64,000 nucleotides of DNA from Acidobacteriota bacterium (GTDB taxonomy: Bacteria; Acidobacteriota; Vicinamibacteria; Vicinamibacterales; UBA2999), in the NCBI GenBank assembly GCA_963169195.1, contig CAUJDN010000093.1, positions 1 to 64,000 on the forward strand, read 5' to 3'. Below are positions 1-64,000 of this stretch, piece by piece (within the stretch, counting starts at the first letter, position 1; each line of letters opens with the position of its first letter). The translations under genes were made by a program, and so were the position numbers. The notes below the pieces were generated by a model. The model made no database searches. It saw only the letters and a program-made list of their open reading frames with translations, and had not been told where the DNA came from.

Positions 1-432
1 CTCCGCGAGCGCCTGCTCGTAGCGGGCAAAGGCCGCGCGGCCCACGGCCATCTCCAGAGGGGACGGGTCGGCGGAGGGGAGCGCATCGGCGTCGTTCGTG
101 ACCGTCGCGGCCGGCCGCCGGCGGCGGAGTTCCATGCGAATGCGGTTGGCGACAGCCGTGCGGAGGTAGGCCATCAGCGCCCCGTCGTGCCTGGGCGTGA
201 AGTGCTCGAGCCGCTGGAACGTGCCGAGCAACGCGTCCTGGACGACGTCGCTGGTGTCCAGCAGTCCGCGTGCGCTCGCGGGCACGCGGCCGGACGCCCA
301 GCGCTGCAGGCGCGCGAGGTAGCGCGCCATCAGGGCCTCGACGGCCACGCCGTCGCCCTGCTGCGCGCGCCGGAGGAGCGAGAGCGACGACTCCGCGCTG
401 ACGGTCGACGTGTCGAGAAAACGCGAGCTCAC
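1..432 (-). CDS. ECF-type RNA polymerase sigma factor (3' part beyond window)
   Basis: Reading leftward from a GTG at 432 gives 144 open codons that run off the window edge, so the C-terminal sigma region 4 is not visible. The visible part matches sigma-70 region 2 of ECF factors: a basic helix near residues 35-50, then D-T-S-D-V-V-Q-D at about 59-66, the core-binding helix motif typical of ECF factors, then A-Y-L-R-T-A-V-A-N-R in the -10 recognition helix. It would direct core RNA polymerase to a small stress or envelope regulon. No clear Shine-Dalgarno precedes 432, and an in-frame GTG about 40 bases upstream is also possible, so the start is uncertain. It is divergent from the secreted metalloprotease-like gene, and no anti-sigma gene is visible on this side. 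Confidence 0.85.
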   Translation of the reverse strand, partial: MSSRFLDTSTVSAESSLSLLRRAQQGDGVAVEALMARYLARLQRWASGRVPASARGLLDTSDVVQDALLGTFQRLEHFTPRHDGALMAYLRTAVANRIRMELRRRRPAATVTNDADALPSADPSPLEMAVGRAAFARYEQALAE

Positions 433-692
433 CGGGGCAGCCGATGCACGAGCGTTGCCATTGTGCACGAGTCGCGGTGCCCGCCGCAACGCGTGAACGT
501 GTCCGGTTTTTCTCCGGGCTGCATTGATCCGGATGTCGGAAAGGCGTCGCCGCGTCGTCAAGGGTCGCGGGGCCGGACGAGTGCACTCGTGGCTGCGGAT
601 TGGGAGACCTTGAGTCTGCCTGCCGGGTGCCTTTTCACGTCGGGCCCCGGGGGGGCGAACATGAGGCGAATGCTGATCGTGCGGCGGGAACC

Positions 693-3296
693 ATGACGCG
701 ACCTGTGCTCTTCTCCGTCCTGCTGGCAGTCGCGACGCTGCCTTCCGACCAGGCGCCGGGGATTGTCGCCCTGCCCGCGACGGGGGAAGTCTGCGGCACC
801 GGCATGGACGGCCGCCCTCTGGTCGCCCCGGACGTGCAGCCTGGCGACCTGCTCTGGGTCCGCCAGTCGCCGGGTGCGCTCGCCGCCGATCACGCCGGCG
901 TCGTGACCCTGGAGATCGTCTACAGCGGCGACATCGCGGCCGTGCGTGTGTTCTATCTGCTGTCGGGCAGCACCTACCAGCACGACGAGTTCCTGCGCCA
1001 CGAGACCCGGACGATTGCCGGCACGACGGTCAGCGTCTTCCACGCTGTCTGGTCGATGGCCGAGTTCCTCCGACGGTTCGGTCTCGGCCTGGACTTCACA
1101 TCAGGTACCCTGGCGAGCGTGGCGCTGGCGCCGGTGTCCGTCCCCCTCGGGTCGAACGGATGGCCGGCCTCCTACCGCACGTTCGGCATCCGTACCATCA
1201 GCCGCAGCCTCGGCTCGGTGCCGGTGGTCCGCGTCGACAACACCGCGCAGTACTCCAGCCACGTCATCAACGTCGTGGTCCCGGGCCTGGCCGGCACCCT
1301 GGGCCCGGCCGACACCTTCGACACCGCCGCGGTCACGCGGCACGTCTACGCTTACCTGGGCGACGACTACGACAGCCTCGCCATCGTGTTCCAGGAGAAG
1401 CCCTATCAGGGCTCGGTCGCGGCGTATCACCAGCACGTGCGGAACGACATCGCCGGCATCGGCCTTGGCCTCTTCGACTCGACGGCCGCCTACGGCAGCG
1501 CGGGCCGGCTGCAGGGCGTAGAGGTGTACCTGGGCTCGCTCTACAACCTGATCTCGAATCACGAGCTGTCGCATCAGTGGGGCCACTTCTTCGACTGGGC
1601 CGCGATTGCCGGCGTGACCACCCGCGATCGGGCGCACACGCCCCTGTGGGGATTCTACGAGTCGCCCATTCCCGCGGTGATCTCGCCGGCAAGCCGGGTC
1701 GTCCCGCCCCCTGGCGGATCCCCTGATGAATGGCAGCTGGAACGGGCCCCGTCGCCGACCCGGATACCTCCGCTCCAGGCGTACGCCATGGGACTGATCG
1801 GCCCGTCCGAGGTGCCCCCCGTCACCTTGTTCGACGATCAGTTCCGCAGCGTCTCCGGCGTGTTCACCGCGCTCACGCGTCCGGTCAGCATGGCCCAGGT
1901 CGTGGCGGTGCATGGCCCCAGGCAGGGCCCGGTCGTCCGGAGCGTGCGCCGGGCCACGGTGCTGGTCTCACGGGATGCGCTGGCGAGCCAGCGCGAGATG
2001 GATTTCTGGACGTTCCACGCCCAGCGGCTGGAGGACGTCCAGCGTGCTGGCCTGCTCGACCTGGTCGGCATCGGCACGTTCGAATCCGTGACGGGCATCC
2101 CCCTGCGGACCGCGCTCGTGCTGCCGCAGGCGCTGGCTGCACACCCGGTCATCGAACCTGGTCTGCACGCCGGCGAGTTCCCCGGCGTCACGCTCGACCG
2201 CGCATTCCCTCACGTACTGGCGACTCCCGGGGTGTTCCGGCTGAGCGGACACATCACCGACCCGGCACTCGCCGCCGCGACGTTGGTGGATGGTCAGGCG
2301 GGTCACCTCGGATGGTCGTCGATCGCCACATCGCAGATCCGGGCAGATGGCTCGTTCGCACTGGTCGGCGCATTGAATGTCCCGGCCGGGACGGGCCAGA
2401 TGTCCCTCGCGGTGCGCGACGCCACCGGCCGGGTGCTCCGCTCCCTGCAGGCCCTCGGCCTGCGCGTCGTGAACGCGGCCGCGCCGCCAGCCTCGCCGGT
2501 GGCGATCCGCGGTACCGTCAGCGGTCGCAACGTCTCGCTGACCTGGTCGCCCGATACCGGACCGGCCCCGCTCTCGTACGTGATCGACGCCGGGTCGTCG
2601 CCGGGCGCTACCGACATCGGGCGCTTCCCGACGACGACGCCAAGTCTGACCGCGCCCGAGGTCGCCGATGGGACGTACTTCGTTCGCATCCGCGCCGTGA
2701 ACGCGGCCGGGAGCAGCCCTGCCTCCGAAGAGATCCCCATCGTCGTCGGTTGCCCGCGCCCCACCCCGGTCGGCGGCCTGGAGGGCGCGGTCGACGGCGA
2801 CCTCGTCTCGTTGTCCTGGTCGCCCAGCCCCTCGCCGGGTGTGCGATACGCCGTGGTCGCCTCGAGCCGACCCGCCGGCGCCGACACCGTCATCGACATG
2901 GGGGCGGCACTCGGCCTCGAGACCGCCGCGCCGCCCGGTCGGTACTTCGTCCGCGTCCGCGCACTGACCCCCTGCGGGGCATTCGCGGACTCGCTCGAGC
3001 TCGAGCTGCTGGTGCGTCAACCCGGCGCGCCCGGTGCGCCCACGGACCTCGTGGCGACCGTGAATGGTTCCCAGGTCGTGTTCGCGTGGCAGCCGCCTTC
3101 CGGAGGCATCGATGCATTCGTGATCGAGGCGGGATCGGGCCCGGGCCTGGCCGATCTTGCGCGGTTGCGCGTCGGACCGGTGACGTCCCACGCGGTGTCT
3201 TCCGTCCCCGCTGGCGTGTACTTCGTGCGCGTGCGCGCCGTCAACGCCGCCGGCGAAGGCCTCTCGTCCAACGAGATCCGCGTAGTCGTGTCATGA
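693..3296 (+). CDS. Secreted HExxH metallopeptidase-like protein with three C-terminal fibronectin III-like domains
   Basis: An 867-residue protein. The ATG at 693 is chosen because it begins a short signal peptide (M-T-R-P followed by a hydrophobic stretch), whereas the frame stays open upstream without any. Residues 290-294 are H-E-L-S-H, a zincin HExxH signature, followed by Q-W-G-H with another possible ligand at about 298. Residues from about 598 to the end form three repeats of roughly 90 residues (starting near 598, 687 and 775), each ending in a G-x-Y-F-V-R-(I/V)-R-A motif, as in fibronectin type III domains. The likely role is an exported or surface-attached zinc hydrolase acting on polymers or proteins outside the cell. 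The peptidase family is not recognised and the third zinc ligand is not assigned. An FnIII-bearing adhesin with a vestigial zincin fold is an alternative. Confidence 0.7.
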   Translation: MTRPVLFSVLLAVATLPSDQAPGIVALPATGEVCGTGMDGRPLVAPDVQPGDLLWVRQSPGALAADHAGVVTLEIVYSGDIAAVRVFYLLSGSTYQHDEFLRHETRTIAGTTVSVFHAVWSMAEFLRRFGLGLDFTSGTLASVALAPVSVPLGSNGWPASYRTFGIRTISRSLGSVPVVRVDNTAQYSSHVINVVVPGLAGTLGPADTFDTAAVTRHVYAYLGDDYDSLAIVFQEKPYQGSVAAYHQHVRNDIAGIGLGLFDSTAAYGSAGRLQGVEVYLGSLYNLISNHELSHQWGHFFDWAAIAGVTTRDRAHTPLWGFYESPIPAVISPASRVVPPPGGSPDEWQLERAPSPTRIPPLQAYAMGLIGPSEVPPVTLFDDQFRSVSGVFTALTRPVSMAQVVAVHGPRQGPVVRSVRRATVLVSRDALASQREMDFWTFHAQRLEDVQRAGLLDLVGIGTFESVTGIPLRTALVLPQALAAHPVIEPGLHAGEFPGVTLDRAFPHVLATPGVFRLSGHITDPALAAATLVDGQAGHLGWSSIATSQIRADGSFALVGALNVPAGTGQMSLAVRDATGRVLRSLQALGLRVVNAAAPPASPVAIRGTVSGRNVSLTWSPDTGPAPLSYVIDAGSSPGATDIGRFPTTTPSLTAPEVADGTYFVRIRAVNAAGSSPASEEIPIVVGCPRPTPVGGLEGAVDGDLVSLSWSPSPSPGVRYAVVASSRPAGADTVIDMGAALGLETAAPPGRYFVRVRALTPCGAFADSLELELLVRQPGAPGAPTDLVATVNGSQVVFAWQPPSGGIDAFVIEAGSGPGLADLARLRVGPVTSHAVSSVPAGVYFVRVRAVNAAGEGLSSNEIRVVVS

Positions 3297-3400
3297 GGGC
3301 CAAGGTGACTGGAGTCCATGACGCGTGCGATTGAGCGCGACGTCCTGAGCGGATCCTCGACGCGCAGCCCGGACGGGATCGGTCGCCTCCGAATGCCCGT

Positions 3401-3406
3401 CATAGA
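3401..3406 (+). promoter_or_regulatory. Candidate -10 (TAGAAT) for the SDR gene
   Basis: TAGAAT lies 11 bases before the ATG at 3418, placing the probable transcript start about 5 bases from the start codon. No convincing -35 hexamer is seen at 16-18 bases upstream. Confidence 0.35.
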
Positions 3407-3417
3407 ATCAGGACATC

Positions 3418-4158
3418 ATGACCCTCGCCAATCGTGTCGCGCTCATCACCGGAGGGAAACGCATCGGCGCCGCGGTGGCCCGCGCGCTCGCCGCCGCCGG
3501 GGCGGACATCGCACTTGTGTTCAACCGATCGCGCGAGGAAGCCGACGACGTCGCCAGGGAACTGCGTGCGAACGGCAGACGCGTCGCGACGGTCCAGGCG
3601 GATCTCTCGGATCCGGACGCCTGCGCGCGCGTCGTCGAGGAGACCGTCCAGGAACTGGGCCGGCTGGACGTCCTGGTGAACATGGCGTCGCTCTACAAGG
3701 CGAAGCCCTTCGGCGAGTTGACCGTGGAGGATTGGGACACGCAGCTGAACGTGGACCTGCGCCCCGCGTTCCTCTGCGCGCATGCCGCGGCGCCGCACAT
3801 GAAAGCCGCAGGCGGCGGCCGCATCGTGAACTTCGCGGACTGGGTGGCCGCCAGCGGTCGGCCGCGCTACCCGGGCTACGTGCCGTACTACGTGGCCAAG
3901 CAGGGCGTCATCGCGCTCACCGAGGCGCTCGCCCTCGAGCTCGGCGCCGATCGAATCCTCGTCAACGCCATCGCTCCCGGCCCCATCGTCGCGCCGCCGG
4001 GCACGAGCGCCGAGGAGGTCGCGGAGGTGGAGAAGGCCACGCCCCTCGGTCGATGGGGCGGGGCGCAGGAAATCGCCAAGGCGGTGCAGTTCCTTGTGGA
4101 GTCGGACTTCGTCACGGGCGAAACCATCCGCGTGGATGGCGGACGGCACGTCAAGTAG
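3418..4158 (+). CDS. SDR-family NAD(P)-dependent oxidoreductase, pteridine reductase/FabG-like
   Basis: 246 residues, the usual length for a classical short-chain dehydrogenase/reductase. The Rossmann dinucleotide motif is T-G-G-K-R-I-G (11-17), where the Lys-Arg pair resembles pteridine reductases and suggests NADPH use. The strand-4 motif is N-M-A-S instead of the usual N-N-A-G or N-N-A-S. The catalytic Y-x-x-x-K is at Tyr157/Lys161. The C-terminus I-R-V-D-G-G is typical. It should reduce or oxidise a carbonyl or pterin substrate in the cytoplasm; the substrate cannot be told from sequence. The start at ATG 3418 is supported by a weak AGGA and by the -10 just upstream. It is monocistronic, convergent with the TonB-receptor gene. 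Confidence 0.88.
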   Translation: MTLANRVALITGGKRIGAAVARALAAAGADIALVFNRSREEADDVARELRANGRRVATVQADLSDPDACARVVEETVQELGRLDVLVNMASLYKAKPFGELTVEDWDTQLNVDLRPAFLCAHAAAPHMKAAGGGRIVNFADWVAASGRPRYPGYVPYYVAKQGVIALTEALALELGADRILVNAIAPGPIVAPPGTSAEEVAEVEKATPLGRWGGAQEIAKAVQFLVESDFVTGETIRVDGGRHVK

Positions 4159-4226
4159 GCCGGCCTTCGGCCGGTGGGCCTCGCTGGGCGAGGTGGGCCG
4201 CTCACTCCGCTCGCGGTAGGCCGGCC
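4158..4226. terminator. Tandem hairpins between convergent genes
   Basis: The gap between the SDR stop and the receptor stop holds CCGGCC-TTC-GGCCGG (4160-4174) and CCTCGC-TGG-GCGAGG (4179-4193), two perfect six-pair stems. The direct repeat GTAGGCCGGCC lies at both ends (about 4155 and 4216). The convergent layout suggests bidirectional termination. There is no T-tract, so a REP-like repeat is the alternative. Confidence 0.5.
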
Positions 4227-4228
4227 CT

Positions 4229-6949
4229 TCAGAACCGCAACCGCAGGCCGAGCCGGACGACCCGCGGCGGCTGCACCGCGGTGATGGTCCGGAAGCCCGG
4301 GCCCGTGACCACGTCCTCCTCCACCTCGTTGGCCGTCTCGAACAGGTTGAAGGCGTCCGCGGCGAGGGCGATCGAGCGCCGGCTCCCCAGCGGCCAGTGG
4401 AATTCGACGCGCGCGTCGAAGGTGAAGGCGAACGTGAAGCGCTGCAGCCCGCGCGGGTAGGTGTGGATGATCTCCGTGCCCTGGTTCAGCCCCTCCGCGA
4501 TGACGACGCGGGAGAACGGCTGCCCGTCCTGGTAGCGCGCGATGAAGGAGGCGCGCAGCGGGCCGGGGGCCGTGTAGGCGCCCATCACCTTCATCACGTA
4601 CGCGCGGTCGTAGAAGAGGCGCCCGCGCGCGTAGGTGCCGGCATTCGGATTGGTGAAGGCCTCGCCCAGCAGGCCCTGGTCGTTCTCGTCGGGGCGATAG
4701 CCGCGGTTCATGCCCACGCCCTCGGCGCGGTACGCGGTGCCGCCGAAGCGAAAGTACCAGCGCTCGCCGGTGTCGCGCGAGAGCGTGATCTCCACGCCCT
4801 GGTAGCGCGAGTCCTCGGCGGGGGAATTGCCGAGCGCGTACCGATCCGCCCCGAAGCTCGCGGGCCGCCTGTCGTAGATCGGCAGCGGCTCGTAGCCCTG
4901 GAGCCCCGCGATGTCCACGCCGGGATCCTCGATGATCGTCACGGTGTAATCGTCCAGGGTCACGCCCACGTTCTGCAGCGCCACGAGGTTGCGCTCGCGC
5001 CGGTCGAGCCCCGTGAGGCCAAGCCGCCACGACCCGAACGCGTATTCGCCGCCGATCTGGAACTCGGCGGTGGTGGGCCGCCGGAGCCGGTCGTCGATGC
5101 GACTGCCCGACGTGCCGTCGCCCCACAGGCCGATCGACGCGACGCCAACCAGTTCGGATGACGCCCACGCCTCATCGCCGTTCGTGTCGTCCCATCGGGA
5201 CATCGTGCCGAGGGAACCCGCCGGATCGCCCACTGCGAAGTACTCGAGCGGCAGGCGATGCCGGTACCAGGAGTAGCCGGTCCTGATGGCGAAGCGGTCG
5301 TTCGACGCGGGGCTCCACCGCGCCGTGATGTGCGGCGATACGTCGAACCAGCTGATGGTGTTCGACGCGCCACGCGCCGAGCCGCGATCCATCTCCACGC
5401 GGAGCGCCGCCATCAGGGTCAGGCTGTCCGCCAGCGCGATGCGGTCGCTCGCGAACGCGTGCACCGAAGTCGTGCTTCGCTGCGATTCCCCTCCGGCCCG
5501 CAGCTCCGCGGGCGCCCAGACGCGCGCGGGCCTTCCGTTCACCAGCTCGCCGAACTCGGGCTGGGCACCGGGCGTGTACACCCCCGACGCCCTGCCCGCA
5601 CTCAGGCCGAGACGGACGACGTGATCGCGCCCCAGCCAGCGCTGCGTCGGGAGGGAGACGGCCGCGCTCGCCTCCAGCCGCGAGCGCATCAGGTTCACCG
5701 GCTGGACGAGGCCCGCCGGTGCGCCATCCCGCAGTCGCTCGATGGTCCCGCCCGATGCCGAGGGCGGCAGCGTTGCCTCGGTCGTGGAGCGCTGATGCGT
5801 GCCCGAGAACGACCACGTCGCGCCGCGGCGCAGCCGCTCCCACGACGCCGAGAGCAGCGCGTGGCGATCCTCCTGCGCCAGGTCCCGATCCGCATAGCGC
5901 GCGCGCGAGGCGAGCGGGCGCGTGGCGTCGGCCAGCGACCCGAAGACGCGCAGTTCCGCGTCCGTGCCCGTCGTGCCAACGACGTGCGCGGTGAGCGATC
6001 GAATGCGTCCGTCCAGCTGCCGCGGCTGCTCGCGCTCCACGCGGGTGCCGTCCGTCACGCGGCCGCCCGCGAACAGGCCGAAACCAGACGAGGCGAGCGG
6101 TCCGCCGGCCGAGGCGCTCCCGTCCGCCCACGACTCGAGGCGCGCGATCGGCACGATGTCGCCGCCCACGCCGAGGAGCCCACCGGGCGCGGCGCTCGCC
6201 TGTGCGTCGCCCGTCCACGCGCGGCCGGGACGCTTCAGTGTCATCTGGACGATTGGCCCGGGGCCCACGGCCGCCGCATCCAGCGCGGCCGACGCCACGG
6301 TGACCGCCTGCAGCACGGTGAGGTCGGGATGAAACACCGGCGTGCCCATCGCGCTCGGGTCGCTCACATCGACCCCGTCGAGCCTGAAGCTGACCTGCGA
6401 TGCCGACGAGCCCTGTCCGGCCAGCATCGCGCGCTCGCCCGTCCAGAGGCCGCCCCCGTCCACGCGATCCGCGATGAGGAACGGATGCGCGGTTTCCGCC
6501 AGCGACCACACGGTGCGAGACGAAGGCAGCCCCTCGAGGTGCCGCCTGTCGAAGGCCGTCTGGTACGCCGACGCCGAGCGTCCCCGCACGACGGCGGTTG
6601 ATTCCGTCGCGGCGCCATCCGGCTCGAGGCGGATGTGGAGTGTCAGCACGTCGCCAGGCGCGAGCGTCACCTCGTGTGCAATCGGCCTGAAGCCGGCGAG
6701 CGCGGCGCGAAGGCGATATCGCCCGGGGAGTGCGGGCAGCGACACCGCGACACCGCCCGCGCCAAGGCGCGCAGTTCTGGTCGCACCGGCCGACTCGGGC
6801 TCGAGCTCCACCAGCGCACCCACGGCCGCCGAGCCGTCCGGGCGCTGCACGCGGGCGACCACGAGGCTCGATGCGTCGTCCGCCGAAGCCGGAAGCGGTG
6901 TGAAGGCAAGGAGAACTCCGACGAGCGAGACCAGGCGCCGCAACGACAT
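4229..6949 (-). CDS. TonB-dependent receptor with N-terminal carboxypeptidase-regulatory-like domain
   Basis: 906 residues starting at ATG 6949, which opens a signal peptide (M-S-L-R-R, hydrophobic core, A-S-A cleavage site). Residues about 25-110 form a carboxypeptidase-regulatory-like (Ig-like) domain, then a plug domain containing S-F-R-L-D-G-V-D-V at about 190, then a long beta-barrel ending in R-L-G-L-R-L-R-F, with the terminal Phe typical of outer-membrane barrels. It resembles the large receptor families of Acidobacteria and Bacteroidetes used for uptake of oligosaccharides, siderophores or peptides. The ligand is unknown, no SusD-like partner is adjacent, and no recognisable TonB box is claimed. 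It is divergent from the PAP2 gene. Confidence 0.85.
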   Translation of the reverse strand: MSLRRLVSLVGVLLAFTPLPASADDASSLVVARVQRPDGSAAVGALVELEPESAGATRTARLGAGGVAVSLPALPGRYRLRAALAGFRPIAHEVTLAPGDVLTLHIRLEPDGAATESTAVVRGRSASAYQTAFDRRHLEGLPSSRTVWSLAETAHPFLIADRVDGGGLWTGERAMLAGQGSSASQVSFRLDGVDVSDPSAMGTPVFHPDLTVLQAVTVASAALDAAAVGPGPIVQMTLKRPGRAWTGDAQASAAPGGLLGVGGDIVPIARLESWADGSASAGGPLASSGFGLFAGGRVTDGTRVEREQPRQLDGRIRSLTAHVVGTTGTDAELRVFGSLADATRPLASRARYADRDLAQEDRHALLSASWERLRRGATWSFSGTHQRSTTEATLPPSASGGTIERLRDGAPAGLVQPVNLMRSRLEASAAVSLPTQRWLGRDHVVRLGLSAGRASGVYTPGAQPEFGELVNGRPARVWAPAELRAGGESQRSTTSVHAFASDRIALADSLTLMAALRVEMDRGSARGASNTISWFDVSPHITARWSPASNDRFAIRTGYSWYRHRLPLEYFAVGDPAGSLGTMSRWDDTNGDEAWASSELVGVASIGLWGDGTSGSRIDDRLRRPTTAEFQIGGEYAFGSWRLGLTGLDRRERNLVALQNVGVTLDDYTVTIIEDPGVDIAGLQGYEPLPIYDRRPASFGADRYALGNSPAEDSRYQGVEITLSRDTGERWYFRFGGTAYRAEGVGMNRGYRPDENDQGLLGEAFTNPNAGTYARGRLFYDRAYVMKVMGAYTAPGPLRASFIARYQDGQPFSRVVIAEGLNQGTEIIHTYPRGLQRFTFAFTFDARVEFHWPLGSRRSIALAADAFNLFETANEVEEDVVTGPGFRTITAVQPPRVVRLGLRLRF

Positions 6950-6978
6950 GCGCGGAGATTGTGGCAGAAAAGTCCCGC

Positions 6979-7006
6979 TTGAAACTCGACGGTTCGTGCG
7001 TATACT
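6979..7006 (+). promoter_or_regulatory. Sigma-70-type promoter for the PAP2 gene
   Basis: TTGAAA (6979-6984), 16-base spacer, TATACT (7001-7006). Transcription would begin at or within a base or two of the ATG at 7013, so the mRNA is probably leaderless; no Shine-Dalgarno is present. Confidence 0.6.
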
Positions 7007-7012
7007 CCGCCG

Positions 7013-7870
7013 ATGAGCTGGCACCGCCTCGTGACGTCCGCGTTCCTGGTGGTTGGAATGGGCATCCCGCCCGCCCTCGCACAGTCGGCGCCAGACGAGC
7101 CGGCGCCAGCCGAAGACGATGGAGCGTCCGGCGCAGGGCCCGTGGTTCAGCCTCCGCCGCCCAACACCGCGGCGTCACCACCAACCGGCGTGGACGACGA
7201 CCGCCCGTTCGCGCGCGCCATCCCCAATTTCTTCACGGACCTCAAGCGCCTCCCGTCGATTGACTCGGCGGTCGTTCTCGGCGTGGGCGGCTTCCTGAGC
7301 GTGGTGGTCAATCACAACGATCGGCATTTCACCGAACATGCGTCCGCCGGCGGCACCGATGACATCTTCAAGGGCGGTGGCGTGCTGGGCGACGGCTTCA
7401 CGCAGGGCGGCATGGCCATCGGCGTCTATGCCATCGGCCGCCTGGCGAAACGCCCGAAGATCGCGCACGTGGGCGCGGATCTCATGCGGGCGCAACTGGT
7501 GACGGGCGTGCTGACCCATACGCTCAAGCTGGCCACGCGCCGCGACAGGCCCACTGGCGATCACGAAAGCGCGACCAAGACCTACTCGTTCCCCTCGGGG
7601 CACTCGGCGGCGTCGTGGACCTCCGCCACCGTGCTCTGGCGCCATCTCGGCTGGCGGGTTGGCGTGCCGGCTTCGACACTGGCCGCCTTCGTCTCCGCCT
7701 CGCGCCTGCAGCAGAACCAGCACTACATGAGCGACGTCCTGTTCGGCGCCGCGCTGGGCATCGCCAGCGCACGCACCGTCACAATCGGCCACGGCGGTCG
7801 ACGTCTGATGATCATGCCCACACCCACGCGTGGCGGCGGGGCGGTGATGCTCTCGTTGATGCCGAACTGA
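7013..7870 (+). CDS. PAP2-superfamily phosphatase, secreted or periplasmic
   Basis: 285 residues with a clear signal peptide ending near A-L-A-Q and a Pro/Ala/Glu-rich spacer. The three phosphatase motifs are present: K172-(x6)-R179-P180, P194-S-G-H197 and S-R231-(x5)-H237-(x3)-D241, so the catalytic His pair and phosphate-binding Arg/Lys are intact. Family members remove phosphate from lipid phosphates such as undecaprenyl pyrophosphate, phosphatidylglycerol phosphate or lipid A at the periplasmic face. Few hydrophobic segments are seen, so it may be a soluble non-specific acid phosphatase-like member rather than a six-helix membrane form. The start sits on a leaderless promoter. Confidence 0.87.
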   Translation: MSWHRLVTSAFLVVGMGIPPALAQSAPDEPAPAEDDGASGAGPVVQPPPPNTAASPPTGVDDDRPFARAIPNFFTDLKRLPSIDSAVVLGVGGFLSVVVNHNDRHFTEHASAGGTDDIFKGGGVLGDGFTQGGMAIGVYAIGRLAKRPKIAHVGADLMRAQLVTGVLTHTLKLATRRDRPTGDHESATKTYSFPSGHSAASWTSATVLWRHLGWRVGVPASTLAAFVSASRLQQNQHYMSDVLFGAALGIASARTVTIGHGGRRLMIMPTPTRGGGAVMLSLMPN

Positions 7871-7937
7871 CCGGGACGCGGCCATCAGTGCCTCGCGCGT
7901 CCCCGACTCGATGACGCGCGCGCCGTCCACCACGACG

Positions 7938-8726
7938 ATGGGTACCGTTCGAATCGCGCTGGCGAACCTCCCGTTTCCGGCGACGCCGGACGAGTCGGTC
8001 ACGCTGGCCACGGGGGCCATCCACCAGGCCTCCATCCGCGGCGCCGCGATCGTCTGCTTCCCGGAGTGTTTCGTCCCGGGCTACCGGGCGCCGGGCAAGC
8101 AGGTGCCGCCGCCAGATGCCGCCTTCCTGGAGCGCGCCTGGGCCGCCGCCGCGGCTGCGGCCGCAAGCGCCCGCATCGCCGTGGTCCTGGGCTCCGAGCG
8201 CCTCGAAGGAAACAGGCTACTCATCTCTGCGCTCGTCATCAATCGCGATGGGACGAATGGCGGGTTCCAGGACAAGGTCCAGCTGGATCCGTCGGAGGAA
8301 CCCCTCTATAGCGCGGGCTCGGCGAGACGGTTGTTCGAGGCCGGGCCGCTGAAGTTCGGCATCGCCATCTGTCACGAAGGCTGGCGCTATCCCGAGACCG
8401 TCCGATGGGCCGCCCGCCAAGGGGCCCACATCGTCTTTCATCCCGGCTTCCACGAGGCGGAACCGGGCGGCTACCGCCCGACCTCGTTCGCGGACCCGAC
8501 GAACTCGTTCCACGAGAAAGCCGCACTCTGCCGCGCCGCGGAGAACACGTGCTGGTTCGCCACGGTGAACTACGCAAGTCCAGGTTCCCCGACGACCTCC
8601 GCGGTGGTGCGACCGGACGGCACGCTCCTGAGCTACCAGCCCTATGGCAAGGCAGGGCTGCTCATCGCGGACATCGATCTCGACGTGGCGACGGGGCTCC
8701 TGGCCCGAAGGTTGAGGCCACTGTAG
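7938..8726 (+). CDS. Carbon-nitrogen hydrolase (nitrilase superfamily)
   Basis: 262 residues from ATG 7938 (M-G-T-V-R-I-A-L-A-N); an in-frame ATG nine codons upstream (7911) is less likely because it adds a low-complexity tail. The catalytic triad is visible: Glu43 in F-P-E-C-F, Lys113 in D-K-V-Q-L, and Cys145 in A-I-C-H-E-G-W-R-Y-P-E. The enzyme would hydrolyse a nitrile, an amide or an N-carbamoyl group in the cytoplasm through a Cys-acyl intermediate. The W-R-Y-P-E context after the Cys is typical of the amidase/carbamoylase-like branches; the substrate is not identifiable. It follows the PAP2 gene with a 67-base gap. Confidence 0.85.
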   Translation: MGTVRIALANLPFPATPDESVTLATGAIHQASIRGAAIVCFPECFVPGYRAPGKQVPPPDAAFLERAWAAAAAAAASARIAVVLGSERLEGNRLLISALVINRDGTNGGFQDKVQLDPSEEPLYSAGSARRLFEAGPLKFGIAICHEGWRYPETVRWAARQGAHIVFHPGFHEAEPGGYRPTSFADPTNSFHEKAALCRAAENTCWFATVNYASPGSPTTSAVVRPDGTLLSYQPYGKAGLLIADIDLDVATGLLARRLRPL

Positions 8727-8810
8727 CATTGGGCGCCCTCTCTTGAGACTATTTGCCGCACTTGATGCGGTGAATAACCACAGATTTCCTCCTCTGGGGC
8801 GTCATCATCG

Positions 8811-8816
8811 TATAAT
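8811..8816 (+). promoter_or_regulatory. Consensus -10 (TATAAT) upstream of the Fic gene
   Basis: A perfect TATAAT 21 bases before the ATG at 8838, in an unusually AT-rich stretch (about 8765-8835). No good -35 is seen at the normal spacing. Confidence 0.45.
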
Positions 8817-8837
8817 CACCGCTAATTACGCGGTCCA

Positions 8838-9869
8838 ATGTCCGCCTACATCCACGAACTGCCTGACTGGCCCCGGTTCAGGTGGCGGCACGAGTCCGTG
8901 CTGGCCCCGCTGGCGTCGGCCCGCTATCTCCAGGGCCAGCTCATCGGCCAGGCGGAGGCGTGGCCCGGCGCCATGAGAACGGAGGCAAGAAGGCAGCCGG
9001 ATCTTGGGCAGACGCCCGATGCGATCGACCGCTACGACCAGCCGCTGACCGAGCAGCGGATCCTCGCCTGGCACGCGGCGTTGTTCCCCGCCGAAGACGA
9101 GGGGCTCCGCGGCGACGGCGGGGAGCTCCGCGCCGGGGACGACGGGGGGGTCCCCGCGGCCGACGCCGAAGCGCACCCAAACCCTGCGGGCGCCTGGCGC
9201 ACGGACAGTGCGGCGCTCGTGCACGTCGTCTCCGGACCGATGGGGATCGTGCACTTCGAGGCGCCGGCGGCCGTGCGCATCAGCGGCGAGATGCGGGACT
9301 TCCTCGACTGGTTCAACCACGATGCGACCACCGAGCCTGTGCTCAAGGCCGCGCTGGCGCACCTGTGGTTCGTGACGATTCACCCGTTCCAGGACGGCAA
9401 CGGCGAGATTGCCGGAGCGCTCACCGACATGGCCCTGGCACGGTCGGAGACGAGCGCGCAGCGCTTCTACAGCATGTCCGCGCAGATCCGGGAAGAGCGC
9501 GACGACTACTACCGCGTCCTCGAGCGGACGCAGCTGGGAACGATGGATGTCACGCCGTGGATGGCGTGGTTCCTGGGCTGCCTCGTGCGCGCCATCGAGC
9601 GCGCGCGCGCCGGGCTGCCGGAGTTGCTGGCGACCGCGCGCCACCGGGAGAGGCTGCGCGACGTGCCGCTGAACGAGCGTCAGCGGCTGATGCTCACCCG
9701 CCTGCTCGAAGGCCACGAGGGCAGGCTGACGACGTCCACGTGGGCCGCGCTCGCGAAGTGCTCACAAGACACGGCGTTGAGGGACGTTCAGCACCTCGTC
9801 GCGCGTGGCGTGCTGGTGCGTGGCATGCGTGGCGGGAGGAGCACCCACTACGCCCTGGCACAGGCGTAG
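8838..9869 (+). CDS. Fic/DOC-family protein with altered active-site motif
   Basis: 343 residues. The N-terminus (W-P-R-F-R-W near residues 11-16, then A-R-Y-L-Q-G-Q-L) resembles the DUF4172 domain of class II Fic AMP-transferases, and the C-terminus is a winged-helix-like segment. The Fic core is H-P-F-Q-D-G-N-G-E (182-190). The His, Phe, acidic and Asn-Gly positions are kept, but the final Arg of the HPFx(D/E)GN(G/K)R signature is Glu190. That Arg normally contacts ATP phosphates. The (S/T)xxxE(G/N) inhibitory helix expected between the N-terminal domain and the core is not seen; instead there is a Gly/Asp/Glu-rich stretch (about residues 85-110) encoded by very G-rich DNA. It may be an inactive, repurposed or decaying Fic protein. 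The reading frame itself is intact. Confidence 0.82.
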   Translation: MSAYIHELPDWPRFRWRHESVLAPLASARYLQGQLIGQAEAWPGAMRTEARRQPDLGQTPDAIDRYDQPLTEQRILAWHAALFPAEDEGLRGDGGELRAGDDGGVPAADAEAHPNPAGAWRTDSAALVHVVSGPMGIVHFEAPAAVRISGEMRDFLDWFNHDATTEPVLKAALAHLWFVTIHPFQDGNGEIAGALTDMALARSETSAQRFYSMSAQIREERDDYYRVLERTQLGTMDVTPWMAWFLGCLVRAIERARAGLPELLATARHRERLRDVPLNERQRLMLTRLLEGHEGRLTTSTWAALAKCSQDTALRDVQHLVARGVLVRGMRGGRSTHYALAQA

Positions 9870-9882
9870 CCCCCGTGTGGCC

Positions 9883-10860
9883 TCATGCGCGCGGGCCTCG
9901 CGCCAGCGCATCCAGGACGGCCTGGTGCAGCCGCCCGTTCGACGCCACGACCCCGTCGTTTGCCGTCATCCGCCGTCCGGTCGAGAAGTCGAACGGCCGC
10001 CCGGAGAGATCGGTGATGCGCCCACCCGCTTCCTCGATGAGGAGCGTCCCCGCCGCCTGATCCCAGATCGCCTCCTTGTAGCCCGCTCGAGGAAAGCGGA
10101 AGAGCAGGTCCGTCTCCCCCGCCGCCACCATCACGTGCTTGGCCTGGCTGTCCATCAGCACAGGGCGGGCCTGGATGGCGAGCGCCCTGCGCAAGGCGTC
10201 CAGGCGGCTCGTGTCGCTGTGCGACTCCTCCGCCGAGTGCGCGATGCGCGCGTGCGACGCGCCCGTGACGGCAGACACGTGCAGCGGCGACAGATCGTCG
10301 CCGGCGAGCGGCATCCACCAGCTTCCCTGCCCGCGCACGGCCACTCCCACACCGCCTTCGGCGTTGCCGCCAGCTGGAAGCGACAGCCTGGGGCAGCCGA
10401 TGGCGCCTACCTCCACCCTGCCGTCCACGACGAGCGCCAGGGCGACGACGAACTGCCCGCCCCGGAGGAGCCCCTTGGTGCCGTCGACGGGATCCAGCGT
10501 CCAGAAGCGCGGTCCGGGCTCGCCGCGCCCGCGATCGATGGCGTCCAGCAACTCGGCCGCCTCGACGCCCGGCTCCGCTCGACGCGCCGCCTCCACCACG
10601 CGCGCAAGGAGCGCCGCGGCCGCAGGGTCCCTCAGCGCCGAGGCATCCTCCTCGGCCACGAGCGAGTCGTCCGGAAACGCCGCCGCCAGTCGCCGCGCCA
10701 CCACCGCCTGTACGCCGAAGTCCACGAGCGTCACGGGCGATTCGTCTGCCTTGGTGGCCCTGCCCGCCGTGTTCACCTGGATGATCCCCGCCAGCCGCGC
10801 CGCCTCGGCCATCAGGCGGGCGGCCGCCTCCGCTTCCCCGCCCAGCTCGCTCAGTCTCAC
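9883..10860 (-). CDS. cysQ: Inositol-monophosphatase family, 3'(2'),5'-bisphosphate nucleotidase (CysQ/HAL2-like)
   Basis: 325 residues from a GTG at 10860 preceded by GGGAG at 10-base spacing; an ATG at 10884 is in frame but lies against the divergent gene. The metal-binding motif L-D-P-V-D-G-T-K-G and the C-terminal W-D-Q-A-A-G-T-L-L-I-E-E-A-G-G place it in the lithium-sensitive phosphatase superfamily. The D-S-Q-A-K-H segment is characteristic of the longer HAL2/SAL1-type nucleotidases that degrade 3'-phosphoadenosine 5'-phosphate left over from sulfate assimilation. No other sulfur genes are adjacent. Inositol monophosphatase activity is the alternative. Confidence 0.83.
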   Translation of the reverse strand: MRLSELGGEAEAAARLMAEAARLAGIIQVNTAGRATKADESPVTLVDFGVQAVVARRLAAAFPDDSLVAEEDASALRDPAAAALLARVVEAARRAEPGVEAAELLDAIDRGRGEPGPRFWTLDPVDGTKGLLRGGQFVVALALVVDGRVEVGAIGCPRLSLPAGGNAEGGVGVAVRGQGSWWMPLAGDDLSPLHVSAVTGASHARIAHSAEESHSDTSRLDALRRALAIQARPVLMDSQAKHVMVAAGETDLLFRFPRAGYKEAIWDQAAGTLLIEEAGGRITDLSGRPFDFSTGRRMTANDGVVASNGRLHQAVLDALARGPRA

Positions 10861-10886
10861 GGTATCGTGTCTCCCGGAGTCCAAGT

Positions 10887-11849
10887 ATGACCGCAGAATC
10901 CCTCGCGCTGTTCTCGCTCCGGACCGGCCGCCCGCTGGCCGAGCGCGTGGCCGCCACGCTGGGCGTGGAGCTCGGCGCGCACGAGGAGCGCGAGTTCGAA
11001 TGGGGCCAGCACAAGACCCGTCCGCTCGAAAGCGTCCGCGGGCGTGACGTCTTCGTCGTCGAATCGCTCCACGGCGACGGCGCTCACAGCGTCAACGACA
11101 AGCTGTGCCGGCTCCTCTTCTTCCTCGGCGCGCTCCGCGATGCGGGCGCGGCGCGGCTCACCGCGGTGGTGCCGTTCCTCTGCTACTCGCGGAAGGAACG
11201 CCAGACGAAGCCGCGGGACCCGGTGATCACACGCTATGTGGCCGAGCTCTTCGAGGCCATCGGGGTGGACTGCGTGGCCACGGTGGAGGTCCACAGCCTT
11301 GCGGCGTACCAGAACGCGTTCCGCTGCCGGACGGAACACATCGACGCGGGACCGCTCTTCGCCGACGTCCTCGCACGCGAGCTGGCCGATACGAACCTGG
11401 CCGTCGTGTCTCCGGACACCGGCGGCGCGAAACGCGCGGACCACTACCGGCAGGCGCTGTCCGGGCGCGTCGGCCACGACGTGGCCTCCGCCTTCGTGGA
11501 GAAGTACCGCAGCCAGGACGTGGTCAGCGGCGAGGCGATTGTCGGCGACGTCAAGGGCCGGACCGCGGTCATCGTCGACGATCTCGTCTGCGGCGGCACG
11601 ACGCTCGCGCGCGCGGCGGCGGCCTGTCGCCGCGCGGGCGCGCGCTCGGTGGTGGCCGCGGCCGCGCACGGCGCGTTCGTGCCCGAGGCTGCGCGCGTGC
11701 TGGGCGACGCGCCCATCGACCGCCTCTTCGTCCTCGATCACATCCCGCCCACGGTGCTCGAAGGCACACCGCTCGCCGCCAGAATCCACGTCGTGGGCTC
11801 GGCCGGCCTCATCGCGGACACCATCCGCGAGCTGCGCGGGGGCGGCTAG
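10887..11849 (+). CDS. prs: Ribose-phosphate pyrophosphokinase-like protein (PRPP synthetase)
   Basis: 320 residues, normal length for PRPP synthetase, which makes phosphoribosyl pyrophosphate from ribose 5-phosphate and ATP for nucleotide, His and Trp synthesis. The PRPP loop is I-V-D-D-L-V-C-G-G-T-T with Asp231/Asp232, and the flexible-loop segment Y-S-R-K-E-R-Q is near residue 107. The N-terminal half is divergent from housekeeping Prs (S-L-R-T-G-R-P in place of the common F-S-G-N), so this may be a second, archaeal-like or specialised copy. GGAG sits 7 bases before the ATG. The 3' end overlaps the stop of the convergent phosphotransferase gene by 4 bases. Confidence 0.82.
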   Translation: MTAESLALFSLRTGRPLAERVAATLGVELGAHEEREFEWGQHKTRPLESVRGRDVFVVESLHGDGAHSVNDKLCRLLFFLGALRDAGAARLTAVVPFLCYSRKERQTKPRDPVITRYVAELFEAIGVDCVATVEVHSLAAYQNAFRCRTEHIDAGPLFADVLARELADTNLAVVSPDTGGAKRADHYRQALSGRVGHDVASAFVEKYRSQDVVSGEAIVGDVKGRTAVIVDDLVCGGTTLARAAAACRRAGARSVVAAAAHGAFVPEAARVLGDAPIDRLFVLDHIPPTVLEGTPLAARIHVVGSAGLIADTIRELRGGG

Positions 11850-12859
11850 CCGAGCGGCACGGGCTCGACCATCTCCAGGTACCGTCGCGCGCGCGCGGCG
11901 AAGCGCGCATGATCCGCCACCGAGGGATCGTCCAGGTTCCGTGCGGAGATCGTGGCCCTCCGGAGCGCACGGTAGACGCGATAGAAGTGCAGGAGCGGAG
12001 CGGGCGGGTCGTCACCCGTCATCTCCATGTAGACCTCCAGGAACCATCCACCCACCTGGGGCGCGCCCAGCCGATCGCATTCGAGACCGAGAAACGCCAG
12101 TTCGTCGGCGGCGTCCAGCACGCGCAGCGCGCGATCGAACTCCAGCCGATCGATGATGGCCGGTTCGCCGTCCAGCCAGATATGCTCCGGCCGCAAGTCC
12201 CCGTGTCCCTCGACAATCCGTCCGGCGTTCACGCGCGCGACGAACAGCGGCACGTGCTGCGCGAGGAACGCGAGCTGGGCCCCGACCAGCGCCCCGAGCC
12301 TGTCGAGGGGCAGGCCGTACCGCCGCGCGGACAGCGCCTCGAGATCTGCGCGCACGCCTGCCTCCAGCCACGCCCGCTGGGCAGGCGCCTCGATGGGCTC
12401 GGGAGGCGACGCCTGGTAGAAGCGCGCCAGATGCCTGGCCGCCTCGCGAATCCCCGACTCGTCCGCCTGCGTGCGCCCATCCCGGATGATCGCCTCGAGG
12501 CTGCGGCCCGATGGCAGCCGCCGCATGTGCACCAGGCACTCGATCGGCGTCCCCTGGCCGTCGATCGCCAGCCGGCCATCGACCTCGCGCGTGAGCGTGG
12601 CGATGCCCAGGTACACGCCGGGGGCCAGGGCATGGTTCAGGCGCACCTCCTCGAGGCAGTTGCGGCGCCGGAGCTCCGGGGTGCTGAAGTCGATGCCCTC
12701 GTGGCGGACGGCCTTCTTCAGCTTGTAGACGTGATCGCCGGCGAGGAAGACCCACGACATGTGGGTTTCGACGACGGTGACCTCGGCCGGAGGCTCGGGG
12801 TAGGCCTCGGGCCTGCGAAGGACGGCGACGAGCGCGTCGTGGCCGGGCGCCCCGCTCAC
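11846..12859 (-). CDS. Aminoglycoside phosphotransferase-like kinase (COG2187 type)
   Basis: 337 residues. The catalytic loop G-H-G-D-L-R-P-E-H-I-W-L followed by I-I-D-R-L-E-F-D matches the kinase-like APH fold: Brenner motif H-G-D, then the metal-binding Asp in the I-I-D stretch. The N-terminal segment H-M-S-W-V-F-L-A-G-D-H-V-Y-K-L-K-K carries the ATP-site Lys. This is the family of cytosolic small-molecule kinases of unknown substrate that is sometimes fused to a P-loop kinase; no such fusion is present here. It lies 13 bases after the pseudo-receiver gene on the same strand, so the two probably share a transcript. An antibiotic-resistance role should not be assumed. Confidence 0.78.
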   Translation of the reverse strand: MSGAPGHDALVAVLRRPEAYPEPPAEVTVVETHMSWVFLAGDHVYKLKKAVRHEGIDFSTPELRRRNCLEEVRLNHALAPGVYLGIATLTREVDGRLAIDGQGTPIECLVHMRRLPSGRSLEAIIRDGRTQADESGIREAARHLARFYQASPPEPIEAPAQRAWLEAGVRADLEALSARRYGLPLDRLGALVGAQLAFLAQHVPLFVARVNAGRIVEGHGDLRPEHIWLDGEPAIIDRLEFDRALRVLDAADELAFLGLECDRLGAPQVGGWFLEVYMEMTGDDPPAPLLHFYRVYRALRRATISARNLDDPSVADHARFAARARRYLEMVEPVPLG

Positions 12860-12872
12860 GGCACGCCCTTCG

Positions 12873-13742
12873 TCACTCGAGGTGCTTCACGAGGATCACT
12901 TCGTTGCCTCGCTCGTTGAAGTGGAGCTCATCCACGAACTTCCCGGCGAGCAGCAGGCCGAAGCCGCCCGCCCGCTTGCCCTCGGCCTCGCGATCCCCGA
13001 GGTGGCTGATCGGGTCGTGGTCCTTCGCCACCATCCTGGGCGCGCGCACGTCGAAACCCGGCCCCGGATCCTTGAAGTAGTAGACGATGGTGCGCTTCGT
13101 GCGCACCGCGGCGACTTCGACCACCTTCCGCGGGTCGAACCCGGCCCCGTGCTCCATGGCGTTCAGCAGGACCTCGCGAAACGCCGTGATCAGCTGGTAC
13201 CGCGCCGCCTCGGGCACGTCGCCCGCCAGCTCGGTCATGAAGTGCGTGAGCCGGTCGGCGTTCACGCGCCGGCACGCGACGCGAAGGGCGATCCAGTTGG
13301 GGACAGCCGACTCCACGTCGATGCCGCTCTGCCAGCCATCGGCGGCCAGCGCCTCGCCGATGGCGGCGCGCAGGTCGGCGGCGGACACCGGCAGGGTGAA
13401 GCACGCGTACACCTTGCTCCTGAGGGCCGCGATGATATCGGTCGCGGACAGCTCCGGCGCCAGCACGATGACGGGAACACCGGGCTGCATGCGCCGCGCC
13501 TCTGCCGCCATGCTCACGGCGCGGCTGGACGCGGTGCCGGGGCTGATGACGACGGCGTCCACGGCGTGGGTCGCCAGGTGGCGCAGGGCATCGGCCTCGC
13601 GCTGGATCTCGGTGACGCGCCCGCCCGGCCAGTCGGTCCGGGCCAGCCCCAGTTCCTCCCAGGGAAACGGTGGCCCGACGACGAGAAGCTCGCGCGCGTG
13701 CGGGCTGACCTCCGGCGGCGTCACGGCGTGCGCGCGCTCCAT
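12873..13742 (-). CDS. Pseudo-receiver domain fused to an RsbW-like ATP-binding anti-sigma kinase
   Basis: 289 residues. Residues about 18-135 have a CheY-like pattern, but where the phosphoacceptor Asp should follow the strand-3 hydrophobics the sequence is V-V-I-S-P-G-T, and the N-terminal acidic pair is replaced by V-V-G-P-P, so phosphorylation is unlikely. Residues about 160-285 are a HATPase of the RsbW/SpoIIAB class, with the N box E-V-L-L-N-A-M-E-H-G, G1 box D-P-G-P-G-F and G2 box G-G-F-G-L-L-L-A. Such proteins phosphorylate an anti-sigma antagonist or sequester a sigma factor. Candidate partners in the window are the two PP2C phosphatases at 19.5 and 31.1 kb. It probably starts at ATG 13742; the upstream 157 bases are shared with the divergent ktrB. 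Confidence 0.82.
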   Translation of the reverse strand: MERAHAVTPPEVSPHARELLVVGPPFPWEELGLARTDWPGGRVTEIQREADALRHLATHAVDAVVISPGTASSRAVSMAAEARRMQPGVPVIVLAPELSATDIIAALRSKVYACFTLPVSAADLRAAIGEALAADGWQSGIDVESAVPNWIALRVACRRVNADRLTHFMTELAGDVPEAARYQLITAFREVLLNAMEHGAGFDPRKVVEVAAVRTKRTIVYYFKDPGPGFDVRAPRMVAKDHDPISHLGDREAEGKRAGGFGLLLAGKFVDELHFNERGNEVILVKHLE

Positions 13743-13883
13743 CCCTCGCAGCGGGTGCGTCGGCCGCTGCTGCTGCCGAGCGCGACCCCGAGGCCCGCGC
13801 CCGGCCGCTCACGGAGACGCGAAGGGCCGCGCCGCGGAACCTGGTCGTCGCTCATGATCGGCCCAGCATACACCTGCTGACTG

Positions 13884-13889
13884 TACAAT
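13884..13889 (+). promoter_or_regulatory. Candidate -10 (TACAAT) for ktrBA
   Basis: TACAAT ends 10 bases before the GTG start at 13900, giving a leader of only a few bases. The -35 is not recognisable. Confidence 0.35.
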
Positions 13890-13899
13890 CGGGTCGCCT

Positions 13900-15300
13900 G
13901 TGTCCCTCGCATCGCTGCCGGCGCCCGGGCCTGCCGGGATCACGGCCTCCCGGAAACGGCGCCACCTCTTCTCGCCACCGCGCGTGCTGGCCCTGTCCAT
14001 CGCCGGGCTCGTCCTCGCGGGAGCGATCCTGCTCTGGCTGCCGGTGTCCGCGACCCAGGGTCGCTCCACCTCGTTTCTCGACGCCCTCTTCACAGCCACG
14101 TCCGCCGTCTGCGTGACGGGCCTCATCGTGCAGGACACGCCGAATCACTTCTCGTGGTTCGGGCACGTGGTCATCCTGCTGCTCATCCAGGTTGGCGGCC
14201 TCGGCTACATGACCGTCTCGACGGTGCTCGCGGCCGCGCTCGGACGCTCGGTGACGCTGCAGGAACGCCTGACGCTGCAGGAAGGCCTCAACGTGCAGGG
14301 GCTGGATGGCCTGCTCCGCTTCGCGCTGACCGTGCTGAAGCTGACGCTCGTCGTCGAACTCACCGGAGCGGCCGTCCTCGCGGCGAGGTGGTGGGGCGAG
14401 ATGGGGGCGGGACCCGCGGCGTGGTACGGGCTCTTCCACTCCGTGTCGGCGTTCAACAACGCCGGCTTCGCGTTGTGGAGCGACAGCCTCGTGCGCTTCA
14501 GGGGCGACGTGACCGTGAACCTGGTCGTCACCACCCTCATCATCGCCGGCGGCCTCGGGTTCTTCGTGATCACCGAGCTCGCTCAACGCCACCGCCGGGT
14601 GCGGCTCTCCGTCCACACGCGCCTCGTGCTCCTCGCCACGGCTGTACTGCTGGTCGGAGGGACGCTCGCCATCCACGCGCTCGAAGCCGGCAACCCGCGC
14701 ACGCTCGGTGGCCTGCCCTGGCGCGAGCAGTGGCTGGCCGCCTGGTTCCAGTCGGTCACGCCCAGGACCGCCGGTTTCAACACCATCGACTACGGCGCCA
14801 TGACCGGCCCGACCCTGTTCCTGACCATGGCGCTGATGTTCATCGGAGCGTCGCCGGGCAGTACGGGCGGCGGCGTGAAGACGACCACCTTCACCATCAC
14901 CGTGGCGGCCCTGTGGGCCACGGTTCGCGGCGACGACGAGCCGCACGTCTTCGGGCGGCGCCTGAGCGCGGATCTCGTGGCGCGCGCCTTCTTCGTGTCG
15001 CTCATCGCGTTCCTGGCGTTGAATGCCGTCGCGGGCGTCGTACTCCTCACCGAGCAGCGGGATCTCATGCGCACGCTCTTCGAGGCCACGTCCGCCTTCG
15101 GCACGGTGGGCCTCTCGATGGGCGAGGGCGGTGCGCCCGTCTCGCTGTCGGCGTTCTTCACGCCCGCCGGCAAACTGCTGATGATCCTGATGATGTTCGT
15201 CGGCCGGCTGGGGCCGCTGACGCTGGCCTTTGCGGTCGCACGCCGCGCCACCGTCGAGCCCCGGCTCCGCTATCCTGAGGGGAAGGTGCTGATTGGCTAA
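13900..15300 (+). CDS. ktrB: TrkH/KtrB-type potassium uptake channel subunit
   Basis: 466 residues, an integral inner-membrane protein with four repeated M1-P-M2 units. Selectivity-filter-like stretches end in A-V-C-V-T-G-L (near 70), F-N-N-A-G-F-A (near 190), T-A-G-F-N-T (near 292) and F-G-T-V-G-L (near 403), each with the conserved filter Gly, and the short G-A-S-P-G-S-T-G-G-G motif is typical of the family. It transports K+ (with Na+ or H+) and is gated by the RCK subunit encoded next. It starts at GTG with no Shine-Dalgarno but a close -10. It overlaps ktrA by 8 bases. Confidence 0.92.
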   Translation: MSLASLPAPGPAGITASRKRRHLFSPPRVLALSIAGLVLAGAILLWLPVSATQGRSTSFLDALFTATSAVCVTGLIVQDTPNHFSWFGHVVILLLIQVGGLGYMTVSTVLAAALGRSVTLQERLTLQEGLNVQGLDGLLRFALTVLKLTLVVELTGAAVLAARWWGEMGAGPAAWYGLFHSVSAFNNAGFALWSDSLVRFRGDVTVNLVVTTLIIAGGLGFFVITELAQRHRRVRLSVHTRLVLLATAVLLVGGTLAIHALEAGNPRTLGGLPWREQWLAAWFQSVTPRTAGFNTIDYGAMTGPTLFLTMALMFIGASPGSTGGGVKTTTFTITVAALWATVRGDDEPHVFGRRLSADLVARAFFVSLIAFLALNAVAGVVLLTEQRDLMRTLFEATSAFGTVGLSMGEGGAPVSLSAFFTPAGKLLMILMMFVGRLGPLTLAFAVARRATVEPRLRYPEGKVLIG

Positions 15301-15979
15301 GCGCAGCTTTGCCGTCATCGGGCTCGGCCGTTTTGGATCCGCGATGGGCACGACGCTCGTCGAGCTCGGCCACGACGTGATCGGCGTGGACAGCAACGAC
15401 GAGCGCGTCCGGGTGCTGGCGGATGTCCTCACGCTCGCCGTGCAGCTCGATGCCACCGACGAGAAGGCGCTCGTCCGGGCCGGTATCAAGGACGTGGACG
15501 TGGCCGTCGTGTCCATCGGCGAGAACATCGAGGCCAGCCTCCTCGTCGTCACCCTGCTCCGCGAGCTCGGTATCAGGGACATCGTCGCCAAGGCCGTGAC
15601 GCCGCTGCACGGGCGCATCCTCGACAAGCTCGGTGTCTCGCGCATCGTTTTTCCCGAGCGCGAGACGGCCGTCCGCCTGGCGCACAGCCTCGTCATCCCG
15701 AACGTGCTCGACTACATCGAGCTCTCGGGCGAGTACTCCATCGTGGACGTGCCGGCACCTCCGGACTTCTTCGGCAGGACGCTGAAGGACATCGGCCTCC
15801 GGTCCCGGTTCGGGCTGACCACCATCGCCATCAAGCGCGCCACACGCACGACCGACGGTCCGGTGACCAACATCGCCCCGGGCCCGGACGACGTCGTGCG
15901 GGAGGGCGACGTGCTGTCGCTGCTCGGCAGCAACGAGCGGCTGGGGCAGCTCGATCGGATGTTGAAGACGACAAGATAG
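15293..15979 (+). CDS. ktrA: TrkA/KtrA-type regulatory subunit of potassium uptake (RCK domain)
   Basis: 228 residues, the length of KtrA, with a single RCK_N domain plus RCK_C. The N-terminal Rossmann motif is V-I-G-L-G-R-F-G-S (8-16), ending in the acidic V-D-S that binds the ribose of NAD(H) or ATP/ADP. The C-terminal part, from about 150, is a TrkA_C domain. It forms a cytoplasmic ring that opens KtrB on nucleotide binding. The start is a TTG at 15293, supported by GAGGGG at good spacing and by the overlap with ktrB, which implies translational coupling. Confidence 0.92.
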   Translation: MAKRSFAVIGLGRFGSAMGTTLVELGHDVIGVDSNDERVRVLADVLTLAVQLDATDEKALVRAGIKDVDVAVVSIGENIEASLLVVTLLRELGIRDIVAKAVTPLHGRILDKLGVSRIVFPERETAVRLAHSLVIPNVLDYIELSGEYSIVDVPAPPDFFGRTLKDIGLRSRFGLTTIAIKRATRTTDGPVTNIAPGPDDVVREGDVLSLLGSNERLGQLDRMLKTTR

Positions 15980-15993
15980 GTGAGCGCTCCACG

Positions 15994-16305
15994 GTGGACG
16001 CGCCGGTTGCACCGCTGGCACGGTTGGCGCGCTCTCCGTGGGCCGCGCCGGGGCTGTTCTTCGGACTCACGGTGGTGTCGACATGGCCGCTCCTGCCGGG
16101 TCGAATCACTTCATCGCGCGGGCCGTGCCGCTGGCGCCCGTCGACTGGCTCACCGGCAACCCGTTGCCGGTGCTCGGCCTGGCCCATCTGGCGGCGGACG
16201 TCCTTGTGCGGCTCCTGCACGTGGCGGCCGGTGCGCGCGATCACGGGGCCTGCGGCGGCGGGCGCGCATATGTGGCGGGATCTGCTGGGCGCGGGCCTAC
16301 GCGAA
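15994..16305 (+). pseudogene. Possible decayed membrane-protein gene after ktrA
   Basis: The 409-base stretch 15980-16388 has no intact convincing gene. From a GTG at 15994 one frame encodes a plausible N-terminal tail and membrane segment (P-G-L-F-F-G-L-T-V-V-S-T-W-P-L-L). It then becomes Arg/Cys-rich, while the frame starting near 16104 becomes protein-like (V-D-W-L-T-G-N-P-L-P-V-L-G-L-A). This frame switch is what a frameshifted remnant of a polytopic protein would show. GC-rich DNA can fake such patterns, so confidence is low. Confidence 0.3.
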
Positions 16306-16347
16306 GAAGGCCACCGGCCGGTGCGTGACACCGGGCCGGTGGCCTTC
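16306..16347 (-). terminator. Terminator downstream of the OmpA lipoprotein gene
   Basis: A perfect 14-pair inverted repeat (arms 16306-16319 and 16334-16347; arm GAAGGCCACCGGCC). Read on the minus strand it lies 41 bases beyond the stop at 16389 and is followed by TTCTTCG, a short T-rich tail. Confidence 0.7.
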
Positions 16348-16388
16348 AGGCAGACCTTCGTGCAGTCCCGAAGGACCGCGCAGGCGCT

Positions 16389-17066
16389 CTACGCGAGCAC
16401 CTTGATGACGACGCGGCGGTTCTGGGCGCGGCCGTCGCGGGTCTTGTTGTCAGCCGCGGGCTTCTCCTCGCCGTAGCTGATGGTGTTCATCTTGTGCAGC
16501 GGCACCTGGTGCTGCTGGTAGAGATAGCGCTTCACGGCCTCGGCGCGCTCCATGCCGAGCTGCTCGTTGTACTTCGCGTCGCCGACGTTGTCGGTGTGGC
16601 CCTCGATCTCGATCCACACGGCCTTCTTGTCGGCCTTCAGCTGGTTCACCATCTGGTCGATGGCGGCCTTGGCCCCGTCCGGCAGCTCGGCGGCGCCGAA
16701 CTTGAACTCGCCGCTGTCCTCACTGATGACGGTCTCGAAGATCAGCTTGCGGGTCTCGGCCTCGATGGCCGTGGCGCGCGCGTCGGAGCGCTTGCCGACT
16801 TCCTGCGCCTGGCCGGCAGCCGCGTCAGCCGCCTTCTGCGCATTGCCGGCGGCGGTGTTGGCGGCGCCGGCCTTCTGATCGACCTCGCCAATCTTCTGCT
16901 CGTTCTGACGCACGCGCTCCTGCGTCTCCTCGAGCGACTTGCCGAGCGTGCCGACCTTCTCGTTGACCTCGCCCACCGACTGGCGGACGAAACCCTTGGT
17001 GGCGCATGCCGGCGCGACCGCCAGCGTCGCCGCTGAAATTGCGAACACCATCACCTGTCTACGCAT
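16389..17066 (-). CDS. OmpA-family (peptidoglycan-associated) lipoprotein
   Basis: 225 residues starting at ATG 17066, which has GGAGG five bases upstream. The signal peptide ends in a lipobox, V-A-P-A-C, so it is lipidated at Cys near residue 20. Residues about 25-105 are Gln/Glu/Ala-rich and predicted to be a coiled coil. The C-terminal OmpA domain includes I-E-G-H-T-D-N-V-G and R-A-E-A-V-K-R-Y-L, the peptidoglycan-binding motifs. It would tether the outer membrane to the cell wall. The coiled coil plus OmpA layout recalls Lpp-OmpA fusions rather than Pal of a Tol operon; no tol genes are nearby. It has its own terminator. Confidence 0.9.
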   Translation of the reverse strand: MRRQVMVFAISAATLAVAPACATKGFVRQSVGEVNEKVGTLGKSLEETQERVRQNEQKIGEVDQKAGAANTAAGNAQKAADAAAGQAQEVGKRSDARATAIEAETRKLIFETVISEDSGEFKFGAAELPDGAKAAIDQMVNQLKADKKAVWIEIEGHTDNVGDAKYNEQLGMERAEAVKRYLYQQHQVPLHKMNTISYGEEKPAADNKTRDGRAQNRRVVIKVLA

Positions 17067-17120
17067 AAAGGCCTCCATGAGCCACTCACCGTGCCATCGT
17101 TCCCGAATGAACCGACTTCG

Positions 17121-18065
17121 TCATTGGCGCGTCAGATTGTATCCGCCGCGCGCCCGTACTGTGTGGTCCGCCTGCTTCGTCCGAATCTGGAGCGGGTGCC
17201 ATCCCGTGGCGGTCCCCGGCTCGAAGCCGATCAGGTACAGCTGGCGAAGCTCGTCGACGACGTCCTTCGCCGCCTTGCTCGTCGAGGCCGGGCCGCTGGC
17301 GTAGTAGAACGCCCCGCCGGTCCAGCGCGAGAGGTCCTCGACGGTGCCGATGTGGGACGGCGCCCGGAATCCCGCCTGCGGCGTCGCCCGATCCGAATTG
17401 GGATCGTCAATCGGCAGGACCGTCGCAATCACGTAAACGGGCACGTCAATCGAGGCCGCCACGCCCGACACCTGGGCCGGCGTCTTCGAGCTCGACGTGT
17501 CGATACCGTCGGTCAGCACCACCACGGCGCGCCGCGGGTGGTTGCGCCGGGCGACCCGATCGGCCGCCTCGGCAATCGCGTCGTGCAGTGAGGTGGCCCC
17601 GAACGGATCGACCTCCCCCAGCGCGCCGTTCAAAGCACGCGTATCGACCGTAAACGGGGCCACCTCGTGCAGCCGGCTGTCAAACGCGAACAGCGCGGCC
17701 TCGTCGCGACCCGGCTCCAGCCATGACAGGAGGTGATGGGCCGCAAACTTCGCAGCGGTGAATCGGGCGGCCACATCCATGCTGCCGCTGATGTCGAACA
17801 GGATGGCCAGGCTGATCGGCGCGCGGTCCGTGCGGAACTGGCTGATGATACGGCGCTCGCCGCGATCGATCACCTCGAAGTCCCGGGCCTGAAGGCCACT
17901 CACGAGCCGCCCCTTTCTGTCGCGGACCGTCGCACTCACCGTCACGAGGTCGACGCCCGACTTGAATACCGCCTGGCCCCCTTCCGGTTCTTGCGCCGGT
18001 GCCGGGGACGGCATTGATATCAGCCAGACACCCAGCATGCTTCCGGCGAGGAGGCGCCGCTGCAT
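17121..18065 (-). CDS. Secreted VWFA-domain protein of the acidobacterial VWFA-related family
   Basis: 314 residues from ATG 18065, which begins a signal peptide (M-Q-R-R-L-L-A-G, cleavage near A-P-A-Q). An N-terminal beta-rich segment has the family hallmark V-D-L-V-T-V-S-A-T-V-R-D-R-K-G and F-E-V-I-D-R-G. The VWA domain has an intact MIDAS: D-I-S-G-S-M, the Thr in G-A-T-S-L-H-D, and V-L-T-D-G-I-D. This architecture corresponds to the VWFA-related domain family, many copies of which occur in Acidobacteria; function is unknown, presumed protein-protein or matrix binding. The 5' region is AT-rich with a possible TTTACT -10 on the minus strand. Confidence 0.87.
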   Translation of the reverse strand: MQRRLLAGSMLGVWLISMPSPAPAQEPEGGQAVFKSGVDLVTVSATVRDRKGRLVSGLQARDFEVIDRGERRIISQFRTDRAPISLAILFDISGSMDVAARFTAAKFAAHHLLSWLEPGRDEAALFAFDSRLHEVAPFTVDTRALNGALGEVDPFGATSLHDAIAEAADRVARRNHPRRAVVVLTDGIDTSSSKTPAQVSGVAASIDVPVYVIATVLPIDDPNSDRATPQAGFRAPSHIGTVEDLSRWTGGAFYYASGPASTSKAAKDVVDELRQLYLIGFEPGTATGWHPLQIRTKQADHTVRARGGYNLTRQ

Positions 18066-18168
18066 GCCTGTCTGATATCCACGAACCGTGCCAAGCGAGT
18101 AAACTGTTGAAAATATTGCCATTGGCTGCTACCAGCATCCCGGGGGGAGCGTTCGGTCCTCATGTAAA

Positions 18169-18185
18169 CGTGTAGCTATTACACG
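18169..18185. promoter_or_regulatory. Inverted repeat CGTGTA-N5-TACACG
   Basis: A perfect six-base inverted repeat with a five-base centre, in the AT-rich divergent region between the VWA gene and the aminotransferase gene. Size and placement suit a dimeric repressor site; the protein is unknown. Confidence 0.3.
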
Positions 18186-18265
18186 ACGGCGTGGTGACCC
18201 TTCAATGCCCCTATCGGCTGCGGCACCCCTGCACCCTGCAACCCTGCACCCGCACCCCTGCTACC

Positions 18266-19483
18266 ATGTCCCAGATGTCCACCACTGCCCCTGTGACCGC
18301 TCCCATCCGGACGGCGAAGCGCGTCGATCGCTTCACCTACGCCATTCGCAATATCGTTGCCGAGGCCAAGAAAGTCGAGGCCGCCGGCAAGAAGGTCCGT
18401 TACCTCAACATCGGCGACCCCAACCAGTTCGGCTTCCTCACGCCCCCGCACCTCATCGAGGCCGTCGCAAAGGCCATGCGGGACGGTCACAACGGCTACA
18501 CCGCCTCACCGGGCATTCCCGAGGCGCGCGAGGCCGTCGCGGCCGACTTCACGAGCCGCGGCGTCGAGACGTCGCCGGACCGTGTCCTCATCACCTCGGG
18601 CACGTCCGAGGGCATCGAGCTGGCGCTGACGGGCATCGTGGACGAGGGCGAGGACGTCCTCGTGCCCGCACCCACCTACCCGCTGTACACGGCGGTGCTC
18701 GCCAAGATCGGCGCGACTCCGGTGTACTACCGGACGGATCACACCAACGCCTGGCAGCCGGACCTGGATCACATCCGCCGGGCCATCACGCCGAAGACGC
18801 GCGCGCTGGTGGTGATCGATCCGAACAACCCGACCGGCGCCATCTACTCGGATGAGACGCGCCTGGCGCTCATCGACATCGCCGAGCAGCACGGGCTGGT
18901 GATCCTGGCGGACGAGGTCTACGGCGACCTCGCGTACGACGGTCCCGTGCCGCCCATGGCGCGGCTCGCACCGGACGCAGCCATCATTTCCTACTCGAGC
19001 CTCTCGAAGGCGTACCTCGCACCCGGGTGGCGCGCCGGCTGGATGGCGGTGGGCCGTTCGCCACGGCTCGATCCCGCGCTGGCGGCCATCAAGAAGCTGG
19101 CGGATGGGCGCCTCTGCAGTCCGGGGCCCATGCAGTATGCGGTCACGGCCGCACTCACCGGCGACCGTTCACACCAGGACACGTTCCGCCGCGAGCTGCG
19201 CCTGCGGGCGGAGCTCACCACCGAGCGCTTGAACAGGATCCCCGGCATGTCGTGCGTCGCGCCGAAGGGCGCGTTCTACGCCATGCCGAAGATGACCCTG
19301 CCCCCGGGGAAGACCGACAAGGACTACGTCCTCGGCCTGCTCAAGGCCACGGGCATCCTCGTCGTGTACGGCTCGGGCTTCGGTACCGACGCCGCCGACG
19401 GGTTCTTCCGCGTCGTCTTCCTCGCGACCCCGGGTGAGCTGGGCGAGATCTTCGACGAGATGGCGGCCTATCGCTTCGCGTAG
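18266..19483 (+). CDS. Pyridoxal-phosphate aminotransferase class I/II (alanine/aspartate aminotransferase-like)
   Basis: 405 residues. The fold-type I signature is complete: N-N-P-T-G-A near 195, the D-E-V-Y-G-D-L loop, and the PLP Schiff-base lysine in S-S-L-S-K-A-Y-L-A-P-G-W-R (Lys248), with the phosphate-binding Arg after it. R-A-G-W and a C-terminal substrate Arg (F-F-R-V-V-F) are also present. It is closest in feel to AlaA/AlaT-type enzymes that move amino groups between alanine and 2-oxoglutarate. ATG 18266 is favoured; an ATG three codons later is equally possible. The upstream 40 bases contain short CCCTGCA repeats. Confidence 0.87.
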   Translation: MSQMSTTAPVTAPIRTAKRVDRFTYAIRNIVAEAKKVEAAGKKVRYLNIGDPNQFGFLTPPHLIEAVAKAMRDGHNGYTASPGIPEAREAVAADFTSRGVETSPDRVLITSGTSEGIELALTGIVDEGEDVLVPAPTYPLYTAVLAKIGATPVYYRTDHTNAWQPDLDHIRRAITPKTRALVVIDPNNPTGAIYSDETRLALIDIAEQHGLVILADEVYGDLAYDGPVPPMARLAPDAAIISYSSLSKAYLAPGWRAGWMAVGRSPRLDPALAAIKKLADGRLCSPGPMQYAVTAALTGDRSHQDTFRRELRLRAELTTERLNRIPGMSCVAPKGAFYAMPKMTLPPGKTDKDYVLGLLKATGILVVYGSGFGTDAADGFFRVVFLATPGELGEIFDEMAAYRFA

Positions 19484-19531
19484 CGGGCCCGGCACGGGAA
19501 CCGGGCAGTCCACGAGGCCGTAGTACTGCTC

Positions 19532-20725
19532 ATGCCTGCCCGGTCGAAGGCGCGGGATTTCCTCTCCACCTACACCCAGGACCTCAACGCCGAGGACCTG
19601 GGCAAGCTCTTCACGCGCGAGACCCCCGAGGCGTACCGCTTCTTTGCCCGCGGCGTGAACACGGCGGAGCTCGAGGGCCTGTCGTGGCACCGCCGCGGGA
19701 TGAAGTACATCCAGGCGTTCTTCCTGGCCTTCACCATGCGCCTGTCGCCGGCCAGGCGCGCCATCTACGGCCTGGCGCTCTTCACCTCCGTCATCGGCCT
19801 GTTCGAGCTGTTCCAGGGCTTCGGCATCCTCAGCGTCCGGCTCCCCATCGCGCTGTTCTTCGTGCGCTTCGGGATTCCGGGGCCGCTCTTCGCCGACGGC
19901 ACGCTGTGGCTGCTCACCGGCTTCCTGCTCCTGAACCTGCTGGTGCTGCTGGAGGTGGCGGACCGGCTGTCGCTCAAGCGCGACCTCGAAGTGGCGCGTG
20001 AGATCCAGAGGGCCATGCTCCCCGAGGGCACCTGGTCCGGCCCCGACGTCGAAGCGTTCGGCCTCACCCAGCCGGCCAACACCGTGGGCGGGGACTTCTA
20101 CGACATCCTGCCGCGGCCGGACGGCACGGTCCTCGTCGCCCTGGGCGACGTGGCGGGCAAGGCCAGTCCGGCGGCGCTCCTCATGGCGCTGCTGCTCGCG
20201 ATGCTCCGCACGCTCGTGGACGACAATCTCCCGCTGCCGGCCCTGGCCCGTCGCCTGAACACCCAGGTCACGCGGCACGCGCCGGCGTCCCGGTTCATCA
20301 CCCTGTTCCTGGCGTCCTACGATCCGGCGACCGGGCGGCTCCAATTCGTCAATGCGGGCCAGACCCCGCCTCTCCTCCGCCGGCAGGATGGCGCCATCGT
20401 CCGGCTCAACACCGGCGGCGTGGCCCTGGGGATGTTCGAGGGCTCCGAGTACGAGCAGGGCCACCTCGACCTGGGCCCGGGAGACGCGCTCGTGATGTAC
20501 AGCGACGGCATCACCGAGGCTGAGAGCCCGGACGGCACCCCGTTCGACGAGGCCGGGCTCGAGCGCACGCTGGCGCTCCACGCCGGGGCGTACGGGACAT
20601 CGGCCGCCGCCGAGCTGGGACGGGAGATCTTCCACGCCGTGGAGCGCCACCGGCGCGACCAGCGCCTGTCCGACGACCTCACCGTCCTCGTTTTGAGCCG
20701 TGCGACGAATTCGGTAGCCACATAG
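19532..20725 (+). CDS. Membrane-anchored PP2C/SpoIIE-type serine phosphatase (RsbU-like)
   Basis: 397 residues. Two hydrophobic helices lie at about 70-90 and 115-145, then a short coiled coil (L-K-R-D-L-E-V-A-R-E-I-Q-R-A-M-L-P) leads into the catalytic domain. Metal-binding motifs are G-G-D-F-Y-D near 188, G-D-V-A-G-K near 208 and S-D-G-I-T-E-A near 328, with D-D-L-T-V-L at the end. Such phosphatases dephosphorylate anti-sigma antagonists in partner-switching pathways. The membrane part lacks a recognisable sensor domain. It is transcribed after the aminotransferase gene with a 48-base gap and may be co-transcribed. Confidence 0.87.
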   Translation: MPARSKARDFLSTYTQDLNAEDLGKLFTRETPEAYRFFARGVNTAELEGLSWHRRGMKYIQAFFLAFTMRLSPARRAIYGLALFTSVIGLFELFQGFGILSVRLPIALFFVRFGIPGPLFADGTLWLLTGFLLLNLLVLLEVADRLSLKRDLEVAREIQRAMLPEGTWSGPDVEAFGLTQPANTVGGDFYDILPRPDGTVLVALGDVAGKASPAALLMALLLAMLRTLVDDNLPLPALARRLNTQVTRHAPASRFITLFLASYDPATGRLQFVNAGQTPPLLRRQDGAIVRLNTGGVALGMFEGSEYEQGHLDLGPGDALVMYSDGITEAESPDGTPFDEAGLERTLALHAGAYGTSAAAELGREIFHAVERHRRDQRLSDDLTVLVLSRATNSVAT

Positions 20726-20749
20726 GCGGGTCTGGCGTCTAATTTCCAT

Positions 20750-23527
20750 ATGCGAGGGTCGCTGTTCCTCTGCCTCGCGTTCCTGCTGTCCGTTCGACTG
20801 GCGGCCGCGCAGACCGAGCCGCTGAGCGCTGAGGATCTGTCCATTCAGGTCTTCCTGCAGGAGGTCGAGACCGCCATTTCCGCCATGGACCGGCAGCGGT
20901 GGACCGAATTGCTGTCGACCAACGCCGACCGGGAGCAGGCTCTCGAGTTCTTCGATGCGATGGTGCCGCAGGGCATCACGCGCGTGGTAGTCAAGGAACG
21001 CGCGCGGGCGGAGCTGCTCGGCACCCTGCCCGGGGACGGCTACAGCCTCGTCACCGAGGTGTTCATGGAAACCGGCCCGCGCGGCCGGATCGCCACCTGG
21101 AACCTGGATATCCGCAAGCCGCGCGGCGAGGTCGAGGATCGGCAACCCTGGCGGATCGTCGCGCAGGACCGGCTGTCGTCCATCGAAGGGCTGCACCGGC
21201 TCGTGCTCCACCCCGACAAGCAGTTCGCGGCCCGGAACCTCGTCGTCCGGTCGGTGGACTTCGAGGTGCGCCTCCCCGCGGGCCAGGTGTTCGTGGCCGA
21301 AACGCCCGAAGGGGTGACCGCCCTCGTGCTGCTGGGCGACGGCACCATCGTCTTCTCGCCGGCGCCGAAGGTGGAGCGCGGACAGGTGCGCATCTTCGCG
21401 GGCAGCGAGACGCTCGACGCCGCGTTCACGACGGCGCTGGTCCGCATCAGCCCGTTCGAGTACCGCATGCTCGTGGCCGAGTCGTCGCTGGTGCCGATGG
21501 AGGCCGTCGACAACCGGGTGTTCCGCCGCGCGCAGCAGGTCTTCGAGGACGACATCGCCAACTCCTTCACGCTGGATCTGAGCGATCTCAGCCGCGACAC
21601 CTGGTCGCTGCTCCCGCAACCGGGCGACTTCGTCGCCGAGGTGCGGACTCGCCGGTTCGGCAAGCTCACCTACGCACGCTCCACCGGCGAGGCCGAGGAC
21701 GTGTCGCTGTTCCAGCGGGGACGGAAGCGCAACATCGCCATCTACGCATCCGAGGAGAAGCTCGCCAGCCGGGGTGAGTTCTACAACGAGGACGACCTGG
21801 TCGAGTACGACGTGCTCGACTACACGGTGGACAGCACGTTCTCCCCGGAGCGCGACTGGCTCGAGGGGAGCACGAGGGTGCGGCTTCGCGTGAGGGCGTT
21901 CGCGCTGTCCGCCATCCAGATGAAGCTGGCCGATGCGCTCACCGTGAACTCCGTGGTGAGCGAGCAGTTCGGGCGGCTCCTCTTCCTCCGCGTTCGCAAC
22001 CAGAACGGCATCGTCGTCAACCTGCCGGCGCCGGTGGCGCGCGACTTCCAGCTCACGCTCACCGTCAGCTACCAGGGCCGGCTGCCCCGCCAGGGCATCA
22101 ACGAGGACTCGGTGGAGGTGGCGCCGGACCAGCAGGGCCCTGGCCGCGCGCGGTCGTTCGATCAGCCCGACGAGGCCCTGCCCCTCATGGCCCCCGAGCC
22201 GAACTGGCTGTTCAGCAACCGCGCGCAGTGGTATCCCCAGCCCTCGGTCACCGACTACGCCACGGCCACGATGCGCATCACGGTGCCCTCGGAGTACGCG
22301 GTGGTCGCCAGCGGGGTGCAGGCGTCGGGCTCGCCGGTCACCGTCGGCGCCGGACCCAACGGCCAGGGGGGCCGATCGCTCTACGCGTTCACCGCCACCC
22401 AGCCCGTGCGGTACCTCAGCATGGTCGTGAGCCGGATGTCGCGGGCCGACGCGGCAACCGTGGCCCTGGACATCCTCCCGCCGAAGGATCTCAAGCCACG
22501 GGGCACGAACGGCGGCGCGGTCCAGCCGGTCCCGGCGGTGCCTTCGGTGGGGTCGCGCAACACGGTGGAGCTCGCCATTGAAGCCAACCGCCGCCAGGAA
22601 GGTCGCGGCCGGAATGCGCTGCCCATCGTGGCCGAAGGCCTGCGCTTCTACGCCGCGATGATGGGGGACGTCCCCTACGACTCGCTGACGGTGGCGATGG
22701 TGGAGCACGAGCTGCCGGGCGGCCATGCGCCCGGGTATGTCGCCGTCATCAACAACCCGCTGCCCACGTCGCCGTTCTCCTGGAGGAACGATCCGGCACA
22801 CTTCTCCGGCTTCCCGGAGTTCTTCCTCGCGCACGAGCTGGCGCATCAGTGGTTCGGCCAGGCGGTCGGATGGAAGAACTACCACGAGCAGTGGCTGAGC
22901 GAGGGTGTCGCACAGTATCTGGCGGCGCTCTTTGCCCGCGAGCAGCGGGGCGAGGCCACGTTCCGCGCCATCCTCAAGCAGTTCCGCCGCTGGGGCCTGG
23001 AGGAATCGGATGAAGGCCCGATCTTCCTCGGGTACCGCCTCGGGCACATCAAGGGCGAGCCGCGCGTCTTCCGCGCGCTGGTCTACAACAAGGGCGCCGC
23101 GGTGCTGCACATGCTCCGCCGGCTGGTGGGCGACGATGCGTTCTTCCGGGGCTTGCGGCGGTATTACCGCGAGAACCGGTTCCGCAAGGCCGGGACCGAC
23201 GATCTCCGGAAGGCCATGGAAACCGAGAGCGGCCGCGACCTGTCGCGCTTCTTCACCCGGTGGGTCTTCGACGCCGGCATTCCCCGCCTCCGCTATGCCA
23301 CGACGGTCTCGTCCGACGAGGTGACGGTGCGGATCGAGCAGCCGGGCGACGTCTACGACGTGCCGGTGACCGTCACGATCCAGCACGCCGATGGTCGCGT
23401 GACCGAGGAAGTCGTGCTGGCAACCGACGCGGTGACCGAGGCGCGCATTCCCGTCTCCGGGAGCGTCCGCACGGTCGAGCTGAACCAGGACGACGCGGCC
23501 CTGGCCTACTTCGAGCAGGCACGCTAG
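20750..23527 (+). CDS. M1-family (aminopeptidase N-like) zinc peptidase, secreted
   Basis: 925 residues with a signal peptide (M-R-G-S-L-F-L, cleavage near A-A-A-Q). The gluzincin motif is complete: H695-E-L-A-H699, 18 residues, then Glu718 in W-L-S-E-G-V-A-Q-Y-L. The exopeptidase GAMEN-like element is not clear; the equivalent position reads V-E-H-E-L-P-G-G-H, so aminopeptidase specificity is uncertain. The N-terminal 350 residues are a beta-rich extra domain with no recognised family, longer than in E. coli PepN. It probably degrades peptides in the periplasm or outside. It starts 24 bases after the phosphatase gene, so co-transcription is likely. Confidence 0.87.
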   Translation: MRGSLFLCLAFLLSVRLAAAQTEPLSAEDLSIQVFLQEVETAISAMDRQRWTELLSTNADREQALEFFDAMVPQGITRVVVKERARAELLGTLPGDGYSLVTEVFMETGPRGRIATWNLDIRKPRGEVEDRQPWRIVAQDRLSSIEGLHRLVLHPDKQFAARNLVVRSVDFEVRLPAGQVFVAETPEGVTALVLLGDGTIVFSPAPKVERGQVRIFAGSETLDAAFTTALVRISPFEYRMLVAESSLVPMEAVDNRVFRRAQQVFEDDIANSFTLDLSDLSRDTWSLLPQPGDFVAEVRTRRFGKLTYARSTGEAEDVSLFQRGRKRNIAIYASEEKLASRGEFYNEDDLVEYDVLDYTVDSTFSPERDWLEGSTRVRLRVRAFALSAIQMKLADALTVNSVVSEQFGRLLFLRVRNQNGIVVNLPAPVARDFQLTLTVSYQGRLPRQGINEDSVEVAPDQQGPGRARSFDQPDEALPLMAPEPNWLFSNRAQWYPQPSVTDYATATMRITVPSEYAVVASGVQASGSPVTVGAGPNGQGGRSLYAFTATQPVRYLSMVVSRMSRADAATVALDILPPKDLKPRGTNGGAVQPVPAVPSVGSRNTVELAIEANRRQEGRGRNALPIVAEGLRFYAAMMGDVPYDSLTVAMVEHELPGGHAPGYVAVINNPLPTSPFSWRNDPAHFSGFPEFFLAHELAHQWFGQAVGWKNYHEQWLSEGVAQYLAALFAREQRGEATFRAILKQFRRWGLEESDEGPIFLGYRLGHIKGEPRVFRALVYNKGAAVLHMLRRLVGDDAFFRGLRRYYRENRFRKAGTDDLRKAMETESGRDLSRFFTRWVFDAGIPRLRYATTVSSDEVTVRIEQPGDVYDVPVTVTIQHADGRVTEEVVLATDAVTEARIPVSGSVRTVELNQDDAALAYFEQAR

Positions 23528-23581
23528 CAACCCGTGGCGCCTGTGGCTCTCGTCGGCCCGCAACCACGGGTGCCGGGCGCC

Positions 23582-23983
23582 TCAGGGCAGGTAGATCGCC
23601 GTCACCCGCCGCTCCTTCCCCGCCTCGGTCCGGTCCAGCACCACCCAGAAGCGCGTGCCGCCCGCACGGCAGGGCAGGATGAGCCGCTGGTCGATGACGC
23701 CGGCCTCCGCGATGGCGGGGCCGGCCGTCCACCGCGCCACGCCGCTGCCCTGCAGGTCGCGCTCGCCCATCCCGGGGCGGATCTCGGTGCCATCGAGCAG
23801 CAGGAGGAACGGCACGCTTTCCGCGCCCGGGGGCACCCCGGACGGCAGGGCAGGCAGGGCCGACTCGACCAGCGTGACAGTCGAGGACATCTGCGGGAGC
23901 CACCGCTCGACGTACGGGACTCCCACCCAGGCGGCGCCGCCAAGGACGCCAAGCGCGACCACCCATTCGGCAAAGGACCGCAT
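23582..23983 (-). CDS. Small membrane-anchored protein of unknown function
   Basis: 133 residues. Residues 5-25 are a hydrophobic segment (W-V-V-A-L-G-V-L-G-G-A-A-W), followed by a periplasm-facing-looking domain with alternating polar and hydrophobic residues and one Cys near 103. No family is recognised. It is divergent from nuoG and convergent with the M1 peptidase gene. Coding potential is supported only by the plausible membrane anchor and the absence of a competing frame. Confidence 0.5.
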   Translation of the reverse strand: MRSFAEWVVALGVLGGAAWVGVPYVERWLPQMSSTVTLVESALPALPSGVPPGAESVPFLLLLDGTEIRPGMGERDLQGSGVARWTAGPAIAEAGVIDQRLILPCRAGGTRFWVVLDRTEAGKERRVTAIYLP

Positions 23984-24015
23984 CGGGGCTCCTGCGCGTG
24001 CTGTCGCCCCTGAAG

Positions 24016-24021
24016 TATCAT
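24016..24021 (+). promoter_or_regulatory. Candidate -10 (TATCAT) for nuoG
   Basis: TATCAT ends 6 bases before the GTG at 24028. This favours that GTG over the in-frame GTG at 23998, which would lie upstream of the -10. Confidence 0.35.
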
Positions 24022-24027
24022 TTTCGA

Positions 24028-25860
24028 GTGGAAAAAGTCACGCTGACCATCGATGGGCGCCAGGTGTCGGTGCCGAAGGGCACGACCGTCCTGCAGGCCG
24101 CCATCGAAGCCGGAATCCCGATTCCCTTCTACTGCTACCACCCCGGGCTGGGCATCGACGCGTCGTGCCGCGTCTGCCTCGTGAAGATCGACAAGATGCC
24201 CAAGCTGCAGACGTCGTGCTCGACCCCGGTGGCCGAGGGCATGGTGGTGCACACGAAGGACCCCGAGGCGGTGGAAGGCCGGGCCGGCGTGTTCGAGTTC
24301 CTCCTCATCAACCACCCCCTCGATTGCCCGGTGTGCGACAAGGGCGGCGAGTGCCCGTTGCAGGACTACTCGTACAGGTTCGGCAACGCCGAGAGCCGCA
24401 TGGACTTCCCGCGGCGCACCTTCGATGGCGAAGGCGTGAAGGCCGACGTGGACTTCGGCCCGACGCTGATGCTCAACCGCAACCGCTGCATCATGTGCAC
24501 GCGGTGCGAGCGCTTCATGCGCGAGGTGGACGGCGACGCGCAGATCGGCGTCATCAACCGCGGCAACGGCAGCGAGATTGCCACCTTCGACGATCAGGGC
24601 ATTCACTCGCTCCTGTCGGGCAACCTGATGGACGTGTGTCCGGTGGGCGCGATCACCACGAAGCAGTACCGCTTCCGGTCGCGGCCGTGGGACAACCCGC
24701 ACGCCGTGGACACCACGTGCACGCTCTGCTCGAAGGGCTGCGCCACGACGGCCTGGCTCAAGGCCAAGCCCGAGTGGGCGAAGGGATCGCGCCTCGTGCG
24801 CATCACGCCCCGCTACAACCCCGCCGTGAACGACTACTGGATGTGCGACATCGGCCGTTTCCAGTATCTCTGGGTGGAGGGCGACGATCGCCTGCGCCGC
24901 CCGCTGCTGCTCGCGAAGGACGGCCTGCAGCAGGCGGTCACGTGGAAGGACGCGCTGCTCAAGGTGCGCGACCTGCTGAACGCGGCCGGCAGAAACGACC
25001 CGGGCTCGGTGCGCATGCTGGCCTCGGCGCACGCCTCCCACGAGGAGCTGTTCCTGCTGAAGCGCCTCGCCGTGGACATGAAGGGTGCGGACGGCGTCGC
25101 CCACGTGCACGTGGCCTGGAAGCGCAGCGAGAAGCAGCAGCCCTCCGGGACGAAGTTCCACGTCCCGGCCACCGACGCCCCGAATGTGTCCGGGGCGCGC
25201 GCGCTCGGGCTCCGCGTGGGCGCGGGCCTCGAGGGCGAGGCCGATCTCTCGGACCTGAGGGCGGCCGTCGACCAGGGCCGGGTATCGGTCCTGTACGTGA
25301 TGGATCCGGGACCGGACGGTTCGATGGGTGACGTGCAATGGCTCGTCGAGGCGCGCAGGACCGGACGACTGCCGGTGGTGATCTATCACGGCGTGCTGGC
25401 GACGGCGCTCTCGAAGGTGGCCGACGTGGTGCTGCCGGGTGCGGCCTGGGTCGAGAAGGACGCCACGTACACGAATGACCAGGGCCACGTGCAGGCCGTA
25501 TCGCGCGCGATCAATCCTCCGGGGGAGGCCGTGGACGACTGGCAGATCCTCACCAGCGTGGCCGCCGCGCTCGGCCTGCCGTACACGTACACCTCGTCGC
25601 AGCAGGTGCGCGTCGATGCGGCCGCGGCCCTGGCCGATCGGTCCGCCTACGCCGGGCTCGGCGACCTGGCGTTCAACAGACCCGTGACCGCGGAGAACTG
25701 GCTGCAGGCCAGCAATCCCATGGAACGGATGAAGTGGCACGACATGTTCGAGGACCTGCCGCCGGTGAAGGGCCACAACGTGCAGATGGAGCAGGCCCCC
25801 GCGCCCACGGTGATTCCCCTGAAGCTGGTGACCAACGAAATCTCGCGCGCGTCGGAGTAG
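24028..25860 (+). CDS. nuoG: NADH-quinone oxidoreductase subunit G (complex I peripheral arm)
   Basis: 610 residues. An N-terminal [2Fe-2S] ferredoxin domain has its Cys ligands in C-Y-H-P-G and C-R-V-C; then comes the His-Cys3 [4Fe-4S] motif H-P-L-D-C-P-V-C-D-K-G-G-E-C, a C-I-M-C-T-R-C plus C-P-V-G [4Fe-4S] site, and a further C-T-L-C-S-K-G-C with a distant M-C-D. The C-terminal part is a molybdopterin-oxidoreductase-like domain without cofactor function in complex I. The protein passes electrons from NADH toward quinone at the inner membrane. It is shorter than E. coli NuoG, and no other nuo genes are nearby, so it is an isolated copy or a scattered complex I gene. Confidence 0.87.
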   Translation: MEKVTLTIDGRQVSVPKGTTVLQAAIEAGIPIPFYCYHPGLGIDASCRVCLVKIDKMPKLQTSCSTPVAEGMVVHTKDPEAVEGRAGVFEFLLINHPLDCPVCDKGGECPLQDYSYRFGNAESRMDFPRRTFDGEGVKADVDFGPTLMLNRNRCIMCTRCERFMREVDGDAQIGVINRGNGSEIATFDDQGIHSLLSGNLMDVCPVGAITTKQYRFRSRPWDNPHAVDTTCTLCSKGCATTAWLKAKPEWAKGSRLVRITPRYNPAVNDYWMCDIGRFQYLWVEGDDRLRRPLLLAKDGLQQAVTWKDALLKVRDLLNAAGRNDPGSVRMLASAHASHEELFLLKRLAVDMKGADGVAHVHVAWKRSEKQQPSGTKFHVPATDAPNVSGARALGLRVGAGLEGEADLSDLRAAVDQGRVSVLYVMDPGPDGSMGDVQWLVEARRTGRLPVVIYHGVLATALSKVADVVLPGAAWVEKDATYTNDQGHVQAVSRAINPPGEAVDDWQILTSVAAALGLPYTYTSSQQVRVDAAAALADRSAYAGLGDLAFNRPVTAENWLQASNPMERMKWHDMFEDLPPVKGHNVQMEQAPAPTVIPLKLVTNEISRASE

Positions 25861-25886
25861 CCCCGGCCGGCAATCCTGAGCCCGCG

Positions 25887-27104
25887 ATGCGCCGACTCCC
25901 CGCGCGCCTCTTCGTGCTGCTGCTCACGACGGCCCTGACCGCGGGCGCGGTCTGGCGTGTCACGACGAACGAGCAGGCGCGCGGCCGCGCGCGCATGTCA
26001 TCACAGCACGCCGATGCCATGGCGACGGAGGTCACCTGGCTGCTGGCCGACCTCCGCGCCAGCCTGCACGCCTACGTCGCCCCGGGGCAGAGCGAGTCGT
26101 TCTGGGCTGCCCGAGCGGCGGACCTCCTGGACCAGGTGCGGTCGCGCCTGCGGGAGGCCGACGCGGTATCGACGGCCGCGGGCTACTCCCTGGCAACGGC
26201 TCTCGACGGTGTGGACCGCCTCGCGGCGTCCGCGCGGCGCGCCCAGGACTATGCGCGGACGGGCCAGCCCCTGGCCGCCGGAGACATCGTCTTCGTCGAA
26301 GCCCGCGACCTCATCGACGGCCTGACCCGCGAGGTATCGGCTGCCCGCCAGTCCATGGCTCGTGCGACGTCGGCGCGCGAGGCCGGTATGGCCAACGAGC
26401 AGTCGCTGCTGGCGGGCGCTGTCATCGCGGTGTGGATTGTCGCGATGATCCTGCTGGTGCCCGTCCCTCGAGCGGGCGAACCCGCACCAGTGCCGGCTCG
26501 TGCCGCGCTCTCCATCGCGGACGCGGCGCCCGCTGCGCCTGGGCCCTCGCCCGTGTCCTCGGCCGTCGAGGTCGAGGCGCCGGCGCCCACGCCGGAGGCG
26601 ATGCCCGAGGTGCAGCGGGCGCCGGAGACGACGCCCGTGCTTGGCGACCTCGCCAGCCTGTGCGGCGGCCTCAGCCGCGTGTCCGACGCGGGTGACCTCG
26701 AGCCGCTTCTGGAGCGCATCACGACCCTGCTGGATGCAAAGGGGCTGGTCGTCTGGCTGCTCGCGGACCACGGCCGGGCCCTCGCCCCGGCCTTCGCATA
26801 CGGATATGACGCGAACGTCATGGCGCGCATGGGCGGAGTGGCCTTGAGCGCCGACAACCTGACCGCGGCGGCATTTCGCTCCGGCGCGCCGGCTACGAGC
26901 CCGGCGACGCCGGATCGGGCGGCTGCCGTCGCCGTCCCGATCGTCACCGCGAGCGGGCCGAGCGGCGTCCTCGCCGCGGAGTTGCGGCAGGACAGCGCCC
27001 TCGATCGGGCCGTGGCCCTCGCGGCGGTCGTGGCCGCGCAGATGGCCAACCTCTTTCCCGGGCCCGAACCACTGACGGAACGCGCGGCCCCTTGCGAAGA
27101 GTGA
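25887..27104 (+). CDS. Membrane protein with periplasmic sensor-like region and cytoplasmic GAF domain
   Basis: 405 residues from ATG 25887. Helix 1 is at about 5-22, a helical extracytoplasmic region at 30-165, helix 2 at about 172-190 (A-V-I-A-V-W-I-V-A-M-I-L-L), a Pro/Ala/Glu-rich linker to about 245, then a GAF-like domain containing the segment G-L-V-V-W-L-L. No kinase, cyclase or phosphatase output domain follows, so it may act through a partner. It starts 26 bases after nuoG and is probably in the same transcript. The ligand is unknown. Confidence 0.7.
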   Translation: MRRLPARLFVLLLTTALTAGAVWRVTTNEQARGRARMSSQHADAMATEVTWLLADLRASLHAYVAPGQSESFWAARAADLLDQVRSRLREADAVSTAAGYSLATALDGVDRLAASARRAQDYARTGQPLAAGDIVFVEARDLIDGLTREVSAARQSMARATSAREAGMANEQSLLAGAVIAVWIVAMILLVPVPRAGEPAPVPARAALSIADAAPAAPGPSPVSSAVEVEAPAPTPEAMPEVQRAPETTPVLGDLASLCGGLSRVSDAGDLEPLLERITTLLDAKGLVVWLLADHGRALAPAFAYGYDANVMARMGGVALSADNLTAAAFRSGAPATSPATPDRAAAVAVPIVTASGPSGVLAAELRQDSALDRAVALAAVVAAQMANLFPGPEPLTERAAPCEE

Positions 27105-27149
27105 AGAGAGAGGAGCTCGTCGTTGCTCTTGTCGCTTCTCTCTCTTCGC
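27094..27149. terminator. Imperfect inverted repeat between convergent genes
   Basis: GCGAAGAG (27094-27101) pairs with CTCTTCGC (27142-27149), with further purine-rich/pyrimidine-rich complementarity inside. It lies at the end of the GAF gene and just beyond the end of the convergent PDZ gene, suiting a bidirectional terminator. Confidence 0.4.
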
Positions 27150-27155
27150 GATTCC

Positions 27156-28067
27156 TCACGCGCCACGCGTATGGGCCGCCGGCCTCCCCGTGCGCCAGCC
27201 CCGTTCGACGCGCGGCTCGAGCGTGGCCTTGGCGGTCGCGGCCTTGCGGTCCCGCAGGTACCCGATGGTCACCTCGTCGTCAGAGGCGCGCCCGATTCTC
27301 GACATCACGTCGCCCGCGTCGCGGACCGCCTCACCGTTGACGGTGGTGATGACGTCACCGGCCTTCAAGCCGGCCTTCGCCGCGGGTGAGGCCTCGCGGA
27401 CGCTCGTCACGAGCGCGCCGCCGCTGTCGGCGCCGAAGTACTGCGCGAGCTGGTCGGTGAGCGATTGCAGCGTCACCCCCAATCTCCCGCGGCCCATCGG
27501 CCCGGTGTCGGGATCGAACCTGAAGTCGAATGCCGGCGGATCCATGCGGAACTCGCGCAGGCCCTCCAGGCCGCGCATGCCACGCTCGACCTCGCGCCTG
27601 AGGCGCTCCCCGTCGATGTCCATGTTCCACGAGAACCCGCGCGCCTCCGGTGTGGCGGTCAGGGTCTGGCGCGTGCCGTCTCGGAGTACCGCCAGGGTCA
27701 CCGGACGACCTTCGGGCGTTTCCTGGACCAGGCGCGTGAACTGCCGCGCGCTGCGCACGCGTTCGCCGTCGTACTCCACGACCACGTCCCCGGCGTTCAG
27801 GCCGGCCTTCTCGGCCGGGCTGCCCCGGTCCACGTCGTCGACCCTCACGCCGCCGGGGACCGTGGCGGTCACCTCAGCGGCCTCGAGGTCCCGGACCATC
27901 ACGCCAATCCGGCTGCCGCGCCCATCGAGGAGGACCGTGTCGCGCGGCCGCCCGCGCTCGGGGGTCTCCGGCCGCCCGCGATCCTGCGCCACGAGTGACG
28001 TAACCGCCACAGCCATCCCCAACCCCAGCGCCGCGCCAGGCAACCAGAGCCGAACCTTCGCTGACAT
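27156..28067 (-). CDS. Exported protein with two PDZ domains and no protease domain
   Basis: 303 residues with a signal peptide or anchor (residues about 5-27, ending V-A-Q-D). PDZ1 (about 50-140) has G-V-R-V-D-D-V-D-R-G-S-P-A-E-K-A-G-L-N-A-G-D; PDZ2 (about 190-280) has A-S-P-A-A-K-A-G-L-K-A-G-D-V-I. The carboxylate-binding loops are L-D-G-R-G-S-R-I-G-V and G-R-L-G-V. HtrA-type catalytic residues are absent, so it probably binds C-termini of envelope proteins as a scaffold or adaptor. It is divergent from glnA; a 15-bp minisatellite lies directly upstream of its start. Confidence 0.82.
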   Translation of the reverse strand: MSAKVRLWLPGAALGLGMAVAVTSLVAQDRGRPETPERGRPRDTVLLDGRGSRIGVMVRDLEAAEVTATVPGGVRVDDVDRGSPAEKAGLNAGDVVVEYDGERVRSARQFTRLVQETPEGRPVTLAVLRDGTRQTLTATPEARGFSWNMDIDGERLRREVERGMRGLEGLREFRMDPPAFDFRFDPDTGPMGRGRLGVTLQSLTDQLAQYFGADSGGALVTSVREASPAAKAGLKAGDVITTVNGEAVRDAGDVMSRIGRASDDEVTIGYLRDRKAATAKATLEPRVERGWRTGRPAAHTRGA

Positions 28068-28069
28068 GT

Positions 28070-28204
28070 GAGAACCCCCGCGCTTCGAACCTTCGTGCTT
28101 CGAACCTTCGTGCTTCGAACCCCCGTGCTTCGAACCTTCGTGCTTCGAACCCCCGTGCCTCGAACCCCCGTGCTTCGAACCCCCGTGTTTTGAGACGCCC
28201 GTGC
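28070..28204. repeat. 15-bp minisatellite (about 8-9 copies) in the PDZ gene/glnA intergenic region
   Basis: Tandem 15-mers of the form TCGAACC(CC or TT)CGTGCT, seven near-perfect copies from 28085 to 28189 and degenerate copies at each end. Every core copy but the one after the TGCC variant contains the palindrome TTCGAA. The array fills most of the divergent gap and would sit in the 5' leader or promoter zone of the PDZ gene. Confidence 0.9.
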
Positions 28205-28224
28205 CGTCCCGACGGTCGGGGCAC

Positions 28225-28230
28225 TAGAAT
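28225..28230 (+). promoter_or_regulatory. Candidate -10 (TAGAAT) for glnA
   Basis: TAGAAT ends 6 bases before the ATG at 28237, which would make the mRNA leaderless. No Shine-Dalgarno is present between them. The -35 is weak. Confidence 0.4.
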
Positions 28231-28236
28231 CCGGAT

Positions 28237-29586
28237 ATGCGAAAACCCGGGACCAACGACGCCGAGCTGCGGCGAGCCATCATGGAACGGGCCGAGAAGC
28301 AGCGTGTGAAGTTCCTGCGGCTCCAGTTCACCGACATCCTGGGCGTCATCAAGAACGTCGAGGTTCCTGACCGCCAGTTTGGCGAGGCGCTTGGCGGCGG
28401 CATCATGTTCGACGGTTCCTCCATCGAGGGCTTCGTCCGCATCGAGGAGTCGGACATGTACCTGAAGCCCGACCTCTCCACCTTCCAGGTCTTCCCGTGG
28501 ACCGACCCGAGCGGGGCCCGGGTCGGCCGCCTCATCTGTGACATCGCCAATCCCGACGGCAGCCCGTTTGCCGGATGCCCTCGCGGCGCCCTCAAACGGG
28601 TGATCGCGATGGCGGCGGATCGGGGGTTCACCGTGAAGGCCGGTCCCGAGACCGAGTTCTTCCTGTTCCAGCGGCGCGACGGGCGGCCGACCACCGAGAC
28701 ACACGACTCGGCCAGCTACTTCGACCTCGCGCCCGTGGACCTGGGCGAGGACGTCCGCCGCGAGATCGTCCTCGCGCTCGAGCAGATGGGCATGCACGTC
28801 GAGGCCGCGCACCACGAGGTGGCACCGGGCCAGCACGAGATCGACTTTCACTACGACGACGTGCTCGTGACGGCCGACAACGTGAGTACGTGCCGCTTCA
28901 TCGTGAAGAACGTCGCGCTCCGGAACAACCTCCACGCCACGTTCATGCCGAAGCCCATCTTCGGAGTGGCCGGGTCGGGCATGCACACGCACCAGTCGCT
29001 CTTCCGGGACGCCCACAACGCGTTCTACGACGAGCACGCGGAGGGGCAGCTGAGCGCCACCTGCCTGCACTACATCGGAGGCCTGCTGCGCCATGCAAAG
29101 GGCTGCTGTGCCATCACCAATCCGCTGGTGAACTCGTACAAGCGGCTGGTGCCCGGATACGAGGCCCCGACGGCCATCGCATGGTCCGGGAAGAACCGCA
29201 GCCCGCTGGTCCGCGTCCCGGCGGCGCGCGGGACCTCCACGCGCATCGAGCTCCGGCTCCCGGACCCCGCCTGCAACCCGTACCTGGCGCTGGCCGTGAT
29301 GCTGCGGGCCGGTCTGGACGGCATCGACCAGCAGATCGATCCCGGTCCCCCGGTGAACAAGAACATCTACAAGATGAGCCACCGCGAGCGGCGCCACTTG
29401 CGCATCGACGACCTGCCCGCGAATCTCTCCGAGGCCCTGGACGAGTTCGAGAAGGACGACCTCGTGCGCGACACGCTGGGAGAGCACATCTTCCAGCACT
29501 TCCTCGAGGCCAAGCGCGAGGAGTGGGCCGATTACATCCGCCACGTCTCGCCCTGGGAGATGGATCGCTACCTGGGCGTGTATTGA
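28237..29586 (+). CDS. glnA: Glutamine synthetase, type I (GSI-alpha-like)
   Basis: 449 residues, close to the Bacillus/Thermotoga type and shorter than the enterobacterial enzyme. Catalytic and metal motifs are visible: M-F-D-G-S-S-I-E-G-F (about 50-60), the paired Glu in A-G-P-E-T-E-F-F-L, H-H-E-V-A-P-G-Q-H-E-I-D, G-S-G-M-H-T-H-Q-S, and N-S-Y-K-R-L-V-P-G-Y-E-A-P. The enzyme makes glutamine from glutamate, ammonia and ATP. Around the position adenylylated in E. coli the sequence is N-I-Y-K-M-S rather than N-L-Y-D-L-P, as in the non-adenylylated alpha class, so feedback or repressor-type control is more likely. It stands alone on the plus strand. Confidence 0.95.
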   Translation: MRKPGTNDAELRRAIMERAEKQRVKFLRLQFTDILGVIKNVEVPDRQFGEALGGGIMFDGSSIEGFVRIEESDMYLKPDLSTFQVFPWTDPSGARVGRLICDIANPDGSPFAGCPRGALKRVIAMAADRGFTVKAGPETEFFLFQRRDGRPTTETHDSASYFDLAPVDLGEDVRREIVLALEQMGMHVEAAHHEVAPGQHEIDFHYDDVLVTADNVSTCRFIVKNVALRNNLHATFMPKPIFGVAGSGMHTHQSLFRDAHNAFYDEHAEGQLSATCLHYIGGLLRHAKGCCAITNPLVNSYKRLVPGYEAPTAIAWSGKNRSPLVRVPAARGTSTRIELRLPDPACNPYLALAVMLRAGLDGIDQQIDPGPPVNKNIYKMSHRERRHLRIDDLPANLSEALDEFEKDDLVRDTLGEHIFQHFLEAKREEWADYIRHVSPWEMDRYLGVY

Positions 29587-29928
29587 TCCGCCTTCGCTCA
29601 CGGTCCTTTCGCTGACCGAGCTACGGCGAGACAGGCCCACCCCGCACCCGTCCGCACACGTCCGCACGCGTTCGCACCTGTCCGCACCCGATGGCGCACC
29701 CGTCCGCGCCTCAGGACGCCGGTGCCATCAGCCGCCGCGCCCCGAGGCATTTCCGCCAGTTTTCCTGCGTCTCCCGCCCTTCGCATCCTGGCACGCGGGT
29801 TGTATGGATAGCCGGCAGCCGCGGCGGATCACCGGAGTGCCACTATCAGGCAGGCGCTGGCATCGTGCGCTCCGGCTGCTTCACTCACGATCCGTCCGCG
29901 GCTGTCTCGTCTCCGGGAGGACACCACC
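29587..29928. other. 342-base gap with decamer repeats and a sigma-54-like site
   Basis: No gene is supported here. 29645-29709 holds about six imperfect 10-mers (type ACNCGTCCGC). 29789-29804 reads TGGCACG-N4-TTGTA, a good -24 element with a -12 element that has GT in place of GC, about 125 bases upstream of the small lipoprotein gene. Confidence 0.55.
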
Positions 29929-30294
29929 ATGACGACCCCCCGCCACACCGCACTCCTCGCCGCGATCCTGTTCGCCGCAGGTCTGTCGGGGGCCTGTGCA
30001 ACCTTCGGCGGGACAACGGCCATCTCCGACGTCCAGTCGAACCCGGGGCACTACGTGGATCGCACGGTCAATGTCACGGGGGTGGTCACCTCGTCCTGGG
30101 GCATTCCCCTGGTGCCGTACCGCATGTATCGCGTCCGCGACGGCTCCGCGGAAATCCTGGTGCTGTCCGACGGCCGTCGCACCCCGACGAAGGGGGCCCG
30201 GGTCCGCGTCCGCGGTGAGGTCGAGGAGTTTGCCGTCCTCGGGGGCCGCTCAGTCGGCCTCCATCTGAGGGAGCGCAGCCTTAAAGTATTGTAA
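29929..30294 (+). CDS. Small lipoprotein, OB-fold-like
   Basis: 121 residues. The start is supported by GGGAGG eight bases upstream. The signal peptide ends in L-S-G-A-C, a lipobox, giving lipidation near residue 23. The mature part is beta-rich, with D-V-Q-S-N-P-G-H-Y-V-D-R-T-V-N-V-T-G-V-V followed by V-R-V-R-G-E-V, the strand pattern of OB-fold nucleic-acid or oligosaccharide binding lipoproteins. A role at the envelope is inferred, the ligand is unknown. It sits between glnA and atpB, with its own ribosome-binding site and a possible sigma-54 site upstream. Confidence 0.75.
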   Translation: MTTPRHTALLAAILFAAGLSGACATFGGTTAISDVQSNPGHYVDRTVNVTGVVTSSWGIPLVPYRMYRVRDGSAEILVLSDGRRTPTKGARVRVRGEVEEFAVLGGRSVGLHLRERSLKVL

Positions 30295-30393
30295 TTGCAG
30301 GTGTTATCTGCGGAATCCGCGGACTCGGCGACTGCAGGAGCTTGTGGCATCCGAGCCGCCATCCGCGGCCGATCGCCGTTTGTGAAAATCTAG

Positions 30394-30399
30394 TACAAT
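30394..30399 (+). promoter_or_regulatory. Candidate -10 (TACAAT) for atpB
   Basis: TACAAT ends 9 bases before the GTG at 30409. No Shine-Dalgarno lies between. The -35 is unclear. Confidence 0.35.
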
Positions 30400-30408
30400 C
30401 GTGCGGTT

Positions 30409-31122
30409 GTGGAAGCCCTCGAACACCCGTCACCGCTCGTTGAGCTGATCAACGCCCTGCTCGCGCCGATGCACATCCACGTGCCCGACCACGTGGTATT
30501 CTCGGCCCTCATCTGCCTCATCGTCCTCGTGCTGGGCCTGTTGCTGCGCTCGAGGCTGAGCGTGGACGACCCCGGCAAGCTGCAGATCGTCCTCGAGGAC
30601 GTCGTCAGCTTCTTCGTCTCGCAGATCGAGAACACGATCGGTCCGAAGGGTCGCCAGTTCCTGCCGATGCTGGGCGGGCTGTTCGTGTTCATCTGGATGG
30701 GCAACATGATGGGCCAGATCCCCGGGCTCGGGGCGCCCACGAGCAACGTGAACGTGCCGTTCGCCTGCGCCATCACCCTCTGGATCTACTACCATTTCCA
30801 GGGCATCCGGGCGCAGGGGCCGGTCAGCTACGTCAAGCACTTCGCGGTCATGCCCGGCGTGCCCATCGCCATGGCGCCGATGATCTTCGTCATCGAGATC
30901 ATCAGCCACCTGTCGCGCGTGCTCTCGCTCACGCTGCGCCTCTTCGGCAACATCTTCGGTGAGCACCTCGTGGTGCTCATCCTCGCGAGCATCGTTCCGT
31001 TCCTCGCGCCGCTGCCCATCCAGTTCCTCGGGCTCGTCGTCGGGACGCTCCAGGCGTTCATCTTCCTGGCCCTGGGCGCCATCTACCTGAGCGCCGCCGT
31101 CGCGGTCGACGAGCATCACTAG
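30409..31122 (+). CDS. atpB: ATP synthase F0 subunit a
   Basis: 237 residues, five to six membrane helices. The essential arginine is in L-S-L-T-L-R-L-F-G-N-I-F-G-E-H (near 180) and the C-terminal helices contain Q-F-L-G-L-V-V-G-T-L-Q-A-F-I-F-L-A-L-G-A-I-Y. Subunit a forms the proton half-channels against the c-ring in the inner membrane. It is unusual in lying about 22 kb from the rest of the ATP synthase operon and on the opposite strand; atpE is not next to it. It starts at GTG without a ribosome-binding site but with a close -10. Confidence 0.95.
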   Translation: MEALEHPSPLVELINALLAPMHIHVPDHVVFSALICLIVLVLGLLLRSRLSVDDPGKLQIVLEDVVSFFVSQIENTIGPKGRQFLPMLGGLFVFIWMGNMMGQIPGLGAPTSNVNVPFACAITLWIYYHFQGIRAQGPVSYVKHFAVMPGVPIAMAPMIFVIEIISHLSRVLSLTLRLFGNIFGEHLVVLILASIVPFLAPLPIQFLGLVVGTLQAFIFLALGAIYLSAAVAVDEHH

Positions 31123-31125
31123 GCG

Positions 31126-31142
31126 GGGCGCGGAGCGCGCCC
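31126..31142. terminator. Compact hairpin between convergent atpB and the SpoIIE-type gene
   Basis: GGGCGCG-GAG-CGCGCCC, a perfect seven-pair stem that fills almost the whole 20-base gap. Its position suits termination in both directions; no long T-tract is present. Confidence 0.55.
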
Positions 31143-32951
31143 TTACTGGGTGATCTTCACGACCACGGCCGTCTGGTCGTCGGTCTGCTCCGCATTCCCT
31201 CTGAACGCCTGCATCGCGTCGAAGACCGCCCGGACGATGGTGGCGGCCGGCTGGTCGTGGGTGCGCTCGACCACCTCGATGACGCGGCTGGCGCCGAATT
31301 CGGCGCCCGACTCGTCGAAGGCCTCGAAGATTCCGTCCGAGCAGAACACGAACACGTCGCCCGCGTCGAGGTCGAGGGTGATCTCGTCGTAGGTCGATCC
31401 GGCGAACGACCCGAGGGGCACTCCGGGCATCGGGACCTGCTGCGCGCGGCCCTGGTGGTATCGCACCGGGTACGGCAGCCCGGAGTTGGCGAAGGTCACC
31501 TGTCGCCGGCGCAGGTCGAACATCGCGTAGCAGAGGGTGCAGTAGTACTCCTCCAGCTGCCGCTCGTTGAGGATGCGGTTCATGGCGTTCAGCACGACGG
31601 CCGGGGTGCTGCGCCTCGTCTCGAGGCGCCGGCGGAACGTGCGTCCGCGCACGAGCTCGCCCACGAACGCGCTGTACAGGGCCGCCGGCACGCCCTTGCC
31701 CGACACATCGCCCACCGACACGACGAGGGTGTGGGGCTCGGGCGCCAGGAAGTCGTAGACGTCGCCGCCGAGCTCGCGGGCCGCATCGAAATGCCAGGCC
31801 ACGTCCACGCCGCGCAGGCGTTTCGGCAGATCCTGCGGCAGCAGCGCCTTCTGCACGCGCTGCGCGAAGCGCAGCTCCTTCTCCATCCGCTCCTCGTTCT
31901 GGCGGATGGACTCGTAGAGTCGTGCGTTCTCGATGGCGACCGCCGCCTGTGACGCCAGCAGCGTCAGCAGCTCGACGTGCTTCTTGCTGAAGGCTGCCAG
32001 GTCGGGGCTCTCGAGATCGAACACGCCGATGCAGCGGTCCTTCAGGAGGAGGGGGATTGCCATCTCGGACCTGACGCCCTCCACGGCCGCGATGTAGCGC
32101 GGGTCCTTCGTCACGTCGTCCACGAGCACCGGCTCGCGCGTGAGCGCGGCGTATCCGACCAATCCCTCGCCCAGCTTCACGGGCGCCAGCGCCCGCGGGT
32201 CGTCGCCGTACCGGATGGCGATCTTCATCTCCAGCATTCCGGACGCTTCGTCCAGCAGCGCGATGCCGAAGATGCGGTAGTTGATGATGCGCTTCACCAG
32301 GTGGGCGAGACGCGTGAGCAGCTCGTCCAGGTCGAGGATGGCGCTCATTTCGCGGCCGATCTCGGCCAGCGTCTCGAGGGTGTCGGCGTACTCGCGTTCC
32401 GACTCGAAGAGCCGCGCGTTGACGATGGCCTGCGCCACGTGAACGGCGAACTGCCGGAGGATGACCTCGTCCCGCCCGGTGAACGCCGCCGGCCGGTCGC
32501 TGAGCAGGTTGAGCGCCCCGATGACGTGGCCCTTGTGGCGCATCGGCACGGCGAGCTGGGACTTCACGCCGGGGACGACCGCGTGGTACCGAGGGTCACG
32601 GCCCACGTCGTCGAGCAGGATCGGCTGGTTCTCGGCCACCGCGGCCCCGACCGTCCCTTCACCGACCTTGAGCCGGAAGTTCCGGACGACCTCCTCCGGA
32701 TACCCCACAGCGTAGGCGATGTGCAGGTCGTTCCGGCGCTCGTCCAGCAGATACACGGAGAACACCGTGAACGAGGTGAGGCGCGAGATCAACTGCGGGA
32801 TCTTCTCGAGCAGCTCGTTCAGATCGAGCACCGAGGTGACCTCTCGGCCAAGCTCGGTGAGGACGGCCAGTTCGGCCGCGTCGCGGATGGCGGGCTGGTC
32901 CGCCGGGGCGCTTGGCCCGGCGTGCGCGACCCCGCCGGTCGGGTCGGTCAT
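31143..32951 (-). CDS. GAF-GAF-SpoIIE (PP2C) serine phosphatase
   Basis: 602 residues from ATG 32951. The first GAF is at about 30-175 (V-T-S-V-L-D-L-N-E-L-L-E-K-I-P start), the second at about 200-345, then a short helix E-L-R-F-A-Q-R-V-Q-K-A-L-L-P and the phosphatase domain with G-G-D-V-Y-D, G-D-V-S-G-K-G-V-P and C-S-D-G-I-F-E-A. The output is dephosphorylation of an anti-sigma antagonist. The GAF domains suggest control by a small ligand or redox signal, unknown here. It is cytoplasmic, without membrane helices, and divergent from fabZ with only a 34-base gap, so the promoters overlap. Confidence 0.9.
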   Translation of the reverse strand: MTDPTGGVAHAGPSAPADQPAIRDAAELAVLTELGREVTSVLDLNELLEKIPQLISRLTSFTVFSVYLLDERRNDLHIAYAVGYPEEVVRNFRLKVGEGTVGAAVAENQPILLDDVGRDPRYHAVVPGVKSQLAVPMRHKGHVIGALNLLSDRPAAFTGRDEVILRQFAVHVAQAIVNARLFESEREYADTLETLAEIGREMSAILDLDELLTRLAHLVKRIINYRIFGIALLDEASGMLEMKIAIRYGDDPRALAPVKLGEGLVGYAALTREPVLVDDVTKDPRYIAAVEGVRSEMAIPLLLKDRCIGVFDLESPDLAAFSKKHVELLTLLASQAAVAIENARLYESIRQNEERMEKELRFAQRVQKALLPQDLPKRLRGVDVAWHFDAARELGGDVYDFLAPEPHTLVVSVGDVSGKGVPAALYSAFVGELVRGRTFRRRLETRRSTPAVVLNAMNRILNERQLEEYYCTLCYAMFDLRRRQVTFANSGLPYPVRYHQGRAQQVPMPGVPLGSFAGSTYDEITLDLDAGDVFVFCSDGIFEAFDESGAEFGASRVIEVVERTHDQPAATIVRAVFDAMQAFRGNAEQTDDQTAVVVKITQ

Positions 32952-32985
32952 GGGGTTCCCGAGAAGTATACTGAGTGACGTAGGC

Positions 32986-33474
32986 ATGCAGAAAGACCCC
33001 GCCCTGACGCTGCCGTTCGACTACGCCGCCATCGAGCGCATCCTTCCCCACCGTTACCCGTTCCTGCTGGTGGACCGCATCACCGAGTTCGAGCCGGACA
33101 AGCGCATCGTCGGGATCAAGAACGTGTCGCTGAACGAGCGCTACCTGTCCCCGTCGTCTCCCGACGGGCGACCGGCGCTGCCGCCGACCATCCTCACCGA
33201 GATCGTCGCGCAGGTCGGGGCGATCCTCATCCTCGCCAAGCCCGAGTACCGCGACCTGCTCATCTACTTCCGTGGCATCGAGCGCGTGCGCTATCGCGGC
33301 CCGGTGCATGCCGGCGACGTGCTGGTGGTGGAAGCGCGCGTCAAGCGCCTCCGCAACCGGATGGGCGTCCTCGAGGGCCGCGCGAAGGTCGGCAACCGGA
33401 TCGTCGCGAACGGGACGATGACCTTCGCGCTCGGCACGCGTGACGGCGAACAGGGCGATCACCCGGCCGGCTGA
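32986..33474 (+). CDS. fabZ: 3-hydroxyacyl-ACP dehydratase, FabZ-type
   Basis: 162 residues, the expected length. The catalytic His is in L-P-H-R-Y-P-F-L-L-V-D-R (His22), and the Glu of the central hot-dog helix lies in I-L-T-E-I-V-A-Q-V-G. The enzyme dehydrates 3-hydroxyacyl-ACP in fatty-acid elongation; FabZ is often found with lpxA, lpxC or lpxD, but none is here. G-D-V-L-V-V-E-A is typical of the family. A TATACT -10 candidate lies at 32967-32972. The C-terminal tail (after about 150) is acidic and unconserved. It stands alone. Confidence 0.9.
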   Translation: MQKDPALTLPFDYAAIERILPHRYPFLLVDRITEFEPDKRIVGIKNVSLNERYLSPSSPDGRPALPPTILTEIVAQVGAILILAKPEYRDLLIYFRGIERVRYRGPVHAGDVLVVEARVKRLRNRMGVLEGRAKVGNRIVANGTMTFALGTRDGEQGDHPAG

Positions 33475-33480
33475 ACCGGG

Positions 33481-33530
33481 AACCCGAGAACCCGAGAACC
33501 CGAGAACCCCAGAACCCCAGAACCCCAGAA
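33481..33530. repeat. Octamer tandem repeat (AACCCGAG/AACCCCAG), six copies
   Basis: Three AACCCGAG followed by three AACCCCAG units, with half-units at each side, exactly filling the gap between the convergent fabZ and YhaM-like genes. The same octamer occurs inverted at 52644-52707. Confidence 0.93.
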
Positions 33531-34490
33531 CTACGATCCGCCCTTGTAGAGCACCCTGCCCAGACGCTTGTGCCACCCCGTGAACTCGCCGTCTCCCATG
33601 TCCTCGCGAACGGCGCGTCTCACCTGATGGATCCTCGCGTCCAGCTCGTCGACCGTGGCGAGGATGAATGCTTCGATCGTCTTTGGCTCGACAGGCGAGC
33701 CATGCTCCCGTGAGCCGTGGTGCGAGAGCACGAGGTGCTCGAGCTGCGACCGCAATTCCGGAGGGAACCCCGAGATCCCGTTGGCGGTCTCGCGCACGAG
33801 GATGAGCCCGAGTGCGATGTGCCCGATCAGGTTGCCGTCGCGCGTGTAGCCGGCGGCGCCGGCCTCGTAGGCGAGTTCCTGAAGCTTGCCGATGTCGTGC
33901 AGGATGACACCCGCCAGCACGAGATTCGCGTCCGCCCCGTACGCCCGCGACACGCCTTCCGCTACCTCCGCCATCTTGACGATGTGCTCGAGGAACCCGC
34001 CGCGATAGGCGTGGTGGATGGCCTGGGCGGCGGGCCACTCGCGCAGTTCGGCCTCGTGATCGGCGAGGATGCGCCGGACCAGCACCCGCAGGTGGCCCTC
34101 GGGCATCGCGGCGACCCGCGCGTCGAGCTCCGCCCACATGTCGTCGATGGGGCGGGGCGCGCTCAGCACGCATTCGTCCTCGCGGAATCCCTCCAGGCGG
34201 TCCTGCACGGGATACACACGCCGAATCGACGATGCGACGAGCTGCAGCTGGCCGTTGAAGACGCTGGCCCTTCCCTCGACCCGGACGAACTCGCCTGCAT
34301 CGAATTCCCCGGCGAACCTGGCCACGTCGTCGAAGATCTTCGCCGTGATCTGCGCCGAGACGTCCTGCAGTGTCAGGATGAGGAAATCCGCGCCGCTGCG
34401 GCCCGTGCGCAGTTCCTTGGACGTGCAGAGGAAGAAGCTCCAGCCGGCGGAGTCAGGCGCGAGTTCGGCGAGGCGCGGCAGGCGAGCCAC
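33531..34490 (-). CDS. YhaM-like 3'-5' exoribonuclease (OB-fold plus HD domain)
   Basis: 319 residues. The N-terminal OB-fold nucleic-acid-binding domain (about 15-95) has D-F-L-I-L-T-L-Q-D-V-S and V-R-V-E-G-R-A. The HD phosphohydrolase domain (about 135-300) has H-H-A-Y-R-G-G-F-L-E-H, I-L-H-D-I-G-K (the HD pair), I-G-H and S-H-H-G. This arrangement is that of YhaM/CbfI exoribonucleases, which trim short RNAs or mRNA 3' ends. The gene's first 38 bases overlap the 3' end of the EamA transporter gene, implying co-transcription and coupling. Confidence 0.87.
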   Translation of the reverse strand: MARLPRLAELAPDSAGWSFFLCTSKELRTGRSGADFLILTLQDVSAQITAKIFDDVARFAGEFDAGEFVRVEGRASVFNGQLQLVASSIRRVYPVQDRLEGFREDECVLSAPRPIDDMWAELDARVAAMPEGHLRVLVRRILADHEAELREWPAAQAIHHAYRGGFLEHIVKMAEVAEGVSRAYGADANLVLAGVILHDIGKLQELAYEAGAAGYTRDGNLIGHIALGLILVRETANGISGFPPELRSQLEHLVLSHHGSREHGSPVEPKTIEAFILATVDELDARIHQVRRAVREDMGDGEFTGWHKRLGRVLYKGGS

Positions 34491-35379
34491 CAGACGATTG
34501 TACTCCCCGCACCACGGCGATGCCCGCCAGCACCAGCGCCGCCGCTGCCGCGATCCGAACGGAGAACGCCTCGCCGAGCAGCAGCGATCCGAGCACGACC
34601 GCGATCAGTGGGTTGACGTACGCGTAGAGCGACACCGTGGAGATCGGGAGATGCGCGACAGCATAGACGTAGGCGGTGTATGCGAGCGTCGAGCCCGCGA
34701 GGGTGAGGTAGGCCATCGCGGCGAGGCTACGCGCCGAGAAGTGAAGCGCCCTCCACTCGCCGGACACCGTCGCCAGGCCCAGCAGCATCATCCCGCTGAA
34801 GAGCATCTGCACCGCGGACGCGGTCAGGGCGTCGCCCTTCGCCGCGTGCCGCTTGGTGTACGACGTGCCGAGCGCCCACCCGAGACATGCCACCTGCAGG
34901 GCCATCACGCCCCGGAAGAAGGCCTGCCCCTCGCTGCCCCCGGCCGAGATCTCGGGGAGCACCAGTACGACGATGCCCGAGAAGCCCACCATGAGGCCGG
35001 CCAGCGTCGCCCATCGGAGCCGTTCGCCGCCCGGCAGGAGCGACTCGATGCCCACCGACCAGAACGGCACGGACGCGATCACCACCGCGGTGAGGCCGCT
35101 GGCCACGTGCTGCTCGGCCCAGACGACGAAGCCGTTGCCGACGACGTTCATCAGGAAACCCAGCAGCGCGAGGCTCCCCCACGCGCGCGGCCCGGGCAGC
35201 CGCCGACCCGTCGCCTGGACGAACAGCGCCAGAACGGCGCCGGCGGCCGTCCACCTGAGGCCGGCCAGCAGGAAGACCGGCACGGTCTCGAGAGCCACGC
35301 GGATCGCGAGGTAGGTGGTGCCCCAGACGAGGCAGATGGTGGCCCACGCCAGCCAGGCCAGCTTCTGCTCCCGCGTCAT
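34453..35379 (-). CDS. EamA-family (DMT) transporter
   Basis: 308 residues from ATG 35379 (M-T-R-E-Q-K-L-A-W). About ten hydrophobic helices in two five-helix EamA repeats are seen; the first repeat has I-C-L-V-W-G-T-T-Y-L-A-I-R, the second has Y-L-T-L-A-G-S-T-L-A-Y and the motif P-L-I-A-V-V-L-G near the end, both characteristic. It exports or imports amino acids, nucleotides or related metabolites; the substrate is not predictable. An upstream extension in frame is Arg/Pro-rich and rejected. It overlaps the downstream nuclease gene. Confidence 0.87.
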   Translation of the reverse strand: MTREQKLAWLAWATICLVWGTTYLAIRVALETVPVFLLAGLRWTAAGAVLALFVQATGRRLPGPRAWGSLALLGFLMNVVGNGFVVWAEQHVASGLTAVVIASVPFWSVGIESLLPGGERLRWATLAGLMVGFSGIVVLVLPEISAGGSEGQAFFRGVMALQVACLGWALGTSYTKRHAAKGDALTASAVQMLFSGMMLLGLATVSGEWRALHFSARSLAAMAYLTLAGSTLAYTAYVYAVAHLPISTVSLYAYVNPLIAVVLGSLLLGEAFSVRIAAAAALVLAGIAVVRGVQSSGGSPAAPRRTRA

Positions 35380-35410
35380 CTGCCGGAGGGCTCCCGGCGT
35401 TCCGGCGCGG

Positions 35411-36622
35411 TCACTGCGACCGGTGGCGGTCGGCGTCGGCAGCCACGGGCGTGGTCTCGGCCGCAAAGCGGACGCAGTTGCCGCCTTCCTCCTTCGCCCG
35501 ATACTGCGCGAGGTCCGCCCGGGCGATGAGGGCCTGCACGTTCACCTCGCCCGGCAGCGCCTGCGCGAGGCCGAAGCTGGCCGTGATACGCAGGTCCTCG
35601 CCCGCCCATGGCACCGGCCGGTCGGCCACTTCGCGCCGGAGCGTCTCGGCCACGCGCCGCGCGCCCGACTGCGGCGTCTCGGGAAGCAGGACCAGGAACT
35701 GCCCGCCCGAGTAGCGACACTTGAGGTCCGAGCCGCGCAGCACTTCGCGCATCCGTTTGCCGATCACCGCGAGCACCGCGTCGCCGCAGAGATGTCCGTG
35801 GCGATCGTTGACGTCCTTCAGGTGATCGAGGTCGAAGACGATCAGCGACACGGGAGCCTGGCTGCGCCGTGCGCGCCTCAGCTCCGCGTCGATGACCTCC
35901 ATGGCATGCCCCCGGGTGAAGCAGCCCGTGAGCGCGTCGCGCACGCTGTTCTCGCGGACCTCTCGAGCCAGCTGCGCATGCCGGATGGCAAGCGCCAGCA
36001 GGGGGGCCGCCGCCTCCACGGCCCGGCGCCGTTCAGCCGGGAGCGCGCCGTTGGTCATGCGCACCCCGAGCACGCCGATCGCCGACGACCCGGCCATCAG
36101 CGGAAAGCCGACGGCGTGTGCTTCCTCGCCCGTGCCGGCCTGGCCGGCCAGTAGCTGCTCCGCGAGATCGCCCCACCTGAGCGTCTCCTCGCTCCCGCGC
36201 GTGTCGCCGGAGAGGGCCTCCCACTGCGTGCCCTCGCGGACCAGCACCCACACCCGGTCGGTGCCCGCGATGGACGGCAGGTAGCGTGCGATGCTCACCC
36301 GGATGGCATCGAAGTCGCTGGACCGTCCCAGCGCCTGCCCGAACGAGACCAGCCGCTCGGTCTCCTCGGCCCGAATGTCACCTTCCCGCCGGACGGTCTC
36401 CGCCACCGCGGCGGCGGTCTGGGCCTGGTAGCGCTTGCGCACCTCGTGCAAGATGAGGACGACGGCCAGCATGACCAGCGCCGGCACGAGGGACAGCCCG
36501 CTCTGTTCCTCGACCTGGCGGGCAAACGAGAAGAGGCGCGAGATCGGCGCGGAGAACAGGACCACGATGGCAGCCGCGAGACCGATGAGCGGCAGAACGT
36601 CCTGGCGGCCGAAGATTTTCAT
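35411..36622 (-). CDS. GGDEF-domain protein with degenerate active site, GAF-like region and N-terminal membrane anchor
   Basis: 403 residues from ATG 36622. Hydrophobic segments are at about 8-25 and 40-60, then a GAF-like region (about 85-235), then a GGDEF domain (about 240-395) with D-A-L-T-G-C-F-T-R and F-D-L-D-H-L-K-D-V-N-D. The signature reads C-R-Y-S-G-G-Q-F where active cyclases have R-Y-G-G-(D/E)-E-F, so the catalytic acidic residue is Gly and the following Glu is Gln. The inhibitory-site R-G-S-D sits exactly five residues upstream, intact. It is probably a c-di-GMP-binding receptor rather than a cyclase. It is divergent from the hybrid kinase gene with a 32-base gap. Confidence 0.85.
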   Translation of the reverse strand: MKIFGRQDVLPLIGLAAAIVVLFSAPISRLFSFARQVEEQSGLSLVPALVMLAVVLILHEVRKRYQAQTAAAVAETVRREGDIRAEETERLVSFGQALGRSSDFDAIRVSIARYLPSIAGTDRVWVLVREGTQWEALSGDTRGSEETLRWGDLAEQLLAGQAGTGEEAHAVGFPLMAGSSAIGVLGVRMTNGALPAERRRAVEAAAPLLALAIRHAQLAREVRENSVRDALTGCFTRGHAMEVIDAELRRARRSQAPVSLIVFDLDHLKDVNDRHGHLCGDAVLAVIGKRMREVLRGSDLKCRYSGGQFLVLLPETPQSGARRVAETLRREVADRPVPWAGEDLRITASFGLAQALPGEVNVQALIARADLAQYRAKEEGGNCVRFAAETTPVAADADRHRSQ

Positions 36623-36654
36623 GCCCACGCTGAGACTAGCTGCACGCCCGGAAG

Positions 36655-38211
36655 GTGTCAAACCGCGAGTTGCGCTACATTGATGACGCAGTGGCGGACG
36701 CCGCGTCCTTCGCGCGCTTCTTCGACGGGGCCCACGCGGGCTTCTACATCGGCACGCTGGACGAGGCGGCGTCCGCGACGCTTTCCGCCAACGCACACCT
36801 GAAACTCATACTGGGCTACCCGCCCGAGCTTCCCGACACGCAGGTCCGCCCCTTCGATCCCCCCCGATTCGTCGACCCCGAGGCGCGCGCCTCTCTGCTC
36901 GAGCGCCTCCGCAAGGCCGGGTCGGTCTCCAACCACCTGCTTCGCCTGCGTCGGCTCGACAACTCCATCGCGTGGGTCGAGGTGACGGCCAGCGCCGAGC
37001 CCGCCCCGGGCGAGGGCCTCCGCGTCGAGGCCATTCTCAGCGACGTCGGCGAGCGCCGAAAACTCGATAACCAGTCCCGCGACATCCAGGCGCAGCTCCT
37101 GCAGGCCGAGAAGATGGCGGCCCTCGGCCACACCATTTCCGGCGTCGCCCACGAGCTCAACAATCCACTCGCCACCATTCTGTCGTGGGCCGAGCGGCTG
37201 AGCGACCATCCGCCCGACGAGAAGACACGGCGCGGCCTGGCCGTCATCCTCGGCGAGGCGGAGCGCGCCGCGCGCATTGTCCGCAACCTGCTCACCTTCG
37301 CCCGCAAGCGCCAGAGCACGCGGGCGATGGTGGATGTGAACCAGGTGGTGAAGGAGACGCTGGCCCTGCGCACGTACGAACAGCGGGTTTCGAACCTCAC
37401 CCTCATCGAGGCGCTCGCCTCGGGCCTCCCGCAGGTGTTCGCCGACGCCCACCAGATCAAGCAGGTGCTGCTCAATCTCGTCATCAACGCCGAGCAGGCC
37501 ATGCTGACCGCGCACGGCCGCGGGACGCTCGTCGTCCGCACGTGGCACGACCCCGACAAGGGCAACGTGCTGCTCGAGATCAACGACGATGGGCCGGGCG
37601 TGACGCCCGAGGTCGAGTCCCGGATCTTCGATCCGTTCTTCACGACCAAGGAGGTGGGGAAGGGGACCGGCCTCGGGCTGAGCGTGGCCTACGCCCTCGT
37701 CCAGGAGCACGGGGGCCGCATCTGGGTCAGGTCGGAAGGCCATGCGGGCGCCTCGTTCTTCGTGGAACTGCCGGTCGCCATGCGGCCGGCACCCACGCCC
37801 GGCGCAAGCCCGGCACCGCCGGCATCGATCTCGCTGGACCGGTTCAAGGGCGCCCGCGTGCTCGTGGTGGAGGACGAACCGGCGCTGGCGGTGGCGGTCT
37901 CCGAGGCGCTTGGGGACGCCGGCTTCGTGGTGGATCGGGCGGGCGACGGCGAGGAGGGCCTCACCCGCCTCGCCGAACAGTCCTACGAGCTCATCGTCTG
38001 CGACCTGAAGATGCCGCGGATCGACGGGATGCAGTTCTACCGCGCCATGGCAGCGGCCACGCCGGCCCTGGCCCGGCGCGTCATCTTCGTCACCGGCGAC
38101 GTGGCGGGCACCGACGCCGAGCGGTTCCTCGAGGAGACGGGGTGCCGCTGGCTCTCGAAGCCGTTCAGGCTGGGCGACTTGCTCCGGGCCGCCCGCGACA
38201 CTCTCTCGTAG
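36655..38211 (+). CDS. Hybrid sensor histidine kinase: PAS-like, HisKA, HATPase, receiver
   Basis: 518 residues, no membrane helix. A PAS-like region is at about 15-130, then HisKA with the phosphoacceptor in G-V-A-H-E-L-N-N-P-L (His166). The catalytic domain has N-L-V-I-N-A-E-Q-A-M (N box), D-D-G-P-G-V (G1), and G-K-G-T-G-L-G-L-S (G2). The C-terminal receiver has E-D-E-P and the acceptor Asp450 in V-C-D-L-K-M-P. It is a cytosolic phosphorelay kinase; the stimulus is unknown. It starts at GTG. Its last 175 bases overlap, on the other strand, the 3' extension of the FliA-type sigma gene. Confidence 0.9.
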   Translation: MSNRELRYIDDAVADAASFARFFDGAHAGFYIGTLDEAASATLSANAHLKLILGYPPELPDTQVRPFDPPRFVDPEARASLLERLRKAGSVSNHLLRLRRLDNSIAWVEVTASAEPAPGEGLRVEAILSDVGERRKLDNQSRDIQAQLLQAEKMAALGHTISGVAHELNNPLATILSWAERLSDHPPDEKTRRGLAVILGEAERAARIVRNLLTFARKRQSTRAMVDVNQVVKETLALRTYEQRVSNLTLIEALASGLPQVFADAHQIKQVLLNLVINAEQAMLTAHGRGTLVVRTWHDPDKGNVLLEINDDGPGVTPEVESRIFDPFFTTKEVGKGTGLGLSVAYALVQEHGGRIWVRSEGHAGASFFVELPVAMRPAPTPGASPAPPASISLDRFKGARVLVVEDEPALAVAVSEALGDAGFVVDRAGDGEEGLTRLAEQSYELIVCDLKMPRIDGMQFYRAMAAATPALARRVIFVTGDVAGTDAERFLEETGCRWLSKPFRLGDLLRAARDTLS

Positions 38212-39071
38212 GGCACCACGACGGCGGAGGTGGCGCGCCGCTCCGCGTCCGGAGCCACCCGCGTGTCGGACATGGGCAGCGACGCCTTCGCCATGACCGG
38301 CTTCACCTGGAAGGCCAGGATGGCCGAACGGATGGCCCTGGCCGCGACTGCGGGGGCCGTGTCGGCGCCCAGGGCCTCGCGCAGGCGGCGCAGCGCCCGG
38401 GCGTGCAGCTGCGAGACGCGCGACTCGTTCACGCCCAGCTCGGTGCCGATCTCCTTCATCGTCACCTCGCCGTAGTAGTAGAGCGAGATCACGCGCTGCT
38501 CCCGGGCCGGGAGCGTGGCCACGGCGCGCTGCACCCGCTCCTTCACCTCGCTCTGCTCGTAGACCGCATCGGGCCGCTCCGGTTCGGCTGGCATCAGCAC
38601 GGCGGGCAGCTGCTGGTCGTCCACCTGCTCGGCCGTCGAGTAGGGCGACGTGGATTCAATCGTGTTGATGCGGACGATGGTCCGGCCAAGCCGCTTCTCG
38701 TCGGAGCCGACGGCGGCGGCGAGGTCCGCCAGCGACGGCTCGTGCCCGAGCTCGGCCCGGAGCTTCTCCCGTGCGGCCTCCAGCTCGCGACGCACACGCC
38801 GGACGCCGCGAGGCCAGGCGTCCTTTCGCAGGGCGTCGATCATGGCACCGCGAATGCGACGCTCGGCAAAGGTCTCGAACTTGATCCCGCGGCTGCCGTC
38901 GAACCGTTGGGCGGCGTCGATGAGCCCGATCACGCCGTCCTGGACGAGGTCTCCCAGGTCAATCGAATGCGGCATCGTCGCCGCCATTCTCCGGGCAAGG
39001 GCTTCGACGAAAGGCAATCCGGCTTCCACGCGGTTGGTTGCGGCGGCATCGACACTCATTCGTTCGCTCAT
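38037..39071 (-). CDS. FliA/WhiG-type (sigma-28 family) RNA polymerase sigma factor with C-terminal extension
   Basis: 344 residues from ATG 39071 (an ATG four codons later is equally plausible; GGAGG lies directly before the first). Region 2 has L-G-D-L-V-Q-D-G-V-I-G-L-I-D-A-A-Q-R-F-D and F-E-T-F-A-E-R-R-I-R-G-A-M-I-D, region 3 Y-S-T-A-E-Q, and region 4 E-Q-R-V-I-S-L-Y-Y-Y-G-E-V-T-M-K-E-I-G followed by the recognition helix N-E-S-R-V-S-Q-L-H-A-R-A. This is the FliA class. The sigma fold ends near residue 235. The remaining 110 residues are Arg/Ser/Ala-rich and partly antisense to the kinase gene, so they are likely unconserved. No flagellar genes are in view. Confidence 0.85.
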   Translation of the reverse strand: MSERMSVDAAATNRVEAGLPFVEALARRMAATMPHSIDLGDLVQDGVIGLIDAAQRFDGSRGIKFETFAERRIRGAMIDALRKDAWPRGVRRVRRELEAAREKLRAELGHEPSLADLAAAVGSDEKRLGRTIVRINTIESTSPYSTAEQVDDQQLPAVLMPAEPERPDAVYEQSEVKERVQRAVATLPAREQRVISLYYYGEVTMKEIGTELGVNESRVSQLHARALRRLREALGADTAPAVAARAIRSAILAFQVKPVMAKASLPMSDTRVAPDAERRATSAVVVPYERVSRAARSKSPSLNGFESQRHPVSSRNRSASVPATSPVTKMTRRARAGVAAAMAR

Positions 39072-39252
39072 CCTCCGGACCCAGGGTCAGGTCCCGCCGC
39101 CCTATAAGGCAACCTCGATGCCAAGGTTGTGCAGCGGCGTGGAGCGACGGGCATCGACGTCGATCTGAACTGTAAAGCCTTGAAAAGGCAGCCCTTGTAC
39201 GATGCTGGCGTGAAAAGCGCGATCTGTCGGCGACCAGCCCGTCCGTCAGGCT

Positions 39253-39291
39253 CTTGACGATTCTTGTGCTGAAATCGTCAAGCCGTTGACG
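39253..39291. promoter_or_regulatory. Operator-like half-sites CTTGACGATT / AATCGTCAAG / TTGACG
   Basis: A perfect 10-base inverted repeat (39253-39262 and 39273-39282, 10-base centre) immediately followed by a third TTGACG half-site (39286-39291). The forward-reverse-forward order is the same as at 40016-40044. Confidence 0.5.
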
Positions 39292-39338
39292 TGTTTCAGC
39301 GAGCCCTTCCGTGCATCGACGCGCAAAAACAGGCCCGG

Positions 39339-39362
39339 ATCGGACCACGAACGGGGTCCGAT
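39339..39362 (-). terminator. Inverted repeat ATCGGACC-N8-GGTCCGAT
   Basis: A perfect eight-pair stem. On the minus strand it follows the DHp microprotein gene and is followed, 9-10 bases later, by TGTTTTTG, so it may terminate that small operon. Confidence 0.5.
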
Positions 39363-39438
39363 GACTATTCCGTAATCAATCAACGAAATTGTGGGTCGAT
39401 CGCGAGGGCAGCGACCAGGGAGACGAACGAAAATGTCT

Positions 39439-39657
39439 CTATTCGGACTGGGCCATCGTCGCGCGGATCTCGCGCGCCAGACTCATGGCCTGCAGGGCGG
39501 CGGAGACCACCTGGGTGGCGCGTGCGCGCTGGCCCTCGTCTGGCGCCTTGGCTTCGAGCAGCTCCGCGTGCGCGAGGATGACGCCGAGCTGATTGTTCAG
39601 GCGGTGGAGAAGCGACCGCAGGTTGTCGGCATCGATACCCGACAAGGAGCCGTCCAT
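39439..39657 (-). CDS. Stand-alone histidine-kinase dimerisation/phosphoacceptor (DHp) microprotein
   Basis: 72 residues from ATG 39657. Nearly the whole protein is one helical hairpin with L-L-H-R-L-N-N-Q-L-G-V-I-L-A-H-A-E-L-L at about 16-34, matching the H-x-L-N-N phosphoacceptor helix of HisKA domains. The second helix is at about 45-70. No ATPase, PAS or receiver part is present. It could be a phosphotransfer or dimerisation partner for another kinase or for the NtrC-type regulator encoded divergently. It lies 41 bases after the HTH gene, same strand. Confidence 0.6.
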   Translation of the reverse strand: MDGSLSGIDADNLRSLLHRLNNQLGVILAHAELLEAKAPDEGQRARATQVVSAALQAMSLAREIRATMAQSE

Positions 39658-39698
39658 GGTTGTCCCGATTGGCACCTGCGGTCCGGTCAACACGGTCG

Positions 39699-39893
39699 TC
39701 ACACCGCCACGTTCGAAGCCGTGGGCGCCGAGCCGTCGGGCTGGCGCCACAGCGTGTCCACGAAGATCCGGATGCTGCCGCCGGCGGTCCGCACGTACTC
39801 GACCTTGCCCGCCGCAATCCAGTTGTAGATCGTGCGCCGACTCACGCCCACGAGCTCGCACGCCTTCATGATGCTCACAGTTTGACGTTCCAC
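39699..39893 (-). CDS. Small excisionase-like helix-turn-helix DNA-binding protein
   Basis: 64 residues from a GTG at 39893, chosen because AGGAGG lies eight bases upstream; the ATG at 39977 adds a Gly-rich tail and lacks such a site. Residues 6-50 are a MerR/excisionase-type winged HTH: I-M-K-A-C-E-L-V-G-V-S-R-R-T-I-Y-N-W-I-A-A-G-K-V, split as helix, turn and helix, then a wing with Y-V-R-T-A-G-G-S-I-R-I. No integrase or phage genes are nearby, so it is probably a local regulator. TTGACRAT half-sites on both sides of its operon are candidate targets. Confidence 0.78.
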   Translation of the reverse strand: MERQTVSIMKACELVGVSRRTIYNWIAAGKVEYVRTAGGSIRIFVDTLWRQPDGSAPTASNVAV

Positions 39894-40015
39894 GGGTCCT
39901 GCCTCCTGGCCGCAGCGGCCGGCACTGAAGTCTCCGTGTGCCCCTGCCCATCCGGCCGGGTGCCCACTCAAGTTCAACTATCGGTTCCTGCCACTATGAG
40001 ATTAGGCGTGCAGCC

Positions 40016-40044
40016 TTGACAATGATTGTCAAATATTTGACAAT
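40016..40044 (+). promoter_or_regulatory. Promoter and overlapping operator of the NtrC-type regulator gene
   Basis: TTGACA (40016-40021), 17-base spacer, GACAAT (40039-40044), placing the start of transcription at or near the ATG at 40053. The same bases form a palindrome TTGACAATGATTGTCAA (40016-40032) plus a third half-site TTGACAAT (40037-40044), so a bound dimer would block the promoter. Confidence 0.65.
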
Positions 40045-40052
40045 CGCTCGAA

Positions 40053-41426
<1,374 letters not shown>

Positions 41427-41514
41427 CCCTCGATTCACTTGGGTGGAGTAGCCATCAGCTCGAACGCCCTCTCGTTTCGTCCGATTCCAGCCGGCTCGGC
41501 GAGCAGATGGGCGA

Positions 41515-42222
41515 TCAACTCGAGTGAACTGTGGGGTTGGCGGGCCCCGAGCGGTGCACGGCCTGGTCCGTGAAGATCGTCACGTCCTCGGCGTAACGTG
41601 CGAGGAGGTGGAGGGGCGTGTCTCCGCTCGTGCGCCCCACGACGGCCTGCACGATCGGGCGCTTCCGGCCGCCCACGGCCACGACCCAGATGCGGCGGGT
41701 GCTGACCAGGAAGGGCAGCGTGAGCGACAGCCGCCGGCGCGGGATACGGGCGGCGTCGTGGATGGCCACGACGCGCGTCTGTGCTTCGATGGCCGGAGAG
41801 CCGGCGAAGATGGCACCCACGTGGCCGTCCTCGCCCACGCCGACAATGGCCAGGTCGAGCGGCTCGCCCGCCAGCTCGCGGTCCAGCACGTGGTCGTAGT
41901 CGAGCGCTGCTTCCTCGAGGTCCGGCCCCGCCGCGTGCATGGGGAACACGTGCGGGCGCCCGCTGTCCATCGGGGCGATGAGCATCTGGCGTGCGAGGCC
42001 CGCGCTCGACTCCGGGTCGGTGAGCGGAACCGCGCACTCGTCCACCCAGAAGAGCGACACGCGCGTCCAGTCCACGCGGGCCGCGCGGAGCGCCCCCAGA
42101 TAGATGAGCGCGGTGGCGCCGCCGGAGAGTCCGCACGAGAGCGGCCCGGCCGCGGCCAGTTGCTCGAATCCGGAGGACAGCTCGGCCCGGAGTCCTTCGA
42201 CGGTGGCGACGACCAGCTGCAT
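41515..42222 (-). CDS. pgl: 6-phosphogluconolactonase
   Basis: 235 residues, matching the NagB-fold lactonase family. Motifs are L-S-G-G-A-T near 33, F-W-V-D-E-C near 59 (family W-x-D-E-R), and the catalytic segment V-G-E-D-G-H-V-G-A-I-F. It hydrolyses 6-phosphogluconolactone in the oxidative pentose phosphate pathway; zwf and gnd are not adjacent. The Arg of D-E-R is replaced by Cys in this protein. A glucosamine-6-phosphate isomerase assignment is less likely given the E-D-G-H-V-G motif. It is divergent from the next small gene with a 19-base gap. Confidence 0.85.
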   Translation of the reverse strand: MQLVVATVEGLRAELSSGFEQLAAAGPLSCGLSGGATALIYLGALRAARVDWTRVSLFWVDECAVPLTDPESSAGLARQMLIAPMDSGRPHVFPMHAAGPDLEEAALDYDHVLDRELAGEPLDLAIVGVGEDGHVGAIFAGSPAIEAQTRVVAIHDAARIPRRRLSLTLPFLVSTRRIWVVAVGGRKRPIVQAVVGRTSGDTPLHLLARYAEDVTIFTDQAVHRSGPANPTVHSS

Positions 42223-42241
42223 CCGGGATAGGATACCTTCC

Positions 42242-42628
42242 GTGCCGCCGCGTTTTGCCTACTGGACGATCCTGGTGGACGGCCAGGCCACCGCGTTCCG
42301 AGCCGCGAGCCAGGATGAGCTCCTGCCGACCTTCAACCGGCTCAAGCTGAAGCATCCGACGGCGATGATGATGTGGTTTCAGGGCGGGAAGCTCTGGCGC
42401 TCGAGGCTCGAGGCCCAGGAGGCCGCCGTCGCCGCGCGTCGGGCGGACGAGCGGAAGCAGCGGGCGGCCCAGTCGCCGCCCCGCGATCGCACGTGGCGCC
42501 CGGGCGGCGCCCATCGGGATCCGCGCCAGAAGTACAAGGACGCGAAGAAGGCGAAATGGACGCGCTTCAAGCAACGCATTCGCCAGGGGGCGGAACGACG
42601 GCGCCGCAAGGCGGGAGAAGAGGAATGA
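42242..42628 (+). CDS. Conserved-looking small basic protein of unknown function
   Basis: 128 residues from a GTG at 42242 (V-P-P-R-F-A-Y-W-T-I-L-V-D-G). The first 60 residues look like a compact alpha/beta domain ending in W-F-Q-G-G-K-L-W; the rest is a Lys/Arg-rich tail, suggesting nucleic-acid or ribosome contact. No family name is known to me with certainty. TAGGAT lies 7 bases before the start. Its stop overlaps the ATG of the next gene (ATGA), so the two are translationally coupled. Confidence 0.65.
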   Translation: MPPRFAYWTILVDGQATAFRAASQDELLPTFNRLKLKHPTAMMMWFQGGKLWRSRLEAQEAAVAARRADERKQRAAQSPPRDRTWRPGGAHRDPRQKYKDAKKAKWTRFKQRIRQGAERRRRKAGEEE

Positions 42629-42972
42629 TCGCGCACGTCGTCCTCTTCAGTCCCAGGGCCGACGTCGATGCGGCCGCGCGGGAGGCCTTGATCGCCGCGC
42701 TGGAGCGAGCCTGCTCGGACATCCCGCAGATCAGGCGCGTTCGTGTCGGCCGCCGGCGGGTGCTTGGCTACGCCTACGACACCCTGGCACCCGTGCAATT
42801 CGAGTATGCCGCCATCCTCGAGTTCGACTCCGAGGCCGATCTGAGGGCCTATCTGGAGCATCCCGCTCACGCGGAACTGGGTGAGCGCTTCCGATTGTCG
42901 GCGGCCGCAGCCTTCGCGCACGACTTCGAGATCGTGGACGCGGGCAGCGTCCGTCTGCTGGTCAAGCCCTAG
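42625..42972 (+). CDS. Dabb-type (stress-responsive alpha/beta-barrel) ferredoxin-like protein
   Basis: 115 residues. The pattern I-A-H-V-V-L-F-S-P then helix, then Y-A-A-I-L-E-F-D-S-E-A-D-L-R-A-Y-L-E-H-P-A-H is that of Dabb domains, dimeric ferredoxin-like folds of small cyclases, hydrolases or stress proteins. AGGA and GGGAG precede the ATG at 42625. It is coupled to the preceding basic protein gene by a four-base overlap, and overlaps the convergent HAD gene by four bases. Confidence 0.82.
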   Translation: MIAHVVLFSPRADVDAAAREALIAALERACSDIPQIRRVRVGRRRVLGYAYDTLAPVQFEYAAILEFDSEADLRAYLEHPAHAELGERFRLSAAAAFAHDFEIVDAGSVRLLVKP

Positions 42973-43670
42973 TCGCGCGATTCCCGCCGGAGCAGCCGGC
43001 GGATGCGCCGGACCACCGCGGGCTGCCTGCGCTCGTCGTCCAGACGCTCGAGAAAGGCGAGCGCCTCGGAGATGGACCCGACCGTACGAACGCCGAGGTG
43101 ACGTGCCGCCGCGGGCGCGGCGCCTGACGTCGATGGCCAGACCAGAACCGGCGTGGCCTTGCTGTCCATCGCCACGTCCAGGCAGTTCTCGGGCCGGTCG
43201 TCCACGACGGCGTCCAGTTGAAGCGCGTCGGCCAGCTTGCCGCGCGACCGCGGGACCACGAACACGGACGGGAGGCGGAACCCGTGCGCCTCGAGCCATC
43301 GCTGGGTCTGCGCCTGCGTGGTGTCGCCGGCGCTCGGCGGGCGTGTCGTGATGAACAACACCTCCCAGCGCCGCCTGCGCGCCGTGTCCGCAAGGCGCGC
43401 GATGATTCCGGGCGAGGCTTCCGGCAGCGTCGTCCAGAAGTCCTCGATCCCCTTGACATGCTCCCACAGACGGCGTTGCTGGGCGGCGGTCAGGTGCAGC
43501 TCGTCCACCGACGGGCCGGGGATGGCCGACGTCTCTCCCGGGCTCTCGGCCGCTCCGACCGCCGCACCGCTCCCGCCCGGCGGCGCGAAGAGCGCGTCGG
43601 ACACCCTGCGCAACACTGCGTACATGTCGGCCACGGTGCCGTCCATGTCGAAGGCGACGCGGAGGCTCAC
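42969..43670 (-). CDS. HAD-superfamily hydrolase
   Basis: 233 residues from a GTG at 43670 whose first bases overlap the dus stop (GTGA), so it is co-translated with dus. Motif I is F-D-M-D-G-T-V-A-D, with the nucleophile Asp at residue 8; motif II I-T-T-R-P-P and motif III/IV K-L-A-D-A-L plus V-V-D-D-R-P-E-N are present. The layout resembles 5'-nucleotidase/deoxyribonucleotidase-like HADs. The insert between motif I and II (about 25-55) is Gly/Pro/Ala-rich. Substrate is unknown. Confidence 0.83.
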   Translation of the reverse strand: MSLRVAFDMDGTVADMYAVLRRVSDALFAPPGGSGAAVGAAESPGETSAIPGPSVDELHLTAAQQRRLWEHVKGIEDFWTTLPEASPGIIARLADTARRRRWEVLFITTRPPSAGDTTQAQTQRWLEAHGFRLPSVFVVPRSRGKLADALQLDAVVDDRPENCLDVAMDSKATPVLVWPSTSGAAPAAARHLGVRTVGSISEALAFLERLDDERRQPAVVRRIRRLLRRESRD

Positions 43671-44728
43671 CGGGTCACCAGGGCGGGCGGGCGGGACGGC
43701 CGCACGCCAGAGAGGAAGAACTCCCCGATCTGCTCCCGCAGCTGCCGGGTCGACTCGGCGGCGTTCACCGCGGCCCTCAACTGCGAGCCGCTCTCCATGC
43801 CCCTGGTGTACCAGGCGCAGAGGGCGCGCAGCTTGTTGATCACCCACCGCTCGCGCCCGCGCGCGGGCGCGGCCGTCGCCTGCCCCGGCGCCACGTGGCG
43901 GAAGCCGTCGATTTCATCCCCGCGATCGTCGAGCAGCAGCTGCATGTAGTCCAGGAGGAAGCGTCCGCGCGCTTCCATCGACACCGGCCTTGCGGCGCGC
44001 CCTTCCATGAGATCCTGGGCCTGCGCCAGAATCCACGGGTTGCGCAGGACCCCTCGGCCCACGAACACGCCGCTCACGCCGGCCTGCAGGCGTTCCACCA
44101 CCTGCTCGGGCTCGATGCAATCGCCCGAGCCGAACACGGGGATCCGCACGGCCCGGGCGACGCCGGCCACGAAGTCCCAGTCCGCCCGGCCCGAGTAGGA
44201 TTGCTTCGCGGTGCGCCCATGGATGGCGATGGCCGCCGCGCCGGCGTCCTCGACACGCCGCGCCACCTCGGGGGCGCTCAGGTCGGAGTCGTCCCAGCCC
44301 TTCCGCATCTTCACCGTCACGGGGATGCGCACCGCCTTCACCATCGCCCCGATGATGGTCGCCGCGTGGCCCGGCTCGCGCATGAGACTGCATCCCGCCT
44401 GGTGCTTCGCAATCTTCGGCACGGGGCACCCCATGTTCACGTCGACGATGTCGGCGCCCATGCCCTCCACCACACGCGCGGCTTCGGCCATGCGATCGGG
44501 ATCGCCGCCGAAGATCTGGATCGACACCGGGCGCTCTTCCTCCGTGTACTCCGCGTACTCGAGCGTCCGGTCGATGCCGCGCACCAGCCCCTCGCTGCTC
44601 ACCATCTCCGACACGACCAGCCCACAGCCTCCCTGCCGCTTCACCAGTCGGCGGAAGGCCGTGTCCGTCATGCCCGCCATGGGCGACACGACGAAGGGGG
44701 AGGGGAGGGGGATGGGGCCAATTCTCAT
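43667..44728 (-). CDS. dusB: tRNA-dihydrouridine synthase (DusB-type)
   Basis: 353 residues. The TIM barrel FMN enzyme reduces uridine to dihydrouridine in tRNA D-loops using NADPH. Motifs are S-P-M-A-G-M-T-D at the start, V-D-V-N-M-G-C-P-V-P-K-I with the catalytic Cys, K-M-R-K-G-W-D, I-H-G-R-T-A-K-Q-S-Y-S-G, and G-S-G-D followed by G-V-F-V-G-R-G. The start is ATG 44728. It is followed by the HAD gene through a four-base overlap, and separated from the nusG-like gene by a repeat-filled gap. Confidence 0.93.
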   Translation of the reverse strand: MRIGPIPLPSPFVVSPMAGMTDTAFRRLVKRQGGCGLVVSEMVSSEGLVRGIDRTLEYAEYTEEERPVSIQIFGGDPDRMAEAARVVEGMGADIVDVNMGCPVPKIAKHQAGCSLMREPGHAATIIGAMVKAVRIPVTVKMRKGWDDSDLSAPEVARRVEDAGAAAIAIHGRTAKQSYSGRADWDFVAGVARAVRIPVFGSGDCIEPEQVVERLQAGVSGVFVGRGVLRNPWILAQAQDLMEGRAARPVSMEARGRFLLDYMQLLLDDRGDEIDGFRHVAPGQATAAPARGRERWVINKLRALCAWYTRGMESGSQLRAAVNAAESTRQLREQIGEFFLSGVRPSRPPALVTR

Positions 44729-44820
44729 TGATGATTGGTGATTGACGATTGACGATTCATTGACGATTGATGATTGCGCGATTGGTCAATGGATTGGGGG
44801 ATTGGGGGATTGGGGGATTC
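44727..44820. repeat. ATTGACG-type heptamers and ATTGGGGG octamers
   Basis: About six imperfect 7-mers (ATTGATG, ATTGGTG, ATTGACG) and then three perfect ATTGGGGG units fill the gap between the dus start and the stop of the nusG-like gene. It is strikingly AT-richer than its surroundings. Confidence 0.88.
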
Positions 44821-45331
44821 AGTACGCGCGAACGTCGGCGGCGTCCACCTCGACGCTCACCGCCTGCCCAATCAGATCCACCGACAGCACCAGGCGCGCG
44901 TGCGCGCCCTTGCGCTGCAGGCGGCCCACCACGCCACGCAGCGGCCCGGAGACCACCTTCACCATCGCGCCCTCCTTCACGAGCGGGCATGGATCGTACG
45001 ACAGTTCGCTCTCGACGAGCTGTCTGATGCTGTCGACCTCGACCTCCGGAATGGGCGATGGCATACCCTCGACGCCGACGATCTGCACCACCCCGTCGCA
45101 CGTGAGCACCGGCAGCCGGTTCGTCGCGTCGAAGCGCGCGAAGCAGTAGCCGGGGAACAGCGGCCACTCGATCTTCTTCTTCCGATCCTTCCACCGGCTC
45201 CACTTGCCGATGGTCGGCAGGAACACCTCGACCGACTTCTTCGCCAGCTGGTCGCGGACCATCTTCTCGTGGCGGGAGCGCGTCCAGATGGCGTACCAGA
45301 GGGGCCCGTGCAACGCCGGCTCGTGGCTCAT
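44819..45331 (-). CDS. NusG-like transcription antiterminator of the UpxY/RfaH class
   Basis: 170 residues. The NGN domain is L-W-Y-A-I-W-T-R-S-R-H-E-K then F-L-P-T-I-G-K-W-S-R-W and W-P-L-F-P-G-Y-C-F-A-R-F; the KOW domain has V-K-E-G-A-M-V-K-V-V-S-G-P-L-R-G-V-V-G. It resembles specialised NusG paralogues that keep RNA polymerase processive through long polysaccharide operons rather than the housekeeping NusG, which would sit beside secE and ribosomal protein genes. The ATG overlaps the stop of the PPIase gene by four bases. The wzm-wzt-hldE cluster 5 kb upstream is a possible target. Confidence 0.85.
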   Translation of the reverse strand: MSHEPALHGPLWYAIWTRSRHEKMVRDQLAKKSVEVFLPTIGKWSRWKDRKKKIEWPLFPGYCFARFDATNRLPVLTCDGVVQIVGVEGMPSPIPEVEVDSIRQLVESELSYDPCPLVKEGAMVKVVSGPLRGVVGRLQRKGAHARLVLSVDLIGQAVSVEVDAADVRAY

Positions 45332-46383
45332 CGGGTACTCGGCGTGGCCTCGGCCGTCTGCTGCTTCAAGCCGAGCTCCCAGGCCTTCTTGATCTCTTCG
45401 TTCTTCCAGTCGATGATCGCCTGGCCGCGCAGCTTCTCGAGGAACTTCGTGAACTCGCCGCGGCGCTTCTCGCTGGCGATCCGGTCCGCGATCTCGTCCC
45501 GCGACTCCTCGAACGGCTTCACCGTCGCGGTCTCCATGGTCTCGAGCTTCACGATCTGGTAGCCCCGGCTCGTGCGGACCACGGGCGTCAGTTCGCCCGC
45601 CTTCAGCCCCTTGAGCGCCTCCTGGAACTCGGGGGCCAGCACGTCCATGGTCACCGGGCCCACCAGCCCGCCGTTGGCCTTGGACGGTGAATCCGAGAAA
45701 TCCGACGCCAGCCGCGCGAAGGGCTCGCCCGCCACCAGCCGCGTGCGGATCTCATCGGCCTTCCCCTTCGCCTCTTCCTCGAGCCCCACGTTCACCCCGC
45801 GGTCGCTGCCGGGCACCGCGATGAGGATCTCGCGCAAGGTCAGCTGGGGCTTGGTGGTGAAGCTCTCCCTGTGGCTGTCGTAGTACATCTTCAGCTCGGC
45901 ATCCGTGACCTGAAGCTTGCCCATGATCTCGGTCTGCTGCACGCGCTGGATGATCATGGTGCGCTCGAGCTGTTTCCGCAGGTCGGCCATCGTCATGCCC
46001 TCCTGCTTCAGCGCGGCCTGGAACTGCGCCTCGTCTTCGAGCTTGTTCTCCTTCTTGATGTTCTCGACGATGCTGTCGAACTGCTCGGCGGACATCGCGT
46101 AGCCCAGCTCGCGCCCGCGCTGCAGGATGAGCAGCTCGTCCACCGCGTCCACGATGACGCCGGGGGTGATCTCGGCCAGGGCCTTCTGGAGCGCTGCCTC
46201 GTCGCTCGGCTGGAGGTTCGGATCCCGCTGCCGGAGCGTCGCCACCTGCCGCTGTTCCAGATCGGTCTTGGTGATGATGTCGCCGTTCACCTTCACCAGG
46301 ACCTGCTCCAGGATGTCGGCACGGGGCGCCGCAAGGGCCGCCACGAGCCACACCGCCGAAACCGCCATCGCGCGTCTTGTCAT
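45328..46383 (-). CDS. Periplasmic peptidyl-prolyl isomerase (SurA/parvulin-type chaperone)
   Basis: 351 residues from ATG 46383 with a signal peptide ending near A-A-P-R-A. A SurA N-terminal helical domain (about 30-165) includes V-L-V-K-V-N-G-D-I-I-T-K-T-D-L. A parvulin domain (about 180-285) carries L-R-E-I-L-I, F-A-R-L-A-S-D-F-S-D-S-P-S, G-G-L-V-G-P-V and the final S-R-G-Y-Q-I-V-K-L. It folds outer-membrane proteins in the periplasm. It lies 22 bases after mfd and overlaps the nusG-like gene, forming mfd-PPIase-nusG. Confidence 0.9.
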   Translation of the reverse strand: MTRRAMAVSAVWLVAALAAPRADILEQVLVKVNGDIITKTDLEQRQVATLRQRDPNLQPSDEAALQKALAEITPGVIVDAVDELLILQRGRELGYAMSAEQFDSIVENIKKENKLEDEAQFQAALKQEGMTMADLRKQLERTMIIQRVQQTEIMGKLQVTDAELKMYYDSHRESFTTKPQLTLREILIAVPGSDRGVNVGLEEEAKGKADEIRTRLVAGEPFARLASDFSDSPSKANGGLVGPVTMDVLAPEFQEALKGLKAGELTPVVRTSRGYQIVKLETMETATVKPFEESRDEIADRIASEKRRGEFTKFLEKLRGQAIIDWKNEEIKKAWELGLKQQTAEATPSTR

Positions 46384-46405
46384 GTCCGTCAATCCCCGCA
46401 ATCCT

Positions 46406-49400
46406 TTAGTGTACCGCGTCGGACAGGGCCAGCAACAGGCCGGTTACCCGGTCCAGCACGCCATCGGGCGCCCGTGGATCCTCAGGGGCCGCCTTCAGGA
46501 TCTCGCCCTTGGAGAAGCCCGGCGTCACGGCCCCGGCGGTGGCGCGCTCGGCCCACCATGCCGGCTTCCGAGTCGCACGGAAGATCCGGCCGTCCGGCCG
46601 CGGGCCCGGAGCGCGTGCGGCGCCCTCCAGCCCCGGGCTCGTCATGGACAGGTCGAGCTTCAACGTCGCCGGCGGGAAGAGCCGCAGGTCGTCCCGCTCC
46701 TTGACCAGACTGATGATCCGCACCGGATCCACCGTGGTCCTCTTCTCCCTGAACTTCAAGACGACGGCGGAGCCGTCCCGGTCGAGTGTCTCGAGACCGA
46801 GCCCGTCGGCCAGCACGCGGATGCGCGCGTAGTCGGCCAGGTTCAGGAGCGAGGTCGGCGGCGCCCCGTAGCGGTCCCTCACCTCTGCCACGATGCGCGC
46901 AACCTCGTCCTCGGAGCGCGCGCCTGCCACCCGACGGTAGATGGTCAGCCGCTGGTTCATGTCGGGGACGTAGGAGTCGGGGAGCCTGAAGTCCACCTTC
47001 AGGTTCACTACTGCCCTCACGTCGTCCTCGAGGTCCTCGCCCTTCAGCTCGCGAATCGTCTCCTCGAGCAGCTTCATGTACATCTCGAAGCCCACGGCGT
47101 CGATGTGCCCGCTCTGCTGCCCGCCCAGCAGGTTCCCGGCGCCGCGGATCTCGAGGTCGAGCGCCGCCACACGGAAGCCGCTCCCGAGGTCGCTGAACTC
47201 CTTGATCGCGGCCAGCCGCTTGCGCGCCACGGGCGAGAGCGACTGCTCTGGGGGAATGAGGAGATATGCGTACGCCGCTCGATCGCTGCGTCCCACGCGC
47301 CCGCGCAGCTGGTAGAGCTGCGAGAGCCCGTACCGGTCCGCGCGGTTGATGACGATGGTGTTGGCGTTCGGGATATCGAGGCCGTTCTCGACAATGGTCG
47401 TGGCGAGCAGGACGTCGAACCTGTGGGCCACGAAGTCCAGCATGGCACGCTCGAGCGCGTCCTCGTTCATCTGGCCGTGGCCGATCACGATGCGCGCCTC
47501 CGGCACCAGCCGCTGCAGGAGGTTGCCCATCGAGAAGATGGACTCCACGCGGTTGTGCACGAAGAACACCTGCCCGCCGCGCGCCATTTCGGTGCGGACG
47601 GCACGGCTGATGACGTCCTGGTCGAACTTCACCACGTTGGTCTGGATGGCCAGGCGGTCGCGCGGCGGCGTCTCGATGATCGACATGTCGCGAATGCCCA
47701 CCAGCGACATGTTCAGCGTCCGCGGGATGGGCGTCGCCGTCATCGTGAGGACGTCCACCTTCTTGCGCATCTGCTTGATGCGCTCCTTGTGCGTGACACC
47801 GAAGCGCTGCTCCTCGTCCACGATGAGCAGGCCGAGGTCGCGGAACCGCACGTCCTTCGACAGGAGCCGGTGCGTCCCGACGATGATGTCCAGGCGGCCG
47901 GCGGCCAGCGCGTCGAGCGTTTCGGCAATCTCCTGCTTCGACCGGAACCGGCTCACCATGTCGATGCGCGCCGGGAACGCCGCGAAGCGCTCCCTGAACG
48001 TCTTCAGGTGCTGGAAGGCGAGCACCGTCGTCGGCGCGAGCACCGCCACCTGCTTGCCGTCCATGACGGCCTTGAACGCCGCGCGCATGGCGACCTCGGT
48101 CTTGCCGTAGCCGACATCGCCGCAAAGCAGGCGATCCATCGGCGTGGCCGACTCCATGTCGCGCTTGATGTCGGCCACGGCGGCGGCCTGGTCCGTGGTG
48201 AGATCGTAGGGGAACGAGCTCTCGAACTCCTCCTGCCAGTGCGTGTCGGCGCTGAAGGCGTGACCCGGCACCGCGCGGCGGGCGGCGTAGAGCTTCAGCA
48301 GCTCCTCCGCCATGTCGCGCATGGCCTTCTTCACCTTCGTCTTCGCCCGTTCCCAGGTCGTGCCGCCCAGGCGATCCAGCGGGGGCCGCGTGCCGCCGCT
48401 GTACTTCTGGATCAGGTCCAGCCGCTCGACCGGGACGAACAGCTTGTCCTCGCCGTGATAGCGGAGCTCCAGGAACTCCTTCACGTCGTCGCCGACCGCG
48501 ATCTGCTTCAACCCGACGAACTGGCCGATGCCGTGGTCCACGTGGACGATGAGGTCGCCCACCCTCAAGTCGCGGAGGTCGGAGAGGAACGTGGCGGCCG
48601 CGGATCGCCTGGCGCCCCGCTTCTCAGCGCGGTGTCGTTCCTCCTCGAAGACGTCCCCGGCGGCGTGGACCAGCAGTCCGGCGTCGGGCAGGCGGAAGCC
48701 GCGCGAGAGCTGCCCGTCCACGACGATGACCGCACCGGCGGCGTGCTGGTCGTCCGCGTGTCCGGCCCACGACGCACGCACGTCGTAGTCGCGCAGCAGC
48801 TCCACCGTGCGCTCGGACCGGCCGCGCGAGCCGGCCACGAACAGCACGGTCTCCTGTCGTCCCAGGGCCTGGCGGATGTCGTTCACCCAGTCGGAGATCC
48901 GGCCCTTGAATTCCTGCGGCGGCTGATACGCCACGTGCACGGCGCGACTGTCGGGCTCAAGGCCCAGTTCTTCGAGGGCCGTCCCGCGCGCGAGCAGCGG
49001 CGCGAGGTCGTTCCAGCCCACCATCAGCTGCTCGGGGGCGAGAGTCGTCGCGGCGTGATCCTCGGGCACCCGCTCCTCATAGGACGCCCGCACGCTCGCC
49101 CACGCCTGATCCACCTGGGCGCGGACATCGTCCGGCTCGGCGACCACCACGTGCGCCGCCCCAAGGAAGTCCAGGATCGAGGCTGCCGGTTCGTCGGCCG
49201 GAGACGCCGCCGCGCGCGCGAAGTCGCGAACGGGGATGAGGGCGAACTGATCGATGGTGTCGATGGACCGCTGCGTCGCGGGATCGAACCGGCGAATGGA
49301 TTCCACCGTGTCGCCGACGAACTCGATGCGAACCGGCACCGGGTCCCCCGCGCCGAAGATGTCGAGGATGCCGCCCCGCAGGCAGAACTCGCCGTGTTCG

Positions 49401-49942
49401 TCCACCGGATCCTGCCGCTCGAAGCCGCCTTCGGCGAGCATCGTGACCAGCGTGTCCGGCGCGACGTCCTGACCGGGCTTGAGCGTCGCCGACAGCTCGC
49501 GCACCATCTGGGGTGGCGCCAGCCGCGGCAGCAGCGCCGGCGCGGACGCCACCAGCACCCGGACCCGGCCCATGGCCAGCGCGTGAAGCGCCTGCGCCCG
49601 CGCGGACGTGGCGCGGAAGTGCGGCGCCAGCCCGCGATAGGGGTCCACCTGCAGCGAAGGAAAGGGAAGCACGAGCCGTTCGACGGCCGTGTCCGCCAGG
49701 CCTTCGAGGGCGCGCAGCATGAACCGCGCGTCGTCCACCGCATCGTCGAGCGCGGCATCCGATGACAGGACGAACAGGACGGGCGCGGGACGGACGCGGT
49801 GTGACAGGGCCGCCACCGCGAGCGCACGTGCGCTCCCACCGATTCCGGTCAGGCGGGTCACCGGCTGCGTGAGGCCGCTTCTCGCGGCGGCGCCGAGCAG
49901 CAGCGCCTGCAGGGCCAGGGAGGGGGTGGTGGTCGTGCTCAT
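46406..49942 (-). CDS. mfd: Transcription-repair coupling factor
   Basis: 1178 residues, full length. The N-terminal UvrB-like module precedes the RNA-polymerase-interacting CarD-like domain (L-R-V-G-D-L-I-V-H-V-D-H-G-I-G-Q-F-V-G, about 480-500). The translocase domains have Walker A G-D-V-G-Y-G-K-T-E-V, the D-E-E-Q-R-F motif and T-A-T-P-I-P-R-T-L. The TRG region V-G-R-S-D-R-A-A-Y-A-Y-L-L and a C-terminal TRCF domain follow. Mfd pushes stalled RNA polymerase off damaged DNA and recruits UvrA. It starts at ATG 49942. It leads an operon with the PPIase and nusG-like genes. Confidence 0.97.
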   Translation of the reverse strand: MSTTTTPSLALQALLLGAAARSGLTQPVTRLTGIGGSARALAVAALSHRVRPAPVLFVLSSDAALDDAVDDARFMLRALEGLADTAVERLVLPFPSLQVDPYRGLAPHFRATSARAQALHALAMGRVRVLVASAPALLPRLAPPQMVRELSATLKPGQDVAPDTLVTMLAEGGFERQDPVDEHGEFCLRGGILDIFGAGDPVPVRIEFVGDTVESIRRFDPATQRSIDTIDQFALIPVRDFARAAASPADEPAASILDFLGAAHVVVAEPDDVRAQVDQAWASVRASYEERVPEDHAATTLAPEQLMVGWNDLAPLLARGTALEELGLEPDSRAVHVAYQPPQEFKGRISDWVNDIRQALGRQETVLFVAGSRGRSERTVELLRDYDVRASWAGHADDQHAAGAVIVVDGQLSRGFRLPDAGLLVHAAGDVFEEERHRAEKRGARRSAAATFLSDLRDLRVGDLIVHVDHGIGQFVGLKQIAVGDDVKEFLELRYHGEDKLFVPVERLDLIQKYSGGTRPPLDRLGGTTWERAKTKVKKAMRDMAEELLKLYAARRAVPGHAFSADTHWQEEFESSFPYDLTTDQAAAVADIKRDMESATPMDRLLCGDVGYGKTEVAMRAAFKAVMDGKQVAVLAPTTVLAFQHLKTFRERFAAFPARIDMVSRFRSKQEIAETLDALAAGRLDIIVGTHRLLSKDVRFRDLGLLIVDEEQRFGVTHKERIKQMRKKVDVLTMTATPIPRTLNMSLVGIRDMSIIETPPRDRLAIQTNVVKFDQDVISRAVRTEMARGGQVFFVHNRVESIFSMGNLLQRLVPEARIVIGHGQMNEDALERAMLDFVAHRFDVLLATTIVENGLDIPNANTIVINRADRYGLSQLYQLRGRVGRSDRAAYAYLLIPPEQSLSPVARKRLAAIKEFSDLGSGFRVAALDLEIRGAGNLLGGQQSGHIDAVGFEMYMKLLEETIRELKGEDLEDDVRAVVNLKVDFRLPDSYVPDMNQRLTIYRRVAGARSEDEVARIVAEVRDRYGAPPTSLLNLADYARIRVLADGLGLETLDRDGSAVVLKFREKRTTVDPVRIISLVKERDDLRLFPPATLKLDLSMTSPGLEGAARAPGPRPDGRIFRATRKPAWWAERATAGAVTPGFSKGEILKAAPEDPRAPDGVLDRVTGLLLALSDAVH

Positions 49943-49996
49943 TCCGGCCGTGATGTCATTGTCCCATGCTCCCCGGCCGCGGGGTGCCGGGCGGCA

Positions 49997-50470
49997 TCAG
50001 TGGCCGCGAAGGCGTTCCAGGATGGACGACGTGGAATGACCCTCGGCGATCGGCACGCGGACGACCCTTCCGCCGCGAGCCTCCACCACGTCACGCCCCA
50101 CGATGGCGTCCGGCGCCCAGTCCGCCCCCTTCACCAGCACGTCGGGCTGCAGCGCCGTCACGATCTCGAGCGGTGTGTCCTCGTCGAAGATGACGACGGC
50201 GTCAACGGACGAGAGGGCCGCCAGGATTTCCGCTCGCTCGCCCTCCGGGTTCACCGGTCGGCCAGGCCCCTTCGCGAGCCTGCGGACCGAGTCGTCCGAG
50301 TTGAGCCCCACGACGAGCGCGTCGCCCTGCCGGCGCGCCTCGGCCAGGTAGCGCACGTGCCCGGGATGCAGGATGTCGAAGACCCCGTTGGTGAAGACGA
50401 TGACCCGGCCCTGGCGGCGCAGCCGTTCGACCTGCGCCACGGCGTCGTCCAGTGAGAGGATACGGCTCAC
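49997..50470 (-). CDS. hldE: D-glycero-beta-D-manno-heptose 1-phosphate adenylyltransferase (RfaE domain II type)
   Basis: 157 residues from a GTG at 50470 (V-S-R-I-L-S-L-D-D). The nucleotidyltransferase motif F-T-N-G-V-F-D-I-L-H-P-G-H-V-R-Y-L (about 28-44) contains the H-x-G-H signature. Only the C-terminal (transferase) half of HldE is present, the kinase half being elsewhere. It makes ADP- or other NDP-heptose for lipopolysaccharide. It follows wzt by 23 bases, supporting a polysaccharide role. Confidence 0.88.
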   Translation of the reverse strand: MSRILSLDDAVAQVERLRRQGRVIVFTNGVFDILHPGHVRYLAEARRQGDALVVGLNSDDSVRRLAKGPGRPVNPEGERAEILAALSSVDAVVIFDEDTPLEIVTALQPDVLVKGADWAPDAIVGRDVVEARGGRVVRVPIAEGHSTSSILERLRGH

Positions 50471-50493
50471 GGTGCCCTCGTTCCGCCTGGGCC

Positions 50494-51852
50494 CTAGCCG
50501 CGGCCGGCGCGGTTCCCGCCCTTGAAGCGGATGGTCGGCGAGAAGTGCCAGCGGTGGTCCGGCCTGTAGATGCCGACGTCCTTCGTGCGCGACTTCACGC
50601 GGAACGAGTAGAGCAGCCGGTGGTAATCGTACGGATATCCGTCCAGCTTGTGGGCGGCCAGGTCCAGGCGGTACGTCCCCTCGACGAGCTTCAGGCTGTC
50701 GATGATGAAGGTGACCTCGCCCTCGCCGGAGATCTCGTCCGGCTGCAGCTCCTCGAGGTTCGTGTTCGTGCCGTAGCAGCAGACGCCGTCGGCGTTGAAG
50801 ATGCCGAACCCGAAGACGAAGTCCTCGAGCGGTTGATGGGCCCGCACGCTCATCTTCACGCGCACGGCCTCGCCGCACTGGAAGACGTGGCCCGGCTGGC
50901 CGTCCTCTCCCAGCAGGGTGACGCCCGTGATCTCGAGCTCGCGCGTGCCCCAGCGGCCCTCGGTCGCCTTGAACATGTCGGCCGGCGCCTCTCCCGACTC
51001 GACGGGGTTGTCGGGCAGCTTGCCTCCGGGGGCCGCACCCTCGCCCTTCGCCGATGCCGCGAGGCGCGCGGACTCGGCCTTCGAGAGCTCCTGCTCCTCG
51101 CTCTTCTCGACGTCGATGATGTACGCAGCGACGACCCGCTTCGGCTCGCCTTCGGCCTTCGTCCGGCCCTTGTCGAGCCACAGCGCCTGGTCGCAGAACC
51201 TCTCGACCAGGTCCAGCGAGTGGGTGACGAGCAGGATGGTCCTGTTGCGGCGGCGGAATTCCGCGAACTTGTCCAGGCACTTGAGCGTGAAGCCCTGGTC
51301 GCCGACGGCGAGCACCTCGTCGATGAGCAGCACTTCCGGGTCCACGTGGATAGCCACGGCGAAACCGAGCCGCATGTACATGCCGGACGAGTAGGTCTTG
51401 ACGGGCGCGTCGATGAAGTCCTGCAGCTCGGCGAACTCGACGATCTCGTCGAAGCGCTTCTGCACCTCCTTCTTCGTCAGCCCGAGCATGATGCCGTTGA
51501 TGAAGATGTTCTCGCGCCCGGAGATCTCGGGGTGGAAGCCGGCGCCGAGCTCGATGAGCGCGGAGATGCGCCCGTCCACGGTGATGCTGCCGCTGTTCGG
51601 GCGCGAGATGCCGGCCACGCACTTGAGCAGTGTGGACTTCCCGGACCCGTTCCGGCCGATGACCCCGTAGGTGCAGCCCTTCGGCACCTGGAACGACACG
51701 CCGCGCAGGGCAGGGAAGGTCTCGTCCGGCTGCAGGTCGCGGATGAGGCTCCCCTTCAGCAGCGCCGACTTCAGCGTGGCGAACTGCTTCTGCCGCGCGA
51801 AGCGCCGGTACACCTTCGAGACGTTGACGACGTCGATCGCGGGCCCGCTCAC
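50494..51852 (-). CDS. wzt: ABC transporter ATPase for polysaccharide export, with C-terminal carbohydrate-binding-like domain
   Basis: 452 residues from a GTG at 51852 that overlaps the wzm stop (GTGA). Walker A is G-R-N-G-S-G-K-S-T, signature Y-S-S-G-M-Y-M-R-L, and Walker B V-L-L-I-D-E-V-L, as in Wzt/TagH-type exporters. Residues about 290-440 are a beta-rich domain (W-G-T-R-E-L-E-I-T near its start) like the Wzt carbohydrate-binding domain that recognises the capped O-antigen end. It energises flipping of a finished undecaprenyl-linked glycan. Confidence 0.92.
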   Translation of the reverse strand: MSGPAIDVVNVSKVYRRFARQKQFATLKSALLKGSLIRDLQPDETFPALRGVSFQVPKGCTYGVIGRNGSGKSTLLKCVAGISRPNSGSITVDGRISALIELGAGFHPEISGRENIFINGIMLGLTKKEVQKRFDEIVEFAELQDFIDAPVKTYSSGMYMRLGFAVAIHVDPEVLLIDEVLAVGDQGFTLKCLDKFAEFRRRNRTILLVTHSLDLVERFCDQALWLDKGRTKAEGEPKRVVAAYIIDVEKSEEQELSKAESARLAASAKGEGAAPGGKLPDNPVESGEAPADMFKATEGRWGTRELEITGVTLLGEDGQPGHVFQCGEAVRVKMSVRAHQPLEDFVFGFGIFNADGVCCYGTNTNLEELQPDEISGEGEVTFIIDSLKLVEGTYRLDLAAHKLDGYPYDYHRLLYSFRVKSRTKDVGIYRPDHRWHFSPTIRFKGGNRAGRG

Positions 51853-52643
51853 ACTTCCTCCGCGAAGCTGTCGCGCAGGCGATCGAAGACGAAGTACCCC
51901 GCGAAGAAGACGAGGACGGAGAGGACGCCGAGGGCGATGAGCCACTTCCAGTGGCCGTGCGGACCCACGTGAAACAGCACCTCCTGGTACGAGATGGCCA
52001 GGTGCGTCATCGGGTTCAGGTTGAGCACCCAGCGGTAGTTCTCCGGTGCCATCTGCATCGAGTAGATGATGGGGGTCGAGAAGAACCACAGGGTGAGCAG
52101 GTTCCCCAGCAGATCCTTGATGTCCCGGAAGTGCACCGTGAGCGCCGAGAGGAGGAGCGCCAGCCCGGTCGTAAGGAGCAGCTGCACCACCACGATCACC
52201 GGGAACCAGAGCAGCTCTACCGGATCCAGCGGGCGCCGGTAGTAGATCAGGAAGGCCGCGAGGATTGGAAGGCCGAGGAAGAAGTGCGCCATGTTCGCCA
52301 GCACGGCCACGATGGGCAGGACCTCCGCGGGGAACAGGACCTTCTTGATCAGGTTACCGCCCGAGATGAGGACGTTGGCGGACTCGGACAGCGACGAGGA
52401 GAACCACGTCCACGGCAGGATCCCGCAGAAGAAGAACAGGCCGTACGGGCGGATCTCCTCCGGGTGCATGCCCGGCATGATCACCGTGAAGACGAACGAG
52501 TAGACGAGGAGGAGGAGGAGCGGGTTGAAGAAGGACCAGAAGAAACCCAGCACCGACCCCCGGTAGCGCGCCTTCAGGTCCCGGGCCACCAGCGTCTGGA
52601 TGAGCCCGCGATAGCGGAAAAGCGTGGTCAGGTTGCGGAACAT
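51849..52643 (-). CDS. wzm: ABC-2-type permease for polysaccharide export
   Basis: 264 residues with six hydrophobic helices. The N-terminal amphipathic region (R-G-L-I-Q-T-L-V-A-R-D-L-K-A-R-Y-R-G-S-V-L-G) is typical of Wzm/TagG permeases, and L-L-L-L-V-Y-S-F-V-F is the first helix. It forms the channel for the O-antigen, coupled to the overlapping wzt. No Shine-Dalgarno is seen; the upstream DNA is an octamer repeat array. Confidence 0.92.
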   Translation of the reverse strand: MFRNLTTLFRYRGLIQTLVARDLKARYRGSVLGFFWSFFNPLLLLLVYSFVFTVIMPGMHPEEIRPYGLFFFCGILPWTWFSSSLSESANVLISGGNLIKKVLFPAEVLPIVAVLANMAHFFLGLPILAAFLIYYRRPLDPVELLWFPVIVVVQLLLTTGLALLLSALTVHFRDIKDLLGNLLTLWFFSTPIIYSMQMAPENYRWVLNLNPMTHLAISYQEVLFHVGPHGHWKWLIALGVLSVLVFFAGYFVFDRLRDSFAEEV

Positions 52644-52828
52644 CTCGGGTTCTGGGGTTCTGGGGTTCTGAGGTTCTGGGGTTCTGACGTTCTGGGGTTC
52701 TCAGGTCCTGGTTCCCGAAGCCTCGATCCTCGGTCGCGGTGAGGAACGGAGGCGCGAGAGGCGGGCTCGCCGAACCTGAGAACCTCAGAACCCCAGAACC
52801 GCCGAACCTCAGAACCCCGGAACCCGGC
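52644..52828. repeat. Inverted pair of AACCCCAG-type octamer arrays
   Basis: 52644-52707 is about eight copies of CTGGGGTT-type octamers, 52773-52826 about seven copies of AACCTCAG/AACCCCAG-type octamers in the opposite sense, separated by 65 bases. The transcript could fold into a long hairpin. It fills the gap between wzm and atpC. Confidence 0.9.
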
Positions 52829-52829
52829 C

Positions 52830-53246
52830 TTAGTGCCCGACGCCGCGGCGTGACTCGGCTTGGAGCTGCTGCAGCGTGCGCAGCAGCGCCACCCGGGCGC
52901 GCTCGAAGTCGATCTCGTGCGGCATCGCGCCCATTTCCTCGGCCCTCGACATGCCGGCCTGGGCGCGCGCCTCGTCCAGGTCCTCCGCCGTCTCGGCCAC
53001 CTGCGCGATCACGCTGACGCGGTCCGGCAGTACCTCGGCGAAACCGACCGACACGACCAGGACGTGCGTCTCGGCGCCCTGGCGGTAGGACATCTGTCCC
53101 GTCCGGAGCGAGGCGAAGAACGGGGTGTGGCCGGGCCGCACCCCGAAGTCGCCCTCCGACCCCGGCAGCGACACCTCGTCCACCTCGTGTGAGTACGAGT
53201 GGTCGGGGGTGACGACGTTGAGCGTGAGCTTGGTGGGAAGCGCCAT
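52830..53246 (-). CDS. atpC: ATP synthase F1 subunit epsilon
   Basis: 138 residues. The N-terminal beta-sandwich has L-T-L-N-V-V-T-P-D-H-S, S-L-P-G-S-E-G-D-F-G-V-R-P-G-H-T-P-F, and a C-terminal two-helix domain (E-D-L-D-E-A-R-A-Q-A). It couples rotor to beta and inhibits idle ATPase. It is the last gene of the operon, two bases after atpD. Confidence 0.93.
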   Translation of the reverse strand: MALPTKLTLNVVTPDHSYSHEVDEVSLPGSEGDFGVRPGHTPFFASLRTGQMSYRQGAETHVLVVSVGFAEVLPDRVSVIAQVAETAEDLDEARAQAGMSRAEEMGAMPHEIDFERARVALLRTLQQLQAESRRGVGH

Positions 53247-53248
53247 GG

Positions 53249-54742
<1,494 letters not shown>

Positions 54743-54745
54743 TCA

Positions 54746-54772
54746 CGACCCAGGTCCCGAGACCCAGGTCCC
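54746..54772. repeat. Two copies of GACCCAGGTCCC
   Basis: A short tandem duplication in the atpD-atpG gap, in the style of the other intergenic repeats. Confidence 0.6.
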
Positions 54773-55642
54773 CTAGACCGACTGCGCACCCGCGACGATT
54801 TCGATGATCTCGCGCGTGATGGCCGCCTGGCGCACCTTGTTCATGTAGAGCGTCAGGCGATCCACCATCTCCTTGGCGTTCCGCGTGGCAGCGTCCATCG
54901 CCGTCATGCGCGCCGCGTGCTCCGCCGCGGACGACTCCAGCAGCGCCCGCATCACCTGCACCGAGACGTGGTAGGGCAGGAGCGTCTGCAGCAGCTCGTC
55001 CGGCGACGGCTCGAACAGGTAGTCCACCGAGTCGATGGCCGGCGACTGCGGCTCCAGCTTCGCGATGGGGAGCAGCCGCTCCACCACCACCCGCTGCGAC
55101 ATGATCGATCGGAACTCGTTGTAGACGAGGTACACGGAGCTGATATCGGGCCCGAGGAACTCGTCGATGCACGTCTTGGCGATGGCCTGCGCGTGCGACC
55201 ACTTGACGTTCTGGAACAGCCCCACTTCCTCGTACTTCACGTCGAAGCCGCGCCGCATGAAGAAGTCGCGGCCCTTCCGGCCGACCAGTGCGAGGGCGAC
55301 GTCCCGCCCCGCGTCCGCCTTGTGCTCCGTCAGGAACTGCGACGCGCCCTTGATGACATTCGTGTTGAAGCCGCCGCACAGCCCGCGGTCGGCCGAGATC
55401 ACCACCAGCAGCGTCCGCGCCTGCTTCGGATCGTCGTTCAGCAGCGGGTGCGCGGACGGGTCCACGCGCGTCGCCAGGTTGTTGAACACCCGCAGCATCT
55501 CCTGCGCGTACGGGCGGTTCTGCAGGATGCGCTCCTGCGCGCGCCGCAGCTTGGACGAGGAGACCATCTTCATGGCCTTCGTGATCTGCTGCGTCGACTT
55601 CGTCGCGCGGACGCGGCGACGGATGTCAATCAGTGACGGCAT
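54773..55642 (-). CDS. atpG: ATP synthase F1 subunit gamma
   Basis: 289 residues. The N-terminal helix S-L-I-D-I-R-R-R-V-R-A-T-K-S-T-Q-Q-I and the C-terminal helix A-R-M-T-A-M-D-A-A-T-R-N-A form the coiled-coil rotor shaft; D-R-G-L-C-G-G-F-N is the conserved middle motif. It transmits rotation between the c-ring and beta. Confidence 0.95.
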   Translation of the reverse strand: MPSLIDIRRRVRATKSTQQITKAMKMVSSSKLRRAQERILQNRPYAQEMLRVFNNLATRVDPSAHPLLNDDPKQARTLLVVISADRGLCGGFNTNVIKGASQFLTEHKADAGRDVALALVGRKGRDFFMRRGFDVKYEEVGLFQNVKWSHAQAIAKTCIDEFLGPDISSVYLVYNEFRSIMSQRVVVERLLPIAKLEPQSPAIDSVDYLFEPSPDELLQTLLPYHVSVQVMRALLESSAAEHAARMTAMDAATRNAKEMVDRLTLYMNKVRQAAITREIIEIVAGAQSV

Positions 55643-55672
55643 GGTCGGCTACCAGGTGCCCTTTTGCGCCAC

Positions 55673-57202
55673 TCAGCCGCGCACCGTCGCGGCCCCCGCG
55701 AACTGCTGGGTGAACTCCTTCAGGGCCGCGTTCAGCTGGCCCTTGACCTCGTCGTCCAGCGTCTTCTTCTCGCGGATTGTCGCCAGCAGCGTGCTGAACC
55801 GGGTCGTCATGAACCGCAGCAGCTCCTCCTCCGCCTTCCGCACGTCGGCGACCGCGATGTCGTCGAGGTAGCCGTTGGTGCCGGCGTACACGACCGCCAC
55901 CTGCTGCTCGACCGGGAGCGGCTGGTACTGGGGCTGCTTGAGGATCTCCACGAGGCGCGCGCCGCGGTTCAGCTGCTGCTGCGTGGCCTTGTCGAGGTCG
56001 CTGCTGCCGAACTGCGCGAATGCCGCCAGCTCGCGGTACTGCGCCAGGTCCAGGCGGAGCGTGCCCGCCACCTGGCGCATCGCCTTGATCTGGGCCGAGC
56101 CGCCCACGCGCGACACCGAGTTGCCCACGTTGATGGCGGGGCGGACGCCCTGGTTGAAGAGGTCCGACTCCAGGAAGATCTGCCCGTCGGTGATCGAGAT
56201 CACGTTCGTCGGGATGTACGCCGAGAGGTCGCCCGCCTGCGTCTCGATGATCGGCAGCGAGGTGAGCGAGCCGCCGCCGTGCGCGTCGTTCAACTTCGCC
56301 GCGCGCTCCAGCAGGCGCGAGTGCAGGTAGAAGACGTCGCCCGGGTACGCCTCGCGGCCGGGCGGGCGGCGGAGGAGCAGCGAGATCTCGCGGTAGGCCT
56401 GCGCATGCTTCGAGAGGTCGTCGTACACCAGCAGGGCGTGGCGGCCGCTGTCGCGGAAATACTCGCCCATCGTGGTGGCCGAGTAGGGACTGATGTAGAG
56501 CATGGGGGCCGGGTCGGAGGCGGCCGCCGCCACGATGATGCAGTAGCGGAGCGCGTCGGCCTCTTCCAGCGTGCGGACGACCTGGGCGATGGTCGACTGC
56601 TTCTGGCCGATCGCGTTGTAGATGCAGATGACGCCGGTGTCCTTCTGGTTCAGGATCGTGTCCAGCGCCACGGCGGTCTTGCCGGTCTGGCGGTCGCCGA
56701 TGATGAGCTCGCGCTGGCCGCGGCCGATGGGCACCATGCCGTCGATGGCCTTCAGCCCCGTCTGCATCGGCTCGCGCACCGGCTGCCGATCCACCACGCC
56801 CGGCGCCAGCCGCTCGATGGGCGCGAACTGCTTCGTGAGAATCGGGCCCTTGCCGTCGATGGGCTGGCCGAGCGCGTTCACCACGCGGCCCAGCATCTCC
56901 TCGCCGACAGGCACCGAGATGATGCGCCCCGTCCGCTTGACCGGATCGCCTTCCTTGATCTCCCGGTACTCGCCCAGCAGCACCGCGCCCACGCTGTCCT
57001 CTTCGAGGTTCAGCGCGATGCCGAAGACGCCGTGCGGGAACTCGAGCATCTCGCCCGCCATCGCGCGCTCGCAGCCGTGCAGCCGGGCGATGCCGTCGCC
57101 CAGCGAGGTGACCGTCCCCACCTCGGCTACGTCCACGTCGACCGCGAAGCTGCCGATCTGGTCCTTGATGATCTTCGAAATCTCGTCGGATCGAATGCTC
57201 AT
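55673..57202 (-). CDS. atpA: ATP synthase F1 subunit alpha
   Basis: 509 residues. P-loop [18 protein letters not shown], and the arginine-finger region [18 protein letters not shown] are all conserved. It alternates with beta in the F1 hexamer. It is 3 bases from atpH. Confidence 0.97.
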
Positions 57203-57205
57203 GGC

Positions 57206-57751
57206 TTAGCCCTGGGCGACCAGCTGGTCGCGCATCTTCTTCAATTGCGTCTTCACGCTGCCGTCGTACACCGTGCTCCCCACCCGCGCCACCACGCCGC
57301 CAAGCAGCGCCGGGTCCACCGAGACGCGCATGCTGACCTTCTTGCCGGTCGCCGCGGCCAGACTGCGCTCGAGCGCCTTCGTGGCGTCGGGAGAGAGCGG
57401 CGCCGCGGTCGTCACCTCCGCCTGCACGACGTTCTGGTGCGCCAGCAGGCGTTCCCGATACACGTCGGCGATTTCGCGCAGCAGCTCGAGACGGCGGCGC
57501 TCGGCCAGCAGCCCGAGAAGCTTGCTCACCGGAACGGCCGCGCCGAGCGTCCCGGCCACCGATACGATGATGTCGCGGCGCGCGGCCGCGGGCACCGCGC
57601 GGCTGGACAGGACCTGCCGGAGCTCGGCGCTCTCCGCGACGGCTGAGACGACGGCCGCCAGATCCTGCTCGACCTTGTTGACGTCCGACTCCCGCCGGGC
57701 GACATCGAAGAGAGCGCGCGCGTAGCGGGTGGCTGAGGTGCGGGTCGACAT
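57206..57751 (-). CDS. atpH: ATP synthase subunit delta
   Basis: 181 residues, the usual size for the F1 stalk cap. R-Y-A-R-A-L-F-D-V-A near the N-terminus and G-S-T-V-Y-D-G-S-V-K-T-Q-L at the C-terminus are typical. It joins the b dimer to the F1 head. It lies one base after atpF. Confidence 0.93.
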   Translation of the reverse strand: MSTRTSATRYARALFDVARRESDVNKVEQDLAAVVSAVAESAELRQVLSSRAVPAAARRDIIVSVAGTLGAAVPVSKLLGLLAERRRLELLREIADVYRERLLAHQNVVQAEVTTAAPLSPDATKALERSLAAATGKKVSMRVSVDPALLGGVVARVGSTVYDGSVKTQLKKMRDQLVAQG

Positions 57752-57752
57752 G

Positions 57753-58325
57753 TCAGTGCTTCACCTGCTCCAGGTACCGGTCGACGAGGCGATCCTGGTC
57801 GGCGTCGGTCATGCCGGTCGCGATGCGGTCCGTCGCCAGCTTCACCGCCAGGTTGGCGGCGTGCTCGGTGAGCGCGCGCTTCGCCAGCCTGACCTGGACG
57901 TCGATCTCACGACGCGCCTGGTCGAGCAGCCGCTCGCGTTCGGCGGCAGCCAGTTCGGCGATGCGCTGCTCTTCCGCGGCAATCTCCGCCTGGCCGCGCG
58001 CCCGGAGCGATTCGATCTCGCCCGGCAGCGCCTTCAGCTTCCGGTCGATCTCCTCGAGCTGCGCCGTCGCGGTGCCCTTGATCGCGGCGGCGTCCACCAG
58101 GTCCTGGCGGATGGAGGCGCCGCGGTCCTTGAGGTAGGTGCTGAGCGGTGTCTTGAGGAAGTAGTAGAGGACCGAGCACAGGACGGCGAAGTTGACCACC
58201 GGCCAGAAGAAGTCCATCAGGCTGGCTTCGTGGTGGCCGGCTTCCTCGGCCGCGGCGGCCGTCGCCGGTGCGCTGGCGAGCGCCACCAGGGCGACAGCGG
58301 CGGCGAGGCGCCACACTCTGTGCAT
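57753..58325 (-). CDS. atpF: ATP synthase F0 subunit b, with N-terminal signal-like extension
   Basis: 190 residues from ATG 58325; an ATG six codons upstream (58343) is possible. Residues about 1-27 look like a cleavable signal peptide (W-R-L-A-A-A-V-A-L-V-A-L ending A-T-A-A-A). The membrane anchor follows, with F-F-W-P-V-V-N-F-A-V-L, and then a long charged helix. It is the peripheral stalk. The signal-like segment is not found in classical b subunits. Confidence 0.9.
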   Translation of the reverse strand: MHRVWRLAAAVALVALASAPATAAAAEEAGHHEASLMDFFWPVVNFAVLCSVLYYFLKTPLSTYLKDRGASIRQDLVDAAAIKGTATAQLEEIDRKLKALPGEIESLRARGQAEIAAEEQRIAELAAAERERLLDQARREIDVQVRLAKRALTEHAANLAVKLATDRIATGMTDADQDRLVDRYLEQVKH

Positions 58326-58386
58326 AAATTCACAAGCGCTCATGCGGGATGCTGGCACACGTCCCTCCATCGACAACCGGCTGATC

Positions 58387-58809
58387 TCAGGAAGCGCGAC
58401 CCAGCACGCGCGTGACAATGGCGTCCGCCAATCCCGTCGCGTCGCGCTCGAGGGCTGCTCGCGCATCTGCCGACTCCTGGCTCACCCGCGCCGTCGCGGT
58501 CTTGGCCTCGCGTTCGACGACCGCGCGCGTTTCTGCGAGCAAGGCCGCGCGCTTGTCGAGCGCCGCCCGTCGCGTGTCGTCGATCTGCTTGTAGACGTCA
58601 GCGCGCGCCGCGTTCAGCTTCTGGTCGTATTCGGCCGCCGCGGCGGCGGCCTTCGTCGCCGCCGAGGCAGCCAGTTCGCGCGCGCCGCGGACTGCCGCCG
58701 TGCGCTGGTCAATCGCCTTCAGAATCGGCTGGAAGACGAGCGCGTTCAGGAGGGCCGTGCAGAGCAGGAGGAAGAAAACGACCCACAGGGTCGAGAGATC
58801 CGGGATCAT
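58387..58809 (-). CDS. atpF': ATP synthase F0 subunit b' (second b-type subunit)
   Basis: 140 residues, short membrane anchor L-W-V-V-F-F-L-L-L-C-T-A-L-L-N-A-L-V-F-Q-P-I-L and an Ala/Arg/Glu-rich helix. It pairs with b to give a heterodimeric stalk, as in photosynthetic bacteria and many Acidobacteria-like genomes. First gene of the visible atp operon; neither atpE nor atpB precedes it. Confidence 0.88.
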   Translation of the reverse strand: MIPDLSTLWVVFFLLLCTALLNALVFQPILKAIDQRTAAVRGARELAASAATKAAAAAAEYDQKLNAARADVYKQIDDTRRAALDKRAALLAETRAVVEREAKTATARVSQESADARAALERDATGLADAIVTRVLGRAS

Positions 58810-58902
58810 GGCAAACGACTAAGGATATCACGGGTCCACCGCGCAGACCGCTGGTCCCCCCTGCCGGCGCGGCCCCGTCACAATGGGCGGCCAGCCGTGT
58901 CG

Positions 58903-58928
58903 CCGGCTCTGGGAACGACGCGAGCCGG
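58903..58928. terminator. Inverted repeat CCGGCTC-N12-GAGCCGG
   Basis: A perfect seven-pair stem in the gap between selD (its 3' end) and the atp operon start; it may end selD transcription. No T-tract is seen. Confidence 0.35.
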
Positions 58929-58942
58929 TGCCGGGTCTTCGG

Positions 58943-59998
58943 TTAAACAACAGAAACAAGGGGGGCCGTTTCGGTCTCCGCTGGCAGCACCCGGCCGACG
59001 GCGCGGGCTCCGACGCCAGCGTTCTGTAAGGCCGCCAGCAGGGTCGGGGCGATGTCGGAGGCCACGGCAATCAGGAGGCCGCCGGAGGTCTGCGGGTCGT
59101 AGAGCAGATCCTGCCAGAGACGCCCGACCGAGTCGGCCATCCGGGTCCGACGGGCGAAGTGGTGGCGATTCGTCGCCATTCCGCCCGATCGGCCCCCGGG
59201 CACCAGTGGCATAACCCCTTCCAGAACAGGAACTTCGGCGGAGGTGAACTCCAGGGTGACGCCGCTGGCGGAGGCCATCTCCGACGCGTGGCCGATCAGG
59301 CCGAAGCCGGTGATGTCGGTGCAGGCGTGGGCGCCTCCCGTGGCGGCCATCGTCTCCGCTGCGGTCCTGTTGAGCGCGACCATCGAAGCGACAGCTCGGT
59401 CCACAAGGTCTGCCGGCGCTCGGCCTTTCTTGATGGCCGTGGCCACGATCCCGGTTCCGAGGGGCTTGGTCTGGATGAGCGTATCGCCGGGCAGGGCCCC
59501 CCGGTTGGTCAGGAGCCGTTTGGGGTCCACGGCCCCCGTGATGGCGTAGCCGAACTTGATTTCCGGATCCTGGACCGTGTGTCCGCCGAGCAGGGCGACG
59601 CCTGCCTCCTGCAGCTTGTCGTATCCGCCACGAAAAATCGTCGAGATGACGCCCGGTTCCAGGCCGTCCCCGGGAAACGCGGCAATGGCCAGCGCTGTGC
59701 GTGGCTGGCCACCCATCGCGTAGACATCACTGACGGAGTTCGCCGCGGCGATCTGGCCGTAGAGATACGGGTCGTCCACGATGGGCGTGAAGAAATCCAC
59801 CGTCTGGACGAGGGCCGGTCCCCCCTCCCACGTGTACACACCGGCATCGTCCGCGGTCCGGAAGTCGACCAGGACGCGGGGATCGGACGAGGGAGGTATG
59901 CCGCTCAGGACCTGAGCGAGCTCGCCGGCGGCGAGTTTACTGGCTCAGCCGGCACAGCTGACCATCTCGGTCAGCCGCTTCCTTCCGAAGACGTTCAC
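58943..59998 (-). CDS. selD: Selenide, water dikinase; selenoprotein with in-frame UGA at codon 18
   Basis: 351 residues counting selenocysteine. The GTG at 59998 is preceded by AGGGAG six bases away. Codons 15-21 read C-A-G-(UGA)-A-S-K; SelD enzymes have Cys or Sec at this place, followed three residues later by the essential Lys (E. coli Cys17 and Lys20), and here the UGA at 59947-59945 and Lys21 keep that spacing. Downstream, V-D-F-F-T-P-I-V-D-D-P and A-A-N-S-V-S-D-V-Y-A-M-G-G are diagnostic, as are G-G-H-T-V and D-I-T-G-F-G-L-I-G-H. The enzyme makes selenophosphate from selenide and ATP. A call that starts downstream of the UGA (GTG at 59839) would lose the catalytic residue. Confidence 0.9.
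59913..59947 (-). promoter_or_regulatory. bSECIS-like hairpin for selenocysteine insertion in selD
   Basis: Starting at the UGA: lower stem TGAGC/GCTCA, internal loop, upper stem CTCGCC/GGCGAG, three-base loop GCC. The loop's first base is G, 16 bases after the UGA, within the known bacterial SECIS window. Confidence 0.7.
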
Positions 59999-60046
59999 TG
60001 AGTGCTCCCTGGAAACGAAACCACGAAGGCCCGGAGGGAAGTGCGG

Positions 60047-60937
60047 TCACTTCCGCTCGGTCAAGTACTCGTACAGCCGCTGGAGCTCTTCCTCGTTGGC
60101 GAAGGTGATCTCCAGCGTGCCGCCCGACCGCTTGCGGTGGATGTTGACGCTGGTGCCGAGGGCAAGGCGGAGCTGCTCTTCGGCGGCGCGGGTGTGCACG
60201 TCCTTCTGCACCGCGTGCTCGCTGGCGGGTTTCGGCCTGCCCGTCTCGCGCTTCACGAGCGCCTCGGTCTCGCGCGCGGAGAGCCCGCGCGCGATCACCT
60301 CACGCGCGAAACGTCGCTGGTCGTTCTCGGACGCGAGCGCCAGGATGGCACGAGCGTGCCCCATGGCCAGCTCTCCCGAGGCGACGTTGCCGCGCACTTC
60401 GTCTGGCAGCTTCAGCAGCCGCAGCGTATTGGCCACGGTTGCCCGGTCCTTGCCGACGCGCGATGCGATGTCCTCCTGTCGGAGGCCGAACTCGTCCACG
60501 AGGCGCTGGTAGGCCGTCGCCTCTTCGATCGGGTTCAGGTTCTCGCGCTGGATGTTCTCGATGAGCGCCATCTCCAGCTGCTGGCGATGGTCGCTGTCGG
60601 CCACGTCCTTGATGACGACCGGGACGCGGAGCAGTCCCGCGCGCTGGGCGGCGCGCCACCGTCGCTCGCCGGCGATGATCTGGTAGCGTTGGCGGGCCAT
60701 GCCCGGACCGGGCGGCAACCGCCGGACGATGATGGGCTGGATGATGCCGTGGGCCGCGACGGACTGCGCGAGCTCGGTGAGGCGGCCGTCGTCGTACTGC
60801 GTGCGCGGCTGATACTCGTTGGCCTCGAGCAGATCGATGTCCACCTCGAGCGCCGTGCGCGGCGGTTCGAGCGCGGCGGTCGCGTCCGGAATGAGGGCGC
60901 TGAGGCCCTTGCCGAGAGCTGGCTTCTTCTCCACCAT
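60047..60937 (-). CDS. parB: Chromosome-partitioning protein ParB
   Basis: 296 residues from ATG 60937 (overlapping the parA stop as TGATG); a GTG one codon earlier exists. G-K-G-L-S-A-L-I at the N-terminus is the ParA-contact motif. The CTP/ParB fold has G-E-R-R-W-R-A-A-Q-R-A-G and the E-N-I-Q-R-E-N-L-N-P-I-E-E-A motif, then an HTH (G-L-R-Q-E-D-I-A-S-R-V-G-K-D-R). It loads on parS and slides as a clamp, segregating origins. Confidence 0.96.
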   Translation of the reverse strand: MVEKKPALGKGLSALIPDATAALEPPRTALEVDIDLLEANEYQPRTQYDDGRLTELAQSVAAHGIIQPIIVRRLPPGPGMARQRYQIIAGERRWRAAQRAGLLRVPVVIKDVADSDHRQQLEMALIENIQRENLNPIEEATAYQRLVDEFGLRQEDIASRVGKDRATVANTLRLLKLPDEVRGNVASGELAMGHARAILALASENDQRRFAREVIARGLSARETEALVKRETGRPKPASEHAVQKDVHTRAAEEQLRLALGTSVNIHRKRSGGTLEITFANEEELQRLYEYLTERK

Positions 60938-61716
60938 CACACCGCCTGTTGTCGTCGTCTGAACTCCTCGGCGAAGGCCGAGTACGCTTCGGCGCCGCGC
61001 GACCTGGCGTCGTAGGCCGTCACGGGCACGCCATGGCTCGGGGCTTCGGCCAGTCGCACATTGCGCGGAATGACCGTTCCGTACACCTTGTCCTTGAAGA
61101 ACTCGCGCACGTCGCGCGCGACCTGCTGCCCGAGGTTGGTGCGCTCGTCGCTCATCGTGAGCAGCACGCCTTCGATGTCGAGGGTCGGGTTGAGGCCGGC
61201 GCGTACGCGCCGCATGGTGCCGACGAGATCCGCGAGGCCTTCGAGCGCGAAGTACTCGCAGTGCAGCGGAATGAGGACGCGGTCCGCGGCGACGAGCGCG
61301 TTGAGGGTGAGCAGCCCGAGGGAGGGCGGGCTGTCCACGAGGATGGTGTCGAACTCGAGCCTGAGCAGCTCGAGGACGTCGCGCAGCCGGCGTTCGCGAT
61401 TGGGCACGCCGATGAGCTCGATCTCGGCACCGGCCAGGTCGCGCGAGGCCGGGACGAGGAAGAGACGTTCGGTCGATGTGGAGACGATGAAGTCTCTGGC
61501 CGGGCGCGGGGGCTCGGTGTGGGTGAGGGCGTCGTAGACGGTGCCGCCCGGGGCCGTGACTCCCTTGCAGCCGACACCGCTGGTGGCGTTGGCCTGGGGA
61601 TCCATGTCAACCACCAGGACGCGCTGGCCGGTGGCGGCGAGGCTGGCGCCGAGGTTGATGACGGTTGTGGTCTTGCCAACCCCGCCCTTCTGGTTGGTGA
61701 CGGCGATGATGCTCAT
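60937..61716 (-). CDS. parA: Chromosome-partitioning ATPase ParA (Soj-like)
   Basis: 259 residues. The deviant Walker A K-G-G-V-G-K-T-T is at about 10-17, with A' D-M-D-P-Q-A-N and Walker B I-L-V-D-S-P-P-S-L-G. It drives ParB-parS complexes along the nucleoid. It is short, lacking an N-terminal HTH, so it is chromosomal. It lies 24 bases from the parS at 61741. Confidence 0.96.
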   Translation of the reverse strand: MSIIAVTNQKGGVGKTTTVINLGASLAATGQRVLVVDMDPQANATSGVGCKGVTAPGGTVYDALTHTEPPRPARDFIVSTSTERLFLVPASRDLAGAEIELIGVPNRERRLRDVLELLRLEFDTILVDSPPSLGLLTLNALVAADRVLIPLHCEYFALEGLADLVGTMRRVRAGLNPTLDIEGVLLTMSDERTNLGQQVARDVREFFKDKVYGTVIPRNVRLAEAPSHGVPVTAYDARSRGAEAYSAFAEEFRRRQQAV

Positions 61717-61740
61717 TTAGTTCAAACAGCCTAACTGTGT

Positions 61741-61756
61741 TGTTCCACGTGGAACA
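61741..61756. promoter_or_regulatory. parS: parS centromere site 1
   Basis: TGTTCCACGTGGAACA, a perfect 16-base palindrome of the bacterial parS consensus, between parA and rsmG. Confidence 0.92.
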
Positions 61757-61777
61757 CGGGCGCAGGGAGTTCTATTG

Positions 61778-62440
61778 TCACCCGATTTTGACCTTTTCGA
61801 GCACCACTAATCGGCTCCTGAGGGATTCGAGCAGAGGGAACGTGGCTTTCCACAGGAGAGGCGGGGCGATGGACTCCGTCACATCGCTCCCTCCTGGGCC
61901 TCGGAACAGGAAGATCTGGCCTCCGGGACGAAGAAAGGCTTGGAGCGTCATGAGGACTCGGGGCTCTATCCGGACGGCGCGGATGGAGATGATGTCGGCC
62001 GCCTCGTGAAGCTCCGGCCTTGAAAGCAGCTCCTCGAATCGTGCGGCTTCGACGACCGTGTCCGCCAGGGATAACTCCCGAATCGCCTCTCGGAGGAACA
62101 CCGCCTTCCTCGTTTTCACCTCAACCATCCTGAGATGGAGGTGAGGGGTCGCCAGTTTCAATGGGATGGCTGGAGAGCCTCCTCCCGAGCCAGCATCCAG
62201 CAGGTGTCTGGCGTTGAGCGGGAGGTGTTTCGTGGCCGCTACCGGTTCCAGCAAGAGCCGATCGATGGCTTCGTCCTCACCCCCGGGTGCCAGCTTGAAC
62301 GCGGTCAGATTGACCTTGGCGTTCCACCTGGCAAGCAGAAGGTAGTACTTCTCCAGCCCGTCCAGTAGTTCCTGGCCGATCTGCAGGTTGGCGTGCCTGG
62401 CCCGACGCCGTACACGGTCGCGGAACTCACGGGCGCTCAT
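61778..62440 (-). CDS. rsmG: 16S rRNA (guanine-N7) methyltransferase RsmG
   Basis: 220 residues. The Rossmann-type SAM site is [14 protein letters not shown] near 80-93, with [11 protein letters not shown] and I-S-I-R-A-V as further motifs. It methylates G527 of 16S rRNA. Its first bases overlap the mnmG 3' end by 14, so the two are in one operon. Confidence 0.93.
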
Positions 62441-64000
62441 GGGCGTGCCGATCGACGTAAGCCCCGAGAACGGCGACGGCTGCCGGCGTCACGCCGGGAA
62501 TTCGAAGCGCCTGACCGAGCGTCTCCGGTCGAACCTCCTCGAAACGATGGACCATCTCCGTGGAAAGTCCTGGAACACGATGGTATTGGACACTGCCCGG
62601 GATCTGGCGCAACTCCTGTCGCTTGGCCCGCTCCACCGACTGCTGCTGACGGGCGAGGTAGCCCTCGAACTTCAGGCTGGTTTCGACTGACGCGATGTCC
62701 ACGGCAGCCGACGCGTCGGCGACCTCGAGCGTCACTGCGCCCTGTTTGACAAGCGATTCGAGTCTCACCTCGGGCCGCCTCAACGCATGCGCCGCCGGCA
62801 GCCGGCCGTTCGACGCACGAACACTCGAAGTCCTCAGAACCGCCAGGTTCCTCTCGTACCGGCCTCGGCGAAGACGAAACCGGTCCCAGTCCTCGTCACT
62901 CACCAGCCCGGCCGCACGCCCCCAAGGGGTCAGCCGCAGGTCGGCGTTATCAATCCTGAGCAGCAGGCGGAACTCCGCTCGTGATGTGAACATCCGGTAC
63001 GGTTCCAGACAACCCTTTGTCACCAGGTCGTCCACCATGATGCCGATGTATGCCTGGTCGCGCCCCAACACAAGCGGCGCCTGCCGCCTGACCCTCCGCC
63101 CGGCATTCGCACCCGCCAGTAAGCCCTGGCCGGCCGCCTCCTCATAGCCTGATGTTCCGTTGATTTGCCCAGCCAGGAACAGCCCCGGTAAACGTTTCGC
63201 CTCGAGTGACGCCTTCAGTTCGGTTGGCTGGATGAAGTCGTACTCGATGGCATACCCGGGACGCAGAACGCGCGCGCCCTCGAGTCCAGGAAGGGCATGG
63301 ACCAGCCGCTCCTGCACGTCGGCCGGCAGGCTCATCGAGTAACCATTAACGTAGATCGCCTGCGATCCCAGGCCCTCTGGCTCCAGGAACAATTGATGGC
63401 GCTCCCTGTCTGGAAAGCGCATCACCTTGTCCTCCAGCGACGGGCAATAACGTGGACCGATGCCTCTTATCTGGCCGTTGAACAGCGGCGACTGCCGGAT
63501 ATGCTCACGAACCAGTTGATGAACGCGCTGCGTAGTGTGCAGCATCCAGCAGCACACCCGGTTCTGAAGAGCTCTCTCCGTCGAATAGGAAAAGGCCACC
63601 GGAACCGCATCGCCGTGTTCCACGTGGAACACGCCCCGTCGTTCACCGGAGGCGAAGTCGATCGACTCAGCCTCGAGACGTGGAGGCGTCCCGGTCTTCA
63701 GTCGCCCGGTCCTGAAGCCAAGGCCCTTCAGGGATTCCGCCAGGTCCAGCGTCGGCGGCTCGTCCGCTCGGCCGGCTGGACGCTGCTCCGACCCGATGTG
63801 CACCACGCCGTTCAGAAACGTCCCAGCGGTCACCACCAGCGATCGACACCCGAGCTCGCGCCCATCCTCCAGAACCAGGCCACTCACCTGACCAGCCGAC
63901 GAGAGGATCCGATCGCACCGACCCTCGATCCACGAGATGCCCGCCGCCTGCTCCAGTTCCCGCCTGATCCATTGACCGTAAACAACCTTGTCTGCCTGGG
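62427..64000 (-). CDS. mnmG: tRNA uridine 5-carboxymethylaminomethyl modification enzyme MnmG (5' part beyond window)
   Basis: About 523 residues visible; the frame stays open to the window edge (entering as [11 protein letters not shown]), so the N-terminal FAD motif is outside. [14 protein letters not shown] and [16 protein letters not shown] are diagnostic. With MnmE it modifies the wobble uridine of several tRNAs. A parS site lies inside the gene (63616). Confidence 0.95.
63616..63631. promoter_or_regulatory. parS: parS centromere site 2, inside mnmG
   Basis: The second perfect TGTTCCACGTGGAACA, encoding V-F-H-V-E-H within mnmG, 1.9 kb from the first. Confidence 0.9.

Follow-up and report, generated by a model that had tools for sequence, protein, structure and literature searches.

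Among the systems most similar to the locus described here, FleQ of Pseudomonas carries a divergent receiver-like domain, and NtrC at glnALG controls its own promoter, with a palindrome that differs from the box found here. Spo0B is a dimeric histidine phosphotransferase that resembles a histidine kinase, and a hybrid kinase acts upstream of ChpT. The published FleQ box consists of the inverted repeats GTCAAT and ATTGAC, 2 nt apart (PMC10723142), a 14-bp palindrome whose proposed reader is a Fis-type HTH dimer (PMC10723142, PMC6424431), and FleQ ChIP-seq in two pseudomonads was reported to define no robust consensus (PMC6120874). Boxes have been described in tandem at biofilm genes and over a putative sigma70 promoter, the latter linked to repression, and the operon that contains fliA in P. 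putida is transcribed from sigma54 promoters under FleQ control (PMC10723142, PMC6424431). The fliA gene of P. aeruginosa was reported to be sigma54 independent (PMC7064773).

At glnALG, the phosphorylated bEBP binds tandem upstream sites and acts on sigma54 by looping (PMC7408454). FlrC, FleR, and FlgR are two-component bEBPs that act on sigma54 promoters within hierarchies that include sigma28 (PMC7064773). In Rubrobacter and Streptomyces, the WhiG/RsiG systems comprise a nonflagellar FliA/WhiG sigma factor that reads the flagellar promoter consensus and is under c-di-GMP anti-sigma control (PMC8325347). ChpT has been described as a histidine phosphotransferase that forms a dimer and looks like a histidine kinase (PMC3433190).

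The DNA that we analyzed is a 64,000-nt stretch (the window) of contig CAUJDN010000093.1 in assembly GCA_963169195.1, from an Acidobacteriota bacterium (Vicinamibacterales; UBA2999). Among the open-licence PMC papers listed by our literature searches, none describes its locus in the title or the opening lines of the abstract. The NtrC-type regulator encoded there has a recognition helix nearly identical to that of FleQ but, unlike FleQ, has a canonical receiver and a hybrid kinase encoded nearby; moreover, the exact boxes in this genome occur at the locus itself only, and the locus is also present in genomes without detected flagellin. Its target appears to be a sigma factor gene rather than nitrogen metabolism, which sets it apart from NtrC at glnALG, and unlike FlrC, FleR, and FlgR it does not appear to be tied to flagella, the flagellar FliA likely being a separate paralogue. 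Where WhiG is subject to anti-sigma control, a predicted sigma54 enhancer is found here, and in place of ChpT or Spo0B the locus encodes a 72-aa predicted helical hairpin that lacks an ATPase-like domain. Based on the comparative evidence below, we think it likely that the NtrC-type regulator binds two sets of boxes, activates the sigma factor gene via sigma54, and represses its own promoter, while the sigma factor drives a small operon between the two sets.

Three copies of a palindrome at one locus

A sequence-only reading of this region had described two matching sets of TTGACRAT half-sites, each running forward, reverse, and forward, the first from position 39253. Full matches are located at 39254-39261 (+), 39274-39281 (-), 40016-40023 (+), 40025-40032 (-), and 40037-40044 (+). 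The described half-sites are real; the left set begins one base later than proposed, and its third half-site (39286-39291, TTGACG) matches TTGACRAT at only 6 of 8 bases. TTGACRAT occurs 11 times in the window against 1.34 expected, a number reached in none of 100 shuffles. Part of this excess comes from a short tandem simple repeat at 44742-44767, which has three direct TTGACGAT copies and lies between dihydrouridine-synthase-like and NusG-like genes (named by eye); the TTGACRAT matches at 44742, 44749, and 44760 sit in this repeat and look unrelated to the locus.

The half-site is better parsed as part of a larger unit. The repeated half-sites are the arms of a 14-base palindrome, GTCAA-N4-TTGAC, that is present in three copies at the locus, with no strand assigned to any of them: left box 1 (39245-39258, GTCAGGCTCTTGAC, one mismatch), left box 2 (39277-39290, GTCAAGCCGTTGAC, exact), and the right box (40028-40041, GTCAAATATTTGAC, exact). 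Left box 1, which starts 32 bp from box 2, had been overlooked because its left arm is GTCAG. Nor do the two sets match each other in architecture as had been supposed: the left one consists of two boxes in tandem at a position typical of a sigma54 enhancer, and the right one of a lone box that overlies a promoter.

Only two exact palindromes occur in the 5,012,259-bp genome, both at this locus, and the reversed control pattern has none. Since about 1.0 to 1.35 exact copies per genome are expected from the composition of the window, the count itself is unremarkable; the placement is what stands out, the probability that a given exact palindrome has a second one no more than 1 kb away being about 0.0004. 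Relatives have 0 to 8 exact copies per genome, compared with 0 to 5 for the control, so the signal lies in conserved position rather than abundance. Lack of conservation or a random genome-wide frequency had been named as grounds for discarding the sites; the position is conserved in relatives, while the count per genome is near chance. The relaxed box GYCAA-N4-TTGRC was set aside as a genome-wide signal, given that its 8 places compare with 10 for the control and are background. Flagellar regulation via the boxes seems unlikely and was likewise set aside: no box at up to one mismatch occurs in 19.5 kb of this genome's own flagellin contig.

Gene order is conserved across Vicinamibacterales

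To the left of the boxes, a gene for a FliA/WhiG-family sigma factor (38037-39071, minus strand) converges with one for a hybrid histidine kinase with a C-terminal receiver (36655-38211, plus strand). The boxes flank an operon for an HTH protein and a DHp-like protein, and the NtrC-type regulator gene (40053-41426, plus strand) lies to the right. Matches to the HTH protein at an E value of 1.5e-23 or better defined 62 genomes. Loci were fetched from the window and 60 relatives (G078 was left out) and oriented on the HTH gene; L041, L085, and L088 could not be oriented, which left 58 loci, i.e., 57 relatives and the window. They provided 57 left and 55 right intervals, for which the expected numbers of intervals with a box were taken from first-order Markov shuffles. 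The loci are related by descent, and their counts are therefore not independent.

Of the 58 loci, 57 have the sigma factor gene, 55 have an adjacent regulator, 55 have the DHp gene, and 51 have the kinase gene, which holds the same relative place in these and encodes the proposed partner. These figures leave out kinase matches at L035, L037, L074, and L090, which are the regulator's own receiver, and a regulator match at L065, which is a different gene. In all three loci that lack a DHp match (L036, L042, and L053), the sigma factor gene still has a left box beside it.

A sample of the phylum that comprised 297 genomes gave 27 HTH matches at an E value of 1e-15 or better, of which 26 fell within the order; motif patterns identified no other parts of the locus on the 8.6-kb contig of the lone match outside it (G167). 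Flagellin was undetected in 41 of the 62 genomes with a strong HTH match, as judged by hand comparison in a set that includes some incomplete genomes. A second set was drawn from named metagenome-assembled genomes, mostly labeled Acidobacteria, by taking the best 80 of 128 relatives. The sigma pattern did not recognize 18 of these, and another 30 were already in the first set; of the 32 new loci, 3 had less than 450 nt upstream, leaving 29 further loci.

Most tandem boxes lie at a near-fixed distance from a sigma54-type element

A sigma54-type -24/-12 element (TGGCATCGAGGTTGCC, 39108-39123, minus strand) lies in front of the sigma factor gene. Elements of the form TGGYAY-N6-TGC were found in 53 of 57 left intervals, compared with 0.38 expected in shuffles and none on the opposite strand. 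Boxes with up to one mismatch were found in 50 of the 57 (0.67 expected) and were missing from the other seven. Their density was 3.75 per kb in left intervals and 4.72 per kb in right intervals. The rest of these loci, 413 kb in all, had 0.0145 per kb, which makes boxes at up to one mismatch about 260 to 325 times denser in the two intervals than elsewhere. Where two boxes were present within a left interval, their starts were 30 to 33 bp apart in 28 of 30 pairs.

The distance between box and sigma54 element is near-fixed in most loci even though the gap between the element and the sigma factor gene varies. In 40 of the 48 loci that have both a box and an element, a box lies 130 to 137 or 162 to 169 bp upstream of the element. 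The other eight fall outside these main classes, and four of them belong to the genus of the window: the boxes of the window and a close relative lie about 121 and 153 (to 122 and 154) bp upstream, and those of another locus of the genus lie 109 and 141 bp upstream. The genus distances of 109 to 121 bp, compared with the usual 133, are shorter by about one and two helical turns, and the overall helical-phase concentration of the box-element distances is moderate (0.54 to 0.60). In the second set of 29 loci, 27 have a box (exact in 18) and 28 have a sigma54 element; 31 of 40 boxes start 146 to 149 or 179 to 181 bp upstream of the element, figures that are counted from the other end of the box and so exceed those of the first set by about a box length. 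Tandem sites upstream of a -24/-12 element are the arrangement expected of an NtrC-class activator.

The right box overlaps the putative promoter of the regulator gene

The near-consensus promoter that had been pointed out in front of the regulator gene, overlapped by the right set, is indeed present: the sigma70-type TTGACA-17-GACAAT (40016-40044, plus strand) matches the consensus at 10 of 12 bases and is one of two promoter-like matches, against 0.2 expected in shuffles. The first right half-site, at 40016, is its -35 element, and the -10 element lies within the right arm of the box.

A box at up to one mismatch was found in 44 of 55 right intervals (0.20 expected). The other 11 have either no box or one with at least two mismatches, mostly with only a -10-like GTCAAAAT half left, which suggests that autoregulation may not be universal or that the signal is partly that of the promoter. 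TTGAC or TTGAT occurs 20 to 22 bases ahead of GTCAA in 29 of the 55 right intervals. In the genus of the window, TTGAC lies 12 bases ahead of GTCAA in 5 of 5 loci, bringing the total with either arrangement to 34 of 55; here the -35 element is closer to the box by 9 bp when compared with the other 29 intervals in which one is recognizable, and the -10 element has moved into the box arm. Judging from these spacings, the box usually appears to cover the -10 region wherever a -35 element is recognizable. In either arrangement, the promoter would be expected to be blocked by a bound dimer. For P. putida, repression has been linked to a putative FleQ site lying across a promoter of the sigma70 type (PMC6424431). 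With a tandem pair on the left and a single box on the right, the two sets probably act in opposite ways.

The NtrC-type regulator is the probable reader of the boxes

The product of the regulator gene has the NtrC-class domains: a receiver, an AAA+ domain with GAFTGA, and a Fis-type HTH with the helix KRTTLVEKLKR. The receiver is canonical (Response_reg, 85.4 bits against a cutoff of 30.2). The recognition helix KRTTL[VIL][EQ][KR]xx is found in 51 of 52 complete regulators, the exception perhaps being a frameshift; three further regulators that are cut by contig ends were left out of this count. The helix aligns with RRTTLVEKMRK of FleQ, with K instead of R as the first residue, and is thus of the RRTTLVEK type, although ZraR equals FleQ in score when the full HTH is aligned. 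Helices of the KRTTLVEK type may also occur in other NtrC relatives.

Natural rearrangements helped to separate the candidate binders. Whole-genome searches found no match to the HTH protein in G044, G056, or G052 (G044 and G056 are single contigs; G052 comprises 490 contigs and has a completeness of about 91%). All three nonetheless retain the FliA-type promoter element, the DHp gene, the regulator, and box sites: G052 has a left pair and a right box, G056 has one left and one right box, and G044 has a right box together with a left site that carries two mismatches and lies 153 bp away from the sigma54 element. At L065, L082, and L084, conversely, the regulator is not adjacent to the HTH gene; left boxes remain, and no right box was seen at these three loci. 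In G057, one of the genomes that carry these three loci, the regulator (orthology judged by eye) lies 60 kb away, has the same helix, and is preceded by an exact box, GTCAACATCTTGAC, just before its start codon. In G067 and G076, the other two genomes whose regulator is not at the HTH gene, none of the exact boxes that were fetched (one place in G067, four in G076) had a regulator at its side. These findings support the NtrC-type regulator as the predicted binder of the boxes and argue against the HTH protein. The original suggestions that one dimeric protein serves both sets and controls the locus along with the neighboring FliA-type sigma gene, and that this protein is the NtrC regulator, thus gain support from the comparative evidence.

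The explanation that survives best beside the NtrC-type regulator is that the boxes are bound by a different FleQ-like or NtrC-like protein whose gene lies elsewhere, or by several such regulators. The box matches the reported FleQ consensus from another phylum (PMC10723142). However, boxes occur together with an adjacent regulator, the two have moved jointly in one genome, and the exact boxes of this genome are confined to this locus, so we regard a regulator encoded elsewhere as rather improbable.

The half-sites could also be merely -35 hexamers that belong to sigma70 promoters on the two strands. The -35 consensus is indeed TTGACA, and the 34 right intervals with TTGAC or TTGAT at one of the two spacings from GTCAA fit this idea. 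Hexamers account for 40016-40021, but not for inverted arms with a fixed N4 or for a tandem pair 32 bp apart, and they leave a left set upstream of a sigma54-type element unexplained; this makes the explanation very unlikely. Least probable of all, and rejected here on the natural deletions in G044, G056, and G052, is the earlier alternative that the small HTH protein, which is highly conserved and encoded between the two sets, binds both and autoregulates its operon and neighbors, since box sites persist where no match to it was found and the right box of G057 has moved with the NtrC-type gene and not with the HTH gene; excisionase- and BldC-type HTH proteins are not known to read a GTCAA-N4-TTGAC palindrome.

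A small operon behind a FliA-type promoter

The HTH protein (39699-39893, minus strand) is 64 aa long, with a GTG start that is supported by conservation. It has an excisionase-type HTH domain by TIGR01764 (38.3 bits against 28.8) and falls well short of the BldC model NF033787 (24.3 bits against 77). The DHp-like protein (39439-39657, minus strand), at 72 aa, has no ATPase domain, and all 33 of the 33 sequences aligned share its H-box histidine. It scored 17.5 bits against PF00512, below the gathering score of 26.9, and so is not assigned to the HisKA/DHp family by this profile. Its predicted structure is a two-helix hairpin (pLDDT 88.6). RetS and GacS kinase regions and DHp domains topped the fold matches, at weak E values of 0.4 to 0.6 with none below 0.001, and unrelated helical hairpins followed close behind. 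We infer that the protein is a candidate phosphotransfer protein, possibly a minimal one. A terminator-like hairpin with a T-run follows the DHp gene (39332-39346, minus strand); the region has two such hairpins, against 0.9 expected in shuffles.

In front of the operon lies a FliA-type promoter, CTAAT-N16-CCGATA (39979-40005, minus strand), the only match to this pattern in the genome. CCGATA lies no more than 330 nt ahead of the HTH start at 55 of 58 loci (3.0 expected, none on the opposite strand), and it is preceded by CTA at a spacing of 18 to 19 nt in 52 of 58 (0.06 expected). The sigma28 consensus has been given as TAAA/GCCGATAA (PMC2859248, PMC8325347), which the putative CTA/CCGATA element fits. 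In the genomes without the HTH gene (L108 in G044, L109 in G056, and L111 in G052), the element stands directly before the DHp gene, which suggests that the DHp gene is the core target.

The sigma factor itself scored 207.1 bits against TIGR02479 (cutoff, 189.6), which places it in the FliA/WhiG family, and 189.5 bits against NF005413 (cutoff, 201), which falls short of flagellar FliA. A 40% paralogue is encoded on another contig together with flagellin and is likely the flagellar FliA. The 344-aa open frame extends past the conserved part of the sigma factor, which ends near 38350, and overlaps the convergent kinase gene at 38037-38211.

A proposed circuit

In the circuit that we propose, a signal would reach the hybrid kinase and pass, perhaps through the DHp protein, to the NtrC-type regulator, whose Fis-type HTH dimer would read the FleQ-box palindrome. 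On the left, two dimers could sit on the tandem pair about three helical turns apart, upstream of the element at 39108-39123, and activate sigma54 RNA polymerase so that the FliA/WhiG-type sigma factor is made. On the right, one dimer would lie over the -10 and start region of the regulator's own sigma70-type promoter, with repression as the most likely outcome. The sigma factor would then read the promoter at 39979-40005, giving the HTH and DHp proteins.

A wider reading, which we offer tentatively and consider possible but doubtful, is that this is a self-contained, flagellum-independent circuit typical of one order. Kinase, DHp protein, and regulator would form a phosphorelay; the regulator would control the sigma factor via sigma54 and FleQ-type boxes; the sigma factor would drive the DHp protein, which would pass phosphate back to the regulator and so close a loop; and the HTH protein would be a dispensable output regulator. 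The locus is of interest as an apparent sigma54-to-FliA-family cascade that persists as a separate locus in genomes with undetected flagellin, and for its FleQ-type boxes in another phylum. With only two exact sites in the genome, recognition of the boxes should be easy to test.

The strict pattern CTAAW-N16-CCGATA, with which we looked for further targets of the sigma factor, has one match in the genome of the window; of 40 genomes scanned with it, 22 have a match, and the number per genome ranges from 0 to 3. We do not claim a sigma regulon from this pattern, and extra matches, such as those before pilO-like and pseudopilin genes, are candidates only. One of them, at L120 (G057:C28:180463-180489), lies just before a pseudopilin-like gene that may be a further target of the sigma factor.
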